The notes beneath the pieces are model-generated. The model was not told the origin of the DNA and did no database searches. It was given only the letters and a program-made list of their open reading frames with translations. A stretch of DNA of 64,000 bases from an uncultured Modestobacter sp. (GTDB lineage: Bacteria; Actinomycetota; Actinomycetes; Mycobacteriales; Geodermatophilaceae), in assembly GCF_947486615.1 (NCBI RefSeq), contig NZ_CANKUD010000003.1, positions 372,001 through 436,000 on the forward strand, given 5' to 3'. Position numbers and translations under genes: made by a program. Below, one piece after another: positions 1-64,000 of this stretch. How positions within the stretch are numbered: the stretch's first letter is position 1; every line of letters begins with the position of its first letter.

Positions 1-1321
1 CGCGCCAGTCGGCCAGCGCGGCCAGCGTGCCGTCGGGGTGGATGACCAGCGGCGGCAGGTGCCCGGCGTTGCTCCACCGCATCCTGGTGAGGCCCCGGGC
101 GAGCTCGTCGGGGGTCTGCTCGAACCGCGCTACCGCCGCGGTCGCGTAGGTGCCCACCTGGAGCTGCGCCATGGAGGCGTCCAGCCCGCGGAGCACCTCG
201 GCCGGGCCGGCGTCGCTGTAGGTCGCGATGCCGCGCAGCAGTGAGCGCAGCTGGCCCATCGCCGCGGCGGCCGCCGTGTCGTGCCCGACGACGTCGCCGA
301 TGACCAGCATCGTCGACCCGGACGGCTGCCGGAACGCGTCGTACCAGTCCCCGCCCACCCGGGCGGCCTCGGCCGCCGGGGTGTACCGGACGACGACCTC
401 GGCCTGGTCGTGGGTGAACGCGCCGGTGAGCAGGCTGCGCTGCAGCTCCTCGGCGAGCTGGCGCTGCTGGGCGAACAGCCGCACGTTGTCCAGGGCCAGG
501 CCGATCCGGTCGGCGACCTCCTGGGCGGTGGCCAGCTCGGGTTCACCGACGGCACGCTCGCCGTCGAAGTAGAGGGTCAGCGCCCCGAGCGTGCGGCCAC
601 GCCCGCGCAGCGGCAGGGTCAGCCCGGAGTGCGGGCCGAGCAGCCGGAGCAGGTCCTGTGCCTCGCCGGCGGGCATCAGGTCGGCGACGTCCTCGGCCTC
701 GGCCAGCACGGTCTCGCCGAGCAGCGCCCGCACCACCGGCGAGGTCACCGGCATCGACGCCAGGCGCACGGCCGCGTACCGCTCGACCAGCGCCCGGCGG
801 GCCGGGTCCACGTGCCACCAGCCCACGTCCTGCGGGCGGCCGTCGACGTCCAGCACGGTGAGCACGCACCAGTCGCCCAGCACCGGCACGATCAGCCGCG
901 GGACCCGGGCCGCGGCCGTCTCGACGTCCAGGGTGCCGGCCAGCTCGGCGCTGACCCGGGCCAGCATCGCCAGCCGGTCCTGGGCGACCCGGCGGTCGGT
1001 CACGTCGGCGAAGTAGAAGAGCAGCCCACCGTCCGCGGGCAGCGCCTGCACCTCGAACCACCGGTTCAGCGGCTGCGGGTAGAAGCCCTCGATCGTGACG
1101 GGCTCACCCGTGGCCATCGCCGTGCGGTACGCGCGGCCGAAGTCGCTGTCGCCGACGGCCGGGAACGCCGTCCAGTAGTCGGCCCCGACCAGCTGCTCCC
1201 GCGACTGGCCGAGGACCTGGACCGCCGCCGGGTTGACGTAGGTGATCCGCCAGTCGGCGTCCAGGGACATGAAGCCGACCGGCATCGTCTCGACGACGCG
1301 TTCACCCGCCCGCCAGGGCAT
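1..1321 (-). CDS. PAS-GAF-SpoIIE (PP2C-type) serine phosphatase, truncated at the window edge
   Basis: Absent from the ORF track because it runs off the left edge. Read leftward from ATG at 1321, about 440 codons are present: a PAS domain (about 5-120, 'DADWRITYVNPAAVQVLGQ'), a GAF-like domain (about 145-290, 'LGDWCVLTVLDVDG'), then a SpoIIE phosphatase core with 'GGDWYDAF' and 'LVIGDVVGHD', whose aspartates bind the catalytic metals. Such proteins dephosphorylate anti-sigma-factor antagonists after sensing a small ligand or redox signal; which one is not visible. The 3' end is missing. It shares domain order and motifs with the gene at 59241-60998, so the two are paralogues. No anti-sigma partner lies beside it in the window. 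Confidence 0.85.
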   Translation of the reverse strand, partial: MPWRAGERVVETMPVGFMSLDADWRITYVNPAAVQVLGQSREQLVGADYWTAFPAVGDSDFGRAYRTAMATGEPVTIEGFYPQPLNRWFEVQALPADGGLLFYFADVTDRRVAQDRLAMLARVSAELAGTLDVETAAARVPRLIVPVLGDWCVLTVLDVDGRPQDVGWWHVDPARRALVERYAAVRLASMPVTSPVVRALLGETVLAEAEDVADLMPAGEAQDLLRLLGPHSGLTLPLRGRGRTLGALTLYFDGERAVGEPELATAQEVADRIGLALDNVRLFAQQRQLAEELQRSLLTGAFTHDQAEVVVRYTPAAEAARVGGDWYDAFRQPSGSTMLVIGDVVGHDTAAAAAMGQLRSLLRGIATYSDAGPAEVLRGLDASMAQLQVGTYATAAVARFEQTPDELARGLTRMRWSNAGHLPPLVIHPDGTLAALADWR

Positions 1322-1455
1322 GGGGACCTCCCGGTGATCCGCTGCTCGCGGGGGAGACCGGAGGAGCACCCGCCCCGTGGTTGGAGTCGAGCCGGTCCAG
1401 TTATGCCACGACGACCGGTGCCCCGGCAAGGACGGCCTCCCAGGCTCCCCTCCGG

Positions 1456-1875
1456 TCACGGGCAGGCGACCCACTCCTCCGCCCCGTCGGCGAACACCTG
1501 GCGCTTCCAGATCGGCAGCCGGGCCTTGACCTCGTCGACCAGCTCGGCGCACGCGGTGAACGCCTGACCGCGGTGCGAGCAGCTGACCGCGCAGGCCAGT
1601 GCGACGTCCCCGATGCCCAGCAGCCCGATCCGGTGCGAGACGGCCACCGCGTGCACCTCGGGGCGGGCGGCGAACTCGGCGGCGATCTCGGCGATCAGCT
1701 CCGGCGCGGTCGGGTGGCCGGTGTACTCCAGCTCGGTCACCGACCGGCCGCCGTCGTGGTCGCGGACGACGCCGGCGAAGGAGACGACCGCGCCGGCTGC
1801 GTCATAGCCGACGGCAGCCTCGTGCTCGGCGACCGACAGCGGCTCCTCGGTCACCCGGGCCAGGATCGTCTCCAC
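1456..1875 (-). CDS. moaE: Molybdopterin synthase catalytic subunit MoaE
   Basis: 139 aa, the usual MoaE length. MoaE transfers sulfur from MoaD thiocarboxylate to cyclic pyranopterin monophosphate, making the dithiolene of molybdopterin in the cytoplasm. Family signatures are present: 'GAVVSFAGVVRDHDGG' near the N-terminus, 'SHRIGLLGIGD' in the middle and 'VKARLPIWKRQ' near the C-terminus, which carries the conserved active-site lysines. moaD is not in the window. It lies 40 bp after a MobA-like gene on the same strand and near modCBA, making it part of a molybdenum block. ATG start at 1875. Confidence 0.93.
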   Translation of the reverse strand: METILARVTEEPLSVAEHEAAVGYDAAGAVVSFAGVVRDHDGGRSVTELEYTGHPTAPELIAEIAAEFAARPEVHAVAVSHRIGLLGIGDVALACAVSCSHRGQAFTACAELVDEVKARLPIWKRQVFADGAEEWVACP

Positions 1876-1915
1876 GGCCGCGAAGGTACCCGGCGGTCGG
1901 GCGCGGGCGAGGGCG

Positions 1916-2491
1916 TCAGGCCGTGGGCGGGTGGTCCAGGTCGGTGGGGTCGGCCAGGCCGGTGCAGTCCACCTCGAGCACGTCGTGGGCCGCGAGGTAG
2001 GCGCGGGCGCCCTCGTCGCCGGTCGCCGTCTCGGCCACCCCGGCCCAGTGCTCGCGGCCCAGCAGCACCGGGTGGCTGCGGACGCCGTCGTAGGTCGCCA
2101 CCGCCAGGGCGTCCGGTGCCGCCTGCTCGGCCACCCGGGCCAGCGCGGCCGGCGTCATCCCCGGCATGTCCACCAACTGCACCAGCACCGCATCGACGCG
2201 GCCCGGCCAGCCGCGCAGCCCGTCCAGCCCGGTGCGCAGGCTGGAGGCCATGCCGGACTCCCAGTCGCGGTTGGCCAGCACCGTGGCCCCGGTCAGGTCG
2301 GCGCGCTGCCAGACCTCCACCGCCGCGGCGCCCAGCACGACCAGCACCGGATCGCAGACCGCGGCCGCCGTCCGCACGGCGCGCTCGACCAGCAGGCTGC
2401 CCTCGTGCTCGACCAGCGCCTTGGGCATGCCGTACCGGCGGCCGCCGCCGGCGGCGAGCACCAGCCCGGCCACGGGGGCGTCGGAGGTCAT
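1916..2491 (-). CDS. MobA-like molybdenum-cofactor nucleotidyltransferase
   Basis: 191 aa. The N-terminal 'LVLAAGGGRRYGMPKALV' is the nucleotide-binding signature of the MobA/MocA/CoxC NTP-transferase family, and 'LVQLVDMPGMT' supplies the acidic metal-binding motif. Members attach CMP or GMP to molybdopterin; the length and motif fit the MocA type, but the base cannot be read from sequence. The track ORF (1916-4207) is a fusion artefact; the real start is ATG at 2491, overlapping the marR-family stop by 4 bp (ATGA), so the two are probably co-transcribed. moaE follows downstream. Confidence 0.85.
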   Translation of the reverse strand: MTSDAPVAGLVLAAGGGRRYGMPKALVEHEGSLLVERAVRTAAAVCDPVLVVLGAAAVEVWQRADLTGATVLANRDWESGMASSLRTGLDGLRGWPGRVDAVLVQLVDMPGMTPAALARVAEQAAPDALAVATYDGVRSHPVLLGREHWAGVAETATGDEGARAYLAAHDVLEVDCTGLADPTDLDHPPTA

Positions 2492-2985
2492 CCGACCACC
2501 TCCGCACGGGCCTGCTCGCTGGTCAGGCAGGGCTCGACCTGGTCGCTGGCCTGCGCCACCCGGGCCAGCAGGCGCCGCAGCTGGGCGCTCTCGTCGGCGT
2601 CGAGGTCGCCCAGGAGCCGACCCTCCACCGTCCGCAACGCGGACCGGGACCGCTCCAGCGCCGCGCGCCCCTCGGCGGTGACCACGACCTGCCGCACCCG
2701 CCGGTCTGCGGGGTCGGGGCGGCGGGTGACCAGCCCGGCGTCCTGCAGCTCGTCGACCAGGTAGGTCATCGCCGTCTTGTCGATGGCCAGCCGCTGGGCC
2801 AGCGCCAGCTGGGAGGACGGCGGCCCGGCCTGCACCGCCACCAGCACCTGGTAGCCGCGCGGACCACCGGGCAGGTCGTCGACCGCGGTGAGGGCGGTCT
2901 GCCGGAAGGCCGTGGCCACCCGGTGCAGCGACCACCCCAGCTCGTCCTCCAGCCCGGGGACGTCCTGCTCTCGACTGCTCGTCAC
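2488..2985 (-). CDS. MarR-family transcriptional regulator
   Basis: 165 aa from GTG 2985. The winged-helix domain spans most of the protein: 'LAQRLAIDKTAMTYLVDELQ' is the recognition helix region and 'RRPDPADRRVRQVVVTAEG' is the classic MarR wing with its DxR motif. The track starts two codons earlier at GTG 2991, but a good promoter (TTGGCA, 17 bp, TACGAT) ends at 2992, so 2991 would precede the transcript; GTG 2985 is 6 bp after the -10 box and suits a leaderless mRNA. It is divergent from an epoxide hydrolase across a perfect inverted repeat (3022-3046), probably its operator. It overlaps the MobA-like gene by 4 bp. Confidence 0.88.
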   Translation of the reverse strand: MTSSREQDVPGLEDELGWSLHRVATAFRQTALTAVDDLPGGPRGYQVLVAVQAGPPSSQLALAQRLAIDKTAMTYLVDELQDAGLVTRRPDPADRRVRQVVVTAEGRAALERSRSALRTVEGRLLGDLDADESAQLRRLLARVAQASDQVEPCLTSEQARAEVVG

Positions 2986-2991
2986 CGGCAC

Positions 2992-3020
2992 ATCGTACGT
3001 CGGTGCTACCGTCCTGCCAA
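2992..3020 (-). promoter_or_regulatory. Promoter of the marR-family gene
   Basis: Reading leftward, TTGGCA (3020-3015) and TACGAT (2997-2992) are separated by exactly 17 bp. The -35 box matches the consensus at 5 of 6 positions. The start codon GTG 2985 is 6 bp past the -10 box. Confidence 0.65.
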
Positions 3021-3021
3021 C

Positions 3022-3046
3022 AGATCGTCTGACTGACAGACGATCT
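3022..3046. promoter_or_regulatory. Perfect inverted-repeat operator between marR-type gene and epoxide hydrolase
   Basis: AGATCGTCTG, 5-bp spacer, CAGACGATCT: a perfect 10-bp inverted repeat. It abuts the -35 box of the leftward marR promoter and lies 31 bp before the epoxide hydrolase start. Position and symmetry fit a MarR dimer site controlling both genes; binding is inferred. Confidence 0.75.
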
Positions 3047-3076
3047 CACCGGATGACGACCGTGAGGCAGCCCGAC

Positions 3077-4276
3077 ATGAGCACGACGACGCACCCCGAG
3101 CACGACGTGACCGCCGACGACGCGGTCCGGCCGTTCACCATCGCCGTCCCGCAGGCCCAGCTCGACGACCTGCAGCAGCGGCTGGACGCCACCCGGTGGC
3201 CCGACGCCGAGACCGTCCCCGACACCAGCCAGGGCCCGCAGCTGGCCAAGGTCCAGGCCCTGGTCGAGCGCTGGCGGACCGGTTACGACTGGCGGGCCAC
3301 CGAGGCGCTGCTCAACGGCTGGGACCAGTTCGTGACCAGCATCGACGGGCTGGACGTGCACTTCCTGCACATCCGCTCCCCCGAGCCGGACGCCATGCCG
3401 ATGGTCATGACGCACGGCTGGCCCGGCTCGGTCCTGGAGTTCCGGAAGGTCATCGGCCCGCTGACCGACCCGGTGGCGCACGGCGGCCGCGCCGAGGACG
3501 CCTTCTCGCTGGTGATCCCCAGCCTGCCCGGCTTCGGCTTCTCCGGGCGGCCCACCACCACCGGCTGGGACCTGCCGCGAACCGCCCGCGCCTGGGTGAC
3601 GCTGATGGCCCGGCTGGGCTACGACCGCTTCGTCGCCCAGGGCGGTGACCTCGGCGCCGGGGTCACCGAGGAGATGGCCGCACTGACCGCCACCAGCCCG
3701 ACCGGGTTGGCCGGCATGCACCTGAACATGGCCATGTTCTGGCCCACCCCGGCCGAGATGGCGGAGGCGACGCCGGAGGAGCAGCAGATGCTCACCGAGG
3801 CCCGCTACTACGACGAGGTGCTCTCCGGCTACGCCAAGCAGATGTCCACCCGCCCGCAGACCATCGGCTACTTGCTGTCGGACTCCCCGGTCGGGCTGGC
3901 GTCCTGGATCTACGCGATGTTCGCCGACGTCGGCGGTGCGCACGGCGACGCCGAGGCGGTCTTCGAGGTCGACGAGATGATCGACGACGTCATGCTCTAC
4001 TGGCTGACCAACACTGCGGCGTCCTCGGCCCGGATGTACTGGGAGCTCAGCCAGCGGCACTGGGGGCCGCCGGCCGGCGCGGCGCCCATCGGCCTCCCGA
4101 CCGGGATCACGATCATGCCCGGGGAGTACGTGCGGAAGTCCCGCCGCTGGGTCGAGCGCCGCTACACCGACCTGCTGCACTTCGACCAGGTCGCCGCCGG
4201 CGGGCACTTCGCCGTGCTGGAGCAGCCGGAGCTGCTGGTGGAGGAGATCCGGACGACGTTCCGCCGGCTGCGCTGA
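3077..4276 (+). CDS. Epoxide hydrolase, alpha/beta-hydrolase fold with EHN domain
   Basis: 399 aa. The N-terminal 'FTIAVPQAQLDDLQQRLDATRWPD' is the EHN domain of microsomal-type epoxide hydrolases. Further on come 'HGWPGSVLEF' (oxyanion-hole HGXP) and 'GGDLGAGV' with the nucleophilic aspartate; the histidine is probably in 'GGHFAVLEQPE'. It would open epoxides to diols in the cytoplasm. The track starts inside the divergent gene (2888). ATG 3077 follows 'GAGG' at good spacing; ATG 3053 is the alternative. The divergent MarR protein and shared operator suggest substrate-induced expression as a detoxification pair. It converges on modC with 3 bp between stops. Confidence 0.88.
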   Translation: MSTTTHPEHDVTADDAVRPFTIAVPQAQLDDLQQRLDATRWPDAETVPDTSQGPQLAKVQALVERWRTGYDWRATEALLNGWDQFVTSIDGLDVHFLHIRSPEPDAMPMVMTHGWPGSVLEFRKVIGPLTDPVAHGGRAEDAFSLVIPSLPGFGFSGRPTTTGWDLPRTARAWVTLMARLGYDRFVAQGGDLGAGVTEEMAALTATSPTGLAGMHLNMAMFWPTPAEMAEATPEEQQMLTEARYYDEVLSGYAKQMSTRPQTIGYLLSDSPVGLASWIYAMFADVGGAHGDAEAVFEVDEMIDDVMLYWLTNTAASSARMYWELSQRHWGPPAGAAPIGLPTGITIMPGEYVRKSRRWVERRYTDLLHFDQVAAGGHFAVLEQPELLVEEIRTTFRRLR

Positions 4277-4279
4277 GGC

Positions 4280-5329
4280 TCAGCGCGGGTAGACGGCGAC
4301 CTCGGAGGCCTTGACCGAGGCCCAGACCTGCGCGCCGGGGGCCAGCCCGAGCTCGGCGAAGGAGGTGGCGGTGACGTCGGCGGTCAGCGCCACCTCCCCG
4401 GCCAGGTCGCAGCGCACCACCGGACCGTGCGGGGTCGCCGTCACCAGCCTCAGCGGCCACACGTTGCGCGGGCTGCCCTCGGGGCGGGACAGGTACAGCG
4501 CCACCGACTCGGGCCGCACGGCGACGAACACCGGCCCGTGCACCTGCGCGGCCACCGCGACCGCGCTACCCCCGTCGAGGGCGACCGTCGTCCCGGTGCC
4601 GGTGCCGGCCAGCAGCACCAGCCCGACCAGCCGGGCCACGTAGTCGGTGCGCGGCCGCCGGGCGACCTCGGCCGGCGTGCCGGCCTGCACCACCCGGCCG
4701 TCCTCGACCACCAGCACCCGGTCGGCCAGCGCCATCGCGTCGACCGGGTCGTGGGTGACCAGCACCGCACTGCCGGCGTAGTCGCCCAGGTGCCGGTGCA
4801 GCTCGGCCCGCACGGTCAGCCGGGTACGGGCGTCCAGCGCGGACAGCGGCTCGTCCAGCAGCAGCAGCCGCGGGTCGCCGACCAGCGCCCGGGCCAGCGC
4901 GGCGCGCTGCGCCTGGCCCCCGGAGAGCTGACCGGGGCGGCGGTCGCCCAGCCCGGCCAGGCCCACCCGGTCCAGCCAGCCCTCGGCGGTGGCCCGCGCA
5001 TCGGCCCGCCGCGCCCCGCGGGTGCGCAGCCCGAAGGCGACGTTGTCGGCGACCGAGAGGTGCGGGAACAGCAGGTGGTCCTGGAACACCATGCCCAGCG
5101 ACCGCTGGTGGGCGGGTACGTGCCGGCCGGCGTCGTCCCACACCCGGTCGCCGTCGACGACCACCCGCCCGCCGTCGGGCGCCAGCAGCCCGGCGAGCAC
5201 CCGCAGGAGCGTGGACTTGCCCGCGCCGTTCGGGCCGAGGACGGCGAGCACCTCCCCGTCGGCGACGGCCAGCTCCACGTCCAGCGTGAGCGCCCCGCGG
5301 CGGACGACGACGTGCGCGGCCAGGCTCAT
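4280..5329 (-). CDS. modC: Molybdate ABC transporter ATP-binding protein ModC
   Basis: 349 aa. The ATPase shows Walker A 'GPNGAGKS', Q-loop 'GMVFQDHLLFPHLSV', signature 'LSGGQAQR', Walker B 'LLLLDEP' and H-loop 'VLVTHDP'. The C-terminal 110 residues form a TOBE/MOP-like domain that can bind oxyanion. It energises molybdate import with ModB and ModA. The track ORF begins too far upstream; ATG 5329 overlaps the modB stop by 4 bp. It is the last gene of a translationally coupled run (HTH-TOBE, modA, modB, modC). Confidence 0.94.
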   Translation of the reverse strand: MSLAAHVVVRRGALTLDVELAVADGEVLAVLGPNGAGKSTLLRVLAGLLAPDGGRVVVDGDRVWDDAGRHVPAHQRSLGMVFQDHLLFPHLSVADNVAFGLRTRGARRADARATAEGWLDRVGLAGLGDRRPGQLSGGQAQRAALARALVGDPRLLLLDEPLSALDARTRLTVRAELHRHLGDYAGSAVLVTHDPVDAMALADRVLVVEDGRVVQAGTPAEVARRPRTDYVARLVGLVLLAGTGTGTTVALDGGSAVAVAAQVHGPVFVAVRPESVALYLSRPEGSPRNVWPLRLVTATPHGPVVRCDLAGEVALTADVTATSFAELGLAPGAQVWASVKASEVAVYPR

Positions 5330-6162
5330 CCGACCGCCCCCCGCCCCAGCCAGCGGCCGCGGAGCAGCAGCAGGGTGGCCAGCGAGACCGCCAGCAGCAC
5401 CAGGCTGAGCACGATCGCCGCCTCCGGGTCGCGCTGCAGGGTCAGGTACACCGCCAGCGGCATCGTCTGCGTCGTCCCCGGGAAGTTGCCGGCGAAGGTG
5501 ATCGTGGCGCCGAACTCGCCCAGCGCCCGCGCCCAGCAGAGCACCGCGCCGGCCGCCACCCCGGGCGCGACCAGCGGCAGGGTGACCCGGCGGAACGTCG
5601 TCCACCGGTCGGCGCCGAGGGTGGCCGCGGCGTCCTCGAACCGGGCGTCGGCGGCGCGCAGCGCGCCCTCCACGCTGATCACCAGGAACGGCATCGCCAC
5701 GAACGTCTCGGCCACCACGACCGCGGCGGTGGTGAACGGCAGCGAGAAGCCGGTGGCCTCGAACAGCCACCGGCCGACGATCCCCTGCCGGCCCAGCACC
5801 AGGAACAGCGCCACGCCCCCGACGACCGGCGGCAGCACCAGCGGGACGGTGACCAGCGCCCGCAGCAGCGACCGGCCGCGCACCTGCGACCGGGCCAGCA
5901 CCCAGGCCAGCGGGACGCCGAGCAGCAGCGACAGCAGCGTGGCCAGGGTCGCCGAGACCAGCGAGAGCCGCAGCGCCTCACCGACGCCGGGCCGGGCCAG
6001 CTGCGCGCCGATCTCCGGCCACGGCGCCCGCACCACCAGCCCGACCAGCGGCAGCACCAGGAACCCGACGGCCAGCAGCGCCGGCACCAGCAGCGGCACC
6101 GGCACCCCGCCGTCCCTGCTCGTCCGCCGAGATGGCCATCTCGGCGGCGCGGGGTGGGTCAC
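5326..6162 (-). CDS. modB: Molybdate ABC transporter permease ModB
   Basis: 278 aa, GTG start. About six hydrophobic helices are visible, from 'LLVPALLAVGFLVLPLVGLVV' to 'AIVLSLVLLAVSLATLLLL'. The cytoplasmic coupling motif 'EDAAATLGADRWTTFRRVTLP' is typical of ModB/CysT permeases, as is 'ALGEFGATITFAGN'. It forms the membrane channel for molybdate. It overlaps modA and modC by 4 bp on either side, implying tight coupling. Confidence 0.94.
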   Translation of the reverse strand: MTHPAPPRWPSRRTSRDGGVPVPLLVPALLAVGFLVLPLVGLVVRAPWPEIGAQLARPGVGEALRLSLVSATLATLLSLLLGVPLAWVLARSQVRGRSLLRALVTVPLVLPPVVGGVALFLVLGRQGIVGRWLFEATGFSLPFTTAAVVVAETFVAMPFLVISVEGALRAADARFEDAAATLGADRWTTFRRVTLPLVAPGVAAGAVLCWARALGEFGATITFAGNFPGTTQTMPLAVYLTLQRDPEAAIVLSLVLLAVSLATLLLLRGRWLGRGAVG

Positions 6163-6944
6163 GGGGTGCGGAAGCCGGCGTCGGTGAGGGCCTGCTGGCC
6201 CTCCGCCAACCGGACCAGCGCCACGAACGCCTCCGCGGCCGCCGGGTTCGGCGCGGCCGCGAGCACGCAGAGCGGGTACTCGTTGGGCTCCTGCGCGGCC
6301 TCGGGGAACGGGATGCCCTCGACGTCGTCACCGGCTGCCCGCACGTCGGTGGCGTAGACCAGCGCGGCGTCGACCTCGCCCAACTGCACCTTGGTCAGCG
6401 CCGCCCGGACGTCCTGCTCCTGGGTGTCGGGCTGCGCGGTGATGCCCACGTCGGCGAAGACGGCCTCCGCCGCCGCGCCGCACGGGACGTCGGGTGCACA
6501 GACGGCGAGGGCCAGGTCCGGGTCGGCGAAGTCGGTCAGCCCCGTGACGCCGCCGGGGTTGCCGGCCGGGACGGCGATCTCCAGCGCGTTGCCGGTGAAC
6601 ACCGCCGGCTCGTCCGCGGCCAGGTCGGCGACGACGTCCATCTGCGCGGTGTCGGCCGAGGCGAAGACGTCGGCCGGGGCGCCCTGGCCGATCTGGGTGG
6701 CCAGCGTCGAGCTGCCGGCGAAGGTGAACTGAACGTCCAGGCCGGGGTGCTCGGCCTCGAGCTGGTCGCCCAGGCCGGTGAAGACGTCGGTCAGCGAGGC
6801 GGCTGCGAAGACGGTCAGCGTGCCGCCCACCTCGCCGTCGGCCGTCGCGGTCGAGTCGGTGCCACAGCCGGCCAGCACCAGCAGCGAGGCCCCGGCGAGC
6901 AGCCGCCCGCGCCCGGCACGATGACCTGGCGGGTGCCCGCTCAC
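6159..6944 (-). CDS. modA: Molybdate-binding lipoprotein ModA
   Basis: 261 aa, GTG start. A signal peptide ends in a lipobox ('LLVLAGCGTD'), so the protein should be anchored to the outer face of the membrane. 'LTVFAAASLTDVFTGLGDQLE' carries the serines that contact the oxyanion in ModA; 'FAGSSTLATQIGQGAPADVFASAD' and 'VDAALVYATDVRAAGD' are also conserved. It captures molybdate or tungstate and delivers it to ModBC. It overlaps the upstream HTH-TOBE gene by 4 bp (GTGA). Confidence 0.94.
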   Translation of the reverse strand: MSGHPPGHRAGRGRLLAGASLLVLAGCGTDSTATADGEVGGTLTVFAAASLTDVFTGLGDQLEAEHPGLDVQFTFAGSSTLATQIGQGAPADVFASADTAQMDVVADLAADEPAVFTGNALEIAVPAGNPGGVTGLTDFADPDLALAVCAPDVPCGAAAEAVFADVGITAQPDTQEQDVRAALTKVQLGEVDAALVYATDVRAAGDDVEGIPFPEAAQEPNEYPLCVLAAAPNPAAAEAFVALVRLAEGQQALTDAGFRTP

Positions 6945-7333
6945 GGCACGTCCACGCTGACCTGGGTGGCCTTGACCGTCGCGACGGCCCGGACGCCGAC
7001 CTCCAGGCCCAGCTCGTCGGCGGCCTCCCGCGACATCAGCGAGACGAGCCGGAACGGCCCGGCCTGGATCTCGACCTGCGCCATCACGGTGTCCCGGACG
7101 ACGCGGGTGACGATGCCGGCCAGCCGGTTGCGGGCCGAGGAGGAGCGGGTGGCGCCCGGCTGCGGCGCGTCGTGCAACTCGGCGGCGACCCGGGCCAGGG
7201 CCGCGCCGTCGACCTGCGCCGGGCCGCCGTCGCGGGTGGCGGGCAGCCGCTCGCTGTCGATCCAGCGGCGGACGGTGTCGTCGCTGACGCCGAGCAGGGC
7301 GGCGGCCTCGGCGATGCGGTAGCTGGCGGGCAC
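6941..7333 (-). CDS. HTH-TOBE molybdate-responsive regulator
   Basis: 130 aa. Residues 4-45 ('YRIAEAAALLGVSDDTVRRWIDSERLP') form a MerR/excisionase-type helix-turn-helix; residues 67-128 ('RNRLAGIVTRVVRDTVMAQVEIQ') form a single TOBE/Mop oxyanion-binding domain. The layout differs from enterobacterial ModE but suggests the same job: sense molybdate and control modABC. It is the first gene of the run and overlaps modA. TAGAGT (7345-7340) lies 6 bp before GTG 7333, so the mRNA is probably leaderless. Two near-identical repeats just upstream (7348-7398) are candidate self-operators. Confidence 0.85.
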   Translation of the reverse strand: MPASYRIAEAAALLGVSDDTVRRWIDSERLPATRDGGPAQVDGAALARVAAELHDAPQPGATRSSSARNRLAGIVTRVVRDTVMAQVEIQAGPFRLVSLMSREAADELGLEVGVRAVATVKATQVSVDVP

Positions 7334-7339
7334 CGCCGC

Positions 7340-7345
7340 ACTCTA
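7340..7345 (-). promoter_or_regulatory. -10 box of the mod operon
   Basis: TAGAGT on the minus strand, 6 bp before the GTG start. No clear -35 hexamer was identified; the repeats at 7348-7398 occupy that region. Confidence 0.5.
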
Positions 7346-7398
7346 GATCCGCAGCTGCGGCGGATCAACGCAGGAGAGTCCGCAGCTGCGGAGGATCA
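7346..7398. promoter_or_regulatory. Tandem palindromic operator of the mod operon
   Basis: Two 20-bp direct repeats, TCCGCAGCTGCGGMGGATCA, start at 7348 and 7379 and differ at one base. Each holds the 12-bp palindrome CCGCAGCTGCGG. The start-to-start distance is 31 bp, close to three helical turns, so bound dimers would face the same side. The first copy also forms GATCCGC-N7-GCGGATC. They occupy the -35 region of the leftward mod promoter. Confidence 0.7.
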
Positions 7399-8178
7399 GG
7401 CGAGAGCGCGGCGGCGGTGCAGCACCGGGGCCCGACCCCGCACCGGGCGGGCCCCGCGCGGAGCGGGCCGCAGCGAGGCCAGCGACCAGATGCTGACCCG
7501 GACCAGGGCCTCCCGGATGATCCGGCCGCTCATCTTGCTCTGCCCGAACTCGCGGTCGGCGAAGACGATCGGCACCTCGACGATGCGCGCCCCGCCGGTC
7601 CACAGCTGCCGGGCCACGTCGATCTGGAAGCAGTACCCCTGGGACTGGAGCGCCGAGAGGTCCACCGACTCCAGCGCGCGGCGGCGGAAGACGCGGAAGC
7701 CCCCGGTGGCGTCACCCAGCGGCAGGCCGAGGGCGACCTGCACGTAGCGGTTGGCCCCGCGGCTGAGCAGCTCCCGTCGCCGCGACCAGTCGCGCACGCT
7801 GCCGCCGGGCACCCAGCGGGAGCCCAGCACGGCGTCGGCGGCGCCCAGCCGGTCCAGCAGCCGCGGCAGGTCCTGCGGCCGGTGCGATCCGTCGGCGTCC
7901 ATCTGGGCGATGACGTCGAAGCCCTGGCCGAGGGCCCAGCGGAAGCCCTCGACGTAGGCGGGTCCGAGCCCGGCCTTGCCGGGGCGGTGCAGCACGTGCA
8001 CCCGGGCGTCGTCGGCGGCCATCGCGTCGGCGAGCTCACCGGTGCCGTCGGGGCTGGCGTCGTCGATCACCAGCACGTGCACCGCGGGCGCGGCACGCAG
8101 CACCGCGGCCACCGTCCGGGGCAGGCTGTCCCGCTCCTGGTAGGTCGGGATGCAGACGCACACGCTGGCTGAGGTCAC
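7396..8178 (-). CDS. Polyprenol-phosphate mannose synthase (GT2)
   Basis: 260 aa from GTG 8178. The GT2 core shows 'CIPTYQERDSL', 'VLVIDDASPDGTGELAD', 'QMDADGSHRPQDLPRLL' (DxD-like metal site), 'GSRWVPGGSV' and 'FADREFGQSKMS', the pattern of dolichol/polyprenol-phosphate mannosyltransferases. It moves mannose from GDP-mannose to polyprenyl phosphate on the cytoplasmic face. No transmembrane extension is present, so this is the soluble Ppm type. The track starts at 8310; GTG 8178 puts the catalytic motif at the N-terminus as usual, but ATG 8235 is possible. It is divergent from the lipoprotein-pmt pair. Confidence 0.85.
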   Translation of the reverse strand: MTSASVCVCIPTYQERDSLPRTVAAVLRAAPAVHVLVIDDASPDGTGELADAMAADDARVHVLHRPGKAGLGPAYVEGFRWALGQGFDVIAQMDADGSHRPQDLPRLLDRLGAADAVLGSRWVPGGSVRDWSRRRELLSRGANRYVQVALGLPLGDATGGFRVFRRRALESVDLSALQSQGYCFQIDVARQLWTGGARIVEVPIVFADREFGQSKMSGRIIREALVRVSIWSLASLRPAPRGARPVRGRAPVLHRRRALA

Positions 8179-8324
8179 CTCCGGACACTCCCCCGCGGCC
8201 GCGGGCGCCACACCGGCCGCCCCGATCCCACGCATGACAAAAACGTCATCGAGCCCGTCGTGTAGGCGACAGGAGGACGGACATGCCTGAGGGGACCGCC
8301 AACCCCGCACGTCAGGAGCACCCC

Positions 8325-8606
8325 ATGAACAAGCTCGTCCGCGGCGTCTCTGCCGCCACCTTCTCCGGCCTGCTCATCTTCGGCACCGCTGCCTGCAGCG
8401 GCGAGAACGAGGACGGCGACGGCACGGTGGAGGTCACCGAGACCGAGTCGCTCACCGAGACCGAGGAGCTCGACACCGAGGTCACCGAGACCCTGGAGCC
8501 GACCGAGACCGAGACCGACACCGAGGAAGAGGTCGTCGAGACCGAGACCGAGGTCGACACCGAGACGGAGACCGAGTTCGACGTCGACGTCACCGAGGAC
8601 AACTGA
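8325..8606 (+). CDS. Small Thr/Glu-rich acidic lipoprotein
   Basis: 93 aa, family not recognised. A signal peptide with lipobox ('FSGLLIFGTAACSG') should anchor it outside the membrane. The mature part is nearly all Thr, Glu, Asp and Val in TE/TET repeats ('ETETDTEEEVVETETEVDTE'), probably extended and strongly negative. ATG 8325 has an AGGAG site; in-frame ATG 8283, also with a good site, would give an unusually long n-region. It ends 3 bp before the O-mannosyltransferase gene and is divergent from the mannose-donor synthase, so its many threonines make it a candidate O-mannosylation substrate. That role is inference. Confidence 0.75.
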   Translation: MNKLVRGVSAATFSGLLIFGTAACSGENEDGDGTVEVTETESLTETEELDTEVTETLEPTETETDTEEEVVETETEVDTETETEFDVDVTEDN

Positions 8607-8609
8607 CCG

Positions 8610-10034
8610 GTGGTCCTCGCCGCGCCAGCGGCTGACCGGTCTCCCACGGGCGGCGCCTCCGGGCGCCGCCCGTCGTGGGTCTGGGCCCTGCCCCTGTCCC
8701 TCTTCCTGCTGGCCACCGGCCTGCGGCTGTGGGCGCTGGGCGACCCGACCCGGCTGTACTTCGACGAGAGCTACTACGCCCGGGACGCCTTGGACTACGT
8801 CACCCGTGGGGTCGAGGAGGAACGCCCGGCCCACCCGCCGCTGGGCAAGTGGGTCATCGCGCTGGGCATCCAGGCCTTCGGGTACACCCCGTTCGGCTGG
8901 CGCATCGGCGTCGCACTGGCCGGGTCGCTGTCGGTCCTGCTGACCTACCTCGCCGGACGGCGGCTGCTCCGGCACCCCGCCGCGGCGACGCTCGCCGCCC
9001 TGCTGGTGGCGCTGGACGGGCTGGCGCTGACCAGCAGCCGGATCGCCATGCTGGACGCCGTCCTCGGGTTGTTCGTCGTCCTGGCGGTCTGGCTGGTGCT
9101 CCTCGACCGGGACGCCCGCCGCGCCGACCGCCGGCCCGGCGAGCCGCTGCGCAGCTCGCTGCTCGGTTCGCGGTACCGCTGGCTGGCCGGGCTCGCGCTC
9201 GGCCTGGCCGTGGCGACCAAGTGGTCCGGGCTGCTCGCCGTCACCGCCGCCGGGCTGCTGGTGCTCGGCACCGAGCTGGCCGGCCGGCACGAAGGGCTCG
9301 GCCGGACCGTGCGCCGCGGCCTGGCGGTGACCGCCGGCGGCGTGCTGAGCTTCCTGCTCCTCCCGGCCGTGGTGTACCTGGCCAGCTACACCGGCTGGTT
9401 CGTCAACTACGCCGACAGCCACGCCGGCGCCCGCGCCTGCGGAGCGGGGGAGTGCAGCGCGTCGGTCGGCGAGCGACTGGACACCTGGGTCGACACCCAG
9501 GTCGACCTGGTCGCCTTCCACCAGCGCCTCGAGGCCACCCACCCCTACCGGTCGGACCCGCTGGGCTGGCCCTGGCTGGAGCGCCCGGTGCTGGCCTACC
9601 TGGAGAAGTGCACCACCGCCGAGGACGTCGAGGAGGGCTGCGCCGTCCCGGAGGGGACGCAGGCCCGGATCGTGCTGCTCGGCAGCCCCGCACTGTGGTG
9701 GCCGGCCCTGCTGGCCGCGCCGGTGCTGCTGTGGCGGTCGGTCGTCCGGCGGGACGGCGTGGCGGCCAGCATCGGTGTCACGTTCCTCGCGCTGTGGCTG
9801 CCGTGGCTCGCCGCGGGCAAGCCCGGCTACTTCTTCTACCTGGTGCCGGCGGTGCCCTTCCTCGCGCTGGGGCTGGTGCGCGCCGTGCAGGTCAGCCCCC
9901 GGCCCCGCCTGCTCGGCGGCGTGCTGCTGGTGCTCGCCGTCGCCGCCTGCGTGTTCTTCGCCCCCATCTGGTTCGGCCTCCCGGTGACCTCCGACCACCT
10001 CGACCTGCGGTACTGGCTGCCCTCCTGGCGGTGA
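8610..10034 (+). CDS. pmt: Polyprenol-phosphate-mannose:protein O-mannosyltransferase (GT39)
   Basis: 474 aa, GTG start 3 bp after the lipoprotein stop, so almost certainly co-transcribed. 'LYFDESYYARDALDYV' carries the catalytic Asp-Glu pair of the first extracytoplasmic loop, and 'HPPLGKWVIALG' is the next PMT hallmark. About nine to eleven membrane helices follow ('VLLTYLAGRRLL', 'LVVLAVWLVLL', 'LGLAVATKWSGLLAV'). It uses polyprenyl-phosphate mannose to glycosylate Ser/Thr of proteins as they are exported. The donor synthase is the neighbouring divergent gene. Confidence 0.93.
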   Translation: MVLAAPAADRSPTGGASGRRPSWVWALPLSLFLLATGLRLWALGDPTRLYFDESYYARDALDYVTRGVEEERPAHPPLGKWVIALGIQAFGYTPFGWRIGVALAGSLSVLLTYLAGRRLLRHPAAATLAALLVALDGLALTSSRIAMLDAVLGLFVVLAVWLVLLDRDARRADRRPGEPLRSSLLGSRYRWLAGLALGLAVATKWSGLLAVTAAGLLVLGTELAGRHEGLGRTVRRGLAVTAGGVLSFLLLPAVVYLASYTGWFVNYADSHAGARACGAGECSASVGERLDTWVDTQVDLVAFHQRLEATHPYRSDPLGWPWLERPVLAYLEKCTTAEDVEEGCAVPEGTQARIVLLGSPALWWPALLAAPVLLWRSVVRRDGVAASIGVTFLALWLPWLAAGKPGYFFYLVPAVPFLALGLVRAVQVSPRPRLLGGVLLVLAVAACVFFAPIWFGLPVTSDHLDLRYWLPSWR

Positions 10035-10114
10035 CCCGCACCCGGTCCTGGCGGTGACCCGCATCGCTCCCTGCGACTCGTTTGTCGATCTCGGGGGTCG
10101 GGCAGACGGCGTCG

Positions 10115-11827
10115 GTGACTGCGACCGTCCAGCGCCCCGCCGACCCGAAGACGACGGCCGGGGGCTCCGCCTCGGTCCGCACCCGACGCATCCGGGAGGC
10201 CGCCCGGGACGTGCTGGGCTACGCGGACCTCCGCCCCGGCCAGGAGGAGGCGATGAAGGCGGTCGCTGCCGGCCGGGACACCCTGGCCGTGCTGCCCTCC
10301 GGTGCCGGCAAGTCGGCGGTCTACACGGTGGCCGGCCTGCTGCTCGACGGGCCGGTGCTGATCGTCTCCCCGCTGGTCGCACTGCAGCGCGACCAGGTGC
10401 AGCGCCTGGAGGAGCTGGGCGAGGACGCGGTGGGCCGCGCCGCGGTGCTGAACTCCGGCCTCTCCGTGCTCGAGCACCAGGCCGTGCTGGACGGCATGCG
10501 TGACGGAACGGTCCGCTACTGCCTCCTGGCGCCCGAGCAGCTGGCCAAGCCGGAGGTGGTCGAGGCGATCCGCACCTCGGCGCCGGCGCTGTTCGTGGTC
10601 GACGAGGCGCACTGTGTCTCCGCCTGGGGCCACGACTTCCGCCCCGACTACCTGCGGCTGGGCGCGGTGGTGCAGCAGCTGGGCCACCCGACCGTGCTGG
10701 CGCTGACCGCGACGGCGGCGCCCCCGGTGCGCGCGGAGATCGTCGAGCGGCTGGAGATGACCGACCCGGCGGTCGTGGTGGCCGGCTTCGACCGGCCGGA
10801 GATCCGGCTGGAGGTCGAGCAGCACGCCGACGCGCACGGCAAGCACACCGCCGTCCTGGACCGGGTGACCGCGCTCGCCGAGCAGGGCACCGGGATCCTC
10901 TACAGCGCCACCCGCAGGAGCACCGAGGAGCTCGCCGAGGCGCTGACCGGGCGCGGGCTGCGCGCCCGGGCCTACCACGCGGGGTTGAAGAAGACCGACC
11001 GTGACGAGGTGCAGCGGGCGTTCATGGCCGACGAGCTGGACGTCGTCGTCGCCACCACCGCCTTCGGCATGGGCATCGACAAGCCCGAGACCCGGTTCGT
11101 GGTGCACGCCGAACCGGCCGACTCGGTGGACAGCTACTACCAGGAGATCGGCCGGGCCGGCCGGGACGGCGAGCCGGCCATCGCGGTGCTGGTGTACCGC
11201 CAGGAGGACCTGGGCCTGCGGAGGTTCTTCGCCGCGGGCGCCCCGGCCGAGGAGGAGCTGCAGCAGGTCGCCGGACTGGTGCAGGCCGGTGCCGCGTCCG
11301 GGATGGACGGCGTCGAGGTGAAGGACCTGCGCGAGGAGACCGGCCGCGCCGCGACCCCGCTGGTGCGCGACCTGAACCTGCTGGAACAGGCCGGTGCGGT
11401 GGTGCTGGACGACGAGGGCGCGGCGGCCCCTGCCCCGGACGCGCCCGCCCCCGGCGAGGCCGCCGCCGCGGCCCGGGAGCTGGCCCAGCACCACGCCCGG
11501 GTCGACGAGAGCCGGATCGAGATGATGCGCGGCTACGCCGAGACCACCGGCTGCCGGCGGCAGTTCCTGCTCGGCTACTTCGGCGAGCAGCTCGACGAGC
11601 CCTGCGGCAACTGCGACAACTGCAGCGCCGGGCTGTCGCGGGAGCAGCACACCGCCGATGCCGACCACCCGTTCCCGGTGGACGCCGCGGTGACCCACAC
11701 CGAGTGGGGACCGGGCGTCGTGATGCGCCACGAGGACGACCGGGTGGTCGTGCTGTTCGAGGAGGTCGGTTACAAGACCCTCGCCCTGCAGGCGGTGCTG
11801 GACCAGCAGCTGCTCACCCGGCGTTGA
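10115..11827 (+). CDS. RecQ-family ATP-dependent DNA helicase
   Basis: 570 aa from GTG 10115; the track start (TTG 10082) adds 11 residues and neither has a clear ribosome site. Superfamily 2 motifs are complete: Walker A 'PSGAGKS', motif II 'DEAHCVSAWGHDFRPDYL', motif III 'ALTATAAPP', motif VI 'QEIGRAGRDGEP'. A four-cysteine zinc site follows ('CRRQFLLGYFGEQLDEPCGNCDNC'). There is no HRDC domain; the last 60 residues are a small beta-rich tail ('VTHTEWGPGVVMRHEDDRVV') seen in short actinobacterial RecQ-like helicases. A role in repair or recombination is inferred from the family. Confidence 0.9.
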   Translation: MTATVQRPADPKTTAGGSASVRTRRIREAARDVLGYADLRPGQEEAMKAVAAGRDTLAVLPSGAGKSAVYTVAGLLLDGPVLIVSPLVALQRDQVQRLEELGEDAVGRAAVLNSGLSVLEHQAVLDGMRDGTVRYCLLAPEQLAKPEVVEAIRTSAPALFVVDEAHCVSAWGHDFRPDYLRLGAVVQQLGHPTVLALTATAAPPVRAEIVERLEMTDPAVVVAGFDRPEIRLEVEQHADAHGKHTAVLDRVTALAEQGTGILYSATRRSTEELAEALTGRGLRARAYHAGLKKTDRDEVQRAFMADELDVVVATTAFGMGIDKPETRFVVHAEPADSVDSYYQEIGRAGRDGEPAIAVLVYRQEDLGLRRFFAAGAPAEEELQQVAGLVQAGAASGMDGVEVKDLREETGRAATPLVRDLNLLEQAGAVVLDDEGAAAPAPDAPAPGEAAAAARELAQHHARVDESRIEMMRGYAETTGCRRQFLLGYFGEQLDEPCGNCDNCSAGLSREQHTADADHPFPVDAAVTHTEWGPGVVMRHEDDRVVVLFEEVGYKTLALQAVLDQQLLTRR

Positions 11828-11868
11828 GGGAGCGAGCGCCGGCAACTCCGTTTGGGTGAGCAACCAAC

Positions 11869-11874
11869 TACGTT
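11869..11874 (+). promoter_or_regulatory. Possible -10 box for the GGDEF-EAL gene
   Basis: TACGTT lies 37 bp before ATG 11912, which would leave a short 5' leader holding 'AGGGTGG'. The -35 region is not clear. Confidence 0.3.
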
Positions 11875-11911
11875 GCGTGCGGTCAACCATCTCGCCGGGC
11901 AGGGTGGCCGT

Positions 11912-14179
11912 ATGACCTCCGCCGTCGCCGTCCGCTGGCTGCCCGGTGCCGCCCGCACCGCGGCCCCCGCTCTGCTGGTGGCCGCGCTGGCGCTGACCGC
12001 GACCGTCGCGGCCGGCCGGTCGGCGGACCTCCCCGGCGTCCTGGTGGCCGTGCTGCTGGTGGCCGCGGCCGGCCGGCTGGTCCGCTCGCGCACCGGTGCG
12101 GGGATGCCCGAGCGCGAGGTGTGGGGCCGGCTGACGCTCTCCGGCCTGGTGCTCGGCACCGGCGTGGCGGCCACGGTCGTCTGGTCGGCGGTCCCGGGGG
12201 CACCGGCGATCGGCGGGCTGCCGATCGCACTGGCGGTCGTCGCGACGTTCCCCGCGGTGTACGGCGGGCTGCTGCGGTGGAACCGGTTCTCCACCAGCCT
12301 GGCCGACCCGAACGACGTGCTCAACGGCGTCTCCGCCGTCCTGGTCGTCGTGGCCATCGGCAACGTGGTCGTCGACCACCTCGACGGGCCGCTGGCCGCG
12401 CTGCCCGACTGGCGGCTGCAGCCGCTGCTGGGGGCGGCCGGGGCGACGATCGTGTACCTCGGCACCACCTGGGTAATGACGGTGATCGCCGAGCTGCGCA
12501 CCGACACCCGGATCTGGCTGGTCGCCGCGGCGCTCACCTGCCTCTTCTCCGCCGCGCTGGTCGGCCTGGTCACCGCCGACCGGTCGCCGGGCACCGCCGT
12601 CGCGCTGGGCTGCGCCGCGCTGGGCCTGCTCGCGGTCGCCGCGGCACTGGCGCCGCGCCGGTCCACCCCGCAGCCGGCCGACCCGGTCGACTCCACGGTC
12701 GGGGCCTTCGTCGTCATCACCATCGCCACGCTGACCCTCGTCGTCGCAGCCACCACCGCGCCGTCCTGGGCGTCCGCCGGCTGCGCGGGCCTGGCCGCGA
12801 TCGGGTCGAGCCTGCGGCTGCTGGTCAACGTCCGTGACCTCGCCGAGCTGGCGGTGAGCCGGCGCGAGGCGCTGACCGACGACCTGACCGCCCTGCCCAA
12901 CCGGCGGGCGGTGCTGCGCACCGTCGAGCGGCTCTGCACGGCCGGGACGCCCTTCGTGCTCGGCCTGGTCGACCTGGACAAGTTCAAGGAGGTCAACGAC
13001 GGCCTCGGGCACGCGGCCGGGGACGACCTGCTCCGGATGATCGCGCGCCGGCTGGAGGCGTCCGCGGGCCCGGGCACCGTGGTCGGCCGGCTGGGCGGGG
13101 ACGAGTTCGCCGTGGTCGCGCCGGTCACCGGGTCGCTGCGCACCGACGACCCGGCCGCCCGCCTGGGCAGCGAGCTGCTCGACCAGTTCGCCGCGCCCTT
13201 CGAGGTCGCCGGGCTCGTGCTGCACAGCGGCCCCAGCATCGGGCTGAGCACCCACGAGTGCGACGAGCACGACCCGGGCGCCTGCGCGACCCGGCTCCTC
13301 CGGCGGGCCGACGCCGCGCTGTACGACGCGAAGAGGGCCGGCTCCACCGCACTGGCCTGGGACCCGGCCCGGCACGTCGACACCAGCGGCCGGCTGACCC
13401 TGGTGGAGGAGCTGCGCACCGGGATCGCCCGGGGCGAGCTGGTGCTGCACCACCAGCCCCAGGTGTCGGTGGCCACCGGCCGCACCGTGGGCGTGGAGTC
13501 CCTGGTGCGCTGGCAGCACCCGACCCGGGGACTGCTGCCGCCGGCGGACTTCCTGCCGCTGGCCGAGGTGCACGGCCTGATGGGCCAGCTGACCGAGGCC
13601 GTGCTCGCCCAGGCCGTCGCCCAGGCCGCCGCCTGGCACCGGGACGGGCTGGCGCTGCGCACCTCGGTCAACCTCTCGGTCAGCAACCTGCTCGACGCGT
13701 CGCTGCCGCGACGGGTCGCCGGCCTGCTGGCCACCCACGGGCTGCCCGCCGGAGCGCTTGTGCTCGAGGTGACCGAGACGGTGCTGATGAGCGACTCGGA
13801 CGCGAGCCTCGCCGTGCTCACTGCGCTGGCCGACCTGGGTGTGGCGGTCAGCATCGACGACTTCGGCACCGGGTACGCGTCGCTGAGCTACCTGCGGGAG
13901 CTGCCGGTCAGCGAGCTCAAGCTCGACCGGTCGTTCACCGCCGACCTGCTCACCGACGCCCGCACCGAGGCGATCGTGGCCAGCACGATCGAGCTGGCCC
14001 ACCGGCTGGGCCTGCGGGTCGTCGCCGAGGGCGTGGAGCAGCAGGCCACCCTCACCCGGCTGCGCGCGCTCGGCTGCGACGAGTCGCAGGGGTACCTGCA
14101 CTCCCGGCCGGTGCCGGCCGAGGAGCTCGTCGCGACGCTGGTCCCCGGCCCGCAGGCCGGTCTGTTGCAGCCCGCCTGA
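11912..14179 (+). CDS. Membrane GGDEF-EAL cyclic-di-GMP enzyme
   Basis: 755 aa. Roughly residues 1-310 hold about ten membrane helices of no recognised sensor type. The GGDEF domain follows ('DKFKEVNDGLGHAAGDDLL', 'VVGRLGGDEFAVV') with an intact active site but no RxxD inhibitory site just before it, so product inhibition may be absent. The EAL domain has 'VESLVRWQHPTRGLLPP' (Glu kept, Ala replaced by Ser), 'DDFGTGYASLSYL' and 'AEGVEQQATL', so it looks catalytically competent. It could make and break c-di-GMP at the membrane. The track start (11852) is upstream; ATG 11912 follows AGGGTGG and leads straight into the first helix. Confidence 0.93.
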   Translation: MTSAVAVRWLPGAARTAAPALLVAALALTATVAAGRSADLPGVLVAVLLVAAAGRLVRSRTGAGMPEREVWGRLTLSGLVLGTGVAATVVWSAVPGAPAIGGLPIALAVVATFPAVYGGLLRWNRFSTSLADPNDVLNGVSAVLVVVAIGNVVVDHLDGPLAALPDWRLQPLLGAAGATIVYLGTTWVMTVIAELRTDTRIWLVAAALTCLFSAALVGLVTADRSPGTAVALGCAALGLLAVAAALAPRRSTPQPADPVDSTVGAFVVITIATLTLVVAATTAPSWASAGCAGLAAIGSSLRLLVNVRDLAELAVSRREALTDDLTALPNRRAVLRTVERLCTAGTPFVLGLVDLDKFKEVNDGLGHAAGDDLLRMIARRLEASAGPGTVVGRLGGDEFAVVAPVTGSLRTDDPAARLGSELLDQFAAPFEVAGLVLHSGPSIGLSTHECDEHDPGACATRLLRRADAALYDAKRAGSTALAWDPARHVDTSGRLTLVEELRTGIARGELVLHHQPQVSVATGRTVGVESLVRWQHPTRGLLPPADFLPLAEVHGLMGQLTEAVLAQAVAQAAAWHRDGLALRTSVNLSVSNLLDASLPRRVAGLLATHGLPAGALVLEVTETVLMSDSDASLAVLTALADLGVAVSIDDFGTGYASLSYLRELPVSELKLDRSFTADLLTDARTEAIVASTIELAHRLGLRVVAEGVEQQATLTRLRALGCDESQGYLHSRPVPAEELVATLVPGPQAGLLQPA

Positions 14180-14297
14180 GCCGGGGCCGGTCGCGCGGAC
14201 GGGTGATCCCGGCCGCTCGCCGTGCGCTGCCACGCGCTGCACCTGATCATCGACCGTGGACCGGGCCGCTGGGAGCCCGGCCGGGAGGAGTGCGCAC

Positions 14298-15959
14298 GTG
14301 AAGGTCCTGGGCATCAACGCGATCTACCACGACCCGGCGGCGGCGCTGGTCGTCGACGGCGAGGTCGTGGCCGCGGCGGAGGAGGAGCGCTTCAGCCGGC
14401 GCAAGCACGGCAAGCGGCCCCTGCCCTGGAGCGCCTGGGAGCTGCCCGAGCTGGCCGCGGCCTGGTGCCTGCGGCAGGCCGGCATCCGGCCCGAGGAGCT
14501 GGACGCGGTCGCCTACTCCTTCGACCCGGCGCTGATGGGCACCCCGGAGGAGTCCGGGCTGTTCGACGACGGCGACGTGATGCGCAAGAAGTACGCCGAG
14601 ATGGCCCCGGACTTCCTGGCCCACGCCCTGCCCGGGCTCGACCCGGCCAAGGTCCGCTTCGTCCAGCACCACGTCGCGCACGCGGCCTCGGCCGGCCTCG
14701 CCGCGCCCGGGGGCGCGGGACAGCGGGACAACGCGGTGCTGGTGCTCGACGGCCGCGGCGAGGCGCACAGCCACCTGGCCGGCCGCTACGTCGACGGGCA
14801 GCTGGAGGTGCTCGCCGGCCAGGCGCTGCCGCACTCCCTCGGGCTGATGTACGAGGACCTCACCGACCACCTGGGCTTCCTGCGCAGCTCCGACGAGTTC
14901 AAGGTCATGGCGATGGCCAGCTACGGCAAGCCGCGGTTCGTCGGCGACCTGACCGAGCTGATCCGGGCCACCGACGACGGCGGCTTCCGCACCGAGCAGA
15001 TCGACTACACCGAGTTCGCCCCGCGGCTGGGCAAGGGCGACGCCTGGACCTCCGACCACGCCGACCTGGCCGCCAGCGTCCAGCAGCGCCTGGAGGAGGT
15101 GCTGGTCGACCTGGCCCGCTGGGTGCACGAGCAGACCGGCGAGAAGACCCTCACCCTGGCCGGCGGCACCGCGCTCAACTGCGTGGCCAACACCCGCATC
15201 CTGGCCGAGAGCCCGTTCGACCAGGTCTGGGTGCAGCCGGCCGCCGGCGACGCCGGGACGGCGCTGGGCGCCGCCCTGCACGTGGCCCGCGAGCTCGGCG
15301 AGGAGACCCAGCCGATGCCCGGCGCGGCGCTCGGCCGGGGCTGGAGCGACGACGAGATCGAGCAGGTGCTGGTCACCGCGGCGATCGACTACGAGCGCCC
15401 GGACGACGTCGCCGAGGCGGTCGCCGAGGTGCTGGCCGACAACGGCATCGTCGCCTGGTTCCAGGGCCGCAGCGAGTACGGCCCGCGCGCGCTCGGCCAC
15501 CGCTCGCTGATGGCCCACCCCGGCTTCGAGGCCAACCTCGAGCGGATGAACGACGTCAAGGGCCGCGAGCAGTTCCGCCCGGTGGCCCCGATGGTGCTGC
15601 TGGAGAAGGCCCCGGAGATCTTCAGCCGCGGCCCGATCCCCTCGCCGTACATGCTCTTCGTGCACGACGTGGCGCAGGAGTGGCGCGACCGGATCCCCAC
15701 GGTCACCCACGTCGACGGGACGGCGCGGATCCAGACCATCGACCCGGAGGTCTCCCCGCTGGTGCACCGGATGATCTCGGCGTTCGAGCGGCGCACCGGG
15801 CTGCCGGTCGTGGTGAACACCAGCCTGAACACCGCCGGCCGGCCGATGGTCGACGACCCCCGCGACGCGCTGGAGTGCTTCGGCTCGGCGCCGGTCGACC
15901 TGCTGGCGATCGGCCCGTTCGTCGTCCGCCGGCCGAAGGCGACCCCCCGCCCGGCCTGA
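14298..15959 (+). CDS. NodU/TobZ-type O-carbamoyltransferase
   Basis: 553 aa from GTG 14298, preceded by GGGAGGAG at ideal spacing; the track start (14256) is 14 codons upstream. The N-terminal part resembles the Kae1/HypF fold ('GINAIYHDPAAALVVDGEVV', 'FVQHHVAHAASA', 'LTLAGGTALNCVANTRI'); the C-terminal part has the signature 'EYGPRALGHRSLMAHP' and 'VVNTSLNTAGRPM'. Such enzymes use carbamoyl phosphate and ATP to carbamoylate hydroxyls of sugars or antibiotics. No biosynthetic cluster or glycosyltransferase lies nearby, so the acceptor is unknown. A strong hairpin terminator follows. Confidence 0.88.
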   Translation: MKVLGINAIYHDPAAALVVDGEVVAAAEEERFSRRKHGKRPLPWSAWELPELAAAWCLRQAGIRPEELDAVAYSFDPALMGTPEESGLFDDGDVMRKKYAEMAPDFLAHALPGLDPAKVRFVQHHVAHAASAGLAAPGGAGQRDNAVLVLDGRGEAHSHLAGRYVDGQLEVLAGQALPHSLGLMYEDLTDHLGFLRSSDEFKVMAMASYGKPRFVGDLTELIRATDDGGFRTEQIDYTEFAPRLGKGDAWTSDHADLAASVQQRLEEVLVDLARWVHEQTGEKTLTLAGGTALNCVANTRILAESPFDQVWVQPAAGDAGTALGAALHVARELGEETQPMPGAALGRGWSDDEIEQVLVTAAIDYERPDDVAEAVAEVLADNGIVAWFQGRSEYGPRALGHRSLMAHPGFEANLERMNDVKGREQFRPVAPMVLLEKAPEIFSRGPIPSPYMLFVHDVAQEWRDRIPTVTHVDGTARIQTIDPEVSPLVHRMISAFERRTGLPVVVNTSLNTAGRPMVDDPRDALECFGSAPVDLLAIGPFVVRRPKATPRPA

Positions 15960-15974
15960 GGTTGCGAGTTGATG

Positions 15975-16008
15975 ACGACCGTCACCCGTTCGGGTGGCGG
16001 TCGTTTTC
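15975..16008 (+). terminator. Rho-independent terminator after the carbamoyltransferase
   Basis: ACGACCGTCACCC / GGGTGGCGGTCGT forms a 13-bp stem (one U-G pair) closed by a GTTC loop, followed by TTTTC. A textbook intrinsic terminator for the rightward gene. Confidence 0.85.
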
Positions 16009-16081
16009 GCACCGCCTGCCTGGGAACTCCCTGAGCGGCCTGCTGAGACCTGGCGGGCCCGCACGGAACGGGAGGACCACC

Positions 16082-16537
16082 ATGTCCAACGCAGACCTGC
16101 CCGGCGCCGGCAGCCGGGGTCGTACCTGGCCCCAGTGGCTGTCGCTCGCCTTCGGCGTCGTCTACCTCGCCATCGGGGTCATCGGGTTCTTCATCACCGG
16201 CTTCGACGACTTCTTCGGGATGTCGGACGACACCCTGCTCGGCTTCATGATCAACCCGATGCACAACGTGGTGCACATCGTCATCGGGCTGGCCGGCATC
16301 GCCCTGGCCAGCACCCTCGGTGGTGCCCGGGCCTACGGCTGGCTGCTCGCCGTCGGTTACGGCGCGGCCTTCGTCTACGGGCTGATCGCCCAGGGCGAGG
16401 ACTGGGACTTCCTCAACATCAACACCGCGGACAACGTGCTGCACATCGTGACCGCGGTGATCGGCCTGGTCATCGCGCTCGGCCCGGTGAAGACCGTGGA
16501 CACCGCGCGCGGACCGGACCAGTCCCTGCGCCGCTGA
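16082..16537 (+). CDS. DUF4383 four-helix membrane protein
   Basis: 151 aa. ATG 16082 sits after GGGAGGACCACC. Four hydrophobic helices are visible: 'LSLAFGVVYLAIGVIGFFI', 'VVHIVIGLAGIALAS', 'YGWLLAVGYGAAFVYGLIA' and 'VLHIVTAVIGLVIAL'. The repeated 'NPMHNVVHIVIG' and 'NTADNVLHIVTA' segments are characteristic of the DUF4383 family, common in Actinobacteria and of unknown function. It is bounded by hairpins on both sides and is probably monocistronic. Confidence 0.8.
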   Translation: MSNADLPGAGSRGRTWPQWLSLAFGVVYLAIGVIGFFITGFDDFFGMSDDTLLGFMINPMHNVVHIVIGLAGIALASTLGGARAYGWLLAVGYGAAFVYGLIAQGEDWDFLNINTADNVLHIVTAVIGLVIALGPVKTVDTARGPDQSLRR

Positions 16538-16565
16538 GCCCACCAGCGCCCGGCAGCAGCTCCAC

Positions 16566-16607
16566 CGCGACCGCCCGGACACCGTCACCGGTGTCCGGGC
16601 GGTCGCG
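16566..16607. terminator. 18-bp perfect hairpin after the DUF4383 gene
   Basis: CGCGACCGCCCGGACACC and its exact complement are separated by 6 nt. There is no T-tract, as is usual for actinobacterial terminators. Confidence 0.75.
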
Positions 16608-16645
16608 CGTGCGGCCCCCGGTGCGTCCTACGTCACGTCCGGCGC

Positions 16646-16651
16646 TAACGT
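16646..16651 (+). promoter_or_regulatory. -10 box of the acyl-CoA dehydrogenase gene
   Basis: TAACGT lies 6 bp before ATG 16658, implying a leaderless transcript; no ribosome site is visible between them. Confidence 0.5.
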
Positions 16652-16657
16652 CCGGCC

Positions 16658-17869
<1,212 letters not shown>

Positions 17870-17930
17870 GGAAGGACACCCTCGCCCCCCACCGCTCGCA
17901 CGCTCGCGGCGGGCCCCTGCGAGGGGGCCG

Positions 17931-17961
17931 CTGGTGCCGCCGACCCGGTCGGCGGCACCAG
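17931..17961. terminator. Bidirectional terminator between convergent genes
   Basis: CTGGTGCCGCCGAC-CCG-GTCGGCGGCACCAG: a perfect 14-bp stem with a 3-nt loop directly before the stop of the leftward small gene and 61 bp after the acyl-CoA dehydrogenase stop. Confidence 0.75.
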
Positions 17962-18162
17962 TCACGGGGCCAGCGTGCCCCCGAACGCCCCGCCGGCCAG
18001 CTTCGCCATCAGCTGGGTGCGGTCCAGCCCCGCCGCGGTGAGCGCGTCGGCGTCCCGGTCGGTGTCGATCTGCTCCGGCAGCCCCGCCTCCACCCGGTCC
18101 GCGGTGTCGTTGTCGCCCTCGGTGCGCAGCACCTGGACCAACTGCTCCCTGCTGATCTGCAC
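17962..18162 (-). CDS. Small conserved hypothetical protein
   Basis: 66 aa from GTG 18162, which follows GGAGG at 6 nt; the track's GTG 18174 has poorer spacing. The sequence 'ISREQLVQVLRTEGDNDTADRVEAGLPEQID' is charged and probably helical, with no signal peptide or membrane segment. The family name is not known to me, but the composition and good ribosome site support a real gene. It is followed by a hairpin terminator and transcribed away from a small membrane-protein gene. Confidence 0.6.
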   Translation of the reverse strand: MQISREQLVQVLRTEGDNDTADRVEAGLPEQIDTDRDADALTAAGLDRTQLMAKLAGGAFGGTLAP

Positions 18163-18242
18163 GGCCGCCTCCACTCCTGGATGTGTCAGCGGTCACACTG
18201 CCGGGTCGGTCCCGAGATCGCCAGGTGGTCCCGATCAGGCGG

Positions 18243-18440
18243 TCAGCGCGGCTGCGCCCGACGCACGAGGAGGCCGCCCGCCACCGCCACCACCAGGCCG
18301 ACCGCCACCTGGGCGATGCCGATCCCGCCGCGGTCGCTGCCGAACCAGGTGACCGAGGAGACCAGCAGGACGACGGCGATGCCCAGCAGGAAGAGGCCGA
18401 TCTGCCGCTCGCGGGGGGCCCGCGGTTCCGGTGAGGTCAT
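18243..18440 (-). CDS. Small two-helix membrane protein
   Basis: 65 aa from ATG 18440; the longer track ORF (to 18614) runs into the divergent lacI-type gene and is unlikely. A charged N-terminus ('PEPRAPRERQ') precedes two hydrophobic helices, 'IGLFLLGIAVVLLVSSVTWF' and 'GIAQVAVGLVVAVAGGLLV', and an arginine tail. No family recognised. It is divergent from the LacI regulator. Confidence 0.55.
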   Translation of the reverse strand: MTSPEPRAPRERQIGLFLLGIAVVLLVSSVTWFGSDRGGIGIAQVAVGLVVAVAGGLLVRRAQPR

Positions 18441-18525
18441 GGGGTCGACCTTCTCAGACCGACCTGAGAGCGGTTCCAGCGCGCTGGGCCTCCCGGGACC
18501 GCCCCGCCGGTGCCAGGCTGGTGAC

Positions 18526-19518
18526 ATGCGCCAGGAGCACCGGCCCGCGGTGACCATCGAGCACGTCGCCCGCGCCGCCGGGGTCTCCCGGGCCACGGTG
18601 TCCCGGGTGCTCACCGGGTCGGGGCCCTCCTCCGCCGACGCCGCACAGCGGGTACGCGCCGCCGCCGAGCGGCTGGGCTACACCGCCGACCCGGTCGCCC
18701 GGGCGCTGGTGCACGGCGGGGGCACCCGGCTGGTCGTCGCGGTGACCAGCGCCTCCCCCACCGACCTCGTCGACTGCCCCTACGTCTCCCGGGTGGTCGG
18801 CTCGGCCGCCCAGCGGTGCGCCGGCGACGGGCTCGGGGTGGCGCTGCAGTGGCTGCCGCTGGGGTCACCGGAGCCCACGCTCGAGGCGCTGGCCCGGGAC
18901 CGCTCGGTCGCCGGGGTGGTGCTGGTCAACACCACCCACCGGGTGCTGGCCGCGCTGCCGCCCCGGCTGTCCGGGCGGGTGGTCTCGATCGGCGCGGGCT
19001 CCCCCGCCGTCCCCCTGGTCGACGTGGACACCGCGGCGGCCGCGACGGCGCTCACCGCGCACCTGCTCTCCTCGGGACGCCGGCGGATCGCGATGCTGGC
19101 CGGGCCGCCGTGGCTGCCCTGCGCCGAGCGCCCGGTGGCCGCGCACCGGGCCGCCGTCCGCGCCGCCGGCCTGCCGGAGCGGGTGCTGGCCGCGGACTTC
19201 ACCGCCGAGAGCGGCCGGCTCGGCGCCGTCGAGGCGCTGCGCCGCTGGCCGGACACCGACGCCCTGTACGCGATCTCCGACGAGACCGCGCTGGGCGCGA
19301 TCCAGGCGCTGCGGGCGCTGGGCCGCCGTGTCCCGGAGGACGTCGCGGTGACCGGTTTCGACGACCTGCCGCTGGCCGCCGTCACCGGTCCGCCCCTGAC
19401 CACCTCGACCCACCCGGTCGAGCAGATCGCCGCCCGCGCCGCCGGCAGCCTGCTCGACCGCGACCGGACGCCGGTGACGCTGTTCGGCTCCGCGCTGGTG
19501 GTCCGGCAGAGCGCCTGA
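18526..19518 (+). CDS. LacI-family transcriptional regulator
   Basis: 330 aa from ATG 18526; the track ORF start (16756) is a frame artefact. The N-terminal HTH 'VTIEHVARAAGVSRATVSRVLTGSG' and hinge 'AAERLGYTADPVARALVHGG' are typical, followed by a periplasmic-binding-like effector domain ('SVAGVVLVNTTHR', 'DALYAISDETALGAIQALRALG', 'VTGFDDLPLAAVTGPPLTTS'). The effector is probably a sugar or sugar derivative. No sugar genes adjoin: a membrane protein is divergent and the aldehyde dehydrogenase converges. CAGGCT lies 6 bp before the start, a possible -10 of a leaderless mRNA. Confidence 0.9.
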   Translation: MRQEHRPAVTIEHVARAAGVSRATVSRVLTGSGPSSADAAQRVRAAAERLGYTADPVARALVHGGGTRLVVAVTSASPTDLVDCPYVSRVVGSAAQRCAGDGLGVALQWLPLGSPEPTLEALARDRSVAGVVLVNTTHRVLAALPPRLSGRVVSIGAGSPAVPLVDVDTAAAATALTAHLLSSGRRRIAMLAGPPWLPCAERPVAAHRAAVRAAGLPERVLAADFTAESGRLGAVEALRRWPDTDALYAISDETALGAIQALRALGRRVPEDVAVTGFDDLPLAAVTGPPLTTSTHPVEQIAARAAGSLLDRDRTPVTLFGSALVVRQSA

Positions 19519-19527
19519 GCGCGGCGG

Positions 19528-21090
19528 TCAGATCGCGGCGGGGTACCGCGAGTGCTCCGGGAAGTTGCCGTACAGCAGCTCGTTGTCCGGGCCCTGGGTG
19601 ACCGCCTGGACCAGCAGCTCCCCGCCGACGAAGCAGCCCAGCCAGGACGCGCCGCGGCCGCCGAACGGCTCGGCCCGGTCCCCGCGGGAGCGCGGCTTGT
19701 TGATGCCGACCTTGAACGCCTGCACCTCCCGGGCCAGCCGGCGGGCCTTGTCCTCGTCGTCGCAGGCGAGGCTGGCGACCAGCGCGCCGTTGGAGGCGTT
19801 CATCTGGGCCAGCAGCTCGGCCTCGGAGTCGACCACGACGATCGTGTCGATCGGCCCGAACGGCTCGGCGTGCATCAGCGCGCTGGCCCCGGCGGGGGAG
19901 AGCAGCGCGGCCGGGGCGACGTAGGCCGAGGTGTCCTGCCCGGTGATGAACCGGCCGTCGGTGACGCTGCCGCGGTACAGCGGGACCGCACCCCGGTGCA
20001 TCGCGTCGTCCACCCGGCGGCCCAGCTCCTGCGCCTTGGCCGCGCTGATCACCGGGCCGAAGTCCAGCGTCGGGAGGTCGTCGCCGTCGGCCTCGACGGC
20101 CAGCGGGTGGCCGAACCGCAGCGACTGCACGACCGGCAGGTAGGTGGCCAGGAACTGGTCGACCAGCTCCCGCTGGACGACGTAGCGCGGGTAGGCGGTG
20201 CAGCGCTGCTTGCCGTACTCGAAGCCCTTCTTCAGGTGCGCGGCGAGCCCGGCCCAGTCGGAGAACTCCCAGATGCCCCAGGCGTTGAGCCCCTCCTGCT
20301 CGAGCATGTGCCGCTTGCCGGTGTCCAGCAGGTCGGCGGCGACCTTGCCGCCGTTGGACCGGCCGCCGACGAAGGCCAGCGCACCGATCTCCGGGGAGCG
20401 CACCAGCACGGACGACAGCTCCGCGCCCCCGCCGGAGAGCAGGGTGACCGGCAGCCCCTCCCGGGCCATCAGCGCGTGGGCCAGGGTCAGGCAGGCCGCG
20501 CCGCCCTGGGACGGCGTCTTGGCCAGCACCGCGTTGCCGGCGAGCAGCTGCACCAGCTCGCTGTGCACCAGCACCGACATCGGGTAGTTCCAGCTGGCGA
20601 TGTTGCTGACCGGGCCGGGCAGCGGCTCGCGGCCGGTGAGCATGCCGTCGATCTCCGCCAGGTACCAGCGGACGCCGTCCAGGGCGCGGTCGACGTCGGC
20701 GCAGGCCAGCTTCCACGGCTTGCCGATCTCCCAGGCCAGCAGCAGCGCCAGCTCGTCGCGGGCGGCGGCCATCGCCTCGACCGCGGCGGTCACCCGGGCC
20801 TTCCGCTCGGCCAGCGGCGTCCGGGCCCACTCCCGGTGGGCGGCCGCGGCGGCCAGGACGGCGTGCTGCGCCTCACCGGCGGAGAGCCGGGGCAGGCCGA
20901 TCAGCTTCGTGCCGTCGACCGGGGTGACCATCGGCTCGGGGCTGCCGATCGGCCGCCAGGCGCCGTCCACCAGGTTGTGCAGCCGGTCGGTGCCGAAGGC
21001 CTCGGGGGCGAGCTCGGCGGCGCGGCCGAGCACCGCGGCCCACTCGGTGCCGGGCTTGACGTGCAGGGCCGGGGGCGTCGTGGCTGCCAT
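19528..21090 (-). CDS. Divergent aldehyde dehydrogenase
   Basis: 520 aa. Aldehyde dehydrogenase fold with 'NIASWNYPMSVLVHSELVQLLAGNAVLAKTP' reduced to a partial cofactor site, 'YGKQRCTAYPRYVV' with the likely catalytic cysteine, and 'HAEPFGPIDTIVVV' near the C-terminus. Several hallmarks are altered: the usual 'FTGS' turn is 'FVGGRSNGG' and the usual 'ELGG' loop is 'LEQEGLNAWGI'. It therefore belongs to an outlying clade and its substrate is uncertain. ATG 21090; CAGAGT lies 6 bp upstream. It is divergent from the first tctC gene, which may hint at a related substrate. Confidence 0.82.
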   Translation of the reverse strand: MAATTPPALHVKPGTEWAAVLGRAAELAPEAFGTDRLHNLVDGAWRPIGSPEPMVTPVDGTKLIGLPRLSAGEAQHAVLAAAAAHREWARTPLAERKARVTAAVEAMAAARDELALLLAWEIGKPWKLACADVDRALDGVRWYLAEIDGMLTGREPLPGPVSNIASWNYPMSVLVHSELVQLLAGNAVLAKTPSQGGAACLTLAHALMAREGLPVTLLSGGGAELSSVLVRSPEIGALAFVGGRSNGGKVAADLLDTGKRHMLEQEGLNAWGIWEFSDWAGLAAHLKKGFEYGKQRCTAYPRYVVQRELVDQFLATYLPVVQSLRFGHPLAVEADGDDLPTLDFGPVISAAKAQELGRRVDDAMHRGAVPLYRGSVTDGRFITGQDTSAYVAPAALLSPAGASALMHAEPFGPIDTIVVVDSEAELLAQMNASNGALVASLACDDEDKARRLAREVQAFKVGINKPRSRGDRAEPFGGRGASWLGCFVGGELLVQAVTQGPDNELLYGNFPEHSRYPAAI

Positions 21091-21249
21091 GTCGGCACTC
21101 TGCCAGTCGTCCTGGACGTCTGGGAGGTGATGCGGGTCACCATCTCACCGGGATCGTTGCCCGACCGTGACGGAGCGGCCGCCCGGCCTGCGGTGACGCA
21201 GGGCACAGTGAGCCAGACCACTGCCCGCCCACCCGACGGAGGACAACCG

Positions 21250-22257
21250 ATGCAACGACGCCGGCTCACCCTTCCCGCTCTCCTCGCCGCATCCGCACTC
21301 ACCCTGGCCGGCTGCGGCGGCTCCGAGGACGAGCCCGCGACCGGGGGTGGTGGGGACGACGCGGCCGCGGCCGCGGACTACCCGACCGACGACATCACCC
21401 TGTACGTGCCCTACGCGGCGGGCGGCCCGACCGACCTGGCCGCGCGCACGATCGGCGACTGCCTCTCCGCGGAGTTCGGGCAGACCGTGGTGGTGGAGAA
21501 TCGCGAGGGTGCCTCCGGGTCCATCGGCATGCAGGCGATGCTCGCCGGCGGCAGCGACGGCTACAGCCTGTCGCTGATCGCCGTCCCGGCCACCGCGACG
21601 AACCCGCTGCAGCAGGACGTCGGCTACACCAACGAGGACTACGTCCCGATCGCCGCGGTCACCGAGATCCCCTCGGTGCTCGCGGTCGGGGAGGACTCCG
21701 AGTACGCCGACGCCGAGGCGTTCTTCCAGGCCGCCGAGGAGGACCCCGGCACGATCAACATCGGCGTCCCCGGGGCGACGACGTCCCAGGCGATGGAGGT
21801 GCAGCGGATGGCCGAGGAGTACGACGTCCAGCTGACCGCGGTGCCCTTCACCGGCAATGCCGAGATGACCACGGCGCTGCTGGGCGGCAACGTGGACGCC
21901 GTCTTCATCAACGCCTCCCAGGACGTGCTGGCCAACATCGAGGCCGGCGAGTTCGTGCCGCTGGCGGTGAGCCCGGCCGAGCAGGTCGACTACCTGGAGG
22001 GCGTGCCCACGCTGGCCGAGTCGGGCTTCCCGGAGCTGACCAACAGCGTGTCGGTGTTCGGCCTGGCGGCCCCGGCCGGCACCCCGGACGACGTGGTGCA
22101 GACCCTGGAGGACACGGTCGGCAGCTGCCTGGAGCAGCCGGAGACCCAGGAGCGGCTCGGCGAGCAGTACGTGCCCGACGAGTTCATCGGTGCGGACGCC
22201 TTCGCCGACCGGATCGACGAGATCGTCGAGGCCTACGGCCCGATCCTGCAGGACTGA
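21250..22257 (+). CDS. Tripartite tricarboxylate transporter substrate-binding lipoprotein (TctC, copy 1)
   Basis: 335 aa from ATG 21250 after GGAGGACAACCG; the track ORF start is an artefact. Signal peptide and lipobox 'LTLAGCGG'. TctC signatures: 'YPTDDITLYVPYAAGGPTDLAAR', 'VVVENREGASGSIGMQAM' and 'VPTLAESGFPEL'. Binds a carboxylate outside the cell for a TctAB carrier. It stands alone between a divergent aldehyde dehydrogenase and a convergent LysR gene, so it must share the TctAB encoded 1 kb downstream. Confidence 0.9.
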   Translation: MQRRRLTLPALLAASALTLAGCGGSEDEPATGGGGDDAAAAADYPTDDITLYVPYAAGGPTDLAARTIGDCLSAEFGQTVVVENREGASGSIGMQAMLAGGSDGYSLSLIAVPATATNPLQQDVGYTNEDYVPIAAVTEIPSVLAVGEDSEYADAEAFFQAAEEDPGTINIGVPGATTSQAMEVQRMAEEYDVQLTAVPFTGNAEMTTALLGGNVDAVFINASQDVLANIEAGEFVPLAVSPAEQVDYLEGVPTLAESGFPELTNSVSVFGLAAPAGTPDDVVQTLEDTVGSCLEQPETQERLGEQYVPDEFIGADAFADRIDEIVEAYGPILQD

Positions 22258-22266
22258 CCGCCGGCC

Positions 22267-22301
22267 GGTGCCGTCCGGGCGTCCACCGTCCGGACGGCAC
22301 C
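22267..22301. terminator. Bidirectional terminator between tctC copy 1 and the lysR gene
   Basis: GGTGCCGTCCGG and CCGGACGGCACC form a perfect 12-bp stem with an 11-nt loop, squeezed between the stop codons of two convergent genes. Confidence 0.7.
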
Positions 22302-22304
22302 GCC

Positions 22305-23204
22305 CTACCCCGACGGGCTGGGCAGCACCTCTTCGGCGGTGTCCAGGAACCCGGCCAGCACCGGGGACGGGTCGTCCCGCCGCCAGGCCAGCGCGATCGG
22401 CACCCGCACGTCCACCCCGCCGGCGATCGGCCGGAAGACCACGCCCTCCAGCTGGAGCCGTTCGGCCGAGGACGGCATCAGCGTCACCCCGACCGCGGCG
22501 CCGACCAGGGCGACCACGGTGTGCGTGTCCGGCGCCTCCTGGACGACGCGCGGGGTGAACCCGGCCGAGAAGCAGGCGTGCACGGCGGCGTCCCGCAACG
22601 CGGAGCCCTGCCGGGACGGGTAGGTGACGAACGGGTCGCCGGACAGGTCGGCCAGGTCAACCGACTGCTGTGCGGCGAGCGGGTGGTCCAGCGGCAGCAC
22701 GGCCATCAGCGGCTCGTTGAGGATCACCCGGCTGGCCAGCGGCCCGTCGGGCACCGGCGCGCGCAGGAACCCGACGTCGATCCGCCCGTCCAGCAGCGCG
22801 CTGACCTGGGTGCCGCTGAACACCGCGGGGTGCAGGTCCAGCCGCACCAGCGGGTACCGCTGGCGGTAGGTGCGGGCCATCCGGGGCAGCAGGCGCCAGG
22901 TGATCGCCCCGGTCACCCCGACCCGGATCTCCCCGCGGGCGCCCCGCTCGCTGGCCAGCACCGACTCCCGCGCGCGGTCGACCTCGGTCAGCACCCGGCG
23001 GACATGCTCCAGGAAGACGACGCCGGCCCCGGTCAGCCGCACCTGCCGGGTGGTGCGCTCCAGCAGCAGCGTGCCGACGTCGGCCTCGAGGTGCTTGATC
23101 TGCTGGCTCAGCGCCGGCTGGGCCGTGTGCAGCCGGGCGGCGGCCCGGCCGAAGTGCAGCTCCTCGGCCACGGCGGCGAAGGCACGCAGGTGCCGCAGCT
23201 CCAT
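22305..23204 (-). CDS. LysR-family transcriptional regulator
   Basis: 299 aa from ATG 23204 (ATG 23219 is also supported by a ribosome site; the track's 23897 start is not credible). HTH: 'MELRHLRAFAAVAEELHFGRAAARLHTAQPALSQQIKHLE'. The effector-binding domain begins near 'GEIRVGVTGAITWRLLP' and contains 'DVGFLRAPV'. It is divergent from tctB across 123 bp that hold a possible tctB -10 box (TAGTGT, 23282-23287) and the imperfect dyad TTCCGTATTGGA, so it probably controls the tctBAC operon in response to the transported acid. Confidence 0.9.
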   Translation of the reverse strand: MELRHLRAFAAVAEELHFGRAAARLHTAQPALSQQIKHLEADVGTLLLERTTRQVRLTGAGVVFLEHVRRVLTEVDRARESVLASERGARGEIRVGVTGAITWRLLPRMARTYRQRYPLVRLDLHPAVFSGTQVSALLDGRIDVGFLRAPVPDGPLASRVILNEPLMAVLPLDHPLAAQQSVDLADLSGDPFVTYPSRQGSALRDAAVHACFSAGFTPRVVQEAPDTHTVVALVGAAVGVTLMPSSAERLQLEGVVFRPIAGGVDVRVPIALAWRRDDPSPVLAGFLDTAEEVLPSPSG

Positions 23205-23327
23205 CGAGCCTCCGGTCATTGATGCCCTCCCCGTCTGGATCAGTGGGCGATTCCGTATTGGACCACTCTCAAAGCCAGCCCTAGTGTCCTGGGTCACACG
23301 CAGCGTCGACGAGGACGAGGTGAGCAG

Positions 23328-23840
23328 GTGCACGGGTCCACAGCGGCGTCCCAGACCGGGCCGGAGGCGACGGCGGCCCGGGCGCACCGGTGGCTCCGGC
23401 TGCACCGGCTCGCGCCCGTGCTGCTGGTCGCCCTCGGGGTGGCGGCGGTCACCGGTTCCCGCCGGCTGGGACTGGGCGAGCTGACCGCCCCGGGGCCCGG
23501 CCTCTGGCCCTTCATCGTCTCGCTGCTGCTCACCGGCACCGCGGTCGCCCTGGTCCTGGTCGACCCGGCCGAGGACTACGAGCCCTGGACGTCGGGCACC
23601 GTGCGGATCATCGCCGGACTGGTCAGCCTGGGCGTCTTCATCGTGCTGTTCCAGGCCCTCGGCTTCGTCGTCGCGGCCTTCCTGATGCTGCTGCTGTGGC
23701 TGCGGGTCTTCGGCGGGGAGTCCTGGCGGCTGACCCTGCTGCTGGCCGCCGGCGGGACGGCGGTCATGTACCTGCTGTTCGTCGAGGCGCTGGGCGTGCC
23801 CTTCCCCGACGGCCTCGTCGACGCCGTGGTCGGGGGCTGA
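23328..23840 (+). CDS. tctB: Tripartite tricarboxylate transporter small membrane subunit TctB
   Basis: 170 aa, GTG start after a GAGG site. Four hydrophobic helices typical of TctB: 'LAPVLLVALGVAAVTGS', 'GLWPFIVSLLLTGTAVALVLV', 'IIAGLVSLGVFIVLFQALGFVVAAFLMLLLWLRVF' and 'LTLLLAAGGTAVMYLLFVEALGV'. The 'FVEALGVPFPDG' ending is diagnostic. Only 1 bp separates it from tctA, so the two are translated together. First gene of an operon running to the third tctC. Confidence 0.9.
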   Translation: MHGSTAASQTGPEATAARAHRWLRLHRLAPVLLVALGVAAVTGSRRLGLGELTAPGPGLWPFIVSLLLTGTAVALVLVDPAEDYEPWTSGTVRIIAGLVSLGVFIVLFQALGFVVAAFLMLLLWLRVFGGESWRLTLLLAAGGTAVMYLLFVEALGVPFPDGLVDAVVGG

Positions 23841-23841
23841 G

Positions 23842-25455
23842 GTGAGCACCTGGAGCGGCATCGGCCAGGGGTTCTCCGTCGCCCTGGACCCGACCAACCT
23901 GCTCTACGTCTTCCTCGGCGTGCTGATCGGCACCGTGATCGGGGTGCTGCCCGGACTCGGGCCGACGGCGACGATCGCCCTGCTGCTGCCGATCACCTAC
24001 TCGGTCGAGCCGGTGACGGCGGTGATCCTGCTGGCCGGCATCTACTACGGCTCGATGTACGGCGGCACGATCACCTCGGTGCTGCTGAGGCTGCCCGGCG
24101 AGGCGGCGTCGGTGGTGACCACCTTCGACGGCTACCAGATGGCCAAGCAGGGCCGGGCGGGGCCGGCGCTGGGCATCGCCGCCGTCGGCTCCTTCATCGG
24201 CGGCATCGTGTCGGTGGTCGGGCTGGTGCTGCTGGCACCGCCGCTGGCCGACCTGGCGGTCTCCTTCGGGCCGCCGGAGTTCGTCGCGCTGACCGTCCTG
24301 GGCATCCTGCTGGTCACCTACCTGGGCACCGGCTCGGCGCTGAAGAGCCTGTCGATGGCCGCGCTGGGGCTGCTGCTCTCGACGGCCGGCCTGGACCCGA
24401 TCACCGGCACCGCCCGCTTCACCTTCGGGGAGGTCTCGCTCTTCAACGGCCTGGACTTCGTCGCGGTGGCGATGGGCCTGTTCGGCGTGGGCGAGATCCT
24501 GCACAGCCTGGAGCGGACCGAGAAGGTGCAGGCCGTCACCGCCAAGATCAAGGGCATCTGGCCGACCCGCACGGACTTCCGCGACTCGGCCGGCGCCATC
24601 GGCCGCGGCTCGCTGCTCGGCTTCGTGATCGGCGTGCTGCCCGGCGGCGGCGGGGTCGTCTCCTCGCTGGCCTCCTACGCCATGGAGAAGCGCCGGGCCA
24701 AGGACCCCAGCCGCTTCGGCAAGGGCGCCATCGAGGGGGTCGCCGGCCCGGAGACGGCGAACAACGCCTCCTCCACCTCGGCGTTCATCCCGCTGCTCAC
24801 CCTGGGCATCCCGGCCAACGTCGTGCTGGCGCTGATCTTCGGTGCGCTCCTGGTGCAGGGCATCACCCCGGGACCCCAGCTGATCGAGCAGGAGCCGGAG
24901 ATCTTCTGGGGCGTCATCGCCTCGATGTTCATCGGCAACCTGATGCTGCTGGCGCTGAACATCCCGATGGTCGGCATCTTCGTGCAGATGCTCCGGGTGC
25001 GGGCCGGCATCCTCGCCGCGTTCGCCCTGCTGGTGACCATGGCCGGCGTCTTCTCGGTCAACAACAACGTCTTCGACATGTGGATCGTGCTGGGCTTCGG
25101 CGTCATCGGCTGGCTGATGAAGAAGACCGGCTTCGAGCCCGGCCCGCTGGTGCTCGCCTTCGTGCTCGGGCCGATCCTCGAGCGCGCCTTCCGGCAGTCG
25201 ATGCTGCTCTCCGGCGGCAGCTTCGACATCTTCGTCACCCGTCCGCTGTCCGGTGGGCTGTTCGCCCTGATGGCCGTGATCATCATCGTGAGCGCGGTCA
25301 CCAGCCGGCGCCGCAAGGCCGTCTTCGGCCGGGTCGACCCCGCCGACGTCGACGAGCCGGCGCCGGACGCCGACCGGCAGGTCACCGCCGAGGGCAGCCC
25401 CGGCGCCGACTCGACGACCGACACGCCCCCCACCAGCACCCCGGGAGAACGATGA
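23842..25455 (+). CDS. tctA: Tripartite tricarboxylate transporter large membrane subunit TctA
   Basis: 537 aa, GTG start. About twelve membrane helices. The duplicated family motif is visible: 'GTVIGVLPGLGPTATIALLLPITY' in the first half and 'GFVIGVLPGGGGVVSSLASYAMEK' in the second, together with 'FGKGAIEGVAGPETANNASSTSAFIPLLTLGIP'. It is the proton- or sodium-driven carrier that accepts substrate from TctC. The hydrophilic tail (last 50 residues) is rich in Asp, Thr and Pro. Its stop overlaps the next tctC start (ATGA). Confidence 0.95.
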   Translation: MSTWSGIGQGFSVALDPTNLLYVFLGVLIGTVIGVLPGLGPTATIALLLPITYSVEPVTAVILLAGIYYGSMYGGTITSVLLRLPGEAASVVTTFDGYQMAKQGRAGPALGIAAVGSFIGGIVSVVGLVLLAPPLADLAVSFGPPEFVALTVLGILLVTYLGTGSALKSLSMAALGLLLSTAGLDPITGTARFTFGEVSLFNGLDFVAVAMGLFGVGEILHSLERTEKVQAVTAKIKGIWPTRTDFRDSAGAIGRGSLLGFVIGVLPGGGGVVSSLASYAMEKRRAKDPSRFGKGAIEGVAGPETANNASSTSAFIPLLTLGIPANVVLALIFGALLVQGITPGPQLIEQEPEIFWGVIASMFIGNLMLLALNIPMVGIFVQMLRVRAGILAAFALLVTMAGVFSVNNNVFDMWIVLGFGVIGWLMKKTGFEPGPLVLAFVLGPILERAFRQSMLLSGGSFDIFVTRPLSGGLFALMAVIIIVSAVTSRRRKAVFGRVDPADVDEPAPDADRQVTAEGSPGADSTTDTPPTSTPGER

Positions 25456-26423
25456 CCGCGCGCCGTGCCCTCGCCGTCCTGCTGCTCGCCGGTACCGCGC
25501 TGACCGGCTGCGGCAGCGGGGGCGGGTCCGGCGAGGCGCCGGAGGACTACCCGACCGACGACATCGAGCTGCTGGTGCCCTACACCGCCGGCGGGCCGAC
25601 CGACATCGCCGCCCGGGCGCTGGCCGCGCACATGGAGGACGAGCTCGGTCAGTCCGTCGTCGTGACGAACGCGCCCGGCGCGTCGGGCGCCACCGCCTAC
25701 CAGCAGCTGATCAACGCCGACGCCGACGGCTACACGCTGTCGATGACCGCGCTGCCCACGGCGGTGCTCAACTACCTGTCCAACGAGGTCGGCTACACCC
25801 GGGAGGACTTCGCCCCGGTCGGCGTGGTCACCCAGGTGCCCTCGGGGATCATCGTCCCGGCCGACTCGCCGTACGAGTCGCTGGAGGACCTCTTCGACGC
25901 CGCGCGGGCCGACCCGGAGGCGGTCACCGTGGGCACCCCGGGGGCGACGAACACCCACGCCGCGGAGACCCAGCGGATCACCGCGCTCTACGACGTCCCG
26001 CTGACCGTCGTCCCGTTCAACGGCAACGCGGAGGTGCAGACCGCGCTGCTGGGCGGCAACGTCACCGCCGGCTTCGCCAACCTCTCCCAGGACGTCCTGC
26101 CGGCGATCGACTCCGGCGACCTGCGGGTGCTGGCCGTCGGCAGCCCCGAGCCGCTGCCCTACGTGGACGCCCCGACGTTCGTCGAGCTCGACTACCCCGA
26201 GCTGGTGCAGAGCACCACGACCTTCGGGGTGATCGCCCCGGCCGGCACGCCGGCGGAGGTGGTGCAGACGCTGGAGGACACGCTGCGCACCGCGGCGGAG
26301 GAGCCCGGCGTCGTCGAGGCGCTGGACGAGCGGTACGTGCCGGCGGAGTTCATCGGCGCCGACGGCCTCGGCGAGCTGTTCGCCGAGACCGAGGAGACCT
26401 TCCGTGACGTCCTCGGCGACTGA
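25452..26423 (+). CDS. tctC: TctC substrate-binding lipoprotein (copy 2, in operon)
   Basis: 323 aa from ATG 25452, overlapping tctA by 4 bp, which marks it as the cognate binding protein of this TctAB. Lipobox 'TALTGCGS'; family motifs 'YPTDDIELLVPYTAGGPTDIAAR', 'NAPGASGATAYQQL' and 'VPFNGNAEVQTALLGGNV'. The two-subunit CoA-transferase starts 18 bp later, suggesting that the imported acid is activated to a CoA thioester. Confidence 0.93.
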   Translation: MTARRALAVLLLAGTALTGCGSGGGSGEAPEDYPTDDIELLVPYTAGGPTDIAARALAAHMEDELGQSVVVTNAPGASGATAYQQLINADADGYTLSMTALPTAVLNYLSNEVGYTREDFAPVGVVTQVPSGIIVPADSPYESLEDLFDAARADPEAVTVGTPGATNTHAAETQRITALYDVPLTVVPFNGNAEVQTALLGGNVTAGFANLSQDVLPAIDSGDLRVLAVGSPEPLPYVDAPTFVELDYPELVQSTTTFGVIAPAGTPAEVVQTLEDTLRTAAEEPGVVEALDERYVPAEFIGADGLGELFAETEETFRDVLGD

Positions 26424-26441
26424 ACCGGCGATGGGCGTGCG

Positions 26442-27110
26442 GTGATCGACAAGCGGGTGGCGACCCTCGCCGACGCCGTCGCCGGGATCTCCGACGGCGC
26501 CACGGTGCTGATCGGGGGCTTCGGTGACTCCGGCGTCCCGGTGGAGCTGGTGCACGCCCTGCTCGACCAGGGCGCCCGCGACCTGACGGTGGTCACCAAC
26601 AACGCCGGGGCGGGGGAGAGCGACGTCGCGGCGCTGATCCGGGAGCGGCGGGTGCGCACGGTCGTCTGCTCCTACCCCCGGTCGATGGGCTCGATCTGGT
26701 TCGAGGAGCTGTGGCGGGCCGGCGAGATCGGCCTGGAGCTGGTGCCGCAGGGCACGCTGAGCGAGCGGATGCGCGCCGCCGGGGCCGGGCTGGGCGGGTT
26801 CTTCACCCCGACCGGCGCGGACACCCTGCTGGCCGAGGGCAAGGAGGTGCGCACCATCGGCGGCCGCCCGCACGTGTTCGAGCACCCGCTGCCGGGCGAC
26901 GTCGCGCTGGTCAAGGCCCACCGCGCCGACCGGTGGGGCAACCTCGTCTACCGCAAGGCCGCCCGCAACTACGGCCCCACCATGGCGACCGCGGCCACGC
27001 TGACGGTGGTGCAGGTCGAGGAGTTCGTCGAGCTCGGCGACCTGGACCCCGAGGCGGTGGTGACGCCCGGCATCTTCGTCGACCGGGTGGCCGAGGTGGC
27101 GGCGTCGTGA
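26442..27110 (+). CDS. 3-oxoacid CoA-transferase family, subunit A
   Basis: 222 aa, GTG start. 'TVLIGGFGDSGVPVELVHALLDQGARDLTVVTNNAG' is the family I CoA-transferase alpha-subunit signature, and 'GGFFTPTGADTLLAEGKE' fits the AtoD/PcaI/ScoA group. With subunit B it moves CoA between acids (succinyl-CoA or acetyl-CoA as donor). The acceptor is not readable. It overlaps subunit B by 4 bp and follows tctC by 18 bp, pointing to activation of the transported acid. Confidence 0.9.
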   Translation: MIDKRVATLADAVAGISDGATVLIGGFGDSGVPVELVHALLDQGARDLTVVTNNAGAGESDVAALIRERRVRTVVCSYPRSMGSIWFEELWRAGEIGLELVPQGTLSERMRAAGAGLGGFFTPTGADTLLAEGKEVRTIGGRPHVFEHPLPGDVALVKAHRADRWGNLVYRKAARNYGPTMATAATLTVVQVEEFVELGDLDPEAVVTPGIFVDRVAEVAAS

Positions 27111-27775
27111 TCCGCCCGATCAGCGACGTCGCGATGGCCCGGCGGGTGGCCCGCGACATCCCGGACGGCGCCTACGTCAACCTGGGCATCGGGATGCCGA
27201 TCCTGGTCGGCGACGTGGTCGGGCCGGACAAGGAGATCGTCTACCACAGCGAGAACGGCATCCTCGGGATGGGACCGGCCCCCGCACCCGGCGAGGAGGA
27301 CCGCGAGCTGATCAACGCCGGCAAGCAGCCGGTCACCCTGCTGCCCGGCGGCAGCTACTTCCACCACACCGACGCCTTCGTGATGATGCGCGGCGGGCAC
27401 ATCGACATCTCCGTGCTCGGCGCCTTCCAGGTCTCCGAGAGCGGCGACCTGGCCAACTGGATCACCGACCTGGCCACCATGCCGCCGGCCGTCGGCGGAG
27501 CGATGGACCTGGCCGTGGGCGCGAAGCGGGTGCTGGTGATGACCACGCACACCACCCGGGACGGCCGCCCGAAGCTGCTGCCCCGCTGCACCTACCCGCT
27601 CACCGCCGCGCGGGTGGTCGACCGGGTCTACACCGACCTGGCGGTCCTGGACGTCGGCCCCGCCGGGCTGGTCGTCCGGGAGATGGCCCCGGGGCTCACC
27701 CGCGCGGAGCTGCAGTCGGTCACCGCCGCCCGGCTCACCTTCGCCGACGACGTCGGCGAGCTCGACCCGCACTGA
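27107..27775 (+). CDS. 3-oxoacid CoA-transferase family, subunit B
   Basis: 222 aa from GTG 27107, overlapping subunit A (GTGA); the track start (26711) is a shadow. 'GAYVNLGIGMPILVGDVV' and 'IVYHSENGILGMGPAP' are family hallmarks, the SENG motif carrying the catalytic glutamate that forms the CoA thioester. 'GGHIDISVLGAFQVSESGDLANW' is also typical of beta subunits. A third tctC gene follows after 29 bp. Confidence 0.92.
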   Translation: MIRPISDVAMARRVARDIPDGAYVNLGIGMPILVGDVVGPDKEIVYHSENGILGMGPAPAPGEEDRELINAGKQPVTLLPGGSYFHHTDAFVMMRGGHIDISVLGAFQVSESGDLANWITDLATMPPAVGGAMDLAVGAKRVLVMTTHTTRDGRPKLLPRCTYPLTAARVVDRVYTDLAVLDVGPAGLVVREMAPGLTRAELQSVTAARLTFADDVGELDPH

Positions 27776-27804
27776 CCCGCACCGCCCGACCCCCGGAGGC
27801 AACG

Positions 27805-28785
27805 ATGCCCCTGTCCCGCACCGCCCGCGCACTCGCCGCATGTGCCGCCCTCGGCCTGCTCACCGCGTGCGGGTCGGAGGAGTCGCCGTCCGGCTCGGCC
27901 GCGGAGTACCCGACCGAGGAGATCCGGCTGCTGGTGCCCTACGGGGCAGGCGGGCCCACCGACCTGGCCGCCCGCGCCTTCGGCGCCTCCCTGGAGGAGC
28001 AGCTGGGCCAGACGGTGGTGGTGGAGAACCTGCCCGGCGGCTCGGGAGCGCTCGCCACCCAGGAGCTGCTCGCCGCCGACCCCGACGGGCACACCCTCTC
28101 CCTGGCCACCGCGGGAACACTGGTGGTCACGCCGCTGGCCAACGAGGTCGGCTACACCAAGGACGACGTGACGCCGATCGGGGTGCTGACCGAGGTGCCG
28201 TCGGTGCTCGCCGTCGGCGCGGACTCGCCGTACGCGACCGTCGAGGACCTCGTCGCCGCGGCGGAGGAGCAGCCGGGCACGCTGAACGTGGGCACCCCGG
28301 GCGCCTCCACCCCGCAGGCGATCGAGCTGCAGCGGCTGGCCGACGAGTACGACGTCGAGGTCACCGCCGTGCCGTTCAACGGCAACGCGGAGATGACCAC
28401 CGCCCTGCTGGGCGGCAACGTCGACGCGGTGCTGATCAACGCCTCCTCCGACGTCACCACCAACATCGACGCCGGCCAGTTCCAGCCGCTGGCGGTCTCC
28501 TCCGCCGAGCGGCTGTCCTGGCTGCCGGACACCCCGACCCTCGCCGAGTCCGGCTTCCCGGAGCTGACCCTGTCCGGGTCGACCTTCGGCCTCATCGGCC
28601 CCGGTGACCTGCCCGAGGAGATCGTCACCGAGCTGGAGGACGCCCTCCGGACGGCGGCCGAGGACCCGGCGGTCGTCGAGCAGGTCGGCGAGGAGTACGT
28701 GCCGGCGGAGTTCCAGGGCGCGGCCGAGTTCCAGGAGCTGCTCGACCGCACGCAGGAGGTCTACGAGCCGATCCTCGGCGGCTGA
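27805..28785 (+). CDS. TctC substrate-binding lipoprotein (copy 3)
   Basis: 326 aa, ATG after CCCCGGAGGCAACG. Lipobox 'GLLTACGS'; 'YPTEEIRLLVPYGAGGPTDLAAR', 'VVVENLPGGSGALATQEL' and 'VPFNGNAEMTTALLGGNVDAVLINAS'. By eye it is closer to copy 1 than to copy 2. Last gene of the tctBAC-CoA-transferase operon; it converges on rhaB with 12 bp between stops. Confidence 0.92.
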   Translation: MPLSRTARALAACAALGLLTACGSEESPSGSAAEYPTEEIRLLVPYGAGGPTDLAARAFGASLEEQLGQTVVVENLPGGSGALATQELLAADPDGHTLSLATAGTLVVTPLANEVGYTKDDVTPIGVLTEVPSVLAVGADSPYATVEDLVAAAEEQPGTLNVGTPGASTPQAIELQRLADEYDVEVTAVPFNGNAEMTTALLGGNVDAVLINASSDVTTNIDAGQFQPLAVSSAERLSWLPDTPTLAESGFPELTLSGSTFGLIGPGDLPEEIVTELEDALRTAAEDPAVVEQVGEEYVPAEFQGAAEFQELLDRTQEVYEPILGG

Positions 28786-28797
28786 CCCGCGGCGGGA

Positions 28798-30282
28798 TCA
28801 GCGCAGCCGCGCCTCGGCGGCGGCCCAGGCCGGCTCGGCGCCGGTGGCCGGCTCGTAGCGCTGCACCTGCTGGGTCCCCCGCAGCAGCGCCCGCAGCTCC
28901 GCCAGCCCGCCGCTGACCGCGCCGCCCGCGCGGGCCTGCACCAGCACGTTGCCCAGCGCCGCCGCCTCCACCGGCCCGGCGACCACCGGCAGGCCGCAGG
29001 CGTCGGCGGTGAGCTGGCACAGCAGCGTGTTGCGGGCACCGCCGCCGACCAGGTGGACGACGTCCACGGACTGCCCGGAGAGCTCGGCCGCCTGGCGCAC
29101 CGCGCGCCGGTAGGCCAGCGCCAGGCTGTCCAGGATGCAGCGGACGGTGGCCGCCTGGCTCTGCGGCGGCGTCTGCCCGGTCTCCCGGCAGACCTCGGCG
29201 ATCCGGGCGGGCATGTCGCCGGGCGGCAGGAAGCGGTCGTCGTCGCAGTCCACGACCGCGCCGAAGGCCGGCTCCCGGACCGCCGCGTGCAGCAGCTCGG
29301 TGAGGTCGGCCGGCAGCCCGGCCGCCTGCCAGGTGCGCATCGACTCCTGCAGCAACCACAGCCCCATCACGTTGCGCAGGTAACGGACCGTTCCGTCCAC
29401 CCCGAGCTCGTTGGTGAACCCCGCCGCCCGGCTGGCCTCGGTGAGCACCGGGGCGTCGAGCTCCATCCCGACCAGCGACCAGGTGCCACAGGAGACGTAG
29501 GCGAACCGCTCGGACTCCGCCGGCACCCCCACGACCGCCGAGGCGGTGTCGTGCGAGCCGACCGCCGTCACCGGCACCGGCCCGGTCAGCCCGGTCTCGG
29601 CGAGCACCTCACCGGTGAGCTCGCCGAGCCGGTCACCGGGCTGCCGCAGCGGCGGCAACAGCTCGTGCGGCAGGCGGAGCCGGTCGACAAGGTCGGTCGA
29701 CCACCGCCGGGTGGTGGCGTCCAGCAGCCCGGTGGTGGAGGCGTTGGTGACCTCGGCCCCCACCGCCCCGGTCAGCCAGTACGCCAGCAGGTCCGGGATC
29801 AGCAGCGCGTGCCGGGCCAGCCCGAACCCGGCCAGCTGCCGCATCGCCGCGAGCTGGAACACCGTGTTGAACGGCAGGTGCTGCAGGCCGTTGACCCGGT
29901 ACAGCTCGGCCGGCGACACCAGCTCGTGCACCCCGGGGACGGCGGTGGCGTGCCGGGCGTCCCGGTAGTGCACCGGGTTGCCCAGCAGCGCGCCGTCGGC
30001 GTCGAGCAGCCCGACGTCGACGGCCCAGCTGTCGATGCCCACGCCGTCCAGCGGCCCGGCGTCCCGGCCGGCGGCCCGCAGGCCGTCGCGCACCCCGCCG
30101 TAGAGGGCCAGCACGTCCCAGTGCAGCGTGCCGGCGACCCGGACCGGCCGGTTGGCGAACCGGTTGACCTCGTGCAGCTCCAGCCGCCCGGGCCCGACCC
30201 GCCCGACCATCACCCGCCCGCTCGAGGCCCCCAGGTCGACAGCGGCCAGGGTCAGCTCCCGACCGGCCGTGTTGGCCGACAT
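28798..30282 (-). CDS. rhaB: Rhamnulokinase RhaB
   Basis: 494 aa. FGGY sugar-kinase fold: 'LAAVDLGASSGRVMVGRVG' (phosphate 1), 'GVGIDSWAVDVGLLDADG', 'VGSHDTASAVVGVP', 'YVSCGTWSLVGMEL' and 'VHLVGGGARNTLLCQLTADA' (adenosine motif). The match is to the rhamnulokinase branch. It phosphorylates L-rhamnulose to rhamnulose 1-phosphate with ATP. It begins 8 bp after the aldolase-dehydrogenase gene and is the last gene of the leftward rha operon. Confidence 0.93.
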   Translation of the reverse strand: MSANTAGRELTLAAVDLGASSGRVMVGRVGPGRLELHEVNRFANRPVRVAGTLHWDVLALYGGVRDGLRAAGRDAGPLDGVGIDSWAVDVGLLDADGALLGNPVHYRDARHATAVPGVHELVSPAELYRVNGLQHLPFNTVFQLAAMRQLAGFGLARHALLIPDLLAYWLTGAVGAEVTNASTTGLLDATTRRWSTDLVDRLRLPHELLPPLRQPGDRLGELTGEVLAETGLTGPVPVTAVGSHDTASAVVGVPAESERFAYVSCGTWSLVGMELDAPVLTEASRAAGFTNELGVDGTVRYLRNVMGLWLLQESMRTWQAAGLPADLTELLHAAVREPAFGAVVDCDDDRFLPPGDMPARIAEVCRETGQTPPQSQAATVRCILDSLALAYRRAVRQAAELSGQSVDVVHLVGGGARNTLLCQLTADACGLPVVAGPVEAAALGNVLVQARAGGAVSGGLAELRALLRGTQQVQRYEPATGAEPAWAAAEARLR

Positions 30283-30290
30283 GGCCGGGC

Positions 30291-32327
30291 TCAGCGGAGG
30301 AAGGCGGCGGCGACGCCGGAGTCGACGGGGACGTGCAGTCCGGTGGTCCGGGTGAGCTCGCCGCCGGTCAGCGCGAAGACGGCGTCGGCGACGTGCTCGG
30401 GCAGCACCTCGCGCTTGAGCAGGGTGCGCTGGGCGTAGTACTTGCCCAGCTCCTCCTCGGGGACGCCGTAGACCGCGGCCCGCTTGGCGCCCCAGCCGCC
30501 GGCGAAGATCCCCGACCCGCGCACGACGCCGTCGGGGTTGATGCCGTTGACCCGGATCTGGTGTTCGCCCAGCTCGGCGGCGAGCAGCCGCACCTGGTGC
30601 GCCTGGTCGGCCTTGGTCGAGGAGTAGGCGATGTTGCTGGGTCCGGCGAAGACCGCGTTCTTGCTGGAGATGTAGACGACGTCGCCGCCCATGCCCTGCT
30701 CGATCATGATCCGGGCCGCCTCGCGGGAGACCAGGAACGAGCCCTTGGCCATCACGTCGTGCTGGAGGTCCCAGTCCTGCTCCGTGGTCTCCAGCAGCGG
30801 CTTGGAGATCGACAGCCCGGCGTTGTTGACCACCAGGTCGACCCCGCCGAAGGCGAGCACCGCCGCCCGGAAGGCCGCGGCCACCGCCTCGGCGTCGCTG
30901 ACGTCGGCGGCCACGCCCACCGCGACGTCGGTCGAGCCGATCTCCGCCGCGGCGTCGGTGGCCTTGGCCAGGTCCAGGTCGGCGACGACGACGCAGGCGC
31001 CCTCGGCGGCCAGCCGCTGGGCGATCGCCTTGCCGATCCCGCTGGCCGCGCCGGTGACCAGCGCGACCCGGGTGGCCAGCGGCTTGGGCTTCGGCATCCG
31101 GGCGAGCTTGGCCTCCTCCAGCGCCCAGTACTCGATCCGGAACTTCTCGCTCTCGTCGATCGGCGCGTAGGTCGACACCGCCTCGGCGCCGCGCATCACG
31201 TTGATCGCGTTGACGTAGAACTCACCGGCGACCCGGGCGGTCTGCTTGTTCGCCCCGAAGCTGAACATGCCGACGCCGGGCACCAGCACGATCGCCGGGT
31301 CGGCGCCGCGCATCGGCGGGGAGTCCGGGCCCGCGTGCCGCTCGTAGTAGGCGGCGTAGTCGGCGCGGTAGGCCTCGTGCAGCTCACGCAGCCGGGCGAC
31401 GACGTCCTCGACCGGGGCGGACGCCGGCAGGTCGACCACCAGCGGGCGCACCTTGGTGCGCAGGAAGTGGTCGGGGCAGGAGGTGCCCAGCGCGGCCAGC
31501 CGTGGGTGCTCGGCCGACGCCAGGAAGTCCAGCACCACGTCGGTGTCGGTGTAGTGGCCGACCTGCGGCTTGTCGGTGCTCGCCAGCCCGCGGACGACGG
31601 GCAGCAGCGCGGCCGCCTTCGCCCGGCGTTCGGCCTCCGGCAGCGCCGCGTACCCGGGCAGCGGCGCCCCGAAGGGCTGCGGGCGGCCGCGCTCGGCGAG
31701 GAAGCGCTCCGCCGTCCGGATGATCTCGAGGCTGTTGGCCTCGCACTGCTCGCTGGTGTCGGCCCAGGCGGTGATGCCGTGCCCGCCCAGGACCGCCCCG
31801 ATGGCCTGCGGGTTCTTCTCGGCGATCTCGGCGATGTCCAGCCCCAGCTGGAAGCCGGGACGGCGCCACGGCACCCAGACCACGCGGTCGCCGAAGCACT
31901 CGGCCGTCAGCGCCTCGCCGTCGGCCGCGGTGGCCAGCGCGATGCCGGAGTCGGGGTGCAGGTGGTCGACGTGCGCGGCGCGGACCAGCCCGTGCATCGC
32001 GGTGTCGATCGACGGCGCCGCCCCGCCCCGGCCGAACGCGCAGTGGTCGAACGCGGCGACCATCTCGTCCTCCCGGTCGACGCCGGGGTAGACGTCGACC
32101 AGCGAGCGCAGCCGGTCCAGCCGCAGCACCGCCAGGCCCGGCTCGGTGAGCGTGCCGAGGTCGCCGCCGGAGCCCTTCACCCAGAGCAGCTCGACCGGCT
32201 GCCCGGTCACCGGGTCGGTGCCGGTGCCGGCGGCGGAGGTGTTGCCGCCGGCGTAGTTGGTGTTCCGCGGGTCCGCGCCGAGGCGGTTCGAGCGGGTGAG
32301 CAGGTCACTGACCACGGGGTTCGTCAT
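30291..32327 (-). CDS. Bifunctional rhamnulose-1-phosphate aldolase / lactaldehyde dehydrogenase
   Basis: 678 aa, a natural fusion. Residues 1-400 are a class II aldolase with metal-binding 'AHVDHLHPDSGIALA' and 'VLGGHGITAWADTSEQCEAN'. Residues 430-678 are a short-chain dehydrogenase with 'VALVTGAASGIGKAIAQRLA' and the 'YSSTKADQAHQVR' active site. The aldolase splits rhamnulose 1-phosphate into dihydroxyacetone phosphate and L-lactaldehyde; the dehydrogenase should oxidise the lactaldehyde to L-lactate with NAD. The same fusion is known from rhamnose operons of other bacteria (RhaEW/RhaD type). It follows rhaI by 19 bp. Confidence 0.93.
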   Translation of the reverse strand: MTNPVVSDLLTRSNRLGADPRNTNYAGGNTSAAGTGTDPVTGQPVELLWVKGSGGDLGTLTEPGLAVLRLDRLRSLVDVYPGVDREDEMVAAFDHCAFGRGGAAPSIDTAMHGLVRAAHVDHLHPDSGIALATAADGEALTAECFGDRVVWVPWRRPGFQLGLDIAEIAEKNPQAIGAVLGGHGITAWADTSEQCEANSLEIIRTAERFLAERGRPQPFGAPLPGYAALPEAERRAKAAALLPVVRGLASTDKPQVGHYTDTDVVLDFLASAEHPRLAALGTSCPDHFLRTKVRPLVVDLPASAPVEDVVARLRELHEAYRADYAAYYERHAGPDSPPMRGADPAIVLVPGVGMFSFGANKQTARVAGEFYVNAINVMRGAEAVSTYAPIDESEKFRIEYWALEEAKLARMPKPKPLATRVALVTGAASGIGKAIAQRLAAEGACVVVADLDLAKATDAAAEIGSTDVAVGVAADVSDAEAVAAAFRAAVLAFGGVDLVVNNAGLSISKPLLETTEQDWDLQHDVMAKGSFLVSREAARIMIEQGMGGDVVYISSKNAVFAGPSNIAYSSTKADQAHQVRLLAAELGEHQIRVNGINPDGVVRGSGIFAGGWGAKRAAVYGVPEEELGKYYAQRTLLKREVLPEHVADAVFALTGGELTRTTGLHVPVDSGVAAAFLR

Positions 32328-32346
32328 CTCGTCGTCCTCCAGTTCC

Positions 32347-33519
32347 TCAAGCGCCCCAGGAGGCCTGCTGGCCTCCGACGCGGTCGGTGGCGATCTGCTC
32401 CTGGTGCCCGGAGGCGGCGTAGGCCCGGTAGGGGTCGCCGGCCAGCCCCTTCGACTCGCGGAGCTGCGCGAGCAGCGGGCGGACGTCGGTGTTGTAGGCG
32501 TCCATCAGCGCACCGTTGGCGCCGAGCACGTCACCGGACTGCTGGGCGGCCCGCAGCGCCTCGCGGTCGACCAGCAGCGCCTTGGCGGTGGCCTCCTGCA
32601 CGTTCATCACCGAGCGGATCTGGCCGGGGATCTTCGGCTCGATGTTGTGGCACTGGTCGAGCATGAAGTTGACGCCGGAGTCCGGCCGGAGCGCGTCGGC
32701 CCGGACGATCTCGTTCATGATCCGGAACAGCTGGAACGGGTCGGCCGCGCCGACGATCAGGTCGTCGTCGCCGTAGAAGCGGGAGTTGAAGTCGAAGGCG
32801 CCGAGCCGGCCCACCCGCAGCAGCTGGGCGACGATGAACTCGATGTTGGTGTTCGGCGCGTGGTGGCCGGTGTCCAGCACGACCTTCGCCTGCTCGCCCA
32901 GGGCCAGGCAGTGCAGCAGCGAGGTGCCCCAGTCGGGGACGTCCATCGTGTAGAAGTACGGCTCGTAGAACTTGTACTCCAGGATCAGCCGGTGCCCGGG
33001 GTCGAGCTCGGCGTAGATCTGCTGCAGCGACTCGGCCAGCCGGTCCTGCCGGTCGCGGATGTCGTCCTGGCCCGGGTAGTTGGTGCCGTCGGGCAGCCAG
33101 ATCTTCAGGTCGGTCGAGCCGGTGGCCCGCATGACGTCGATGCACTGCACGTGGTGGGCCACGGCCTTCGCCCGCACCGCCGGGTCGGCGGAGGTGAGCG
33201 AGCCGAGCTTGTACTCGTCGGCCTGGAACAGGTTCGAGTTGATCGCGCCGATGGAGACGCCCTCGTCGGTGGCGTGCTGGGCGAGTTCGGCGAAGTCGTC
33301 GACCAGGTCCCACGGGATGTGCAGCGAGACCCGGGGAGCGGCGCCGGTGTACCGGTGGACGACGGCGGCGTCGCTGATCTTCTCGAACGGGTTCCGCGGG
33401 ACGCCGGGGGTGCTGAACACCTTGAACCGGGTGCCGGCGTTGCCGAACGCCCAGGACGGCAGCTCGATGGTCTGCTCGGCGAGCGCGGTCAGGGCCTGGG
33501 CCTGGAGGTCGGTGGTCAC
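32347..33519 (-). CDS. rhaI: L-rhamnose isomerase (RhaI type)
   Basis: 390 aa, GTG start overlapping rhaU by 4 bp. TIM-barrel xylose-isomerase-like enzyme with metal-site segments 'LILEYKFYEPYFYTMDVPDWG', 'VVLDTGHHAPNTNIEFIVAQLL' and 'GAFDFNSRFYGDDDLIVGAADP'. It is of the Pseudomonas/Actinobacteria RhaI type rather than E. coli RhaA. It converts L-rhamnose to L-rhamnulose. Other track ORFs here (33756, 34522) are shadows. Confidence 0.94.
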   Translation of the reverse strand: MTTDLQAQALTALAEQTIELPSWAFGNAGTRFKVFSTPGVPRNPFEKISDAAVVHRYTGAAPRVSLHIPWDLVDDFAELAQHATDEGVSIGAINSNLFQADEYKLGSLTSADPAVRAKAVAHHVQCIDVMRATGSTDLKIWLPDGTNYPGQDDIRDRQDRLAESLQQIYAELDPGHRLILEYKFYEPYFYTMDVPDWGTSLLHCLALGEQAKVVLDTGHHAPNTNIEFIVAQLLRVGRLGAFDFNSRFYGDDDLIVGAADPFQLFRIMNEIVRADALRPDSGVNFMLDQCHNIEPKIPGQIRSVMNVQEATAKALLVDREALRAAQQSGDVLGANGALMDAYNTDVRPLLAQLRESKGLAGDPYRAYAASGHQEQIATDRVGGQQASWGA

Positions 33520-33875
33520 GGGGTCTCTCCGTTCGTCGTAGTGGGCTCCCCGGCGGCCCGCAGCTGGGCGTCCAGGTCGAAGACGAGGTCGAGCGAGGAC
33601 TTGCCGCGGCCGTCCCCGGTCTCGAAGAAGGGCGCCATCTCGGCCTCCCAGCGGGCGCTGACCTCGGCGGCGTCGACGGCGGCCTGGGCGGCATCCAGGT
33701 CATCGGTCTGCACGGTGCCGACGAGCAGGCCGTCGTCCCGCAGGAACAGCTGGTAGTCCCGCCAGCCGGCGTCGCGCAGCGCGCGGAGCATCTCCGGCCA
33801 GACGGCGGCGTGCCGTGCGCGGTACTCGGCGAGCCGGTCGGCCCGGACCTGCAGGGTGAAACAGACCCGCGACAC
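33516..33875 (-). CDS. rhaU: L-rhamnose mutarotase RhaU
   Basis: 119 aa; GTG 33875 follows GAGGAG at 5 nt. 'RVCFTLQVRADRLAEYRARHAAVWPEML' and 'GWRDYQLFLRDDGLLVGTVQTDD' are typical of the dimeric ferredoxin-like mutarotase, including the catalytic His/Tyr region. It interconverts alpha and beta anomers of L-rhamnose ahead of the isomerase. First gene of the leftward rha operon; a LacI-type operator lies 14-25 bp before its start. Confidence 0.94.
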   Translation of the reverse strand: MSRVCFTLQVRADRLAEYRARHAAVWPEMLRALRDAGWRDYQLFLRDDGLLVGTVQTDDLDAAQAAVDAAEVSARWEAEMAPFFETGDGRGKSSLDLVFDLDAQLRAAGEPTTTNGETP

Positions 33876-33888
33876 GACGTCTCCTCAC

Positions 33889-33900
33889 TGAAACGATTCA
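33889..33900. promoter_or_regulatory. LacI-type operator in the rha/regulator intergenic region
   Basis: TGAAACGATTCA, a near-perfect dyad with the central CG typical of LacI-family sites. It overlaps the -35 box of the rightward regulator promoter and falls about 10-21 bp downstream of the predicted leftward rha transcription start, so one bound dimer could block both. Confidence 0.75.
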
Positions 33901-33926
33901 CAAGGTGCTGTGGGCCACAGTAGGAT
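33898..33926 (+). promoter_or_regulatory. Promoter of the LacI regulator-lutABC operon
   Basis: TTCACA (33898-33903), 17 bp, TAGGAT (33921-33926). Predicted transcription starts near 33933, downstream of the track's GTG 33930. Confidence 0.65.
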
Positions 33927-33945
33927 GCTGTGTGCGAGCGGTCAA
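33917..33945 (-). promoter_or_regulatory. Promoter of the rhaU operon
   Basis: Reading leftward: TTGACC (33945-33940), 17 bp, TACTGT (33922-33917). Its -10 box overlaps the -10 box of the opposing promoter by two bases. Confidence 0.6.
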
Positions 33946-33974
33946 CGGGCCCGCCGGGAACCGAGGGGGCAGCG

Positions 33975-35009
33975 CTGACCGTCAGCATCCGGGACGTCGC
34001 CGTCTCCGCCGGCGTCTCGGTGGGCACGGTCAGCAACGTCCTGAACCGGCCCGACTCGGTCAGCCCCGCGACCCGCGACCGGGTGCTCGCCGCCATCCAC
34101 ACCCTCGGCTTCGTGCGCAACGAGTCGGCCCGCCAGCTGCGCGCCGGCCACAGCCGCACCATCGGGCTGGTGGTGCTCGACATCGCCAACCCCTTCTTCA
34201 CCGACGTCGCCCGCGGGGTGGAGGAGGTGGCCAACGCGCAGGGGCTGTCGGTGGTGCTGTGCAACTCCGACGGCCGGCCCGACAAGGAGGCCGCCCACCT
34301 CGACGCGCTCACCGAGCAGCGGGTGCGCGGCGTCGTCCTCACCCCGACCGCCGAGATCTCCCCGCAGGTCGGGACGCTGCGGCAGCGCGGCGTCCCGGTG
34401 GTGCTGCTGGACCGCCGCGCGCCCGGTCCCGACCAGTGCGCCGTGGCCGTGGACGACGTCCTGGGCGGCCGGCTGGCCGCCGGGCACCTGCTCGGCCAGG
34501 GGCACCGCCGGATCGCGTTCATCGGCGGCCCGGGCGGGCTGCCGCAGCTGCAGGAGCGCTACGAGGGGGTCGTCGCCGCCGTCCGGGAGGGCACCGGCTC
34601 CGACGAGGCCCTCGTGCTGATCACCCCCGAGACGCTCACCGTGGCCGGTGGCCGCGAGGCGGCGGCCCGCCTCCTCGCGCTGCCGGCCGGGCAGCGTCCC
34701 ACCGCCGCGGTCTGCGCGAACGACCTGCTGGCGATGGGCGCGCTCCAGGAGATGGTCCGCCGGGAGCTCCGGGTGCCCGACGACTTCGCCCTCGTCGGCT
34801 ACGACGACATCGACTACGCCGCGGCCGCCGCCGTCCCGCTGACCTCGGTCCGCAAGCCCCGCCAGGAGCTCGGCCGCCGAGCGGCGGAGCTGCTGCTGGA
34901 CGAGGCTGCGGGTGAGGGCCACGAGCACCAGCAACCGGTCTTCGAGCCCGTGCTCGTCGCCCGGGAGTCCAGCACGGTCCGGCACCCCCGCCGGTCCGTG
35001 GCGAGCTGA
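33975..35009 (+). CDS. LacI-family regulator of rhamnose (and probably lactate) genes
   Basis: 344 aa from CTG 33975. HTH 'VSIRDVAVSAGVSVGTVSNVLNRPD', hinge 'LGFVRNESARQLRAGHSRTIG', then effector domain ('IANPFFTDVARGVEEVANAQG', 'VCANDLLAMGALQ', 'LVGYDDIDYAAAAAVPLTSV'). The track starts at GTG 33930, but the promoter -10 box ends at 33926, leaving that codon upstream of the transcript. CTG 33975 follows GAGGGGG at 5 nt and gives the normal LacI N-terminus; no ATG, GTG or TTG lies in frame between. It is divergent from rhaU and 13 bp ahead of lutA, so it probably controls both arms and itself. Confidence 0.88.
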   Translation: MTVSIRDVAVSAGVSVGTVSNVLNRPDSVSPATRDRVLAAIHTLGFVRNESARQLRAGHSRTIGLVVLDIANPFFTDVARGVEEVANAQGLSVVLCNSDGRPDKEAAHLDALTEQRVRGVVLTPTAEISPQVGTLRQRGVPVVLLDRRAPGPDQCAVAVDDVLGGRLAAGHLLGQGHRRIAFIGGPGGLPQLQERYEGVVAAVREGTGSDEALVLITPETLTVAGGREAAARLLALPAGQRPTAAVCANDLLAMGALQEMVRRELRVPDDFALVGYDDIDYAAAAAVPLTSVRKPRQELGRRAAELLLDEAAGEGHEHQQPVFEPVLVARESSTVRHPRRSVAS

Positions 35010-35022
35010 GCGGAGGTCTCAG

Positions 35023-35796
35023 GTGAAGGTCGCACTGTTCGCCACCTGCCTGGTGGACACCATGACCCCGAGCGTCGCCCACGCCACCGCAGCGCTCCTG
35101 CAGCGGCTGGGGCAGGAGGTCGTCGTCCCGCCGGCGCAGGCGTGCTGCGGTCAGATGCACGTCAACACCGGCTACCGGCGCGAGGCGGTGTCGATCGTCG
35201 CCAACCACGTGCGGGCCTTCGAGGGCGCGGAGGTGATCGTCGCGCCGTCCGGCTCGTGCGTGGCCTCGATCCACCACCAGCAGGCCGCCGTCGCCCGGCG
35301 GGCCGGGGACGAGGCGCTGGCCCAGGCCGCCGAGGAGCTGGCCGGGCGCACCCACGAGCTGTCCCAGTTCCTGGTCGACGTCCTCGGGGTGACCGACGTG
35401 GGCGCCTACTACCCGCACCGGGTCACCTACCACCCGACCTGCCACTCGCTGAGGCTGCTCCGGGTCGGCGACGCGCCCCTGCAGCTGCTGCGGGCGGTGC
35501 GCGGGCTGGAGCTGGTGGAGCTGCCCGGCGCCGAGCAGTGCTGCGGCTTCGGCGGCACCTTCGCGGTGAAGAACGCCGACACCTCGACCGCGATGCTCAC
35601 CGACAAGATGGCCAACGTGCTCGGCACGCACGCCGAGGTCTGCACCGCCGGGGACGCCTCCTGCCTGATGCACATCGGCGGCGGCCTCTCCCGGCTCCGG
35701 GCCGGCACCCGCACCGTGCACCTGGCCGAGATCCTGGCCTCGACGGAGGAAGCCGTGACCCCTGACCAGAAGGCCATCCCGGCGGTGACCGCGTGA
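35023..35796 (+). CDS. lutA: L-lactate oxidation subunit LutA
   Basis: 257 aa from GTG 35023 after GGAGG; the track start (34912) lies inside the regulator. Two CCG domains, 'PPAQACCGQMHVNTGY' and 'PGAEQCCGFGGTFAVKN', each with the paired cysteines that ligate heterodisulfide-reductase-type iron-sulfur clusters. LutABC oxidises L-lactate to pyruvate, feeding electrons to the respiratory chain. It overlaps lutB by 4 bp (GTGA). Confidence 0.93.
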   Translation: MKVALFATCLVDTMTPSVAHATAALLQRLGQEVVVPPAQACCGQMHVNTGYRREAVSIVANHVRAFEGAEVIVAPSGSCVASIHHQQAAVARRAGDEALAQAAEELAGRTHELSQFLVDVLGVTDVGAYYPHRVTYHPTCHSLRLLRVGDAPLQLLRAVRGLELVELPGAEQCCGFGGTFAVKNADTSTAMLTDKMANVLGTHAEVCTAGDASCLMHIGGGLSRLRAGTRTVHLAEILASTEEAVTPDQKAIPAVTA

Positions 35797-37274
35797 CCGC
35801 CGTCGACCTGGGCATGCCCGGCCTGCCGCACGCCCCGCGCGGGGTGGGGCACCTGCGCGGTGCCGAGTCCTTCCCGGACGCCGCCCGCGGGGCGCTGCGC
35901 AACGGCCAGCTGCGGGCCAACCTCGGCCACGCCACCAGCACCATCCGCGGCAAGCGGGCCAACGTGGTCGGCGAGCTGCCCGACTGGGAGCAGCTGCGCG
36001 CCGCCGGCAAGGCGCTGAAGACCGCCACGATGGCCCGCCTCGACGAGCACCTGGAGGAGCTCGAGCGCCAGGTGACCGCCCGCGGCGGCGTCGTCCACTG
36101 GGCCCGGGACGCGAACGAGGCCAACGAGATCGTGACCCGGCTGGTGCAGGCCACCGGCACGTCCGAGGTGGTCAAGGTCAAGTCGATGGCCACCCAGGAG
36201 ATCGGCCTGAACGAGGCGCTGGAGGCCGCCGGGCTCGACGTCTTCGAGACCGACCTGGCCGAGCTGATCGTGCAGCTGGGGGAGGACAGCCCGTCGCACA
36301 TCCTGGTGCCGGCGATCCACAAGAACCGCGCCGAGATCCGGGAGATCTTCGCCCGCACCATCCCCGGCGTCGACCCGGGCCTGACCGACGACCCCCGGCA
36401 GCTGGCCATGGCCGCCCGGGCGCACCTGCGCGAGCGGTTCCTGCGGGCCCGGGTCGCGGTCAGCGGCGCGAACTTCGGCGTCGCGGAGACCGGCACGCTC
36501 ACCGTGGTCGAGTCCGAGGGCAACGGCCGGATGTGCCTGACCCTGCCGGAGACGCTGATCACCGTGATGGGGATCGAGAAGGTGGTGCCCACCTGGCGCG
36601 ACCTGGAGGTGTTCCTGCAGCTGCTGCCGCGCTCCTCCACCGGCGAGCGGATGAACCCCTACACCTCGGCCTGGGCCGGGGTGACCCCCGGCGACGGGCC
36701 GCAGGAGTTCCACCTGGTGCTGCTGGACAACGGCCGCACCGCGGTGCTCGCCGACGAGGTGGGCCGGGAGGCGCTGCACTGCATCCGCTGCTCGGCGTGC
36801 CTGAACGTCTGCCCGGTGTACGAGCGGGCCGGCGGGCACTCCTACGGCTCGGTGTACCCCGGGCCGATCGGCGCGGTGCTCTCCCCGATGCTCACCGGCG
36901 TCGAGGACAACGCCTCGCTGCCCTACGCCTCGTCGCTGTGCGGAGCCTGCTACGACGTCTGCCCGGTGGCCATCGACATCCCCTCGATCCTGGTGCACCT
37001 GCGCGGCGAGCACGTCGAGGCCGTCGCCCGGGACCGGGATCGGCCGACGGCGGAGGCGGTCGCCTTCCGCGGTCTGGCGAAGGCGATGTCGCATCCCCGG
37101 CTGTGGCACCTGGCCCAGCGGGCGGCCCGGCTCGGCCGGCTGGTCTCCCGCGGCAGGCCCACGCTGCCGAACGCGCTGCCGCCGCCGATCTCCGGCTGGA
37201 CGCGCAGCCGCGATCTGCCGACCCCGCCGACGAAGACGTTCGTGCAGCAGTGGACCGAGGAGCACCGGTCATGA
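35793..37274 (+). CDS. lutB: L-lactate oxidation iron-sulfur subunit LutB
   Basis: 493 aa. The N-terminal two thirds form the LutB/YkgF domain ('VKSMATQEIGLNEALEAAGLDVFETDLAE', 'AVSGANFGVAETGTLTVVESEGN'). Two ferredoxin cluster sites follow, 'CIRCSACLNVCPVYE' and 'CGACYDVCPVAIDIP', each for a 4Fe-4S cluster. It relays electrons from lactate oxidation with LutA and LutC. Its stop overlaps the ATG of a 13-codon mini-ORF leading to lutC. Confidence 0.94.
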   Translation: MTAVDLGMPGLPHAPRGVGHLRGAESFPDAARGALRNGQLRANLGHATSTIRGKRANVVGELPDWEQLRAAGKALKTATMARLDEHLEELERQVTARGGVVHWARDANEANEIVTRLVQATGTSEVVKVKSMATQEIGLNEALEAAGLDVFETDLAELIVQLGEDSPSHILVPAIHKNRAEIREIFARTIPGVDPGLTDDPRQLAMAARAHLRERFLRARVAVSGANFGVAETGTLTVVESEGNGRMCLTLPETLITVMGIEKVVPTWRDLEVFLQLLPRSSTGERMNPYTSAWAGVTPGDGPQEFHLVLLDNGRTAVLADEVGREALHCIRCSACLNVCPVYERAGGHSYGSVYPGPIGAVLSPMLTGVEDNASLPYASSLCGACYDVCPVAIDIPSILVHLRGEHVEAVARDRDRPTAEAVAFRGLAKAMSHPRLWHLAQRAARLGRLVSRGRPTLPNALPPPISGWTRSRDLPTPPTKTFVQQWTEEHRS

Positions 37275-37312
37275 CTGGTTCCACGTGCAACACGACCGGT
37301 GGACGACGGTGA
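37271..37312 (+). CDS. 13-codon mini-ORF bridging lutB and lutC
   Basis: Reads MTGSTCNTTGGRR. Its ATG overlaps the lutB stop (ATGA) and its TGA overlaps the lutC GTG start (GTGA). No ribosome site of its own stands out, so it may carry terminating lutB ribosomes to lutC rather than make a useful peptide. The 14-bp GTTCCACGTGCAAC element lies inside it. Translation is unproven. Confidence 0.35.
   Translation: MTGSTCNTTGGRR
37278..37291 (+). promoter_or_regulatory. 14-bp element GTTCCACGTGCAAC, copy 1
   Basis: Exact 14-mer with a CACGTG core, found three times in the window (also 47422-47435 on the minus strand and 58253-58266). The core and outer GTT/AAC are shared with parS-like ParB sites, but two inner bases differ. 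Function unknown. Confidence 0.5.
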
Positions 37313-37944
37313 GCGCCCGCGAGGAGGTGCTGGCCCGGGTCCGCCAGGCGCTGGGGGAGACCCGGACGCCGGTGCCCGAGGTGGTGCGGGACTACCGGCT
37401 CACCGACGGCCGGCCGGCGGGGGACGAGGAGTTGCTGACCCTGCTGGTCGACCGGGTGGAGGACTACCGCGCCACGGTGCTCCGCTGCGGCCCGGCCGAG
37501 GTCGGCGCGACGGTGCGGGCCGCCCTGGACCAGGGGCTGGGCACCGGGTGGGCGGCCGGCGACGTCGTCGTCGCGCCCGGGCTGGCCGCGGACTGGCGCC
37601 CGGCCGGCTGCGACGTGGACGACGACCGCCCCGCGGTGCAGCTGGCCGAGCGGGCGGCCTCGGTCACCGCGGTGGCCGTGGCGATCGCCGAGACCGGCAC
37701 CCTGGTGCTCGACGGCTCCCCCGCCTGCGGGCGGCGGGCGCTGTCCCTGCTGCCGGACTGCCTGGTCTGCGTGGTCACCGCCGACCAGGTGGTGGGCAGC
37801 GTGCCCGAGGGCCTGGCCCGGCTGGACCCGTTGCGCCCACTGACCATGGTCAGTGGGCCGTCGGCCACCAGCGACATCGAGCTGCAGCGGGTCGAGGGCG
37901 TGCACGGCCCGCGCACGCTGCTGGTGGTGCTGGTCGGCGGCTGA
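37309..37944 (+). CDS. lutC: L-lactate oxidation subunit LutC
   Basis: 211 aa from GTG 37309 (track start GTG 37285 adds 8 residues with no ribosome site). LUD-domain protein: 'EEVLARVRQALGETRTPVPEV' at the N-terminus, 'VTAVAVAIAETGTLVLDGSPACGRRALSLLPDCLVCVV' and 'PLTMVSGPSATSDIELQRVEGVHGP' at the C-terminus, the last very typical of LutC/YkgG. Completes the lactate-oxidising complex. Its stop abuts the stop of the convergent LCP gene with no gap. Confidence 0.93.
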   Translation: MSAREEVLARVRQALGETRTPVPEVVRDYRLTDGRPAGDEELLTLLVDRVEDYRATVLRCGPAEVGATVRAALDQGLGTGWAAGDVVVAPGLAADWRPAGCDVDDDRPAVQLAERAASVTAVAVAIAETGTLVLDGSPACGRRALSLLPDCLVCVVTADQVVGSVPEGLARLDPLRPLTMVSGPSATSDIELQRVEGVHGPRTLLVVLVGG

Positions 37945-39585
37945 TCAGCCGTTGCGGGTCGGCGGCTGCCCCTTCGCGCGGGCGGCCTGCGCCTGCGCCG
38001 GGTCGTAGGCGCAGGCGTCGCCGATCTCGGCGGCCGGGTCCGCCGCCGCGCTCGTGGCCGGCGCGCTGCTCGTCCCGGGCTCGCTCGACGGGGCGGCCGA
38101 CGACGACGGCGCGGACGACGGGGCCGTCGTCCCGGCGGCCGGTGAGGTGTCCGACGGGCCGGCCAGCGCCTGCTGGACCAGCGCGCGGATCCGGTCGTAG
38201 TCCGGGTAGGCCGGGTCGATCACCGTGTTGTCGAAGACCACGCTGCGGATCGGCGCGTCCTTGACCCGCAGGCCCAGGTCGACGACGTCGCCCAGCACCC
38301 GCTGGGGCACGTCGGTGGAGACGATGTCCTGGGTGGTCGCGGCGAGCTGCTGGAAGCGGGTCAGCAGGGTCAGCGGGTCGGCGGCGTCGACGATGGCGTC
38401 GATGACGCACCGCTGGCGGTCCATCCGCTGGTAGTCGGTCAGACCGAACCGGCCGCGGCTGTAGGCCAGCGCGGTGGCGCCGTCCATCTGCTGGTCGGGG
38501 CCGGGGGCGATGTAGGCGTCCGGGAAGATGTTCAGGGTCGGCTCGCCACCGACCGGGACGTAGTAGTTGACGTCGACGGTGATGCCGCCCAGGGCGTCGA
38601 CCAGCTGGCTGAAACCGTCGAGGTTGACCAGCACGTAGTAGTCGATGTGCAGGCCGAGCGCCTCGCCGACGCCCAGCTTCAGGAAGTCCGCCCCCGGGTC
38701 GTCGGTGGGGCCCAGGACGTCGGGGTACCAGGCCGGGCCGTTGCGGTAGACGGCGTTGAGCAGGCTCTCGCTCTCCGACCCGGCGTCGAACCCGTCGGGG
38801 TAGACCTCGGCGAGCGGGCTGTCGGCCGGGAAGGGGAGGTCCTCCAGGTTGCGGGGGAGGCTGAACAGCGTCGTCGCCCCGGTCTCCACCTGGATGTTGG
38901 CGACGATCACCGTGTCGGTGCGGACGCCCTCGCGACCCTCGCCGCCGTCGCCCCCCAGCAGCAGGATGTTGAGCTCCTCGCGGTCACCGAAGAGCTCCTC
39001 GGCCTCGTCGGTGACGGTGGCGCTCTCCCCGTCGGCGAAGACGGTGTCCACCAGGTCGCGCTGGGCGTCGGCGATCCGCACCGCCCAGCCGGCCGGGACG
39101 ACGACGGCCAGGCAGAGCGCGAGGACGACGAGACCACCGACGGCGTGCTGCCAGCCCCGCAGTGGCCGGGGGCGCACCGCGAGGTACCCGGTGACGACGA
39201 CGGCCAGCCAGGCCAGCGCCGCGACGCAGATGCCACCGATCACCCAGAGCAGGGCGGTGGAGTCGACCGCGAGCCGGATGGCGTCCCGCCAGCCGACGGC
39301 GGCCAGCCAGACGCCGCCGGCAAGCAGCAGGAGGAAGACGGCGAGCACGGCGGCGCCGAGCCGTCGCCGTCCGCTGGCCAGGAAGGCGGTGCCGGGGACG
39401 GCCGCGCCGAGGACCGTGAGCCCCAGGGCCGGACCGAAGCCGGATGCGGCGTGCCGGCCGCCACGGTGGGCCGGGGGGTCGCCGGCGAGCGGGAGGCCGG
39501 TGGTCGCCCGGACGTCGACCGGGTCGATCCGCTCGGTGTCGCCGGGCCGCCACCGGCGGCTGCCGTGCTGGTTCCCCTCGCTCAT
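37945..39585 (-). CDS. LytR-CpsA-Psr (LCP) family cell-wall glycopolymer transferase
   Basis: 546 aa from ATG 39585 (track start 39624 is less likely). A cytoplasmic Pro/Arg-rich N-terminus precedes about four membrane helices ('LAVFLLLLAGGVWLAAVG', 'LLWVIGGICVAALAWLAVVVTGYLAV', 'LVVLALCLAVVVPAGWAV'). The LCP domain has 'ILLLGGDGGEGREGVRTDTVIVANI', 'LFSLPRNLEDLPFP' and 'ALAYSRGRFGLTDYQRMDRQR' with the catalytic arginines. A Ser/Thr/Pro/Ala-rich stretch ('APSSSAAPSSEPGTSSAPAT') near the C-terminus resembles O-mannosylated linkers. LCP enzymes attach polyprenyl-linked glycopolymers to peptidoglycan. Confidence 0.9.
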   Translation of the reverse strand: MSEGNQHGSRRWRPGDTERIDPVDVRATTGLPLAGDPPAHRGGRHAASGFGPALGLTVLGAAVPGTAFLASGRRRLGAAVLAVFLLLLAGGVWLAAVGWRDAIRLAVDSTALLWVIGGICVAALAWLAVVVTGYLAVRPRPLRGWQHAVGGLVVLALCLAVVVPAGWAVRIADAQRDLVDTVFADGESATVTDEAEELFGDREELNILLLGGDGGEGREGVRTDTVIVANIQVETGATTLFSLPRNLEDLPFPADSPLAEVYPDGFDAGSESESLLNAVYRNGPAWYPDVLGPTDDPGADFLKLGVGEALGLHIDYYVLVNLDGFSQLVDALGGITVDVNYYVPVGGEPTLNIFPDAYIAPGPDQQMDGATALAYSRGRFGLTDYQRMDRQRCVIDAIVDAADPLTLLTRFQQLAATTQDIVSTDVPQRVLGDVVDLGLRVKDAPIRSVVFDNTVIDPAYPDYDRIRALVQQALAGPSDTSPAAGTTAPSSAPSSSAAPSSEPGTSSAPATSAAADPAAEIGDACAYDPAQAQAARAKGQPPTRNG

Positions 39586-39805
39586 GCGGCTGCCAGGACT
39601 CCGGTCATCCGGCCATGTTCCCACTGATCGGTGGACGGATGCCGTCCTGATCGTCCGGGATCACCCGCACGAGCAGCCCACTGTGATCCAGCGCACGCCG
39701 CCACGACTGGACCGACGTCGGGCGGGTACCTCTTCAGCGGACGCCGGAGCCCACCGCCGGCGTCGAGGAACCTGGCCCGCGGCCGGGCCGTTGTCCCGGG
39801 CACGT

Positions 39806-39838
39806 GGTTACGGTGCCGTAGGTTACGGGACCGTAGGT
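39806..39838 (+). promoter_or_regulatory. Tandem operator/promoter of the acyl-ACP desaturase gene
   Basis: Two adjoining 15-bp repeats, GGTTACGGTGCCGTA and GGTTACGGGACCGTA, each with the dyad TACGG-N2-CCGTA, followed by GGT. TAGGTT across their junction (39819-39824) could be the -10 box, placing the repeats over the promoter. Layout fits cooperative binding by a TetR-type lipid regulator. Confidence 0.65.
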
Positions 39839-39858
39839 GGCTGACCAGGGAGGTCCAC

Positions 39859-40821
39859 GTGTCGGAGACGTCGCCGCAGGGCGCACTGCTCATCGAGCTC
39901 GAGCCGGTGGTCGAGGAGAACCTCGACCGGCACATCGGCCTGGCGCAGGAATGGCACCCGCACGACTACGTCCCGTGGTCCCAGGGCCGCGACTTCGCCT
40001 TCCTGGGCGGGGAGGACTGGGCCCCGGAGCAGTCGAAGCTGGACGAGACGGCCAAGGCCGCGATGTTCACCAACCTGCTCACCGAGGACAACCTGCCCAG
40101 CTACCACCGGGAGATCGCCACCCGGTTCGGCCGGGACGGCGCCTGGGGCACCTGGGTCGGCCGCTGGACGGCGGAGGAGAACCGGCACGGCATCGCGCTG
40201 CGCGACTACCTCGTCGTCACCCGCGGGGTCGACCCGGTCGAGCTCGAGCGGGCCCGGATGGACTACATGACCTCGGGCTACGACTCCGGCGACAAGACCC
40301 CGCTGGAGGCGGTCGCCTACGTCTCGTTCCAGGAGCTGGCGACCCGGGTGAGCCACCGGAACACCGGCAAGGCCACCGGCGACCCGATCGCCGACCGGCT
40401 GCTCGCCCGGATCGCCAAGGACGAGAACCTGCACATGGTCTTCTACCGCAACATCGTCTCCGCGGCGTTCGACATCGCCCCGGACGAGACGATGCGCGCG
40501 GTCGCCGACGAGGTGATGCGCTTCGAGATGCCCGGCGCCTCGATGGCCGGCTTCCGGAAGAACTCGGTGCTCATCGCCAAGGCCGGCATCTACGACCTGC
40601 GGCTGCACCACGACGAGGTCATCTCCCCGGTGCTGCGGGCCTGGAAGGTGTTCGAGCGCACCAACCTGGGCCCGGCCGGCGAGCAGGCCCGCGAGGAGCT
40701 GGCCCAGTTCATGGTCGGCCTGGACGCGCAGGCGACCAAGTTCGTGGAGAGCCGCGAGCGGATGCGCGCCCGGATGCAGGCCAGGTCCGACACCGAGATC
40801 GCCCCGCTCTCCCAGACCTGA
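39859..40821 (+). CDS. Acyl-[acyl-carrier-protein] desaturase (ferritin-like di-iron)
   Basis: 320 aa from GTG 39859 after GGGAGG; the track start (39631) is upstream of the operator. Di-iron ligands are in 'WTAEENRHGIALRDYL' and 'IAKDENLHMVFYRNI', the two EENxH/DENxH motifs of plant-type acyl-ACP desaturases (FA_desaturase_2, DesA1/DesA2 in mycobacteria). Introduces a cis double bond into acyl-ACP using oxygen and ferredoxin. Monocistronic, with a tandem operator upstream and a bidirectional hairpin downstream. Confidence 0.92.
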   Translation: MSETSPQGALLIELEPVVEENLDRHIGLAQEWHPHDYVPWSQGRDFAFLGGEDWAPEQSKLDETAKAAMFTNLLTEDNLPSYHREIATRFGRDGAWGTWVGRWTAEENRHGIALRDYLVVTRGVDPVELERARMDYMTSGYDSGDKTPLEAVAYVSFQELATRVSHRNTGKATGDPIADRLLARIAKDENLHMVFYRNIVSAAFDIAPDETMRAVADEVMRFEMPGASMAGFRKNSVLIAKAGIYDLRLHHDEVISPVLRAWKVFERTNLGPAGEQAREELAQFMVGLDAQATKFVESRERMRARMQARSDTEIAPLSQT

Positions 40822-40855
40822 TCCGGGGGCCGACCGGGCGGTCGGCCCCCGGATC
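40820..40855. terminator. Bidirectional terminator between desaturase and chemotaxis receptor
   Basis: GATCCGGGGGCCGACC-GGGC-GGTCGGCCCCCGGATC: a perfect 16-bp stem with a 4-nt loop. It begins inside the desaturase stop codon and ends 3 bp before the stop of the convergent gene. Confidence 0.85.
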
Positions 40856-40858
40856 AGT

Positions 40859-42502
40859 TCAGTAGACGAACTGCGTCATGCTGCTGCGCAGGTCGCTGGC
40901 CATCCGGGACAGCTCGTCCACGGCCTGCCGGGTCTGCCCCAGCGACTGCGTCGTCGAGGACGCCGCCGCCGACACCCCGGTGATGTTGGTGGCGATCTCG
41001 GTCGATCCGCCGGCGGCCTCCTGCACCGACCGGGACATCTCGTTCGTGGTGGCGGTCTGCTCCTCCACCGCACTGGCGATGGTCAGCTGGAAGTCGTTGA
41101 TCGAGCCGATGATCTCCGAGATCCGGCCGATCGCCGACACCGCACCACCGGTGTCGCCCTGGATCGCCTCCACCCGGCGGGCGATGTCCTCGGTCGCCCG
41201 CGCCGTCTCCTGCGCCAGCTCCTTCACCTCGTTGGCCACCACGGCGAACCCCTTGCCCGCCTCACCCGCCCGCGCGGCCTCGATCGTGGCGTTGAGCGCC
41301 AGCAGGTTGGTCTGCTCCGCGATGCTGGTGATGGTCTTGACCACCGCACCGATCTCCTGCGACGAGATCCCCAGCTTGGTGATGGTCTGCGTGGTGGTCT
41401 CGGCCTCGGTCACCGCCTGCGCGGCGACCCGCGCCGCCTCGTTGGCGTTCTGCGAGATCTCCCGGATCGAGGCACCCATCTCCTCGGCACCGGCCGCGAC
41501 CGTCGCCACGTTCCGGGACACCTCCTCCGCGGCGGCCGAGACGACACCGGACTGCGCCGAGGTCTCCTCCGCCGAGGCCGAGATCTGCGCCGAGGACGCC
41601 GACAGCTCCTCCGAGGAGGCGGCCACCGCGTCCGCCGAGGCGGCGACCTGGGTCATCACCGAACGGAGGTTGGCCACCGCAGCGTCCAGCGCCCGGCTCA
41701 TCGCACCCAGCTCGCACTCGGTCCCGAAGGCACTGGCCTGGGTCAGATCACCGGCGGCCAGCGCCTCGGCGACCCGCTGCACGCACCGCACGCCCGCCGC
41801 CAGGCCGCGGGCGATGACGACGCCGAACGCGACGGCCATGGCCAGCCCGGCCAGGACGACCACCACGACGAGCGTCCGCTGGCTGCCGTAGGCCGCCTCC
41901 GCGTCAGCGGCCGCATCACTCCCCTCGGCCCGCTCCTGGGCGATCAGCTGGTCGATGTCCGCCTCGGCGCGCTCCACGAGGGGCCGGACGGTTGCGTCGT
42001 TGGCGGCCCGCCAGCCGGCCGCGTCCCCCGACAGCGCGAGCGGGCGGAGGGTCGTCGTGACCGCGGTGCCGTAGTCGGCGAAGGACTGCCGGGCATCGAC
42101 CAGCACGGCCTCCTTGTCGGAGGCCAACCCACCCGTGGAGTACGCGGTGGCGGCGTCGGCGAACGCGGTCTCCAGGTCGGGGATCCGGTCCAGCGCGCCC
42201 TGCGCGCCGGCCGCATCGCCGGCGATGAGCGCATCCCGGGTGGCCACCCGCACGTCCGCGAGCGCGGTGCGCATGTCACCGCTGGCCGCGACGCGCAGCA
42301 TGTTCTCCTCGTAGAGGACCTGGGTGCGGTCGGCGGTCCGGCCGAGGGCCTGCAGCCCGAGGAAGCCCACGACCACCGAGATCGACGCGGCGAGGCACAC
42401 CGCGGTGAGCACCTTCGTCTGGACGCTCCGGTCGAACCACCACTGCAGCAGCCGGATCCGTGTACGCGGGTAGGTGCTGATCTCTTCTGCTGCTGCGCTC
42501 AT
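40859..42502 (-). CDS. Methyl-accepting chemotaxis protein
   Basis: 547 aa from ATG 42502 after AGGAG (track start 42622 is too early). Helix 1 '[23 protein letters not shown]', an extracytoplasmic four-helix-bundle-like sensor (about 55-205, Ala/Asp-rich), helix 2 '[22 protein letters not shown]', HAMP ('[22 protein letters not shown]') and a long signalling coiled coil. The tip '[30 protein letters not shown]' binds CheA/CheW. No che genes lie in the window, so this is a stand-alone receptor. The ligand is unknown. Confidence 0.93.
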
Positions 42503-42700
42503 GGATGCTCCTGCGACGACGCGACGGGCCTGCCAACCGACGTCTTCGGCAGCGGCGGGCCGACCTCGCGGCGACCGCCCGCGATCGTTCCGGTTCGTGA
42601 TCGGCCACAACACCAACATCACGGATCGTTACCGACGACGACGCCGGGCACATGCCGCCCCTCTCGGCGACCGCGACGGGGACACCCCGCGCCGTGCGCC

Positions 42701-42706
42701 TACGCT
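42701..42706 (+). promoter_or_regulatory. -10 box of xthA
   Basis: TACGCT, 8 bp before GTG 42715. No ribosome site lies between, so the mRNA is probably leaderless. Confidence 0.5.
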
Positions 42707-42714
42707 CGGACCCC

Positions 42715-43515
42715 GTGCGCCTGGCCACCTGGAACGTGAACTCCATCCGCAGTCGAGTGGACCGGGTCGAGGCCTGGCTGCAGCGCAGCGACGTCGACGT
42801 CCTGGCGCTGCAGGAGACCAAGTGCAAGGACGAGCAGTTCCCCGAGGACCGGTTCCGGGCGCTGGGCTACGAGGTCGCGCACGTCGGCCACTCGCAGTGG
42901 AACGGGGTGGCGCTGCTGTCCCGGGTGGGCCTGACCGACGTCGAGGTGGGCTTCCCGGGCATGCCGTCGTGGGCCAAGGAGGGCGCCGAGCCGGTCGCGG
43001 AGGCCCGCGCGCTGGGCGCGACCTGCGGCGGCGTGCGGGTGTGGAGCCTGTACGTGCCCAACGGCCGCACCCTCACCGATCCGCACCTGCAGTACAAGCT
43101 GGAGTGGCTGGAGGCGCTGCGGGTGCACGCCGGCGGCTGGCTCACCGCGGACGCCGAGGCGCAGGTGGCCCTGGTCGGCGACTGGAACATCGCCCCCCAG
43201 GACGACGACGTCTGGGACATCTCGGTGTTCAGCCACTCCACGCACGTCTCCGAGCCCGAGCGCGCGGCGTTCCGCGGTGTGGTCGAGGCGGGGTTCACCG
43301 ACGTCGTCCGGCCGTACACGCCGGGCCCGGGCGTCTACACGTACTGGGACTACACGCAGCTGCGCTTCCCCCGCCGCGAGGGCATGCGGATCGACTTCGT
43401 GCTCGGCTCCCCCGCGCTGGCCCGGCGGGTCTCCGACGCCCGGATCGACCGCGAGGAGCGCAAGGGCAAGGGCGCCAGCGACCACGCCCCGGTGATCGTC
43501 GACCTGGCCGACTGA
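42715..43515 (+). CDS. xthA: Exodeoxyribonuclease III (AP endonuclease)
   Basis: 266 aa from GTG 42715; the track start (42652) precedes the likely promoter. Full EEP-nuclease motif set: 'RLATWNVNSIRSRV', 'LALQETKCKDEQFP' (metal-binding Glu), 'SLYVPNGR', 'LVGDWNIAP', 'FTDVVRPYTPGPGVYTYWDY' and 'RIDFVLGS' with 'ASDHAPVIVDL' (catalytic Asp-His). It cuts DNA at abasic sites and trims 3' ends in base-excision repair. A hairpin spanning its stop separates it from the convergent VOC gene. Confidence 0.93.
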   Translation: MRLATWNVNSIRSRVDRVEAWLQRSDVDVLALQETKCKDEQFPEDRFRALGYEVAHVGHSQWNGVALLSRVGLTDVEVGFPGMPSWAKEGAEPVAEARALGATCGGVRVWSLYVPNGRTLTDPHLQYKLEWLEALRVHAGGWLTADAEAQVALVGDWNIAPQDDDVWDISVFSHSTHVSEPERAAFRGVVEAGFTDVVRPYTPGPGVYTYWDYTQLRFPRREGMRIDFVLGSPALARRVSDARIDREERKGKGASDHAPVIVDLAD

Positions 43516-43529
43516 CCCAGCTCAGTCGG
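43508..43529. terminator. Hairpin spanning the stop codons of xthA and the VOC gene
   Basis: CCGACTGA-CCCAGC-TCAGTCGG: a perfect 8-bp stem whose arms contain the TGA of xthA and, on the other strand, the TGA of the convergent gene. Confidence 0.6.
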
Positions 43530-43905
43530 CGTCCGGTGCCGAGACCAGGTGCACGATGCCGGCCGGGCTGCTGATCCAGTAGGCCGCCGTGGTGCCCAGC
43601 GGCTCGATCTCGTCACAGCGGGCCACCGCGTGGGCGGCCAGGTGCTCGGCCGCGGCCGCGGTGTCGTCGGTCGTCACCTGGAGCCACAGCTCTGCCTGGC
43701 TCATGCCCGGGACGCGGTCGATCCACAGCCGGTTGGCGCCGAACTCGAAGCCGACGGACTCCGGGCCGCTGTCGAACGGGTTGTCCAGCTCGCGCAGCCC
43801 GAGGGTGTCCCGGTAGAAGCGGACGGTCGCCTCCCACTGGTGGGGCGGCACCTTCATGGCGATGTTGCGGCCCCCGGCGAAGTCCGGGCCTGCTGTCGTG
43901 CTCAT
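43522..43905 (-). CDS. VOC-superfamily (glyoxalase/bleomycin-resistance-like) protein
   Basis: 127 aa from ATG 43905 (track start 44253 overruns the intergenic region). Pattern of a single VOC domain: 'GRNIAMKVPPHQWEATVRFYRDTLGLRELD', 'SVGFEFGANRLWIDRVPG' and a C-terminal 'AAYWISSPAGIVHLVSAP'. These small metalloproteins act as lyases, dioxygenases or binding proteins; a function cannot be assigned. It is divergent from the DUF222/HNH gene. Confidence 0.8.
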   Translation of the reverse strand: MSTTAGPDFAGGRNIAMKVPPHQWEATVRFYRDTLGLRELDNPFDSGPESVGFEFGANRLWIDRVPGMSQAELWLQVTTDDTAAAAEHLAAHAVARCDEIEPLGTTAAYWISSPAGIVHLVSAPDAD

Positions 43906-43993
43906 GACGCCCCTCTCGTCCGTCCGTGGCGTCATCCTGGCCGACTCCACTGGGCGATCCCAGACGGTGCCGCCGCCGGCGGCGTGGTCGTGG

Positions 43994-44009
43994 CGGTTCC
44001 GCGGAACCG
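43994..44009. repeat. 16-bp perfect palindrome, copy 1 (upstream of HNH gene)
   Basis: CGGTTCCGCGGAACCG, 53 bp before the HNH start. An identical copy occurs at 45452-45467, inside the 3' part of the same gene. Confidence 0.7.
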
Positions 44010-44049
44010 TCGTGCACGGCTGACCAGCGGTTCTGTCAGTGCTCTCGTC

Positions 44050-44070
44050 TAGGTTCGAACACATGATCGA
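44050..44070 (+). promoter_or_regulatory. SOS (LexA) box and -10 box over the HNH gene start
   Basis: TAGGTT (44050-44055) is a -10 box 7 bp before ATG 44063. TCGAACACATGATCGA (44055-44070) matches the actinobacterial LexA site TCGAAC-N4-GTTCGA with one mismatch and contains the start codon. Confidence 0.75.
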
Positions 44071-45610
44071 TGCGCTGGTCACTCCCCCGCCGCTGTCCGT
44101 CGTCGCTGACGCCACCGAACAGGTCGAGCCGCTCGAGTCGCTCGGCGATCGGATCCGCGCCGGAGCCGTGCAGCTGGCCGCGGCGACGGCGGCCTGGTTG
44201 CGACTGGTCGCCGAGTTCGACGAGCGGGAGGGCTGGCGGGGGATCGGCATCACCTCGTGCGCGCACTGGCTGGCCTGGAAGTGCGCGCTGACGCCGGGAA
44301 CGGCCCGGCAGCACGTCCGGGTGGCGCGGGCGCTGCGTGAGCTGCCACTGATCAGCGCCGCCTTCTCCGCCGGCGAGCTCTCCTACTCGAAGGTGCGCGC
44401 ACTGACCCGGGTCGCCGAGCCGGGCACCGAGGCCGAGCTCGTCGAGTTCGCCCGGCACGCCACCGCCTCCCAGGTCGAGCGCACCGTGCGCGCTTGGCGC
44501 CGGGCCGATGACGTCGACGCGGGCCGGGTGGCCGACCGGCGCCGGTTCTCCTGGTGGATCGAGGACGACGGGATGATCTCGGTCCAGGTCCGGATGGAGG
44601 CCGAGCACGGCGCCGAGTTCCTCGCGGCGATCGAGTCCCTCGCCGAACGGGACGCCCGCCGGGACCGAGCTGCCCGTGCCAAGGCGCGGGCCGTCGAGGC
44701 CGACGGGCCACGGCCGGCCATGGCGGCCGGGGTGAGCGCCGAAGCCGGCGCCGGAGTCCCGACCGGAGCCCACGCCGGACCCGGGGTCCCGACTGCCGCC
44801 GACCCGGCGGGCGGAACCGCCGCCGGCGGGGCGACGGCCATCGGTGACGTCGCTGCGGAGGACGGCAGTGCCGTCGACCCCACCGCAGCGGACACGGTCG
44901 AGCCGCTGGCCGTGACCACCGAACGCCGCTGCCGGGCGATGACGCTGCTGGCCGCGGCGGCGGCCGACGCCGACCGCCGGGCCGGAGACCCGCCGCGCCG
45001 CGAGGTGGTGGTGGTCGTGGACGCCGCAGTGCTCGCCGACGACGAGGCCGCGGGACGCGCCGCGCTGGAAGGCGGTCCTGCCCTCACCCCCGCCCAGGCC
45101 CGGCGGCTGGCGTGCGACGCGGCCGTCACCGCGATCGTCACCGACGGCCCCGAGGTGCTGGCCCAGGGCCGCTCACGGCGGTACGCCACCCGTGCCCAAC
45201 GCCGGGCACTGCTGCTCCGCGACGGCGGCTGCGCCCGGCCCGGGTGCGAGGAGACCCGGCCGGAGCGGCTGCACGCCCACCACCTGCGGCACTGGCTGCA
45301 CGGCGGCCGCACCGACGTCTCCAACCTGGTGCTGCTCTGCGACGTCGATCACGGGCTGGTCCACGACCACGACCTGGCGCTCAGCCGGCGCGGCGGCCGG
45401 CTGGTCGCCGTGGCCCCGGACGGCGGGCGGCCGTGGGAGGACACCGCGGAACGGTTCCGCGGAACCGCCGCCGAGGGGCTCACCGCCCTGCTCCCGCCCC
45501 CGCACCTCCTGCCCGCAGCACTGCCCTCCGACGGGGAGCGGATGGACCTGCGGCACGTCGTCTGGGCGCTGATGGCCCATCGCGATGTGGTGCGGCGCCG
45601 CGCCGCCTGA
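44063..45610 (+). CDS. DUF222 / HNH endonuclease-like protein (13E12 repeat family), SOS-linked
   Basis: 515 aa from ATG 44063. N-terminal DUF222 domain (about 25-210, 'ITSCAHWLAWKCALTPGTARQHVRVARALRELP' region), a 60-residue Ala/Gly/Pro/Thr linker, and a C-terminal HNH nuclease core: 'RDGGCARPGCEETRPERLHAHHLRHWLHGG' and 'NLVLLCDVDHGLVHD', with the His-Asn-His residues intact. These multicopy actinobacterial proteins are related to mycobacterial REP13E12 products; their function is unclear. The start codon sits inside a LexA box, so DNA damage probably induces it. Identical 16-bp palindromes lie before the gene and near its 3' end. The track's GTG 44039 precedes the promoter. Confidence 0.9.
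   Translation: MIDALVTPPPLSVVADATEQVEPLESLGDRIRAGAVQLAAATAAWLRLVAEFDEREGWRGIGITSCAHWLAWKCALTPGTARQHVRVARALRELPLISAAFSAGELSYSKVRALTRVAEPGTEAELVEFARHATASQVERTVRAWRRADDVDAGRVADRRRFSWWIEDDGMISVQVRMEAEHGAEFLAAIESLAERDARRDRAARAKARAVEADGPRPAMAAGVSAEAGAGVPTGAHAGPGVPTAADPAGGTAAGGATAIGDVAAEDGSAVDPTAADTVEPLAVTTERRCRAMTLLAAAAADADRRAGDPPRREVVVVVDAAVLADDEAAGRAALEGGPALTPAQARRLACDAAVTAIVTDGPEVLAQGRSRRYATRAQRRALLLRDGGCARPGCEETRPERLHAHHLRHWLHGGRTDVSNLVLLCDVDHGLVHDHDLALSRRGGRLVAVAPDGGRPWEDTAERFRGTAAEGLTALLPPPHLLPAALPSDGERMDLRHVVWALMAHRDVVRRRAA
45452..45467. repeat. 16-bp perfect palindrome, copy 2 (3' end of HNH gene)
   Basis: CGGTTCCGCGGAACCG, identical to 43994-44009, here coding for residues in 'ERFRGT'. 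Inter-copy distance is 1458 bp. Confidence 0.7.
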
Positions 45611-45648
45611 GCGGAAGCGCGACCCGCCCGGGCCCGTTGCAGGAGGGG

Positions 45649-45891
45649 ATGACCACCGCGCTCACCGCTCCGCCCGTCGCCCCGGTCCCTGTCCGCACCC
45701 CCAGACCGCTCGAGCTCCGCGCTGTCATCGGGGGCGGTGCTGCACCAGCCCGACCGGGATCGGGCCGGGCCAGACGGCCTCCAGCGCCTCCGCGGTCTCC
45801 TCGCGCAGCTCGGTGGCCGCGCCGACGGTGCACACCCGGATCGGGTCGTTCCCCGGCGCGGACTCCCGGACGTCGGCCACCACGACGGTGA
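45649..45891 (+). other. Doubtful small ORF with a strong ribosome site
   Basis: ATG 45649 is preceded by GCAGGAGGGG. The first 25 codons ('TTALTAPPVAPVPVRTPRPLEL') look gene-like, but after 45725 the ORF lies antisense to the PP2C gene and turns Arg/Pro-rich like a shadow. It could be the 5' stump of a lost gene. Low confidence. Confidence 0.2.
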
Positions 45892-46576
45892 TGTTGTCCG
45901 TGGGCGGGCCGGCCAGCGCGGCGTCCCGCAGCCGGGCGGCGGCCTCGGCGGGGGTGCCCGGCGCGGCGAGCAGGTCGCGCAGCACGTCGGGCGGGACGAC
46001 GTCGGACAGCCCGTCGGAGCAGACCATCAGCCGATCGCCGGGCCGGGCGTCCAGCCGGAGCACGTCGACGGCCGCCACGTCGTCGTCCGCGCCGTGCAGC
46101 GCCGCGTAGACCGCCGAGCGCTGCGGGTGCACCTTCGCCTCGGCCGGGGTGATCGAGCCGGCGTCGATCAGCGCCTGGACCAGGGTGTGGTCGGTGCTGA
46201 TCTGCTGCAGCTCGCCGTCGTGCAGCAGGTAGCCGCGGGAGTCGCCGATGTGCAGCAGCGCCAGCCCCTGGGCATCGGAGTGCACCGCGGTCATCGTCGT
46301 CGCCATGGTGCGCAGCCGCGGCCGCTCGGTGTAGGCGGCCCGGATCCGCTCGTTCGCGCTGGCCACCACCCGCACCGGGTCGTCGGCGCCGTCCCCGGTG
46401 CTGCCCGCGGCCAGCGGGGCCAGCCAGTTCGCCACCAGGGACGACGCCACAGCGCCACCGACGTTGCCGCCGACCCCGTCGGCGATGGCGATGAGCAGCG
46501 GCCCGGCGACCGCGGAGTCCTGGTTGTCCGGGCGCGGCCCACGGGTGGAGACGGCAGCACTGTCCAGCACGAGCAC
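45725..46576 (-). CDS. PP2C-family serine/threonine protein phosphatase
   Basis: 283 aa from GTG 46576, which follows AGGAGG at 8 nt. Metal-binding motifs: 'STRGPRPDNQDSAVAG', 'IAIADGVGGNVGGAVAS', 'LLHIGDSRGYLLHDGEL', 'LMVCSDGLSDVVPP' and 'PTDNITVVVAD'. It reverses Ser/Thr phosphorylation by Hanks-type kinases in the cytoplasm; no membrane anchor is seen. Unlike the two SpoIIE-type proteins in the window it lacks sensory domains. The huge track ORF extending it to 48163 is a shadow of the amidase and yaaA. Confidence 0.92.
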   Translation of the reverse strand: MLVLDSAAVSTRGPRPDNQDSAVAGPLLIAIADGVGGNVGGAVASSLVANWLAPLAAGSTGDGADDPVRVVASANERIRAAYTERPRLRTMATTMTAVHSDAQGLALLHIGDSRGYLLHDGELQQISTDHTLVQALIDAGSITPAEAKVHPQRSAVYAALHGADDDVAAVDVLRLDARPGDRLMVCSDGLSDVVPPDVLRDLLAAPGTPAEAAARLRDAALAGPPTDNITVVVADVRESAPGNDPIRVCTVGAATELREETAEALEAVWPGPIPVGLVQHRPR

Positions 46577-46718
46577 GTCTCTCACCTCCTCGACCAGCCC
46601 TGGCACCGCGAACGCAGCGTCGTCGAACGGTAGATCACGGCCCCGGCGGCCGCCCGCGAGCGGCGTCCGCGGGACCCCGAGCCTGCCAGCTCCCGTCTGC
46701 CGGACCGGCGACGACACG

Positions 46719-46724
46719 TAACCT
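46719..46724 (+). promoter_or_regulatory. -10 box of yaaA
   Basis: TAACCT, 8 bp before GTG 46733; leaderless arrangement. Confidence 0.5.
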
Positions 46725-46732
46725 CGGCCCCC

Positions 46733-47506
46733 GTGCTCGTGCTGCTGCCCCCGTCGGAGACCAAGCACCCCGGCGGGGACGGCGCCCCGCTGGACCTCAC
46801 CGCCCTGAGCAGCCCCGAGCTGAACCCGCTGCGCGAGCAACTGGTCCAGGCGGTCCTGGAGCTGGCCGGCGACGTCCCGGCTGCCCGGTCCGCGCTGGGC
46901 CTCTCCCCCGCCCAGGACGACGAGATCGCCCGCAACGCCGCGCTCCGGTCCAGCCCGACGATGCCGGCGATCGAGCGCTACACCGGCGTCCTCTACGACG
47001 CCCTGGACGTCCGCTCGCTGTCCCGCGCGCAGCGGCGGCGGGCCGATGGCCGGCTGGCGGTCGGCTCCGCGCTGTTCGGGCTGCTGCGCGCCGACGACGC
47101 CGTCCCGGCCTACCGCCTCTCCGCCGGCAGCTCGCTGCCGGGCCTGCCCACCCTGCGGTCGCTGTGGAAGCCGGTGCTGACCGACGTGCTCACCGGGATC
47201 GACGACCTGGTGGTGGACCTGCGGTCCGGCGCCTACGCCGACCTGGCGCCCGTCGCAGGGGCGGTCACCGTCTCCGTGCTCAGCGAACGGCCGGACGGCA
47301 CCCGCGCCGTGGTCAGCCACTTCAACAAGGCGCACAAGGGCCGGCTGGCGCGGTTGCTGGCCACCACCACCGGCGAGCCGGACTCCGTCGTCCGGCTGCG
47401 GGCACTGCTCCGCCGGGCGGGGTTGCACGTGGAACACGCAACCGACCGGAAGGCGCCCGGCACCGAGCTCACCCTGGTGGTCCCCGCCGCCGCCGTCACC
47501 CGCTGA
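46733..47506 (+). CDS. yaaA: YaaA/DUF328 peroxide-stress protein
   Basis: 257 aa. 'MLVLLPPSETKHPGGDGAPLD' and 'LSRAQRRRADGRLAVGSALFGLLRADDAVPAYRLSAGS' are diagnostic of the YaaA family, as is 'VVSHFNKAHKGRLARLL' (HFNKxxKG). In E. coli YaaA limits free iron and protects DNA during peroxide stress; the same role here is inference. The start follows a TAACCT box by 8 bp. The minus-strand copy of the 14-bp CACGTG element lies in its last 90 bp. Confidence 0.9.
   Translation: MLVLLPPSETKHPGGDGAPLDLTALSSPELNPLREQLVQAVLELAGDVPAARSALGLSPAQDDEIARNAALRSSPTMPAIERYTGVLYDALDVRSLSRAQRRRADGRLAVGSALFGLLRADDAVPAYRLSAGSSLPGLPTLRSLWKPVLTDVLTGIDDLVVDLRSGAYADLAPVAGAVTVSVLSERPDGTRAVVSHFNKAHKGRLARLLATTTGEPDSVVRLRALLRRAGLHVEHATDRKAPGTELTLVVPAAAVTR
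47422..47435 (-). promoter_or_regulatory. 14-bp element GTTCCACGTGCAAC, copy 2
   Basis: Reads GTTGCACGTGGAAC on the plus strand, the exact reverse complement of the other two copies. It is embedded in yaaA codons ('GLHVEH'), so it is unlikely to be a promoter element for an adjacent start. Confidence 0.5.
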
Positions 47507-47535
47507 GCTGAGTTCCTCAACGCTGAGAGACCCAG

Positions 47536-47541
47536 TACGGT
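47536..47541 (+). promoter_or_regulatory. -10 box of the amidase gene
   Basis: TACGGT, 7 bp before GTG 47549; leaderless arrangement. Confidence 0.5.
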
Positions 47542-47548
47542 CGCCGGG

Positions 47549-48970
47549 GTGACCAGCGCCGAGGACCTCTGCACCCGCCCGGCCACCGAGCTCGCGGCGA
47601 TGCTGCGGGCCCGCGAGGTCTCGGCCCGGGAGCTGCTGGACGCCCACCTGGCGCGGATCGACCGGCTGAACCCCGAGCTGAACGCCATCGTCACGCTCGA
47701 CCCGGAGGGCGCCCGCGCCGCCGCCGACGCCGCCGATGCGGCGCTGGCCGCCGGGGAGCCGGTCGGACCGCTGCACGGGCTGCCGGTCGCGCACAAGGAC
47801 ACCCACGCCACCGGCGGCATGCGCACCACCTGGGGCTCGCCGCTGCACGCCGAGACCGTGCCGGCGCGCGACGAGCTGGCCGTGGCCCGGCTGCGTGCCG
47901 CCGGGGCCATCCGGATCGGCAAGACGAACGTGCCGGAGTTCGCGGCCGGCTCGCACACCTTCAACACCCTCTTCGGCGCCACGCACAACCCCTACCGGCA
48001 CGGGCTGTCCGCCGGCGGCTCCTCCGGTGGGGCCGCAGCCGCGCTGGCCGCCGGGCTGGTGCCGCTCGCCGAGGGCAGCGACATGGGCGGCTCGCTGCGC
48101 AACCCGGCCGCGTTCTGCAACGTCGTGGGCCTGCGGCCCACCCCCGGCCGGGTGCCCACCCACCCGGCGGCGATCGGCTGGTCGCAGCTGTCGGTGCAGG
48201 GGCCGCTGGGCCGCACGGTCGCCGACGTGGCGCTCACCCTGTCCGCGCTGGCCGGGCCCGACCCCCGGGTACCGATCGCGCTGAGCGACCCGGGCGCCCC
48301 GTTCGCCGCCCCGCTGCCCACCGAGCTGCGGGACCTACGGGTCGCCTGGGCGCCCGACCTGGGCGGGCAGGTGCCGGTCGACCCGGCGATCACCGAGACG
48401 CTGACCGCCTCCCTCGGCGTCCTCACCGACCTGGGCGCCACCGTGGAGGAGGCCTGCCCGGACCTGCGCGGGGCCGACGAGGCGTTCGGCGTGCTGCGCG
48501 CCTGGCTGTTCGAGGCGAGCTTCGGCGACCTGGTCCGCCGCAACCCGGAGGCGGTCAAGGAGACGATCCGCTGGAACGCCGCCCGCGGCGCGGAGCTGAC
48601 CGGCGCGGACGTCGGCCGGGCGGAGGTGGCGCACACGAAGCTCTTCGAGCGGGTGGTGGCGTTCTTCGAGCGGTACGACGTGCTGCTGGCCCCCACCACC
48701 CAGGTGCTGCCCTTCCCGGTCGAGCAGGAGTACCCGACCGAGGTGGCCGGCGTGCCGCAGGAGGACTACCTGGGCTGGATGCGCTCCTGCACGCTGATCT
48801 CGGCGACCGGCTGCCCGGCGCTGTCGGTCCCCGGCGGGTTCACCGCCGACGGGCTGCCGGTGGGGCTGCAGATCGTGGGTCCGCCGCGCGCCGACCGCCG
48901 GGTGCTGGAGGTCGGGCACGCGTTGGAGCAGGCCACCGGCTTCGGCCGGCGTCGTCCCGACCTGGACTGA
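47549..48970 (+). CDS. Amidase-signature family amidase
   Basis: 473 aa, GTG start. The Ser-cisSer-Lys triad is visible: Lys in 'GLPVAHKDTHATGG', cis-Ser in 'GLSAGGSSGGAAAALAAG' and nucleophile Ser in 'AEGSDMGGSLRNPAAFCNVVGLRPT'. It hydrolyses a carboxamide to acid and ammonia; the substrate is unknown. It is not a GatA, as gatB/gatC are absent. One base separates its stop from that of the convergent PGPGW gene, where GACTGAGTCAGTC forms a small dyad. Confidence 0.9.
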   Translation: MTSAEDLCTRPATELAAMLRAREVSARELLDAHLARIDRLNPELNAIVTLDPEGARAAADAADAALAAGEPVGPLHGLPVAHKDTHATGGMRTTWGSPLHAETVPARDELAVARLRAAGAIRIGKTNVPEFAAGSHTFNTLFGATHNPYRHGLSAGGSSGGAAAALAAGLVPLAEGSDMGGSLRNPAAFCNVVGLRPTPGRVPTHPAAIGWSQLSVQGPLGRTVADVALTLSALAGPDPRVPIALSDPGAPFAAPLPTELRDLRVAWAPDLGGQVPVDPAITETLTASLGVLTDLGATVEEACPDLRGADEAFGVLRAWLFEASFGDLVRRNPEAVKETIRWNAARGAELTGADVGRAEVAHTKLFERVVAFFERYDVLLAPTTQVLPFPVEQEYPTEVAGVPQEDYLGWMRSCTLISATGCPALSVPGGFTADGLPVGLQIVGPPRADRRVLEVGHALEQATGFGRRRPDLD

Positions 48971-48971
48971 G

Positions 48972-49424
48972 TCAGTCGGCCTTCGGCCCGGCCACCCGGT
49001 AGGCGCCCCCGTCGCCGGGCGTGCCGGCGGGGCGGCGCGCCTTGGCGTCGACGACCTTCTCCTCGTGCCGGGCGAAGACCACGGTGCCGACCAGGAACAG
49101 CCCGGAGATGATCAGGACGACGGCGGTGACGGCGTTGACGAACGGCAGGTCCACGCCGATCAGCGCCAGCACCCCGAGCGCGACGAGCACCAGCGCCGCG
49201 AGCACCGCCCCGGCGGCGCGCAGCGGGCTCCTGCCGACCTCCTCCACGCCTTCCTGCGCCTTCTCCTTGGCGTAGTCCAGCGGCTTGGCCGCCCACGGGA
49301 ACCGGGTGGCCAGCACCGCCAGGCCGGCCGCGACGAGCACGAACCCCGGCCCGGGCAGGACGAGGAGGCAGATCCCGGCGAGGGTCAGCAGCCCCCCGAG
49401 GACGGCGATCACGACGGTCTTCAC
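48972..49424 (-). CDS. PGPGW-domain membrane protein
   Basis: 150 aa from GTG 49424 (track start 49814 runs into the next gene). Helices 'VVIAVLGGLLTLAGICLLVLPGPGFVLVAAGLAVLA' (with the PGPG motif), 'AAGAVLAALVLVALGVLALIG' and 'AVTAVVLIISGLFLVGTVVFA'. The family is a common actinobacterial membrane protein of unknown function. The C-terminal tail is hydrophilic. It is divergent from the DRGH nuclease. Confidence 0.75.
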   Translation of the reverse strand: MKTVVIAVLGGLLTLAGICLLVLPGPGFVLVAAGLAVLATRFPWAAKPLDYAKEKAQEGVEEVGRSPLRAAGAVLAALVLVALGVLALIGVDLPFVNAVTAVVLIISGLFLVGTVVFARHEEKVVDAKARRPAGTPGDGGAYRVAGPKAD

Positions 49425-49499
49425 GGATCCGTTGTGCCCCACTGATCGCCGGTCCACGCCAGCCGCGCGGAGTGTCGGACCCCCGCCCAGGATGGGGTC

Positions 49500-50363
49500 A
49501 TGACCGGACCAGCCCAGCCCACCGCCGCGGACCTCGCCGACCGGACGGGACTGGACGAGCAGCTGCTCGGCGTCCCCGTCCCGCTGCCGGCGCTGCGCGA
49601 CCCGCTGCCGGCCGTCCGGCTCGACTACACGCACTTCAGCGTGCTGCTGCGCACCGACCGCCGGCTGGCCGCGGTCGCCGGGGTGGGCATCGACGGCGCC
49701 CTGCTGCAGGACCGGCCACGGGCCGGCATCGACTGGCGGCTGGACCCGCGACTGCCCGCCGATCAGCAGACCGGGGAGGCCGTCTACGCCCGCAACGACC
49801 TCGACCGCGGGCACCTGGTGCGCCGGGCCGACGCGGTCTGGGGCGCCACCGACGCGGAGGCCCAGCGCGGCAACGAGGACACCTTCTTCCTGACCAACGC
49901 CGCGCCGCAGGCCGCCGCGTTCAACCAGGGCGCGGAGCTCTGGCTCGGTCTCGAGGACCTCCTGCTGGCCAACGCGGAGACCGGCGAACGCCGGCTGGTG
50001 GTCTTCACCGGCCCGGTGCTCGACCCCGCCGACCCGGTCTACCGCGGCGTCCAGCTGCCGCTGCGGTTCTGGAAGGTGGCGGCCTTCCTCGACGGCGGCG
50101 GGCTCGGCGCCACCGGTTACCTGCTGGACCAGACCCAGCTGATCGGCCGGCTGCCCGCGCGCGCCGCCGCCTCCCCTCCCCCGCCCGGCGCCTTCCGCAC
50201 CTTCGGCGTCCCGATCGCCGACCTCGCCGCGCTCACCGGCCTGGACCTGGACCAGCTGGCCGTCGCCGACCGGCTGCCCACCGTGGTCGGGCAGCCGGCC
50301 GGCGACCCCGGCGTGCCGGCCGGCTGGGTGCCGTTGACCTCACCCGACCAGGTGCGCCGTTGA
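49500..50363 (+). CDS. DNA/RNA non-specific endonuclease (NUC, beta-beta-alpha-metal)
   Basis: 287 aa, ATG start; CAGGAT 7 bp upstream could be a -10 box. 'YARNDLDRGHLVRRADAVWG' carries the DRGH catalytic histidine of the NUC family, and 'RGNEDTFFLTNAAPQAAAFNQG' the metal-binding asparagine. No signal peptide is seen, which is odd because most relatives are secreted; it may be cytosolic or use another export route. It converges on the glutamate dehydrogenase gene with 9 bp between stops. Confidence 0.88.
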   Translation: MTGPAQPTAADLADRTGLDEQLLGVPVPLPALRDPLPAVRLDYTHFSVLLRTDRRLAAVAGVGIDGALLQDRPRAGIDWRLDPRLPADQQTGEAVYARNDLDRGHLVRRADAVWGATDAEAQRGNEDTFFLTNAAPQAAAFNQGAELWLGLEDLLLANAETGERRLVVFTGPVLDPADPVYRGVQLPLRFWKVAAFLDGGGLGATGYLLDQTQLIGRLPARAAASPPPPGAFRTFGVPIADLAALTGLDLDQLAVADRLPTVVGQPAGDPGVPAGWVPLTSPDQVRR

Positions 50364-50372
50364 CCGTTCGGT

Positions 50373-53300
50373 CTACCGACGGCGGCGCAGGCCGCGCAGG
50401 GTGCGGACGGCGACCAGCAGCTCGGCCAGCTCGTGCCGGTCGCCACCGGCCAGCTCGGCCAGCTGGGTGGCCGCGCGCTGCTGGGTGACGTCCCAGGCCT
50501 CGACCCACCGCTCGACCAGCGCGGCGGCGTCCTCGGCCCGGTCCTCGGCCCGCAGGCCCAGCACGTCGGCGGTCAGCGTCGCCTGCTCGCTGGCCAGGTC
50601 GTCGCGCAGGCTGGCCCGGGCCATCGACGGCCAGCGGCGGTCCCGGGGCAGCCCGGTCACCAGCTCGCGCAGCGGCACCAGCCCAAGCCGCTCGGCCAGG
50701 CACTGGGACACCTGGGTGGCCAGCGCGATCGGCGCCCCGGTGTCCTCGGCGACGACCGCCAGGTCCAGCGCGGTGGGCAGCAGCGGCGCGGCGGCGACCT
50801 CGGCGGCCAGCTCCGGGGGCACCCCGGCCGCCCGCAGCTCGGCCGCCCGCTCGGCGTAGGCCTCGGCGTCCGCACCCAGCAGCCAGCCCGGCAGCCCCGC
50901 GCAGACCTCGGCCACGGGCTCGGCGAACCGGTCGACCACCGCAGCCAGCGACGCCGCCGGCTCCGCGGTCAGCTCCGGCACGCGCAGCAGCCAGCGGGCC
51001 GCCCGCTCGGCCAGCCGGGTGGCCTCGGTGCGCAGCTGCACCTGGGTCGCCGCCGGCACCCGGTTGTCCAGCTCGCGGGGGGCGTCCCACAGCCGGTCGA
51101 CGCCGAACACCGCCCGGGCCACGGTGTGCGCGCGCACCACCGCCGACACCGGCGCCCCGGTCTCCTCGGCCAGCCGGAACAGGCCGGTCACCCCGGCGGT
51201 GTTGACCGTCCGGTTGCTCAGTGCGGTGGCCACGATCTCCCGGCGCAGCGGGTGGCTGGAGATCGCCGCGGGGAACCGGCGGCGCAGCGGAGCCGGGAAG
51301 TAGCCGGTCAGCAGCTCGTCCAGCGCGGGGTCGTCGGGCAGCCCGCTGTCCAGGACCGCGTCGCCGGCCTCGATCTTGGCGTAGGCGAGCAGCACGCTGA
51401 GCTCGGGGTTGGTCAGCGCCTGCCCGTCCCGGCGCCGCTCCACGATCGCCCGGTCGTCGGGCAGCGCCTCCACGGCCCGGTCCAGCCGCCCGGACCGCTC
51501 CAGGGCGCGCAGGTACCGCTGGTGGGCGTCGAGCAGGCCCCGCGCGGCCGCGGACTCCCCGGCCAGCGCGGCGTTCTGCGCGTAGTTGTCGCCCAGCACG
51601 TCGGCGGCGACCTCGTCGGTCATCTCGCCCAGCAGCCGCGCCCGGCCGGTCGCGTCCAGCCGGCCCTCGTCCACCACCCGGTTCAGCGCGATCTTGATGT
51701 TCACCTCGTGGTCGGAGGTGTCCACGCCGGCGGAGTTGTCGATGGCGTCGGTGTTCACCCGGCCACCGGCCAGCGCGTACTCGATCCGCCCGCGCTGGGT
51801 GAGGCCGAGGTTGCCGCCCTCGCCGACCACCCGCGCCCGCAGCTGCCCGCCGTCGACCCGCACCGCGTCGTTGGCCTTGTCCCCGACGTCCAGGGCGCTC
51901 TCCGACGCCGCCTTCACGTAGGTGCCGATCCCGCCGTTGAACAGCAGGTCGACCGGGGCCAGCAGCACCGCGCGCACCAGCTCCGCGGGGCTGAGCGCGT
52001 CGACGTCGGCGGCCAGCCCGAGGGCAGCCCGCATCGGCTCGGACACCGGCACCGACTTCGCCGTCCGCGGCCAGACCCCGCCACCGGCGCTGATCAGCGA
52101 CCGGTCGTAGTCGGCCCACGACGAGCGCGGCAGCGCGAACAGCCGGCGGCGCTCGGCGAAGGAGGCAGCGGCGTCCGGGGTGGGGTCGACGAAGACGTGC
52201 CGGTGGTCGAAGGCCGCGACCAGCTGCAGGTGCTCCGACAGCAGCATCCCGTTGCCGAAGACGTCACCGGACATGTCGCCGATCCCGACGACGGTGACCT
52301 CCTGGCTCTGCACGTCCACGCCCAGCTCCCGGAAGTGCCGGGTGACCGACTCCCAGGCGCCGCGGGCGGTGATGCCCATCGCCTTGTGGTCGTAGCCGAC
52401 CGAGCCCCCGGAGGCGAAGGCGTCCCCGAGCCAGAAGCCGCGCTCGATCGCCACCGCGTTGGCCAGGTCGGAGAAGGTCGCCGTCCCCTTGTCGGCGGCG
52501 ACCACCAGGTAGGTGTCGTCGCCGTCGTGCCGCACCACCCGCTCCGGCGGGACGACGGTGCCCTCGACCAGGTTGTCGGTGAGCGCCAGCAGCGCGCCAA
52601 TGAACAGCTCGTAGCAGGCCTTGCCCTCGGCGAGCACCTCGTCGCGGGAGGCCCCCTCTCCCGGCCCGCGCAGGACGACGAACCCGCCCTTGGCACCGGT
52701 CGGCACGATCACCGTGTTCTTCACCGTCTGCGCCTTGACCAGGCCGAGCACCTCGGTGCGCAGGTCCTCCCGCCGGTCGCTCCAACGCAGCCCACCGCGG
52801 GCGACCGCGCCGAAGCGCAGGTGCACGCCCATCACCCGCGGCGAGCTCACCCACACCTCGCGTGCCGGGCGCGGCTCGGGCAGGTCCGGGACGGCGTGCG
52901 GGTCGAGCTTCAGCGCCAGCGGGGCGCCGCCGGTGAACACCCCGGCGGTGTAGGCGGTGGTGCGCAGCGTGGCCCGCACCGCGGCCAGCAGCGAGGTGAG
53001 CACCCGGTCGGCGTCCAGCGACTCCACCGACCCGATCGCCTCGGTCAGCGACTCGACCAGCGCCGTCGTCCGGGCCTCGCGGCCGGCGGAGCGGTCGGGG
53101 TGGAACCGGGTCTCGAACAGCGCGACCAGCCGGGCCACGATCCCCGGGTGCGCGGCGAGCGTCTCCTGCACGTAGCCCTCGCCGAAGGGCAGCCCGCCCT
53201 GGCGCAGCCACTGCACGTAGGCCCGCAGCACCGCGACCTGCCGCCAGGTGAGGCCGGCCAGCAGCACCAGGGAGTTCAGCGCGTCGTCCTCGGCCCGGCC

Positions 53301-55370
53301 GGCCCAGACCGCGGTGATCGCGTCGGTGAACCGCTCGGGCAGCGTGCCGGGGAAGGGCACCTCACCGGTCGGGGAGGCCAGCCCGAAGTCGTAGACCCAG
53401 GCCATCGGCGCGCCGATCCGGTCGATCTCGTAGGGCCGCTCGTCCAGGACGTCGACGCCCATGTGCTGCAGCACCGGCAGCACGTCGGACAGCAGCAGCC
53501 GCTCGCCGACCCGGTAGACGGTCAGCCGCCGCTCGCCGTCCGGGCCCTCGTGCGCCCACAGCCGCAGGTCCAGCCCGCCGGGGACCAGCCGGTCCAGCCG
53601 GGCGAGGTCCTCCACGGCCACCTGGGCCGGGAAGTCCTCCTGGTAGGCCGCCGGGAAGGCGTCGGCGACCCGGGCCAGCAGCCGGGGCGCCTCGTCGCCG
53701 TGCCGATCGGCGAGGGCGGCGGCCAGGTCGTCGGTCCAGCTCCGGGCCGCGGCGGCCAGCGCCGCCTCCAGCGCGGCGACGTCGACCTCGGGCAGCGCGG
53801 CAGTGCCCCGGCGGCTGACCGGCATCCGGACGACGAAGTGCAGCCGGGTCAGCACCGACTCGCTGGACCGGACGGTGAACTCGACGTTCGTGCCGCCCAG
53901 GGTCTCCAGCAGCAGCCGCTGCATGGTCAGCCGCACCTGGGTCGTGTACCGGTCGCGGGGCAGGTAGACCAGCGCGGAGAAGAAGCGGTCGAAGGGGTCC
54001 CGGCGCAGGAACAGCCGGGTCTGCCGGCGTTCGCGCAGGTGCAGCACGGCCAGCGCCACCGGCAGCAGCTCGTCCACGTCGACCTGGAGCAGCTCGTCCC
54101 GCGGGTAGGTCTCCAGGACGTCGAGCAGCTCCTTGCCGGAGTGGCTGTCGGCGGGCACCCCGGAGCGGGCCAGCACCGCCTCGGCGATCCGCCGGACCAG
54201 CGGCACGTCCCGGACGCTGCTGGTGTAGGCCTCGTTCGGGAACAGCCCGACCAGCAGGTGCTGCCGGCCCCGGCTGCCGGGGGTGTCGCTGGGCAGGTCG
54301 ACGACCACCAGGTCCAGCCAGGCCGGGCGCTGCACGGTGGACCGCGTGTCGCCCTTGGTCACCCGCACCCGGCGGGCGGCCACCGCACCCGGCACGGCCA
54401 GCGCCGCCGGGGCGACCGACGTCGCGCGGTCCGCTGCGCTGCGCAGCACACCGAGCTCCGAGCCGGCCACCACGTCGGTCGCGGGCTGGGCGGCGTCGCC
54501 GACCAGCTCCACCGTGCGGGCACCGAGGAACAGGAAGTTGCCCGCCGCCAGCCACCGCAGCAGCGCTGCGGCCTCGGCCGGGTCGTCGGCCGGGTGCCCG
54601 GCGGGGTCGCCGTCCGGCGCGAGCCGCTCGAGGGAGTCGGCGACCTCGCGGGCGCGCTGGGCGAGCGCACCGGCGTCCTCGTGGCTGCAGCGGACGTCGG
54701 CCAGCACCCGCTCCAGGCCGGTCAGCAGGTCGGCGGCGGACTCCTCGTCGACGTGCCCGGACAGGACGACGGCCATCCAGGACTCGGCCAGCGCGTCAGC
54801 GCCGCAGGATGCGGCGTCCGCGCTGTCGCAGAAGGCGATCAGCTCACCCTCGGCGTCCCGGCGCACCACGACCACCGGGTGGACGACGTGGTCGAGCGCC
54901 ACGCCCTGGCGGACCACCTCGGCGGTGACCGAGTCGACCAGGTAGGGCATGTCGTCGACCACGCAGCGCAGCACGGCGCGGCCGGTGGCGGTGCGGTGCA
55001 CGTCGACGACCGGAGTGCCGGGGGCCCGCCGGGCGGCGAGCCGCACGTGCTGCAGCGCCAGCGCGGCCAGGGCGGCGGGGTCGTGGCCGATGACCTCGGC
55101 CGCCGGCTCGCCGGCGTAGTAGCGGTGCATCAGCGCCGCGGTGTCAGCCGGCTGCATGCCGGCCGGCAGCGCCTGCTCGCCGCCGAGCTGCGCGCGAGCC
55201 ACCCGGCCGGCCTCGTCGAGCAGCCGGCGCTTCTCGTCCTGCGCCGCCTCCAGCGAGGCCATGTCGGCGGTCCCGGAGGTCAGGTCCACGGTGCCGGAGG
55301 TCAGGTCCACGGTGCCGTGGTCGGGCTCGGCAGCGGTGGACGGATCGGGGGACGCACCGGGGCCAGCCAT
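50373..55370 (-). CDS. NAD-specific glutamate dehydrogenase, large (180 kDa) type
   Basis: 1665 aa, the size of the GdhB/L-GDH class. A long regulatory N-terminal half (ACT-like segments, 'VLRCVVDDMPYLVDSVTAEVVRQG') precedes the catalytic domain: 'GGLRWSDRREDLRTEVLGLVKAQTVKNTVIVPTGAKGGFVV' with the substrate lysines, then 'VVGIGDMSGDVFGNGMLLSEHL' (NAD fold). A C-terminal helical domain follows. It deaminates glutamate to 2-oxoglutarate, mainly catabolic. The track start is GTG 55376; TAGCGT (55384-55379) favours leaderless ATG 55370. An exact 21-bp tandem repeat near the N-terminus duplicates 'TVDLTSG'. Confidence 0.96.
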   Translation of the reverse strand: MAGPGASPDPSTAAEPDHGTVDLTSGTVDLTSGTADMASLEAAQDEKRRLLDEAGRVARAQLGGEQALPAGMQPADTAALMHRYYAGEPAAEVIGHDPAALAALALQHVRLAARRAPGTPVVDVHRTATGRAVLRCVVDDMPYLVDSVTAEVVRQGVALDHVVHPVVVVRRDAEGELIAFCDSADAASCGADALAESWMAVVLSGHVDEESAADLLTGLERVLADVRCSHEDAGALAQRAREVADSLERLAPDGDPAGHPADDPAEAAALLRWLAAGNFLFLGARTVELVGDAAQPATDVVAGSELGVLRSAADRATSVAPAALAVPGAVAARRVRVTKGDTRSTVQRPAWLDLVVVDLPSDTPGSRGRQHLLVGLFPNEAYTSSVRDVPLVRRIAEAVLARSGVPADSHSGKELLDVLETYPRDELLQVDVDELLPVALAVLHLRERRQTRLFLRRDPFDRFFSALVYLPRDRYTTQVRLTMQRLLLETLGGTNVEFTVRSSESVLTRLHFVVRMPVSRRGTAALPEVDVAALEAALAAAARSWTDDLAAALADRHGDEAPRLLARVADAFPAAYQEDFPAQVAVEDLARLDRLVPGGLDLRLWAHEGPDGERRLTVYRVGERLLLSDVLPVLQHMGVDVLDERPYEIDRIGAPMAWVYDFGLASPTGEVPFPGTLPERFTDAITAVWAGRAEDDALNSLVLLAGLTWRQVAVLRAYVQWLRQGGLPFGEGYVQETLAAHPGIVARLVALFETRFHPDRSAGREARTTALVESLTEAIGSVESLDADRVLTSLLAAVRATLRTTAYTAGVFTGGAPLALKLDPHAVPDLPEPRPAREVWVSSPRVMGVHLRFGAVARGGLRWSDRREDLRTEVLGLVKAQTVKNTVIVPTGAKGGFVVLRGPGEGASRDEVLAEGKACYELFIGALLALTDNLVEGTVVPPERVVRHDGDDTYLVVAADKGTATFSDLANAVAIERGFWLGDAFASGGSVGYDHKAMGITARGAWESVTRHFRELGVDVQSQEVTVVGIGDMSGDVFGNGMLLSEHLQLVAAFDHRHVFVDPTPDAAASFAERRRLFALPRSSWADYDRSLISAGGGVWPRTAKSVPVSEPMRAALGLAADVDALSPAELVRAVLLAPVDLLFNGGIGTYVKAASESALDVGDKANDAVRVDGGQLRARVVGEGGNLGLTQRGRIEYALAGGRVNTDAIDNSAGVDTSDHEVNIKIALNRVVDEGRLDATGRARLLGEMTDEVAADVLGDNYAQNAALAGESAAARGLLDAHQRYLRALERSGRLDRAVEALPDDRAIVERRRDGQALTNPELSVLLAYAKIEAGDAVLDSGLPDDPALDELLTGYFPAPLRRRFPAAISSHPLRREIVATALSNRTVNTAGVTGLFRLAEETGAPVSAVVRAHTVARAVFGVDRLWDAPRELDNRVPAATQVQLRTEATRLAERAARWLLRVPELTAEPAASLAAVVDRFAEPVAEVCAGLPGWLLGADAEAYAERAAELRAAGVPPELAAEVAAAPLLPTALDLAVVAEDTGAPIALATQVSQCLAERLGLVPLRELVTGLPRDRRWPSMARASLRDDLASEQATLTADVLGLRAEDRAEDAAALVERWVEAWDVTQQRAATQLAELAGGDRHELAELLVAVRTLRGLRRRR
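55274..55315. repeat. 21-bp perfect tandem duplication in the glutamate dehydrogenase N-terminus
   Basis: CGGAGGTCAGGTCCACGGTGC occurs twice in a row, adding seven in-frame residues (TVDLTSG twice). It lies in the poorly conserved leader, so it should be neutral and prone to copy-number change. Confidence 0.9.
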
Positions 55371-55378
55371 GCTCACCG

Positions 55379-55384
55379 ACGCTA
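55379..55384 (-). promoter_or_regulatory. -10 box of the glutamate dehydrogenase gene
   Basis: TAGCGT on the minus strand, 8 bp before ATG 55370 and only 2 bp before the track's GTG 55376. Confidence 0.5.
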
Positions 55385-55446
55385 GTGGCCGGTCAGGTCC
55401 CCCGCACGCACATCCGTGATCTGCCCGGCCGGTGCCGCGACGCGGT

Positions 55447-55836
55447 TCAGCCGGCGCGCACCTTCAGCGGCAGCACGAGCTCGGCGATCCAGCTGAACAG
55501 CGCGATCAGGAAGCCGCCGAAGACCGCGGCCAGGAACCCCTCGACGCTGAACCGGTCGGAGATCGCCGCGGTGAGGCCGAGCATCGCCGCGTTGATCACC
55601 AGCAGGAACAGGCCGAGGGTGAGGATCACGAAGGGCAGCGCGAGCAACCGGACGATCGGCCCGACGATGGAGTTGACCAGCGCGAACAGCAGCGCCACCC
55701 AGAGGTAGGTGCCGGTCTCGCCGAAGAAGCCGGTCGGGTTGCCGATCACCTCGATGCCGTCGACCAGGCGTGTGACGGCGTAGATGATCGCCGCCAGCAC
55801 GACGACGCGGACGGCGAACTTCCCGATCGTGGCCAC
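55447..55836 (-). CDS. Holin-4/DUF360-like four-helix membrane protein
   Basis: 129 aa from GTG 55836 (the track's 56985 start is not credible). Four hydrophobic helices: 'VVVLAAIIYAVTRLVDGI', 'YLWVALLFALVNSIVGPIVRLLALPFVILTLGLFLLVINAAMLGLTAAI' and 'FLAAVFGGFLIALFSWIAELVL'. The 'NSIVGPIVRLLALPF' loop is typical of the mycobacterial phage_holin_4_2/YvlD family, a housekeeping membrane protein rather than a true holin. TAGCCT (55849-55844) lies 7 bp before the start. Confidence 0.82.
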   Translation of the reverse strand: MATIGKFAVRVVVLAAIIYAVTRLVDGIEVIGNPTGFFGETGTYLWVALLFALVNSIVGPIVRLLALPFVILTLGLFLLVINAAMLGLTAAISDRFSVEGFLAAVFGGFLIALFSWIAELVLPLKVRAG

Positions 55837-55843
55837 GGCGGGG

Positions 55844-55849
55844 AGGCTA
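55844..55849 (-). promoter_or_regulatory. -10 box of the holin-like gene
   Basis: TAGCCT on the minus strand, 7 bp before GTG 55836; leaderless arrangement. Confidence 0.5.
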
Positions 55850-56124
55850 GCGCCACGCCGTCCGGAGCCGGACATCTGGCGCCGTCTACCGCTGTCTCGC
55901 GTCGTTGCTAGACGGACGTCGGAGACGGAGAGCGCGCGATCCGGTTGGGAACAATCGGACGATTCCGGCGTTGATCCGGGTGCCGGTCCGGACGGACCCC
56001 GGGCTCCACCCCTCGTCGCCCCGTGCGACCACTCGCCGAGAGGCGCCTGCTGGACCGGCCATCGCGCGCCCCGTCGGGACTCGGCTCCCGGCGGGGCGCT
56101 GCGTTCCACTGCCAGACTCACCCC

Positions 56125-56829
56125 GTGGGCGGCGATCCGGAACCGGCGTCCTACCGCCGGACCGCAGGCCGGCTGCCCCCGCGCGCGCTGCGGCGGGCCC
56201 TCCTGCTGCTGGCCGTGCTGCTGGCCGGCATCGCCGTCGCCCTGCTGGTCGACCTCCCCGAGGTGGCCACGTTGCGCCGCTGGCTCGCCGACGCCGGACC
56301 GGTCGGCTGGGCCGCACTGCTGGCCGGGCTCGCGCTGGCCACCCTCGCCCCCGTGCCGCGCACCGCGCTGTCGGTGCTGGCCGGGGTGCTCGCCGGCTTC
56401 TGGGGCGGCCTGGCGCTCGCGGTCCCCAGCGGTGTGCTCGGTGCGGCGGCCGGGTTCACGCTCGCCCGCCTGCTCGGCCGGGAGACGGTCACCCGCCTGG
56501 CCGGGCCACGGTTGGCCCGCGCCGACGCACTGCTCGCCGAGCGGGGCTTCCTCGCCGTGCTGATCGGCCGGCTCACGCCGGTCGTACCGTTCACCCTGGT
56601 CAGCTACGCCGGCGGCCTGTCCGGCATGCGGCTGTGCGACCACCTGGCCGGCACTGCGCTCGGACTGCTCCCCGGCACCGTGCTGCACGTGACCATCGGC
56701 GCCACCGTCGGCGACGGTCAGCCGTCGTGGTTGCTCGGACTGCTGCCGCTGACCGTCGCCGTGCTCGTGCTGGCGACCTTCGGCCTGCGCCGGCGCCGGG
56801 CGGGCACAGCCGGCGCATCGCCCGACTGA
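56125..56829 (+). CDS. VTT-domain (TVP38/DedA-like) membrane protein
   Basis: 234 aa from GTG 56125; upstream ORF sequence to 56023 is Arg/Pro-rich and unlikely to be coding. Helices include 'LLLLAVLLAGIAVALLVDL', 'GWAALLAGLALATLAPVPRTALSVLAGVLAGFWGGLALAVPSGVLGAAAGFTLARLLG' and 'LLGLLPLTVAVLVLATFGL'. 'RLTPVVPFTLVSYAGGLSGM' is the VTT (SNARE-associated) signature, with the conserved Arg and Pro. Relatives act as lipid scramblases or flippases; this is inference here. The 288 bp before it hold the dyad AATCGGACGATT but no gene. Confidence 0.85.
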   Translation: MGGDPEPASYRRTAGRLPPRALRRALLLLAVLLAGIAVALLVDLPEVATLRRWLADAGPVGWAALLAGLALATLAPVPRTALSVLAGVLAGFWGGLALAVPSGVLGAAAGFTLARLLGRETVTRLAGPRLARADALLAERGFLAVLIGRLTPVVPFTLVSYAGGLSGMRLCDHLAGTALGLLPGTVLHVTIGATVGDGQPSWLLGLLPLTVAVLVLATFGLRRRRAGTAGASPD

Positions 56830-56840
56830 GCGTCGCTCGT

Positions 56841-56856
56841 TCGAACGCGTGTTCGA
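56841..56856. promoter_or_regulatory. Perfect SOS (LexA) box without an intact gene
   Basis: TCGAACGCGTGTTCGA is a perfect TCGAAC-N4-GTTCGA palindrome, better than the box on the intact HNH gene. A GTG at 56849 sits at the same offset as the ATG of that gene, but only a 60-codon reading frame follows. Confidence 0.75.
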
Positions 56857-57031
56857 ATACCGCGCTACGGTCGACGCCGTCGCGGGAGAACGGCCGATCA
56901 GGGGTCGACGGGGCTCTGTCGTCGTATGTCCGTGTCTAGCTGTGGCCCTAGAGTGCCGGAGACGGACATCGAGACGATCGACCATGCCGTCGTCTATGCG
57001 TGTCTACCCCCTGGGCAAGACGACCCCATAG
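56849..57031 (+). pseudogene. Probable decayed 5' remnant of an SOS-linked DUF222/HNH-type gene
   Basis: GTG 56849 inside the LexA box opens a 60-codon frame starting 'VFEYRATVDAVAGERP', then Arg/Ser-rich sequence of no family. The start has the same position in the box as in the gene at 44063, but the hexamer in the -10 position is CTCGTT instead of TAGGTT. The stretch looks less GC-rich than neighbouring genes. I read it as the promoter and first codons of a lost gene copy; a short functional SOS peptide is the alternative. Confidence 0.4.
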
Positions 57032-57034
57032 GCT
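57029..57034 (+). promoter_or_regulatory. -10 box of the AAA ATPase gene
   Basis: TAGGCT, 7 bp before ATG 57042; leaderless arrangement. Confidence 0.55.
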
Positions 57035-57041
57035 GCTCGAC

Positions 57042-58232
57042 ATGGACCCCGTGCGGAACCCGTACGCCCCCGGCGCCGGCCAGCGACCGCCCGAGCTGGC
57101 CGGCCGGGACGTCGAGCTGTCGGCGTTCGACGTCGTCCTGGAGCGGATCGCCCGCGGCCGGCCGGAACGCTCACTGGTGCTCACCGGGCTGCGCGGGGTG
57201 GGGAAGACCGTGCTGCTCAACCAGCTCCGCTCCGCGGCGATCAGCCGCGGCTGGGGGACGGGCAAGATCGAGGCCCGCCCCGACCAGTCGCTGCGCCGCC
57301 CGCTGTCCGCCGCGCTGCACATGGCGCTGCGCGAGCTGCGGCACCCCGACCAGGAGTCCACCGACGCCGTCCTCGGCACGCTCAAGGCCTTCGCCCAGCG
57401 CCAGGCGCCCGCGGACGCGAAGGTGCGCGACCGCTGGCAGCCCGGCATCGACGTCCCCGCCGCCACCGGCCGGGCCGACTCCGGGGACATGGAGATCGAC
57501 CTGGTGGAGCTGCTGTCCGACGTCGCCGGGATCGCCGCCGACGTCGGCAAGGGCGTGGCGCTGTTCATCGACGAGATGCAGGACGTGCAGGCCGACGACG
57601 TCTCGGCCATCTGCGCCGCCTGCCACGAGCTGTCCCAGCAGGGGTCGCCGCTGATCGTCGTCGGCGCCGGGCTCCCCCACCTGCCCGCGGTGCTCAGCGC
57701 GTCCAAGAGCTACTCCGAACGGCTCTTCCGCTACCTGCGGATCGACCGGCTCGACCGCGCCGCCGCCGACCGGGCGCTGCTCGCCCCGGCCGAGCGCGAG
57801 GACGTCGCCTTCGACCCCGACGCGCTCGACGCCCTCTACGCCGCCGCCGACGGGTACCCCTACTTCGTCCAGGCCTACGGCAAGGTCACCTGGGACGTCG
57901 CCGCCTCCTCCCCCATCACCGCCGCCGACGTCGCCATGGCCGCCCCCGCCGCCGAGGCCGAGCTCGCGGTCGGCTTCTTCGGCTCGCGCTACGACCGGGC
58001 GACCCCCGCCGAGCGCGAGTACATGCATGCGATGGCCGAGCTGGGTGGTCCCACCGGTGCCGCCGTCGGCACCTCCGACGTCGCGGTCTCGCTGGGCCGC
58101 AAGCCCGCCTCGCTCTCCCCCGCCCGGGACTCGCTGATCAAGAAGGGCCTGGTCTACTCCGCCGAGCGCGGGCAGATCGCCTTCACCGTGCCGCACTTCG
58201 GCCGCTACCTGCTCAGCCACGCCACCGACTGA
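57042..58232 (+). CDS. AAA ATPase with C-terminal winged helix
   Basis: 396 aa. N-terminal 'NPYAPGAGQRPPELAGRDVELSAF' leads into Walker A 'LTGLRGVGKTVLLNQL' and Walker B 'GVALFIDEMQDVQADD', with sensor 'PLIVVGAGLPHLPAVL'. The C-terminal 90 residues ('AEREYMHAMAEL', 'VAVSLGRKPASLSPARDSLIKKGLVYS') look like a winged helix that could bind DNA. The fold resembles archaeal-type AAA_16/Orc-like ATPases found singly in many Actinobacteria; the partner and role are unknown. A TAGGCT box 7 bp upstream fixes the start. It lies just after the SOS relic. Confidence 0.82.
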   Translation: MDPVRNPYAPGAGQRPPELAGRDVELSAFDVVLERIARGRPERSLVLTGLRGVGKTVLLNQLRSAAISRGWGTGKIEARPDQSLRRPLSAALHMALRELRHPDQESTDAVLGTLKAFAQRQAPADAKVRDRWQPGIDVPAATGRADSGDMEIDLVELLSDVAGIAADVGKGVALFIDEMQDVQADDVSAICAACHELSQQGSPLIVVGAGLPHLPAVLSASKSYSERLFRYLRIDRLDRAAADRALLAPAEREDVAFDPDALDALYAAADGYPYFVQAYGKVTWDVAASSPITAADVAMAAPAAEAELAVGFFGSRYDRATPAEREYMHAMAELGGPTGAAVGTSDVAVSLGRKPASLSPARDSLIKKGLVYSAERGQIAFTVPHFGRYLLSHATD

Positions 58233-58252
58233 GGGAGGACCGGCCGAGCACG

Positions 58253-58266
58253 GTTCCACGTGCAAC
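58253..58266 (+). promoter_or_regulatory. 14-bp element GTTCCACGTGCAAC, copy 3
   Basis: Exact copy, 30 bp before the alpha/beta hydrolase start and 20 bp after the AAA ATPase stop. One base upstream (G) is shared with copy 1. Confidence 0.5.
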
Positions 58267-58295
58267 GTCGGCGCCGGGGCGGCAGGGTGATCGAC

Positions 58296-59231
58296 GTGAG
58301 CACCCCTGCCGACGTCCGCTCCCCCGAGGAGATCACCGTCCCGGTCGAGGGCGGTGAGCTGGCCGCGCTGTACTGGGCCGCCGACGCCCCCGGCGCCCCG
58401 CTGGTCGTCCTGGTGCACGGCATCACCGGCAACGCCGCCGTCTGGGCCCCGGTCGCCGCCGCCCTGGCCGGTGAGTGCGAGGTGGTCGCCCCCGACCTGC
58501 GGGGCCGGGCCGGCAGCGCGGGGCTAGCCGGCCCCTACGGCCTGTCGCAGCACGCGGCCGACCTGGCCAGCCTGCTCGACCGGTTCGGTGCCGACGCCGC
58601 AGCCGGCGCCGACGCCACCGTGCTGGTCGGGCACTCGATGGGCGGCTTCGTCACCGCGCTGGCCACCAGCGGCATCGCCCGGGAACTGGTGCACGGGCTG
58701 GTGCTGGTCGACGGCGGGCTGCCCTTCGCCGTCCCGCCGGCCGCGGACACCGACGACATGCTGGCGGCCTTCCTCGGGTCGTCGCTGGCCCGGCTGGACG
58801 AGACCTTCCCCGACCTGGACGCCGTCCGGCGGTACTGGGCCGAGCACCCCGCCGTCGGCCCGTGGACAGACCGGCCCGAGGTCGCCGGCTTCCTGACCCG
58901 CGACCTCACCGGCAGCGAGCCGGAGCTGCACAGCGCCGTGGTGCACGAGGCCGTCCGGGTGGACGGCGCCGACATGCTGCGCAACCAGACGGTGCTGGAG
59001 GCCACCACCGACCTGCCCGTCCCGGCCACCCTGCTGTGGGCCACCCGCGGGATGCAGGGTCAGGTGCCCGGCCTCTACGACGAGGTGCGGCTGGACGGGA
59101 TGGGGCTGACCGGCGCGCACGTCACCGCCCGCGAGGTGCCCGACACCGACCACTGGTCGATCCTCTGGTCCGAGCAGGGCGTCGCCGCGATCACCGCGGC
59201 AGTGCGGGAGGCCGCGGCCCGGGACCGCTGA
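58296..59231 (+). CDS. Alpha/beta-hydrolase fold protein
   Basis: 311 aa from GTG 58296 (GTG 58287 and track GTG 58260 are alternatives; AGGGTGA favours 58296). 'VVLVHGITGNAAVWAPVAAAL' is the oxyanion-hole region, 'VLVGHSMGGFVTALA' the nucleophile elbow, and 'DTDHWSILWS' holds the catalytic histidine. The substrate cannot be predicted; the cap region (about 150-215) is acidic. It follows the AAA ATPase by 63 bp and converges on the SpoIIE-type gene. Confidence 0.85.
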   Translation: MSTPADVRSPEEITVPVEGGELAALYWAADAPGAPLVVLVHGITGNAAVWAPVAAALAGECEVVAPDLRGRAGSAGLAGPYGLSQHAADLASLLDRFGADAAAGADATVLVGHSMGGFVTALATSGIARELVHGLVLVDGGLPFAVPPAADTDDMLAAFLGSSLARLDETFPDLDAVRRYWAEHPAVGPWTDRPEVAGFLTRDLTGSEPELHSAVVHEAVRVDGADMLRNQTVLEATTDLPVPATLLWATRGMQGQVPGLYDEVRLDGMGLTGAHVTAREVPDTDHWSILWSEQGVAAITAAVREAAARDR

Positions 59232-59240
59232 TCCCGGGCG

Positions 59241-60998
59241 TCAGACCCGGACGGCGGCCACCCCGGCCGTCGCCCGGGTGTCCCCCGCGGGCCGGCTCGG
59301 CTCCCGGTGGGCGCGGACGGCGAGCAGGGCGACGTCGTCCTCGGCGCCCTCGTCCAGCAGCGCGGCCAGCAGGCCGTCGCAGAGCACGTCCAGCGGCTGC
59401 CCCGCCAGCTCGGCGACGGCGGCCCGCAGCCGGGCGCGCCCCTCGTCCAGGTCGCCGGTGCGCCGCTCGAAGAGCCCGTCGGTGAACAGCAGCAGCGTGC
59501 TCTCCGGGGGCAGCAGCGCCATTCCGTCGGCCCGCTCCCCCATCCAGCCCATCCCCAGCGGCGGGCCGACCGGGGCCTCCAGGTCGGCCACCGTGCCGTC
59601 GGCGAGCAGCAGCAGCGGCACCGGGTGGCCGGCCGTCGCCCAGCGCAGCCGCCGCAGCCCGGCGGCGTGGTCGACGTCGTGCTGCTCGACCCGGGCGACC
59701 AGCGCGGTGGCCAGCGTGGTGACGTCCAGCCCGGCGACCGCCCGGTCGACCCGGCGCACGACCTCCGCCGGCTCGTCCTGCCGGTCGTAGGCGATCGCCC
59801 GGACCAGCGTCTTCAGCTGCGCCATGGCGGCCGCGGCCTCCAGGTCGTGGCCCATCACGTCACCGATCACCAGCACCGTGGCGCCGTCGGGCTGCTGGAA
59901 GGCGTCGTACCAGTCGCCGCCGATGGCGACGTCCTGCGCGGCGGGCCGGTAGCGGACGGCGAGCTCCAGGTGGTCCGGCTGCACCGGGGCCGAGAGCAGG
60001 CTGCGCTGCAGCCGCTCGGCGACCCGGCTCTGCGCGGTGGCCAGCCGGGCGTTGTCCAGGGCCAGCGCGGCCCGCCGGGAGGCGATCTCGGCGGTGCGCA
60101 GCTCGGCGTCGGTGAACGCCCCACGCCCGGGGCCGGTGACGAGGGTCAGCGCGCCGAACAGCTCGCCGCGGGCGACCAGCGGGAAGGTGGCGACGGCCGC
60201 GGGGGCCAGCGGCGCCAGGGCCACCCGCGCAGCCGGGGTCGTCATCGCCTCGACCTGCTCGGGCTGCAGGTCCTGGATGACCACCGACCGGCCCTCGCGC
60301 AGCGCGGTGGGCACCGGGGCGGTCGAGGAGTTCGTGCGGGCGCGCAGGTCGGCGTAGTGGTGCATCGCCTCGACCATCGCCGGGTCGCGGTGCGCCCGGC
60401 CGACGTCCCGGCGGCGGCCGTCCTCGACCACGCTCACCAGGCACCAGTCGGCCAGCTGGGGGACGACGAGCTCGGCGAAGCGCTGCACCGCCTCGTCGAT
60501 GTCCAGGGTGGCGGTCATCGCCTGGCTGATGTCGCCGAGCAGCATCAGGTGCCGGCCGGCCAGCTCGGCGGCGGCCGCGGACTCCGCGGCCCGCGCGGCC
60601 TCCTCCTCACGGGCGGCGACGGCCTCCTCGCGCTCGCGCTCGACCCGGCGGCGGGCGGTCACGTCGTCGTAGGTGACCACCACGCCGGCCTCGGTGCGGA
60701 AGGCGTCGACCTGGAACCAGGTGCGCAGCGGCGCGAACCAGGCCTCGAAGCTCGCCGGCTCCCCCGTCGCCGCCACCTGCCGGTAGTGCTGCTCGAACGG
60801 GCCGCCGACCGCCTCCGGGAAGACCTCCCAGACCACCCGGCCGGTGAGTGCGTCCACGGTCTGCCCGAGCAGCGCTGCGCCGGCGGGGTTGATGTAGCCG
60901 AACCGCCAGTCGCGGTCGAGGACGAACAGCGGCCGGGCCATGCCCTCCACGGCGAGCATCAGGAGGTCGGCCCGCGCCGCCCCACCCACCGTGGTCAT
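59241..60998 (-). CDS. PAS-GAF-SpoIIE (PP2C-type) serine phosphatase
   Basis: 585 aa from ATG 60998; ATG 61016 (track) is possible. PAS domain (about 10-125, 'VLDRDWRFGYINPAGAALLGQ'), an Ala/Glu-rich coiled coil (about 120-160, 'EREREEAVAAREEEAARAAE'), GAF domain (about 165-325, 'LADWCLVSVVEDGRRRD'), then the SpoIIE phosphatase with 'GGDWYDAF', 'VLVIGDVMGHDLEAAAAMAQL' and 'LLLFTDGLFERR'. The complete counterpart of the truncated gene at the left edge. Probably dephosphorylates an anti-sigma-factor antagonist in response to a ligand or redox cue. Switch-region partners are not in the window. Confidence 0.9.
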   Translation of the reverse strand: MTTVGGAARADLLMLAVEGMARPLFVLDRDWRFGYINPAGAALLGQTVDALTGRVVWEVFPEAVGGPFEQHYRQVAATGEPASFEAWFAPLRTWFQVDAFRTEAGVVVTYDDVTARRRVEREREEAVAAREEEAARAAESAAAAELAGRHLMLLGDISQAMTATLDIDEAVQRFAELVVPQLADWCLVSVVEDGRRRDVGRAHRDPAMVEAMHHYADLRARTNSSTAPVPTALREGRSVVIQDLQPEQVEAMTTPAARVALAPLAPAAVATFPLVARGELFGALTLVTGPGRGAFTDAELRTAEIASRRAALALDNARLATAQSRVAERLQRSLLSAPVQPDHLELAVRYRPAAQDVAIGGDWYDAFQQPDGATVLVIGDVMGHDLEAAAAMAQLKTLVRAIAYDRQDEPAEVVRRVDRAVAGLDVTTLATALVARVEQHDVDHAAGLRRLRWATAGHPVPLLLLADGTVADLEAPVGPPLGMGWMGERADGMALLPPESTLLLFTDGLFERRTGDLDEGRARLRAAVAELAGQPLDVLCDGLLAALLDEGAEDDVALLAVRAHREPSRPAGDTRATAGVAAVRV

Positions 60999-61092
60999 GG
61001 GCTCACTGTGCCTCATGACGCGCGCCGCGCCCCACCGTCCGGGCCTGGCTGGGCGCGGCGCGTCCCTCTGCTGGGTGACCCCCCGGCGCCGG

Positions 61093-62493
61093 TCAGCGAG
61101 CCGCCGGCAGCTCGGCCGGAGCCTGCGGGGCGCCGCCGTGGTCGGTGCCGTGCCCGTCGTCCACCATCGTCGCCTCGTCGAACGGCCGCTCCCCGGACAG
61201 CACGGCGTCCAGCTGTTCGCGGTCCAGCTCCTTGGTCCACGTGGCGACCAGGACGGCGGCGATCGAGTTGCCGGCGAAGTTGGTCAGCGCGCGGGCCTCG
61301 GACATGAACCGGTCGATGCCGACGATCAGCCCGACCCCCTCCAGCAGCTCCGGCCGGTGCGAGGAGAGCCCACCGGCCAGCGTCGCCAGGCCCGCGCCGG
61401 TCACCCCGGCCGCGCCCTTCGAGGCCACGATCATGAACACCAGCAGGCCGATCTGCTCACCCAGCGACAGCGGGTCGCCGAGGGCCTCGGCGATGAACAG
61501 CGAGGCCATCGTCAGGTAGATCGCCGTGCCGTCCAGGTTGAACGAGTAGCCGGTCGGCACCACGATGCCGGCCACCGGCTTGGAGACGCCGACGTGCTCC
61601 ATCTTGGCGATCAGCCGGGGCAGCGCCGTCTCCGAGGAGGAGGTGGAGACGATCAGCAGGAACTCCCGGCCGAGGTACCGGAAGAGCTTGAAGACGCTCA
61701 CCTTGGCGACCACCCGCAGCAGCGTGCCCAGGACGCCGAAGACGAAGAGCACGCAGGTGGCGTAGAAGCCGAGCATCAGGATCGCCAGGCTCTTCAGCGC
61801 GTCGACGCCGGTGGCCCCGACGACGGCGGCGATGGCGCCGAACGCGCCGACCGGCGCCACCCACATGATCATCGACAGCACCCGGAACACCAGCCGCTGG
61901 AAGTGGCCGATCCCGCGCAGCACCGGCTCACCGGCCGGCCCCATCGCCTGGATGGCGAAGCCGACGAGCAGCGCGACCAGCAGCGCCTGCAGCACCGAGC
62001 CGTCGGTCAGCGCGGAGACCAGGGTCTCCGGGATCAGGCCGAGGATGAAGTCGGTGGTGCCGCCCGCGCCCTCCGCCTCGCCGGCGTACTCCGCGCCGCG
62101 GTCGCGCAGCTCCTCGGTGATCTGCAGCCCGTCGCCGGGGTGCAGCAGGTTGCCCACCACCAGCCCGATGGCCAGGGCGAAGGTGGACATCACGATGAAG
62201 TAGCCCAGCGCCAGGCCACCGACCCGGCCGACCTTGGCCGCCTGCCGGATGGAGCCGATGCCCAGCACGATCGTGCAGAAGATGACCGGGGCGATCAGCA
62301 TCCTGATCAGCGCGACGAAGGCGTCGCCCAGCCACTTGAGGCCGACGGCGAAGTCGGGGAAGACCAGCCCGACCAGGATGCCCAGGGCCACCGCGGCGAT
62401 GACGGCGAGGTAGAGCCAGTGGGTGCGGTCGCGGTGGCGGCTCGGGGTGCCGGTGTCCGCTCCCTGGTCGACGGGCGTGCTGCCGGTGGCCAT
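61093..62493 (-). CDS. dctA: C4-dicarboxylate/proton (sodium) symporter, DctA/DAACS family
   Basis: 466 aa from ATG 62493 after CAGGAG (track start 62640 overlaps the divergent kinase promoter). About eight helices plus re-entrant loops. Signature segments: 'LLIVSTSSSETALPRLIAKME' (serine-rich HP1), 'GIVVPTGYSFNLDGTAIYLTMASLFIAEALG' and 'LTNFAGNSIAAVLVATW' (NxxxN sodium/substrate site). Imports succinate, fumarate or malate. It is divergent from a CitA/DcuS-type sensor kinase, the usual regulator of such carriers. Confidence 0.92.
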   Translation of the reverse strand: MATGSTPVDQGADTGTPSRHRDRTHWLYLAVIAAVALGILVGLVFPDFAVGLKWLGDAFVALIRMLIAPVIFCTIVLGIGSIRQAAKVGRVGGLALGYFIVMSTFALAIGLVVGNLLHPGDGLQITEELRDRGAEYAGEAEGAGGTTDFILGLIPETLVSALTDGSVLQALLVALLVGFAIQAMGPAGEPVLRGIGHFQRLVFRVLSMIMWVAPVGAFGAIAAVVGATGVDALKSLAILMLGFYATCVLFVFGVLGTLLRVVAKVSVFKLFRYLGREFLLIVSTSSSETALPRLIAKMEHVGVSKPVAGIVVPTGYSFNLDGTAIYLTMASLFIAEALGDPLSLGEQIGLLVFMIVASKGAAGVTGAGLATLAGGLSSHRPELLEGVGLIVGIDRFMSEARALTNFAGNSIAAVLVATWTKELDREQLDAVLSGERPFDEATMVDDGHGTDHGGAPQAPAELPAAR

Positions 62494-62647
62494 GACTGCT
62501 CCTGTGGAGTCGGCGGCCGGGGCTCCTGGCCTCGGATCAGGTCGCCCGGAGGGGGCGACCTGAGCACCCTGACCCGCAGCGTGACGGCGGTCACGCATGT
62601 GTTCATAGCGTTCACGGCCGGGGCTCCTGGCGGTGGACACTCGGCCA

Positions 62648-64000
62648 GTGCACCCGCCCGCTCCCGCCGGCCGCCGGCCGGGCCGCGGCAGCCTGGCCCG
62701 CCAGCTGCTGCTCCTGCAGGCGTGCCTGGTGACGGTCGTGGTGCTGGTCGCCAGCGGGGTGGCCTACAGCTCCGCCCGGACGGCGGTGCGGGAGGCCGCC
62801 GAGTCCGAGGTGCTCGGCATCGTGGAGAGCCTGGCCAACTCGCCCTTCGTGCTCACCGCCGTCACCGGGCCCGACCCCACCGGCCTGCTGGAGCCCTACG
62901 TCGAGCGGATCCGGGCCGACACCGGGACGTCGTTCATCACCGTGCTGGCCCCCGACCGCACCCGGTACACCCACCCCGACGTCGCCCAGATCGGCCGCCC
63001 GTTCCTCGGCACGATCGGCCCGGCGTTGGCCGGGCGCACCTTCACCGAGACCTACACCGGCACTCTGGGGCCCTCGGTGCGCGCCACCGGGCCGGTGCTG
63101 GACGAGCGGGGCGAGGTGGTCGCCCTGGTCTCTGCCGGCATCACCGTCTCGGCGATCGGCGATGACCTCCGGAGCGCCCTGCCCGGCATCGCCTGGACGG
63201 CGCTGGCGACACTGGCCGTCGGCGGGATGGGCAGCTGGGCGATCAGCCGGCGGCTGCGCCGGCAGACCCACGGCCTGGGCGCGGCCCCGCTGGCCCGGAT
63301 GCTGGAGTACTACGACGCGGTGCTGCACGCCGTCCGGGAGGGCCTGCTGCTGGTCGACGGCCGGTGCCGGGTGCAGCTGGTCAACGACGAGGCCCGCCGG
63401 CTGCTCGACCTCGCCGGCGACCCGACCGGCCGGCACGTCACGGAGCTGGGCCTGCCCGCCGAGCTCACCGCACTGCTCACCGGGCAGCAGCTGACCGTGG
63501 ACGCCGTCCAGGTGACCCGGTCCCGGGTGCTGGTGGTCAACCAGGCGCCGGCGCGGCAGGCGGGGCGGCCGGTCGGCGCCGTGGTCACCCTGCGCGACCA
63601 CACCGACCTGCAGGCGCTGACCGGCGAGCTGGACAGCGTCCGCGCGTTCGCCTCCTCGCTGCGCGCGCAGTCCCACGAGGCGGCCAACCGGCTGCACACC
63701 ACCATCTCCCTGGTCGAGCTGGGCCGCACCGAGGAGGCGATCGAGTTCGCCACCACCGAGCTCGCCGTCGCCCAGCGGCTGACCGACGAAGTGGTCGCCG
63801 CGGTCGAGGAGCCGGTGCTGGCCGCCCTGCTGCTGGGCAAGGCGGCCGCGGCGCACGAACGCGGGGTGGCGCTGGTGGTCGACCCCGACTCGACGGTGGG
63901 CAGCACCGGCCTGCCCGGCGGCGACCTGGTCACCGTCGTGGGCAACCTGCTGGACAACGCGGTCGACGCCGCCCTGGACGGCCCCCCGCCGCACGAGGTG
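62648..64000 (+). CDS. CitA/DcuS-family sensor histidine kinase, truncated at the window edge
   Basis: 451 codons in the window from GTG 62648 (GTG 62633 is an alternative; no clear ribosome site). Helix 1 'LLLLQACLVTVVVLVASGVAY', an extracytoplasmic PAS-like sensor (about 30-170, 'VSALITV'-like 'VVALVSAGITVSAIGDDL' before helix 2), a cytoplasmic PAS ('LLLVDGRCRVQLVNDEARRLL') and the H-box 'LRAQSHEAANRLHTTISLVELG', very typical of citrate/dicarboxylate kinases. The N-box begins with 'VVGNLLDNAVDAAL' just before the edge. It probably senses a di- or tricarboxylate and controls dctA through a response regulator beyond the window. Absent from the ORF track. Confidence 0.88.
   Translation, partial: MHPPAPAGRRPGRGSLARQLLLLQACLVTVVVLVASGVAYSSARTAVREAAESEVLGIVESLANSPFVLTAVTGPDPTGLLEPYVERIRADTGTSFITVLAPDRTRYTHPDVAQIGRPFLGTIGPALAGRTFTETYTGTLGPSVRATGPVLDERGEVVALVSAGITVSAIGDDLRSALPGIAWTALATLAVGGMGSWAISRRLRRQTHGLGAAPLARMLEYYDAVLHAVREGLLLVDGRCRVQLVNDEARRLLDLAGDPTGRHVTELGLPAELTALLTGQQLTVDAVQVTRSRVLVVNQAPARQAGRPVGAVVTLRDHTDLQALTGELDSVRAFASSLRAQSHEAANRLHTTISLVELGRTEEAIEFATTELAVAQRLTDEVVAAVEEPVLAALLLGKAAAAHERGVALVVDPDSTVGSTGLPGGDLVTVVGNLLDNAVDAALDGPPPHEV

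Follow-up and report, generated by a model that had tools for sequence, protein, structure and literature searches.

The window, a stretch of 64,000 nucleotides from an uncultured Modestobacter sp., carries three neighbouring genes between positions 7396 and 10034: a GT2 polyprenol-phosphate-mannose synthase (GT2b) and, divergent from it, a small lipoprotein gene followed by a GT39 protein O-mannosyltransferase (PMT2). All members of this trio were found where a first-pass annotation of the DNA had placed them, and Pfam domains bore out the identities it had given to both enzymes. The reported 3 bp gap was also confirmed, with the lipoprotein stop codon at 8604-8606 and the PMT2 GTG at 8610. 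The GT2 start that had been set at 8310 is that of the longest open reading frame only; the conserved domain starts near 8178. The features of the locus are as follows:

7396..8178, minus strand: GT2b, second polyprenol-phosphate-mannose synthase (Ppm1/DPM1-type GT2; PF00535), probable start codon near 8178
8179..8324, no strand: divergent intergenic region, presumed to hold the promoter(s)
8325..8606, plus strand: Thr/Glu lipoprotein, 93 aa, proposed dedicated acceptor (signal peptide, lipobox, orthologues)
8610..10034, plus strand: PMT2, accessory GT39 protein O-mannosyltransferase, 474 aa, GTG start (PF02366 and PF16192, predicted fold)
8763..8768, plus strand: PMT2 catalytic Asp52-Glu53 (MtPMT D74-E75), invariant in a 33-member alignment
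9054..9056, plus strand: PMT2 Asp149 (MtPMT D176), within SRIAMLD, in a nearly invariant alignment column
9819..9830, plus strand: PMT2 Lys404-x-x-Tyr407, in place of Rx2Y (MtPMT R441/Y444) in alignments

A CGTGTAG...CGGACATG stretch 5' of the lipoprotein gene is conserved in most holders of the module (8179-8324 and the equivalent regions) and is possibly a promoter or regulator site. Positions 4280-7333 of the window hold modA, modB and modC-like genes together with a gene for a small HTH and TOBE protein. This protein, in which an HTH of the excisionase type is joined to a molybdate-binding domain, is probably the molybdate regulator of the mod operon.

The lipoprotein reading frame opens with an ATG at 8325 and encodes a signal peptide and lipobox (residues 1-24, with the Cys24 codon at 8394-8396) and a mature part of 70 aa, which contains 18 Thr, 23 Glu, 8 Asp, 2 Ser and 1 Pro, is free of Lys, Arg and His, and has a net charge of -31. 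Thr and Glu make up 59% of the mature chain, so that the description of the protein as Thr/Glu-rich stands, although calling it almost wholly composed of these residues was a slight overstatement. A type II signal peptide with a lipobox Cys is present: a PS51257-type pattern fits 17/17 lipoproteins, while 15/16 family members pass a stricter Gram-positive pattern, which the window copy fails at -3 (Thr) only. The protein matches no Pfam family, and its chain is of low complexity and probably disordered. Across the lipoproteins, the mature length ranges from 61 to 77 aa, the number of Thr from 14 to 20, and the charge from -24 to -35. Twelve of the 18 Thr columns are invariant across 16 orthologues, in which a change from Thr to Ser was never seen, the substitutes being Val, Glu, Asp and a few others. 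The mature part has a dN/dS of ~0.8, which is uninformative and does not demonstrate selection on the Thr residues because of the extreme codon bias (codon use is nearly fixed to ACC and GAG). A chance low-complexity reading frame is ruled out by the 16 orthologues, in which the signal peptide, the ribosome site and the position of the stop are all conserved.

GT2b matches PF00535 (E=2e-34). With this GT2 domain, a dolichol-phosphate-mannose synthase (5mlz, E=1e-29) as its closest solved relative, and the nucleotide/metal and DAD motifs of that enzyme retained, it belongs to the Ppm1/DPM1 type. The same genome encodes a second Ppm1, 56% identical to GT2b, directly behind lnt (LNT_N and CN_hydrolase domains), and a second Pmt, about 36% identical to PMT2, next to rsmI on another contig; a canonical Pmt match was likewise present in the PMT2 holders of a first survey (n=10), with the possible exception of one fragmentary case. 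These copies elsewhere in the genome rule out GT2b and PMT2 as the housekeeping Ppm1/Pmt set, and the two are a set additional to the canonical lnt-ppm1 and rsmI-linked pmt genes. The contrast that had been drawn with mycobacteria, in which ppm1 and pmt lie far apart, is beside the point since it compares them with an extra set. GT2b is of the same enzyme kind as Ppm1 of the ppm operon (lnt/ppm2-ppm1) of Corynebacterium and mycobacteria, on which lipoprotein glycosylation in C. glutamicum depends (PMC3460810), but it has no adjoining lnt and falls in its own clade of 10 members, separate from the lnt-linked Ppm1 that this genome encodes elsewhere.

Pairing and insertion site in the Geodermatophilaceae

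A profile built from ten lipoproteins was searched in 115 Geodermatophilaceae genomes and matched 16 of them, once each, and PMT2 (threshold E <= 1e-80) matched exactly the same 16. The lipoprotein gene lies directly 5' of PMT2 in 16/16 holders, and neither PMT2 without the lipoprotein nor the lipoprotein without PMT2 was found among the 115 genomes. Counting one distant genome described below, the lipoprotein-pmt pair is thus conserved well beyond the strain in which it was first noticed. Named holders are found in Modestobacter (M. lapidis and several VKM strains) and Blastococcus (B. xanthinilyticus, B. capsensis and one VKM strain). On a RecQ tree the module need have been gained or lost only four times, and well supported branches force just two of these changes; given so few independent events, the co-occurrence must not be counted as 16 independent observations, and shared descent explains much of it.

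Nine genomes of the Modestobacter group, as well as B. xanthinilyticus, have GT2b next to the pair, while six Blastococcus genomes keep the lipoprotein and PMT2 in its absence, which rules GT2b out as an obligate part of the module. In a complete, one-contig Blastococcus genome with lipoprotein and PMT2, no Ppm1 match was found at E <= 1e-30. The earlier view of donor synthase, acceptor and enzyme as one compact unit consequently holds for the lipoprotein and PMT2, which are the tight unit, and not for GT2b, which is a frequent companion.

The module is flanked on one side by the HTH/TOBE gene of the molybdate operon and on the other by recQ. In module-free genomes (eight of the same genus and one of another genus) these two genes are 66-137 bp apart, and this spacing, seen in most of the module-free genomes checked, is the empty site; one further module-free genome (G003) has about 1 kb between them. 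In M. lapidis (L173, L174), GT2b, lipoprotein and PMT2 are found together on another contig, and the usual site has a PadR regulator between the TOBE gene and recQ. The set therefore behaves as one unit.

In 6/7 Blastococcus holders a GT87 (PimE-type) GT-C gene faces PMT2, between PMT2 and recQ:

L178, 9111-10565: GT87 gene
L193, 4072-5628: GT87 gene
L194, 7858-9105: GT87 gene
L195, 7679-9235: GT87 gene, assigned by sequence likeness only
L197, 4164-5465: GT87 gene
L198, 7556-9022: GT87 gene

The other five were assigned by Pfam. GT87/PimE-type enzymes use polyprenol-phosphate-mannose, and the protein encoded here is a candidate mannose-chain extender.

Fold, residues and origin of PMT2

PMT2 contains PF02366 (E=2e-25, 90 bits, cut-off 22.7) and PF16192 (PMT_4TMC; E=1e-15, 58 bits, cut-off 32.4). 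The top seven PDB matches of its AlphaFold model (pLDDT 90.4, pTM 0.91) are chains of Pmt4, Pmt1 and Pmt2 with TM scores of 0.73-0.75, compared to 0.53-0.55 for ArnT. With the NCBIfam equivalog Pmt model NF058602 it scores 191 bits, below the 800-bit cut-off, which says little because a Mycolicibacterium Pmt fails as well (520). Across 33 aligned Pmts, D52, H75 and D149 vary little or not at all. Among the functional residues of MtPMT, D74 is essential and D176 needed, and R441K retains most to almost full activity, whereas Ala or Leu at this position abolishes it (PMC12331936). PMT2 keeps D74, D176 and Y444 and has Lys for R441, as does every PMT2 inspected, while alignments place Arg there in canonical and Nitriliruptorales-type Pmts. 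With respect to the WW-like motif in EL4, P359 and W362 are kept and W355 is replaced by Tyr; the Y371 position is Ala or Val with a Tyr adjoining. A basic acceptor groove was sought in the acceptor-side loops EL1 and EL4 and was not found: their net charges of -2 to -4 and -2 to -6, respectively, are not more basic than in canonical Pmt, and as both loops are acidic overall, nothing in their charge points to a preference for a polyacid.

In a quick tree of 93 Pmts, which has long branches and for which the program flags long-branch joining, twelve PMT2s form one clade (support 100) that is sister to Nitriliruptorales and another deep Actinomycetota Pmt (support 100) and distant from the rsmI-linked Pmt of the family itself. 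Sequence identities agree with the tree, with 41-50% to Nitriliruptorales-type Pmts and 36-39% to the family's own. The tree rules out an origin by duplication of the latter, and judged by tree and identities PMT2 is a xenolog that was acquired horizontally. It shares neither the own-family cluster nor the rsmI neighbour of the canonical orthologue group, forming a separate clade and lying between the mod operon and recQ. Its Nitriliruptorales-type sisters, which share the paired Cys in EL4, differ in that nearly all adjoin rsmI, with no Thr/Glu lipoprotein alongside.

A sample of 397 Actinomycetota genomes was also searched. One genome from another class (G510) encodes a PMT2-like enzyme (43%) with a Thr/Glu lipoprotein directly upstream (L211 1223-1492), and this lipoprotein was the sole strong match outside the family (E=2.4e-15, with a profile built without it). 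A PMT2-type Pmt had no match in 295 other sampled genomes of that class. The distant enzyme may be weak or inactive, as it has Asn at the Arg441 position and Phe at the Tyr444 position. Because the lipoprotein is low-complexity, joint travel of the pair and a similar pairing that arose twice are inseparable here, and the pair reflects either. The same genome has a second, weaker profile match (G510:C1:1062145-1062366, L224) in a lipoprotein that is larger, also acidic, and contains Pro/Thr stretches. Weak matches in four other genomes of the phylum (E=3e-5 to 1e-3) revealed no clear Thr/Glu lipoprotein and were treated as chance.

A candidate module with a proposed acceptor of its own

Given what the genes encode, how strictly the lipoprotein and PMT2 go together, the foreign descent of PMT2, the site that is empty in module-free genomes, and a Pmt fold that retains its catalytic residues, the locus is probably best explained as an accessory, horizontally acquired O-mannosylation module in which the lipoprotein would be the dedicated acceptor of PMT2. 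For the wider proposal, of a GT39 Pmt lineage that travels with a polyacidic Thr-repeat lipoprotein as its private substrate and makes a mannosylated brush beside the housekeeping Pmt, the chances appear evenly balanced. GT2b would make polyprenol-phosphate-mannose on the cytoplasmic side, and in genomes without GT2b the donor would presumably come from the housekeeping Ppm1. The lipoprotein would be exported as an unfolded chain and then lipidated at Cys24, and its ~18 Thr would be O-mannosylated outside the membrane by PMT2, expressed from what I infer to be the same transcript. If the lipoprotein is indeed the main acceptor, the cell surface would carry a short polyanionic brush, mannosylated, anchored in the membrane, hydrated and acidic. 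The Geodermatophilaceae live on stone and in dry soil, which is suggestive only with regard to a brush role.

In Streptomyces and Corynebacterium, Pmts commonly act on lipoproteins (PMC6593405, PMC3460810), and substrate preference varies among actinobacterial Pmts (PMC11727336). Against an acceptor role, the lipoprotein repeat has one Pro, unlike the Pro/Ala-rich Pmt sites of M. tuberculosis (PMC12331936), and the acceptor loops of PMT2 do not look tuned for a polyacid. PMT2 could instead be a second Pmt of broad specificity, with the lipoprotein as one substrate among many or as an unrelated operon passenger. Known actinobacterial Pmts do modify many substrates (PMC6593405), neighbouring genes are often conserved at such divergence, as the adjoining mod genes are too, and the nearest relatives of PMT2 are rsmI-linked and without lipoprotein, so this enzyme type was not born with a dedicated acceptor. 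This reading is nevertheless rather unlikely, given that lipoprotein and PMT2 are never apart in the family although GT2b came or went, that the distant pair demands repeated or joint acquisition, and that the extreme Thr content suits an acceptor.

The one-to-one pairing and fixed gene order would equally suit a lipoprotein that is the partner of PMT2 and not its acceptor, for instance an anchored acidic cofactor, a chaperone, or a spacer that docks acceptors or stabilises the enzyme, and loops that are not basic and a repeat devoid of proline context (PMC12331936) point the same way. No such gene adjoins the housekeeping Pmt of these cells, and a chain that is low-complexity and probably disordered speaks against a partner as well. 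Pmts are not known to require a partner of this kind, and this role seems distinctly unlikely. That PMT2 transfers sugar to a lipid or glycan, like its GT-C relatives ArnT and PimE, is highly improbable: the best fold matches are all Pmts, scoring well above ArnT, the Pmt-specific PMT_4TMC domain is present and the Pmt catalytic set is kept, even though GT-C folds are versatile, PMT2 has weak NCBIfam matches to ArnT and Agl23, and the PimE-type gene faces it in most Blastococcus holders.

Relation to known systems and meaning

PMT2 shares with canonical Pmt (M. tuberculosis Rv1002c, C. glutamicum Cg_1014, S. coelicolor Pmt) the PMT and PMT_4TMC domains, the fold, the DE and HPP motifs, the second Asp, an aromatic residue at Tyr444, and polyprenol-phosphate-mannose as the expected donor. 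It differs in clade, in the Lys for Arg441 and the loss of the Tyr371 position, in being an extra copy and not the sole Pmt, and in having the lipoprotein gene as a neighbour instead of rsmI. Bacterial glycosyltransferases encoded beside one dedicated acceptor are known from the pilin O-oligosaccharyltransferase TfpO next to pilA, from HMW1C next to HMW1, and from the Gtf enzymes of serine-rich repeat adhesins. These offer a functional analogy, with acceptor and modifying enzyme encoded together, but they belong to other enzyme families, with other donors and acceptors, and none is a GT39 Pmt. In the open-access literature searched, no paper was found that describes a bacterium with a second Pmt or an acceptor linked to a Pmt, nor a relevant one on mannosyltransferases of Modestobacter or Blastococcus.

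No consensus Pmt site is known, and the acceptors chosen vary between Pmt orthologues (PMC12331936, PMC11727336). A clean system for asking what determines the choice of Ser and Thr by bacterial Pmt is offered by bacteria that have two Pmts, one of them tied through gene order to a repetitive candidate acceptor of 70 residues, almost free of Ser and without Lys or Arg, with the other as a control enzyme in the same cell. PMT2 is an acquired second Pmt that some soil and stone bacteria (Modestobacter, Blastococcus) carry besides their ordinary one, and if the proposed acceptor role is true, it would be, as far as the open-access literature searched goes, the first Pmt genetically linked to an acceptor of its own.
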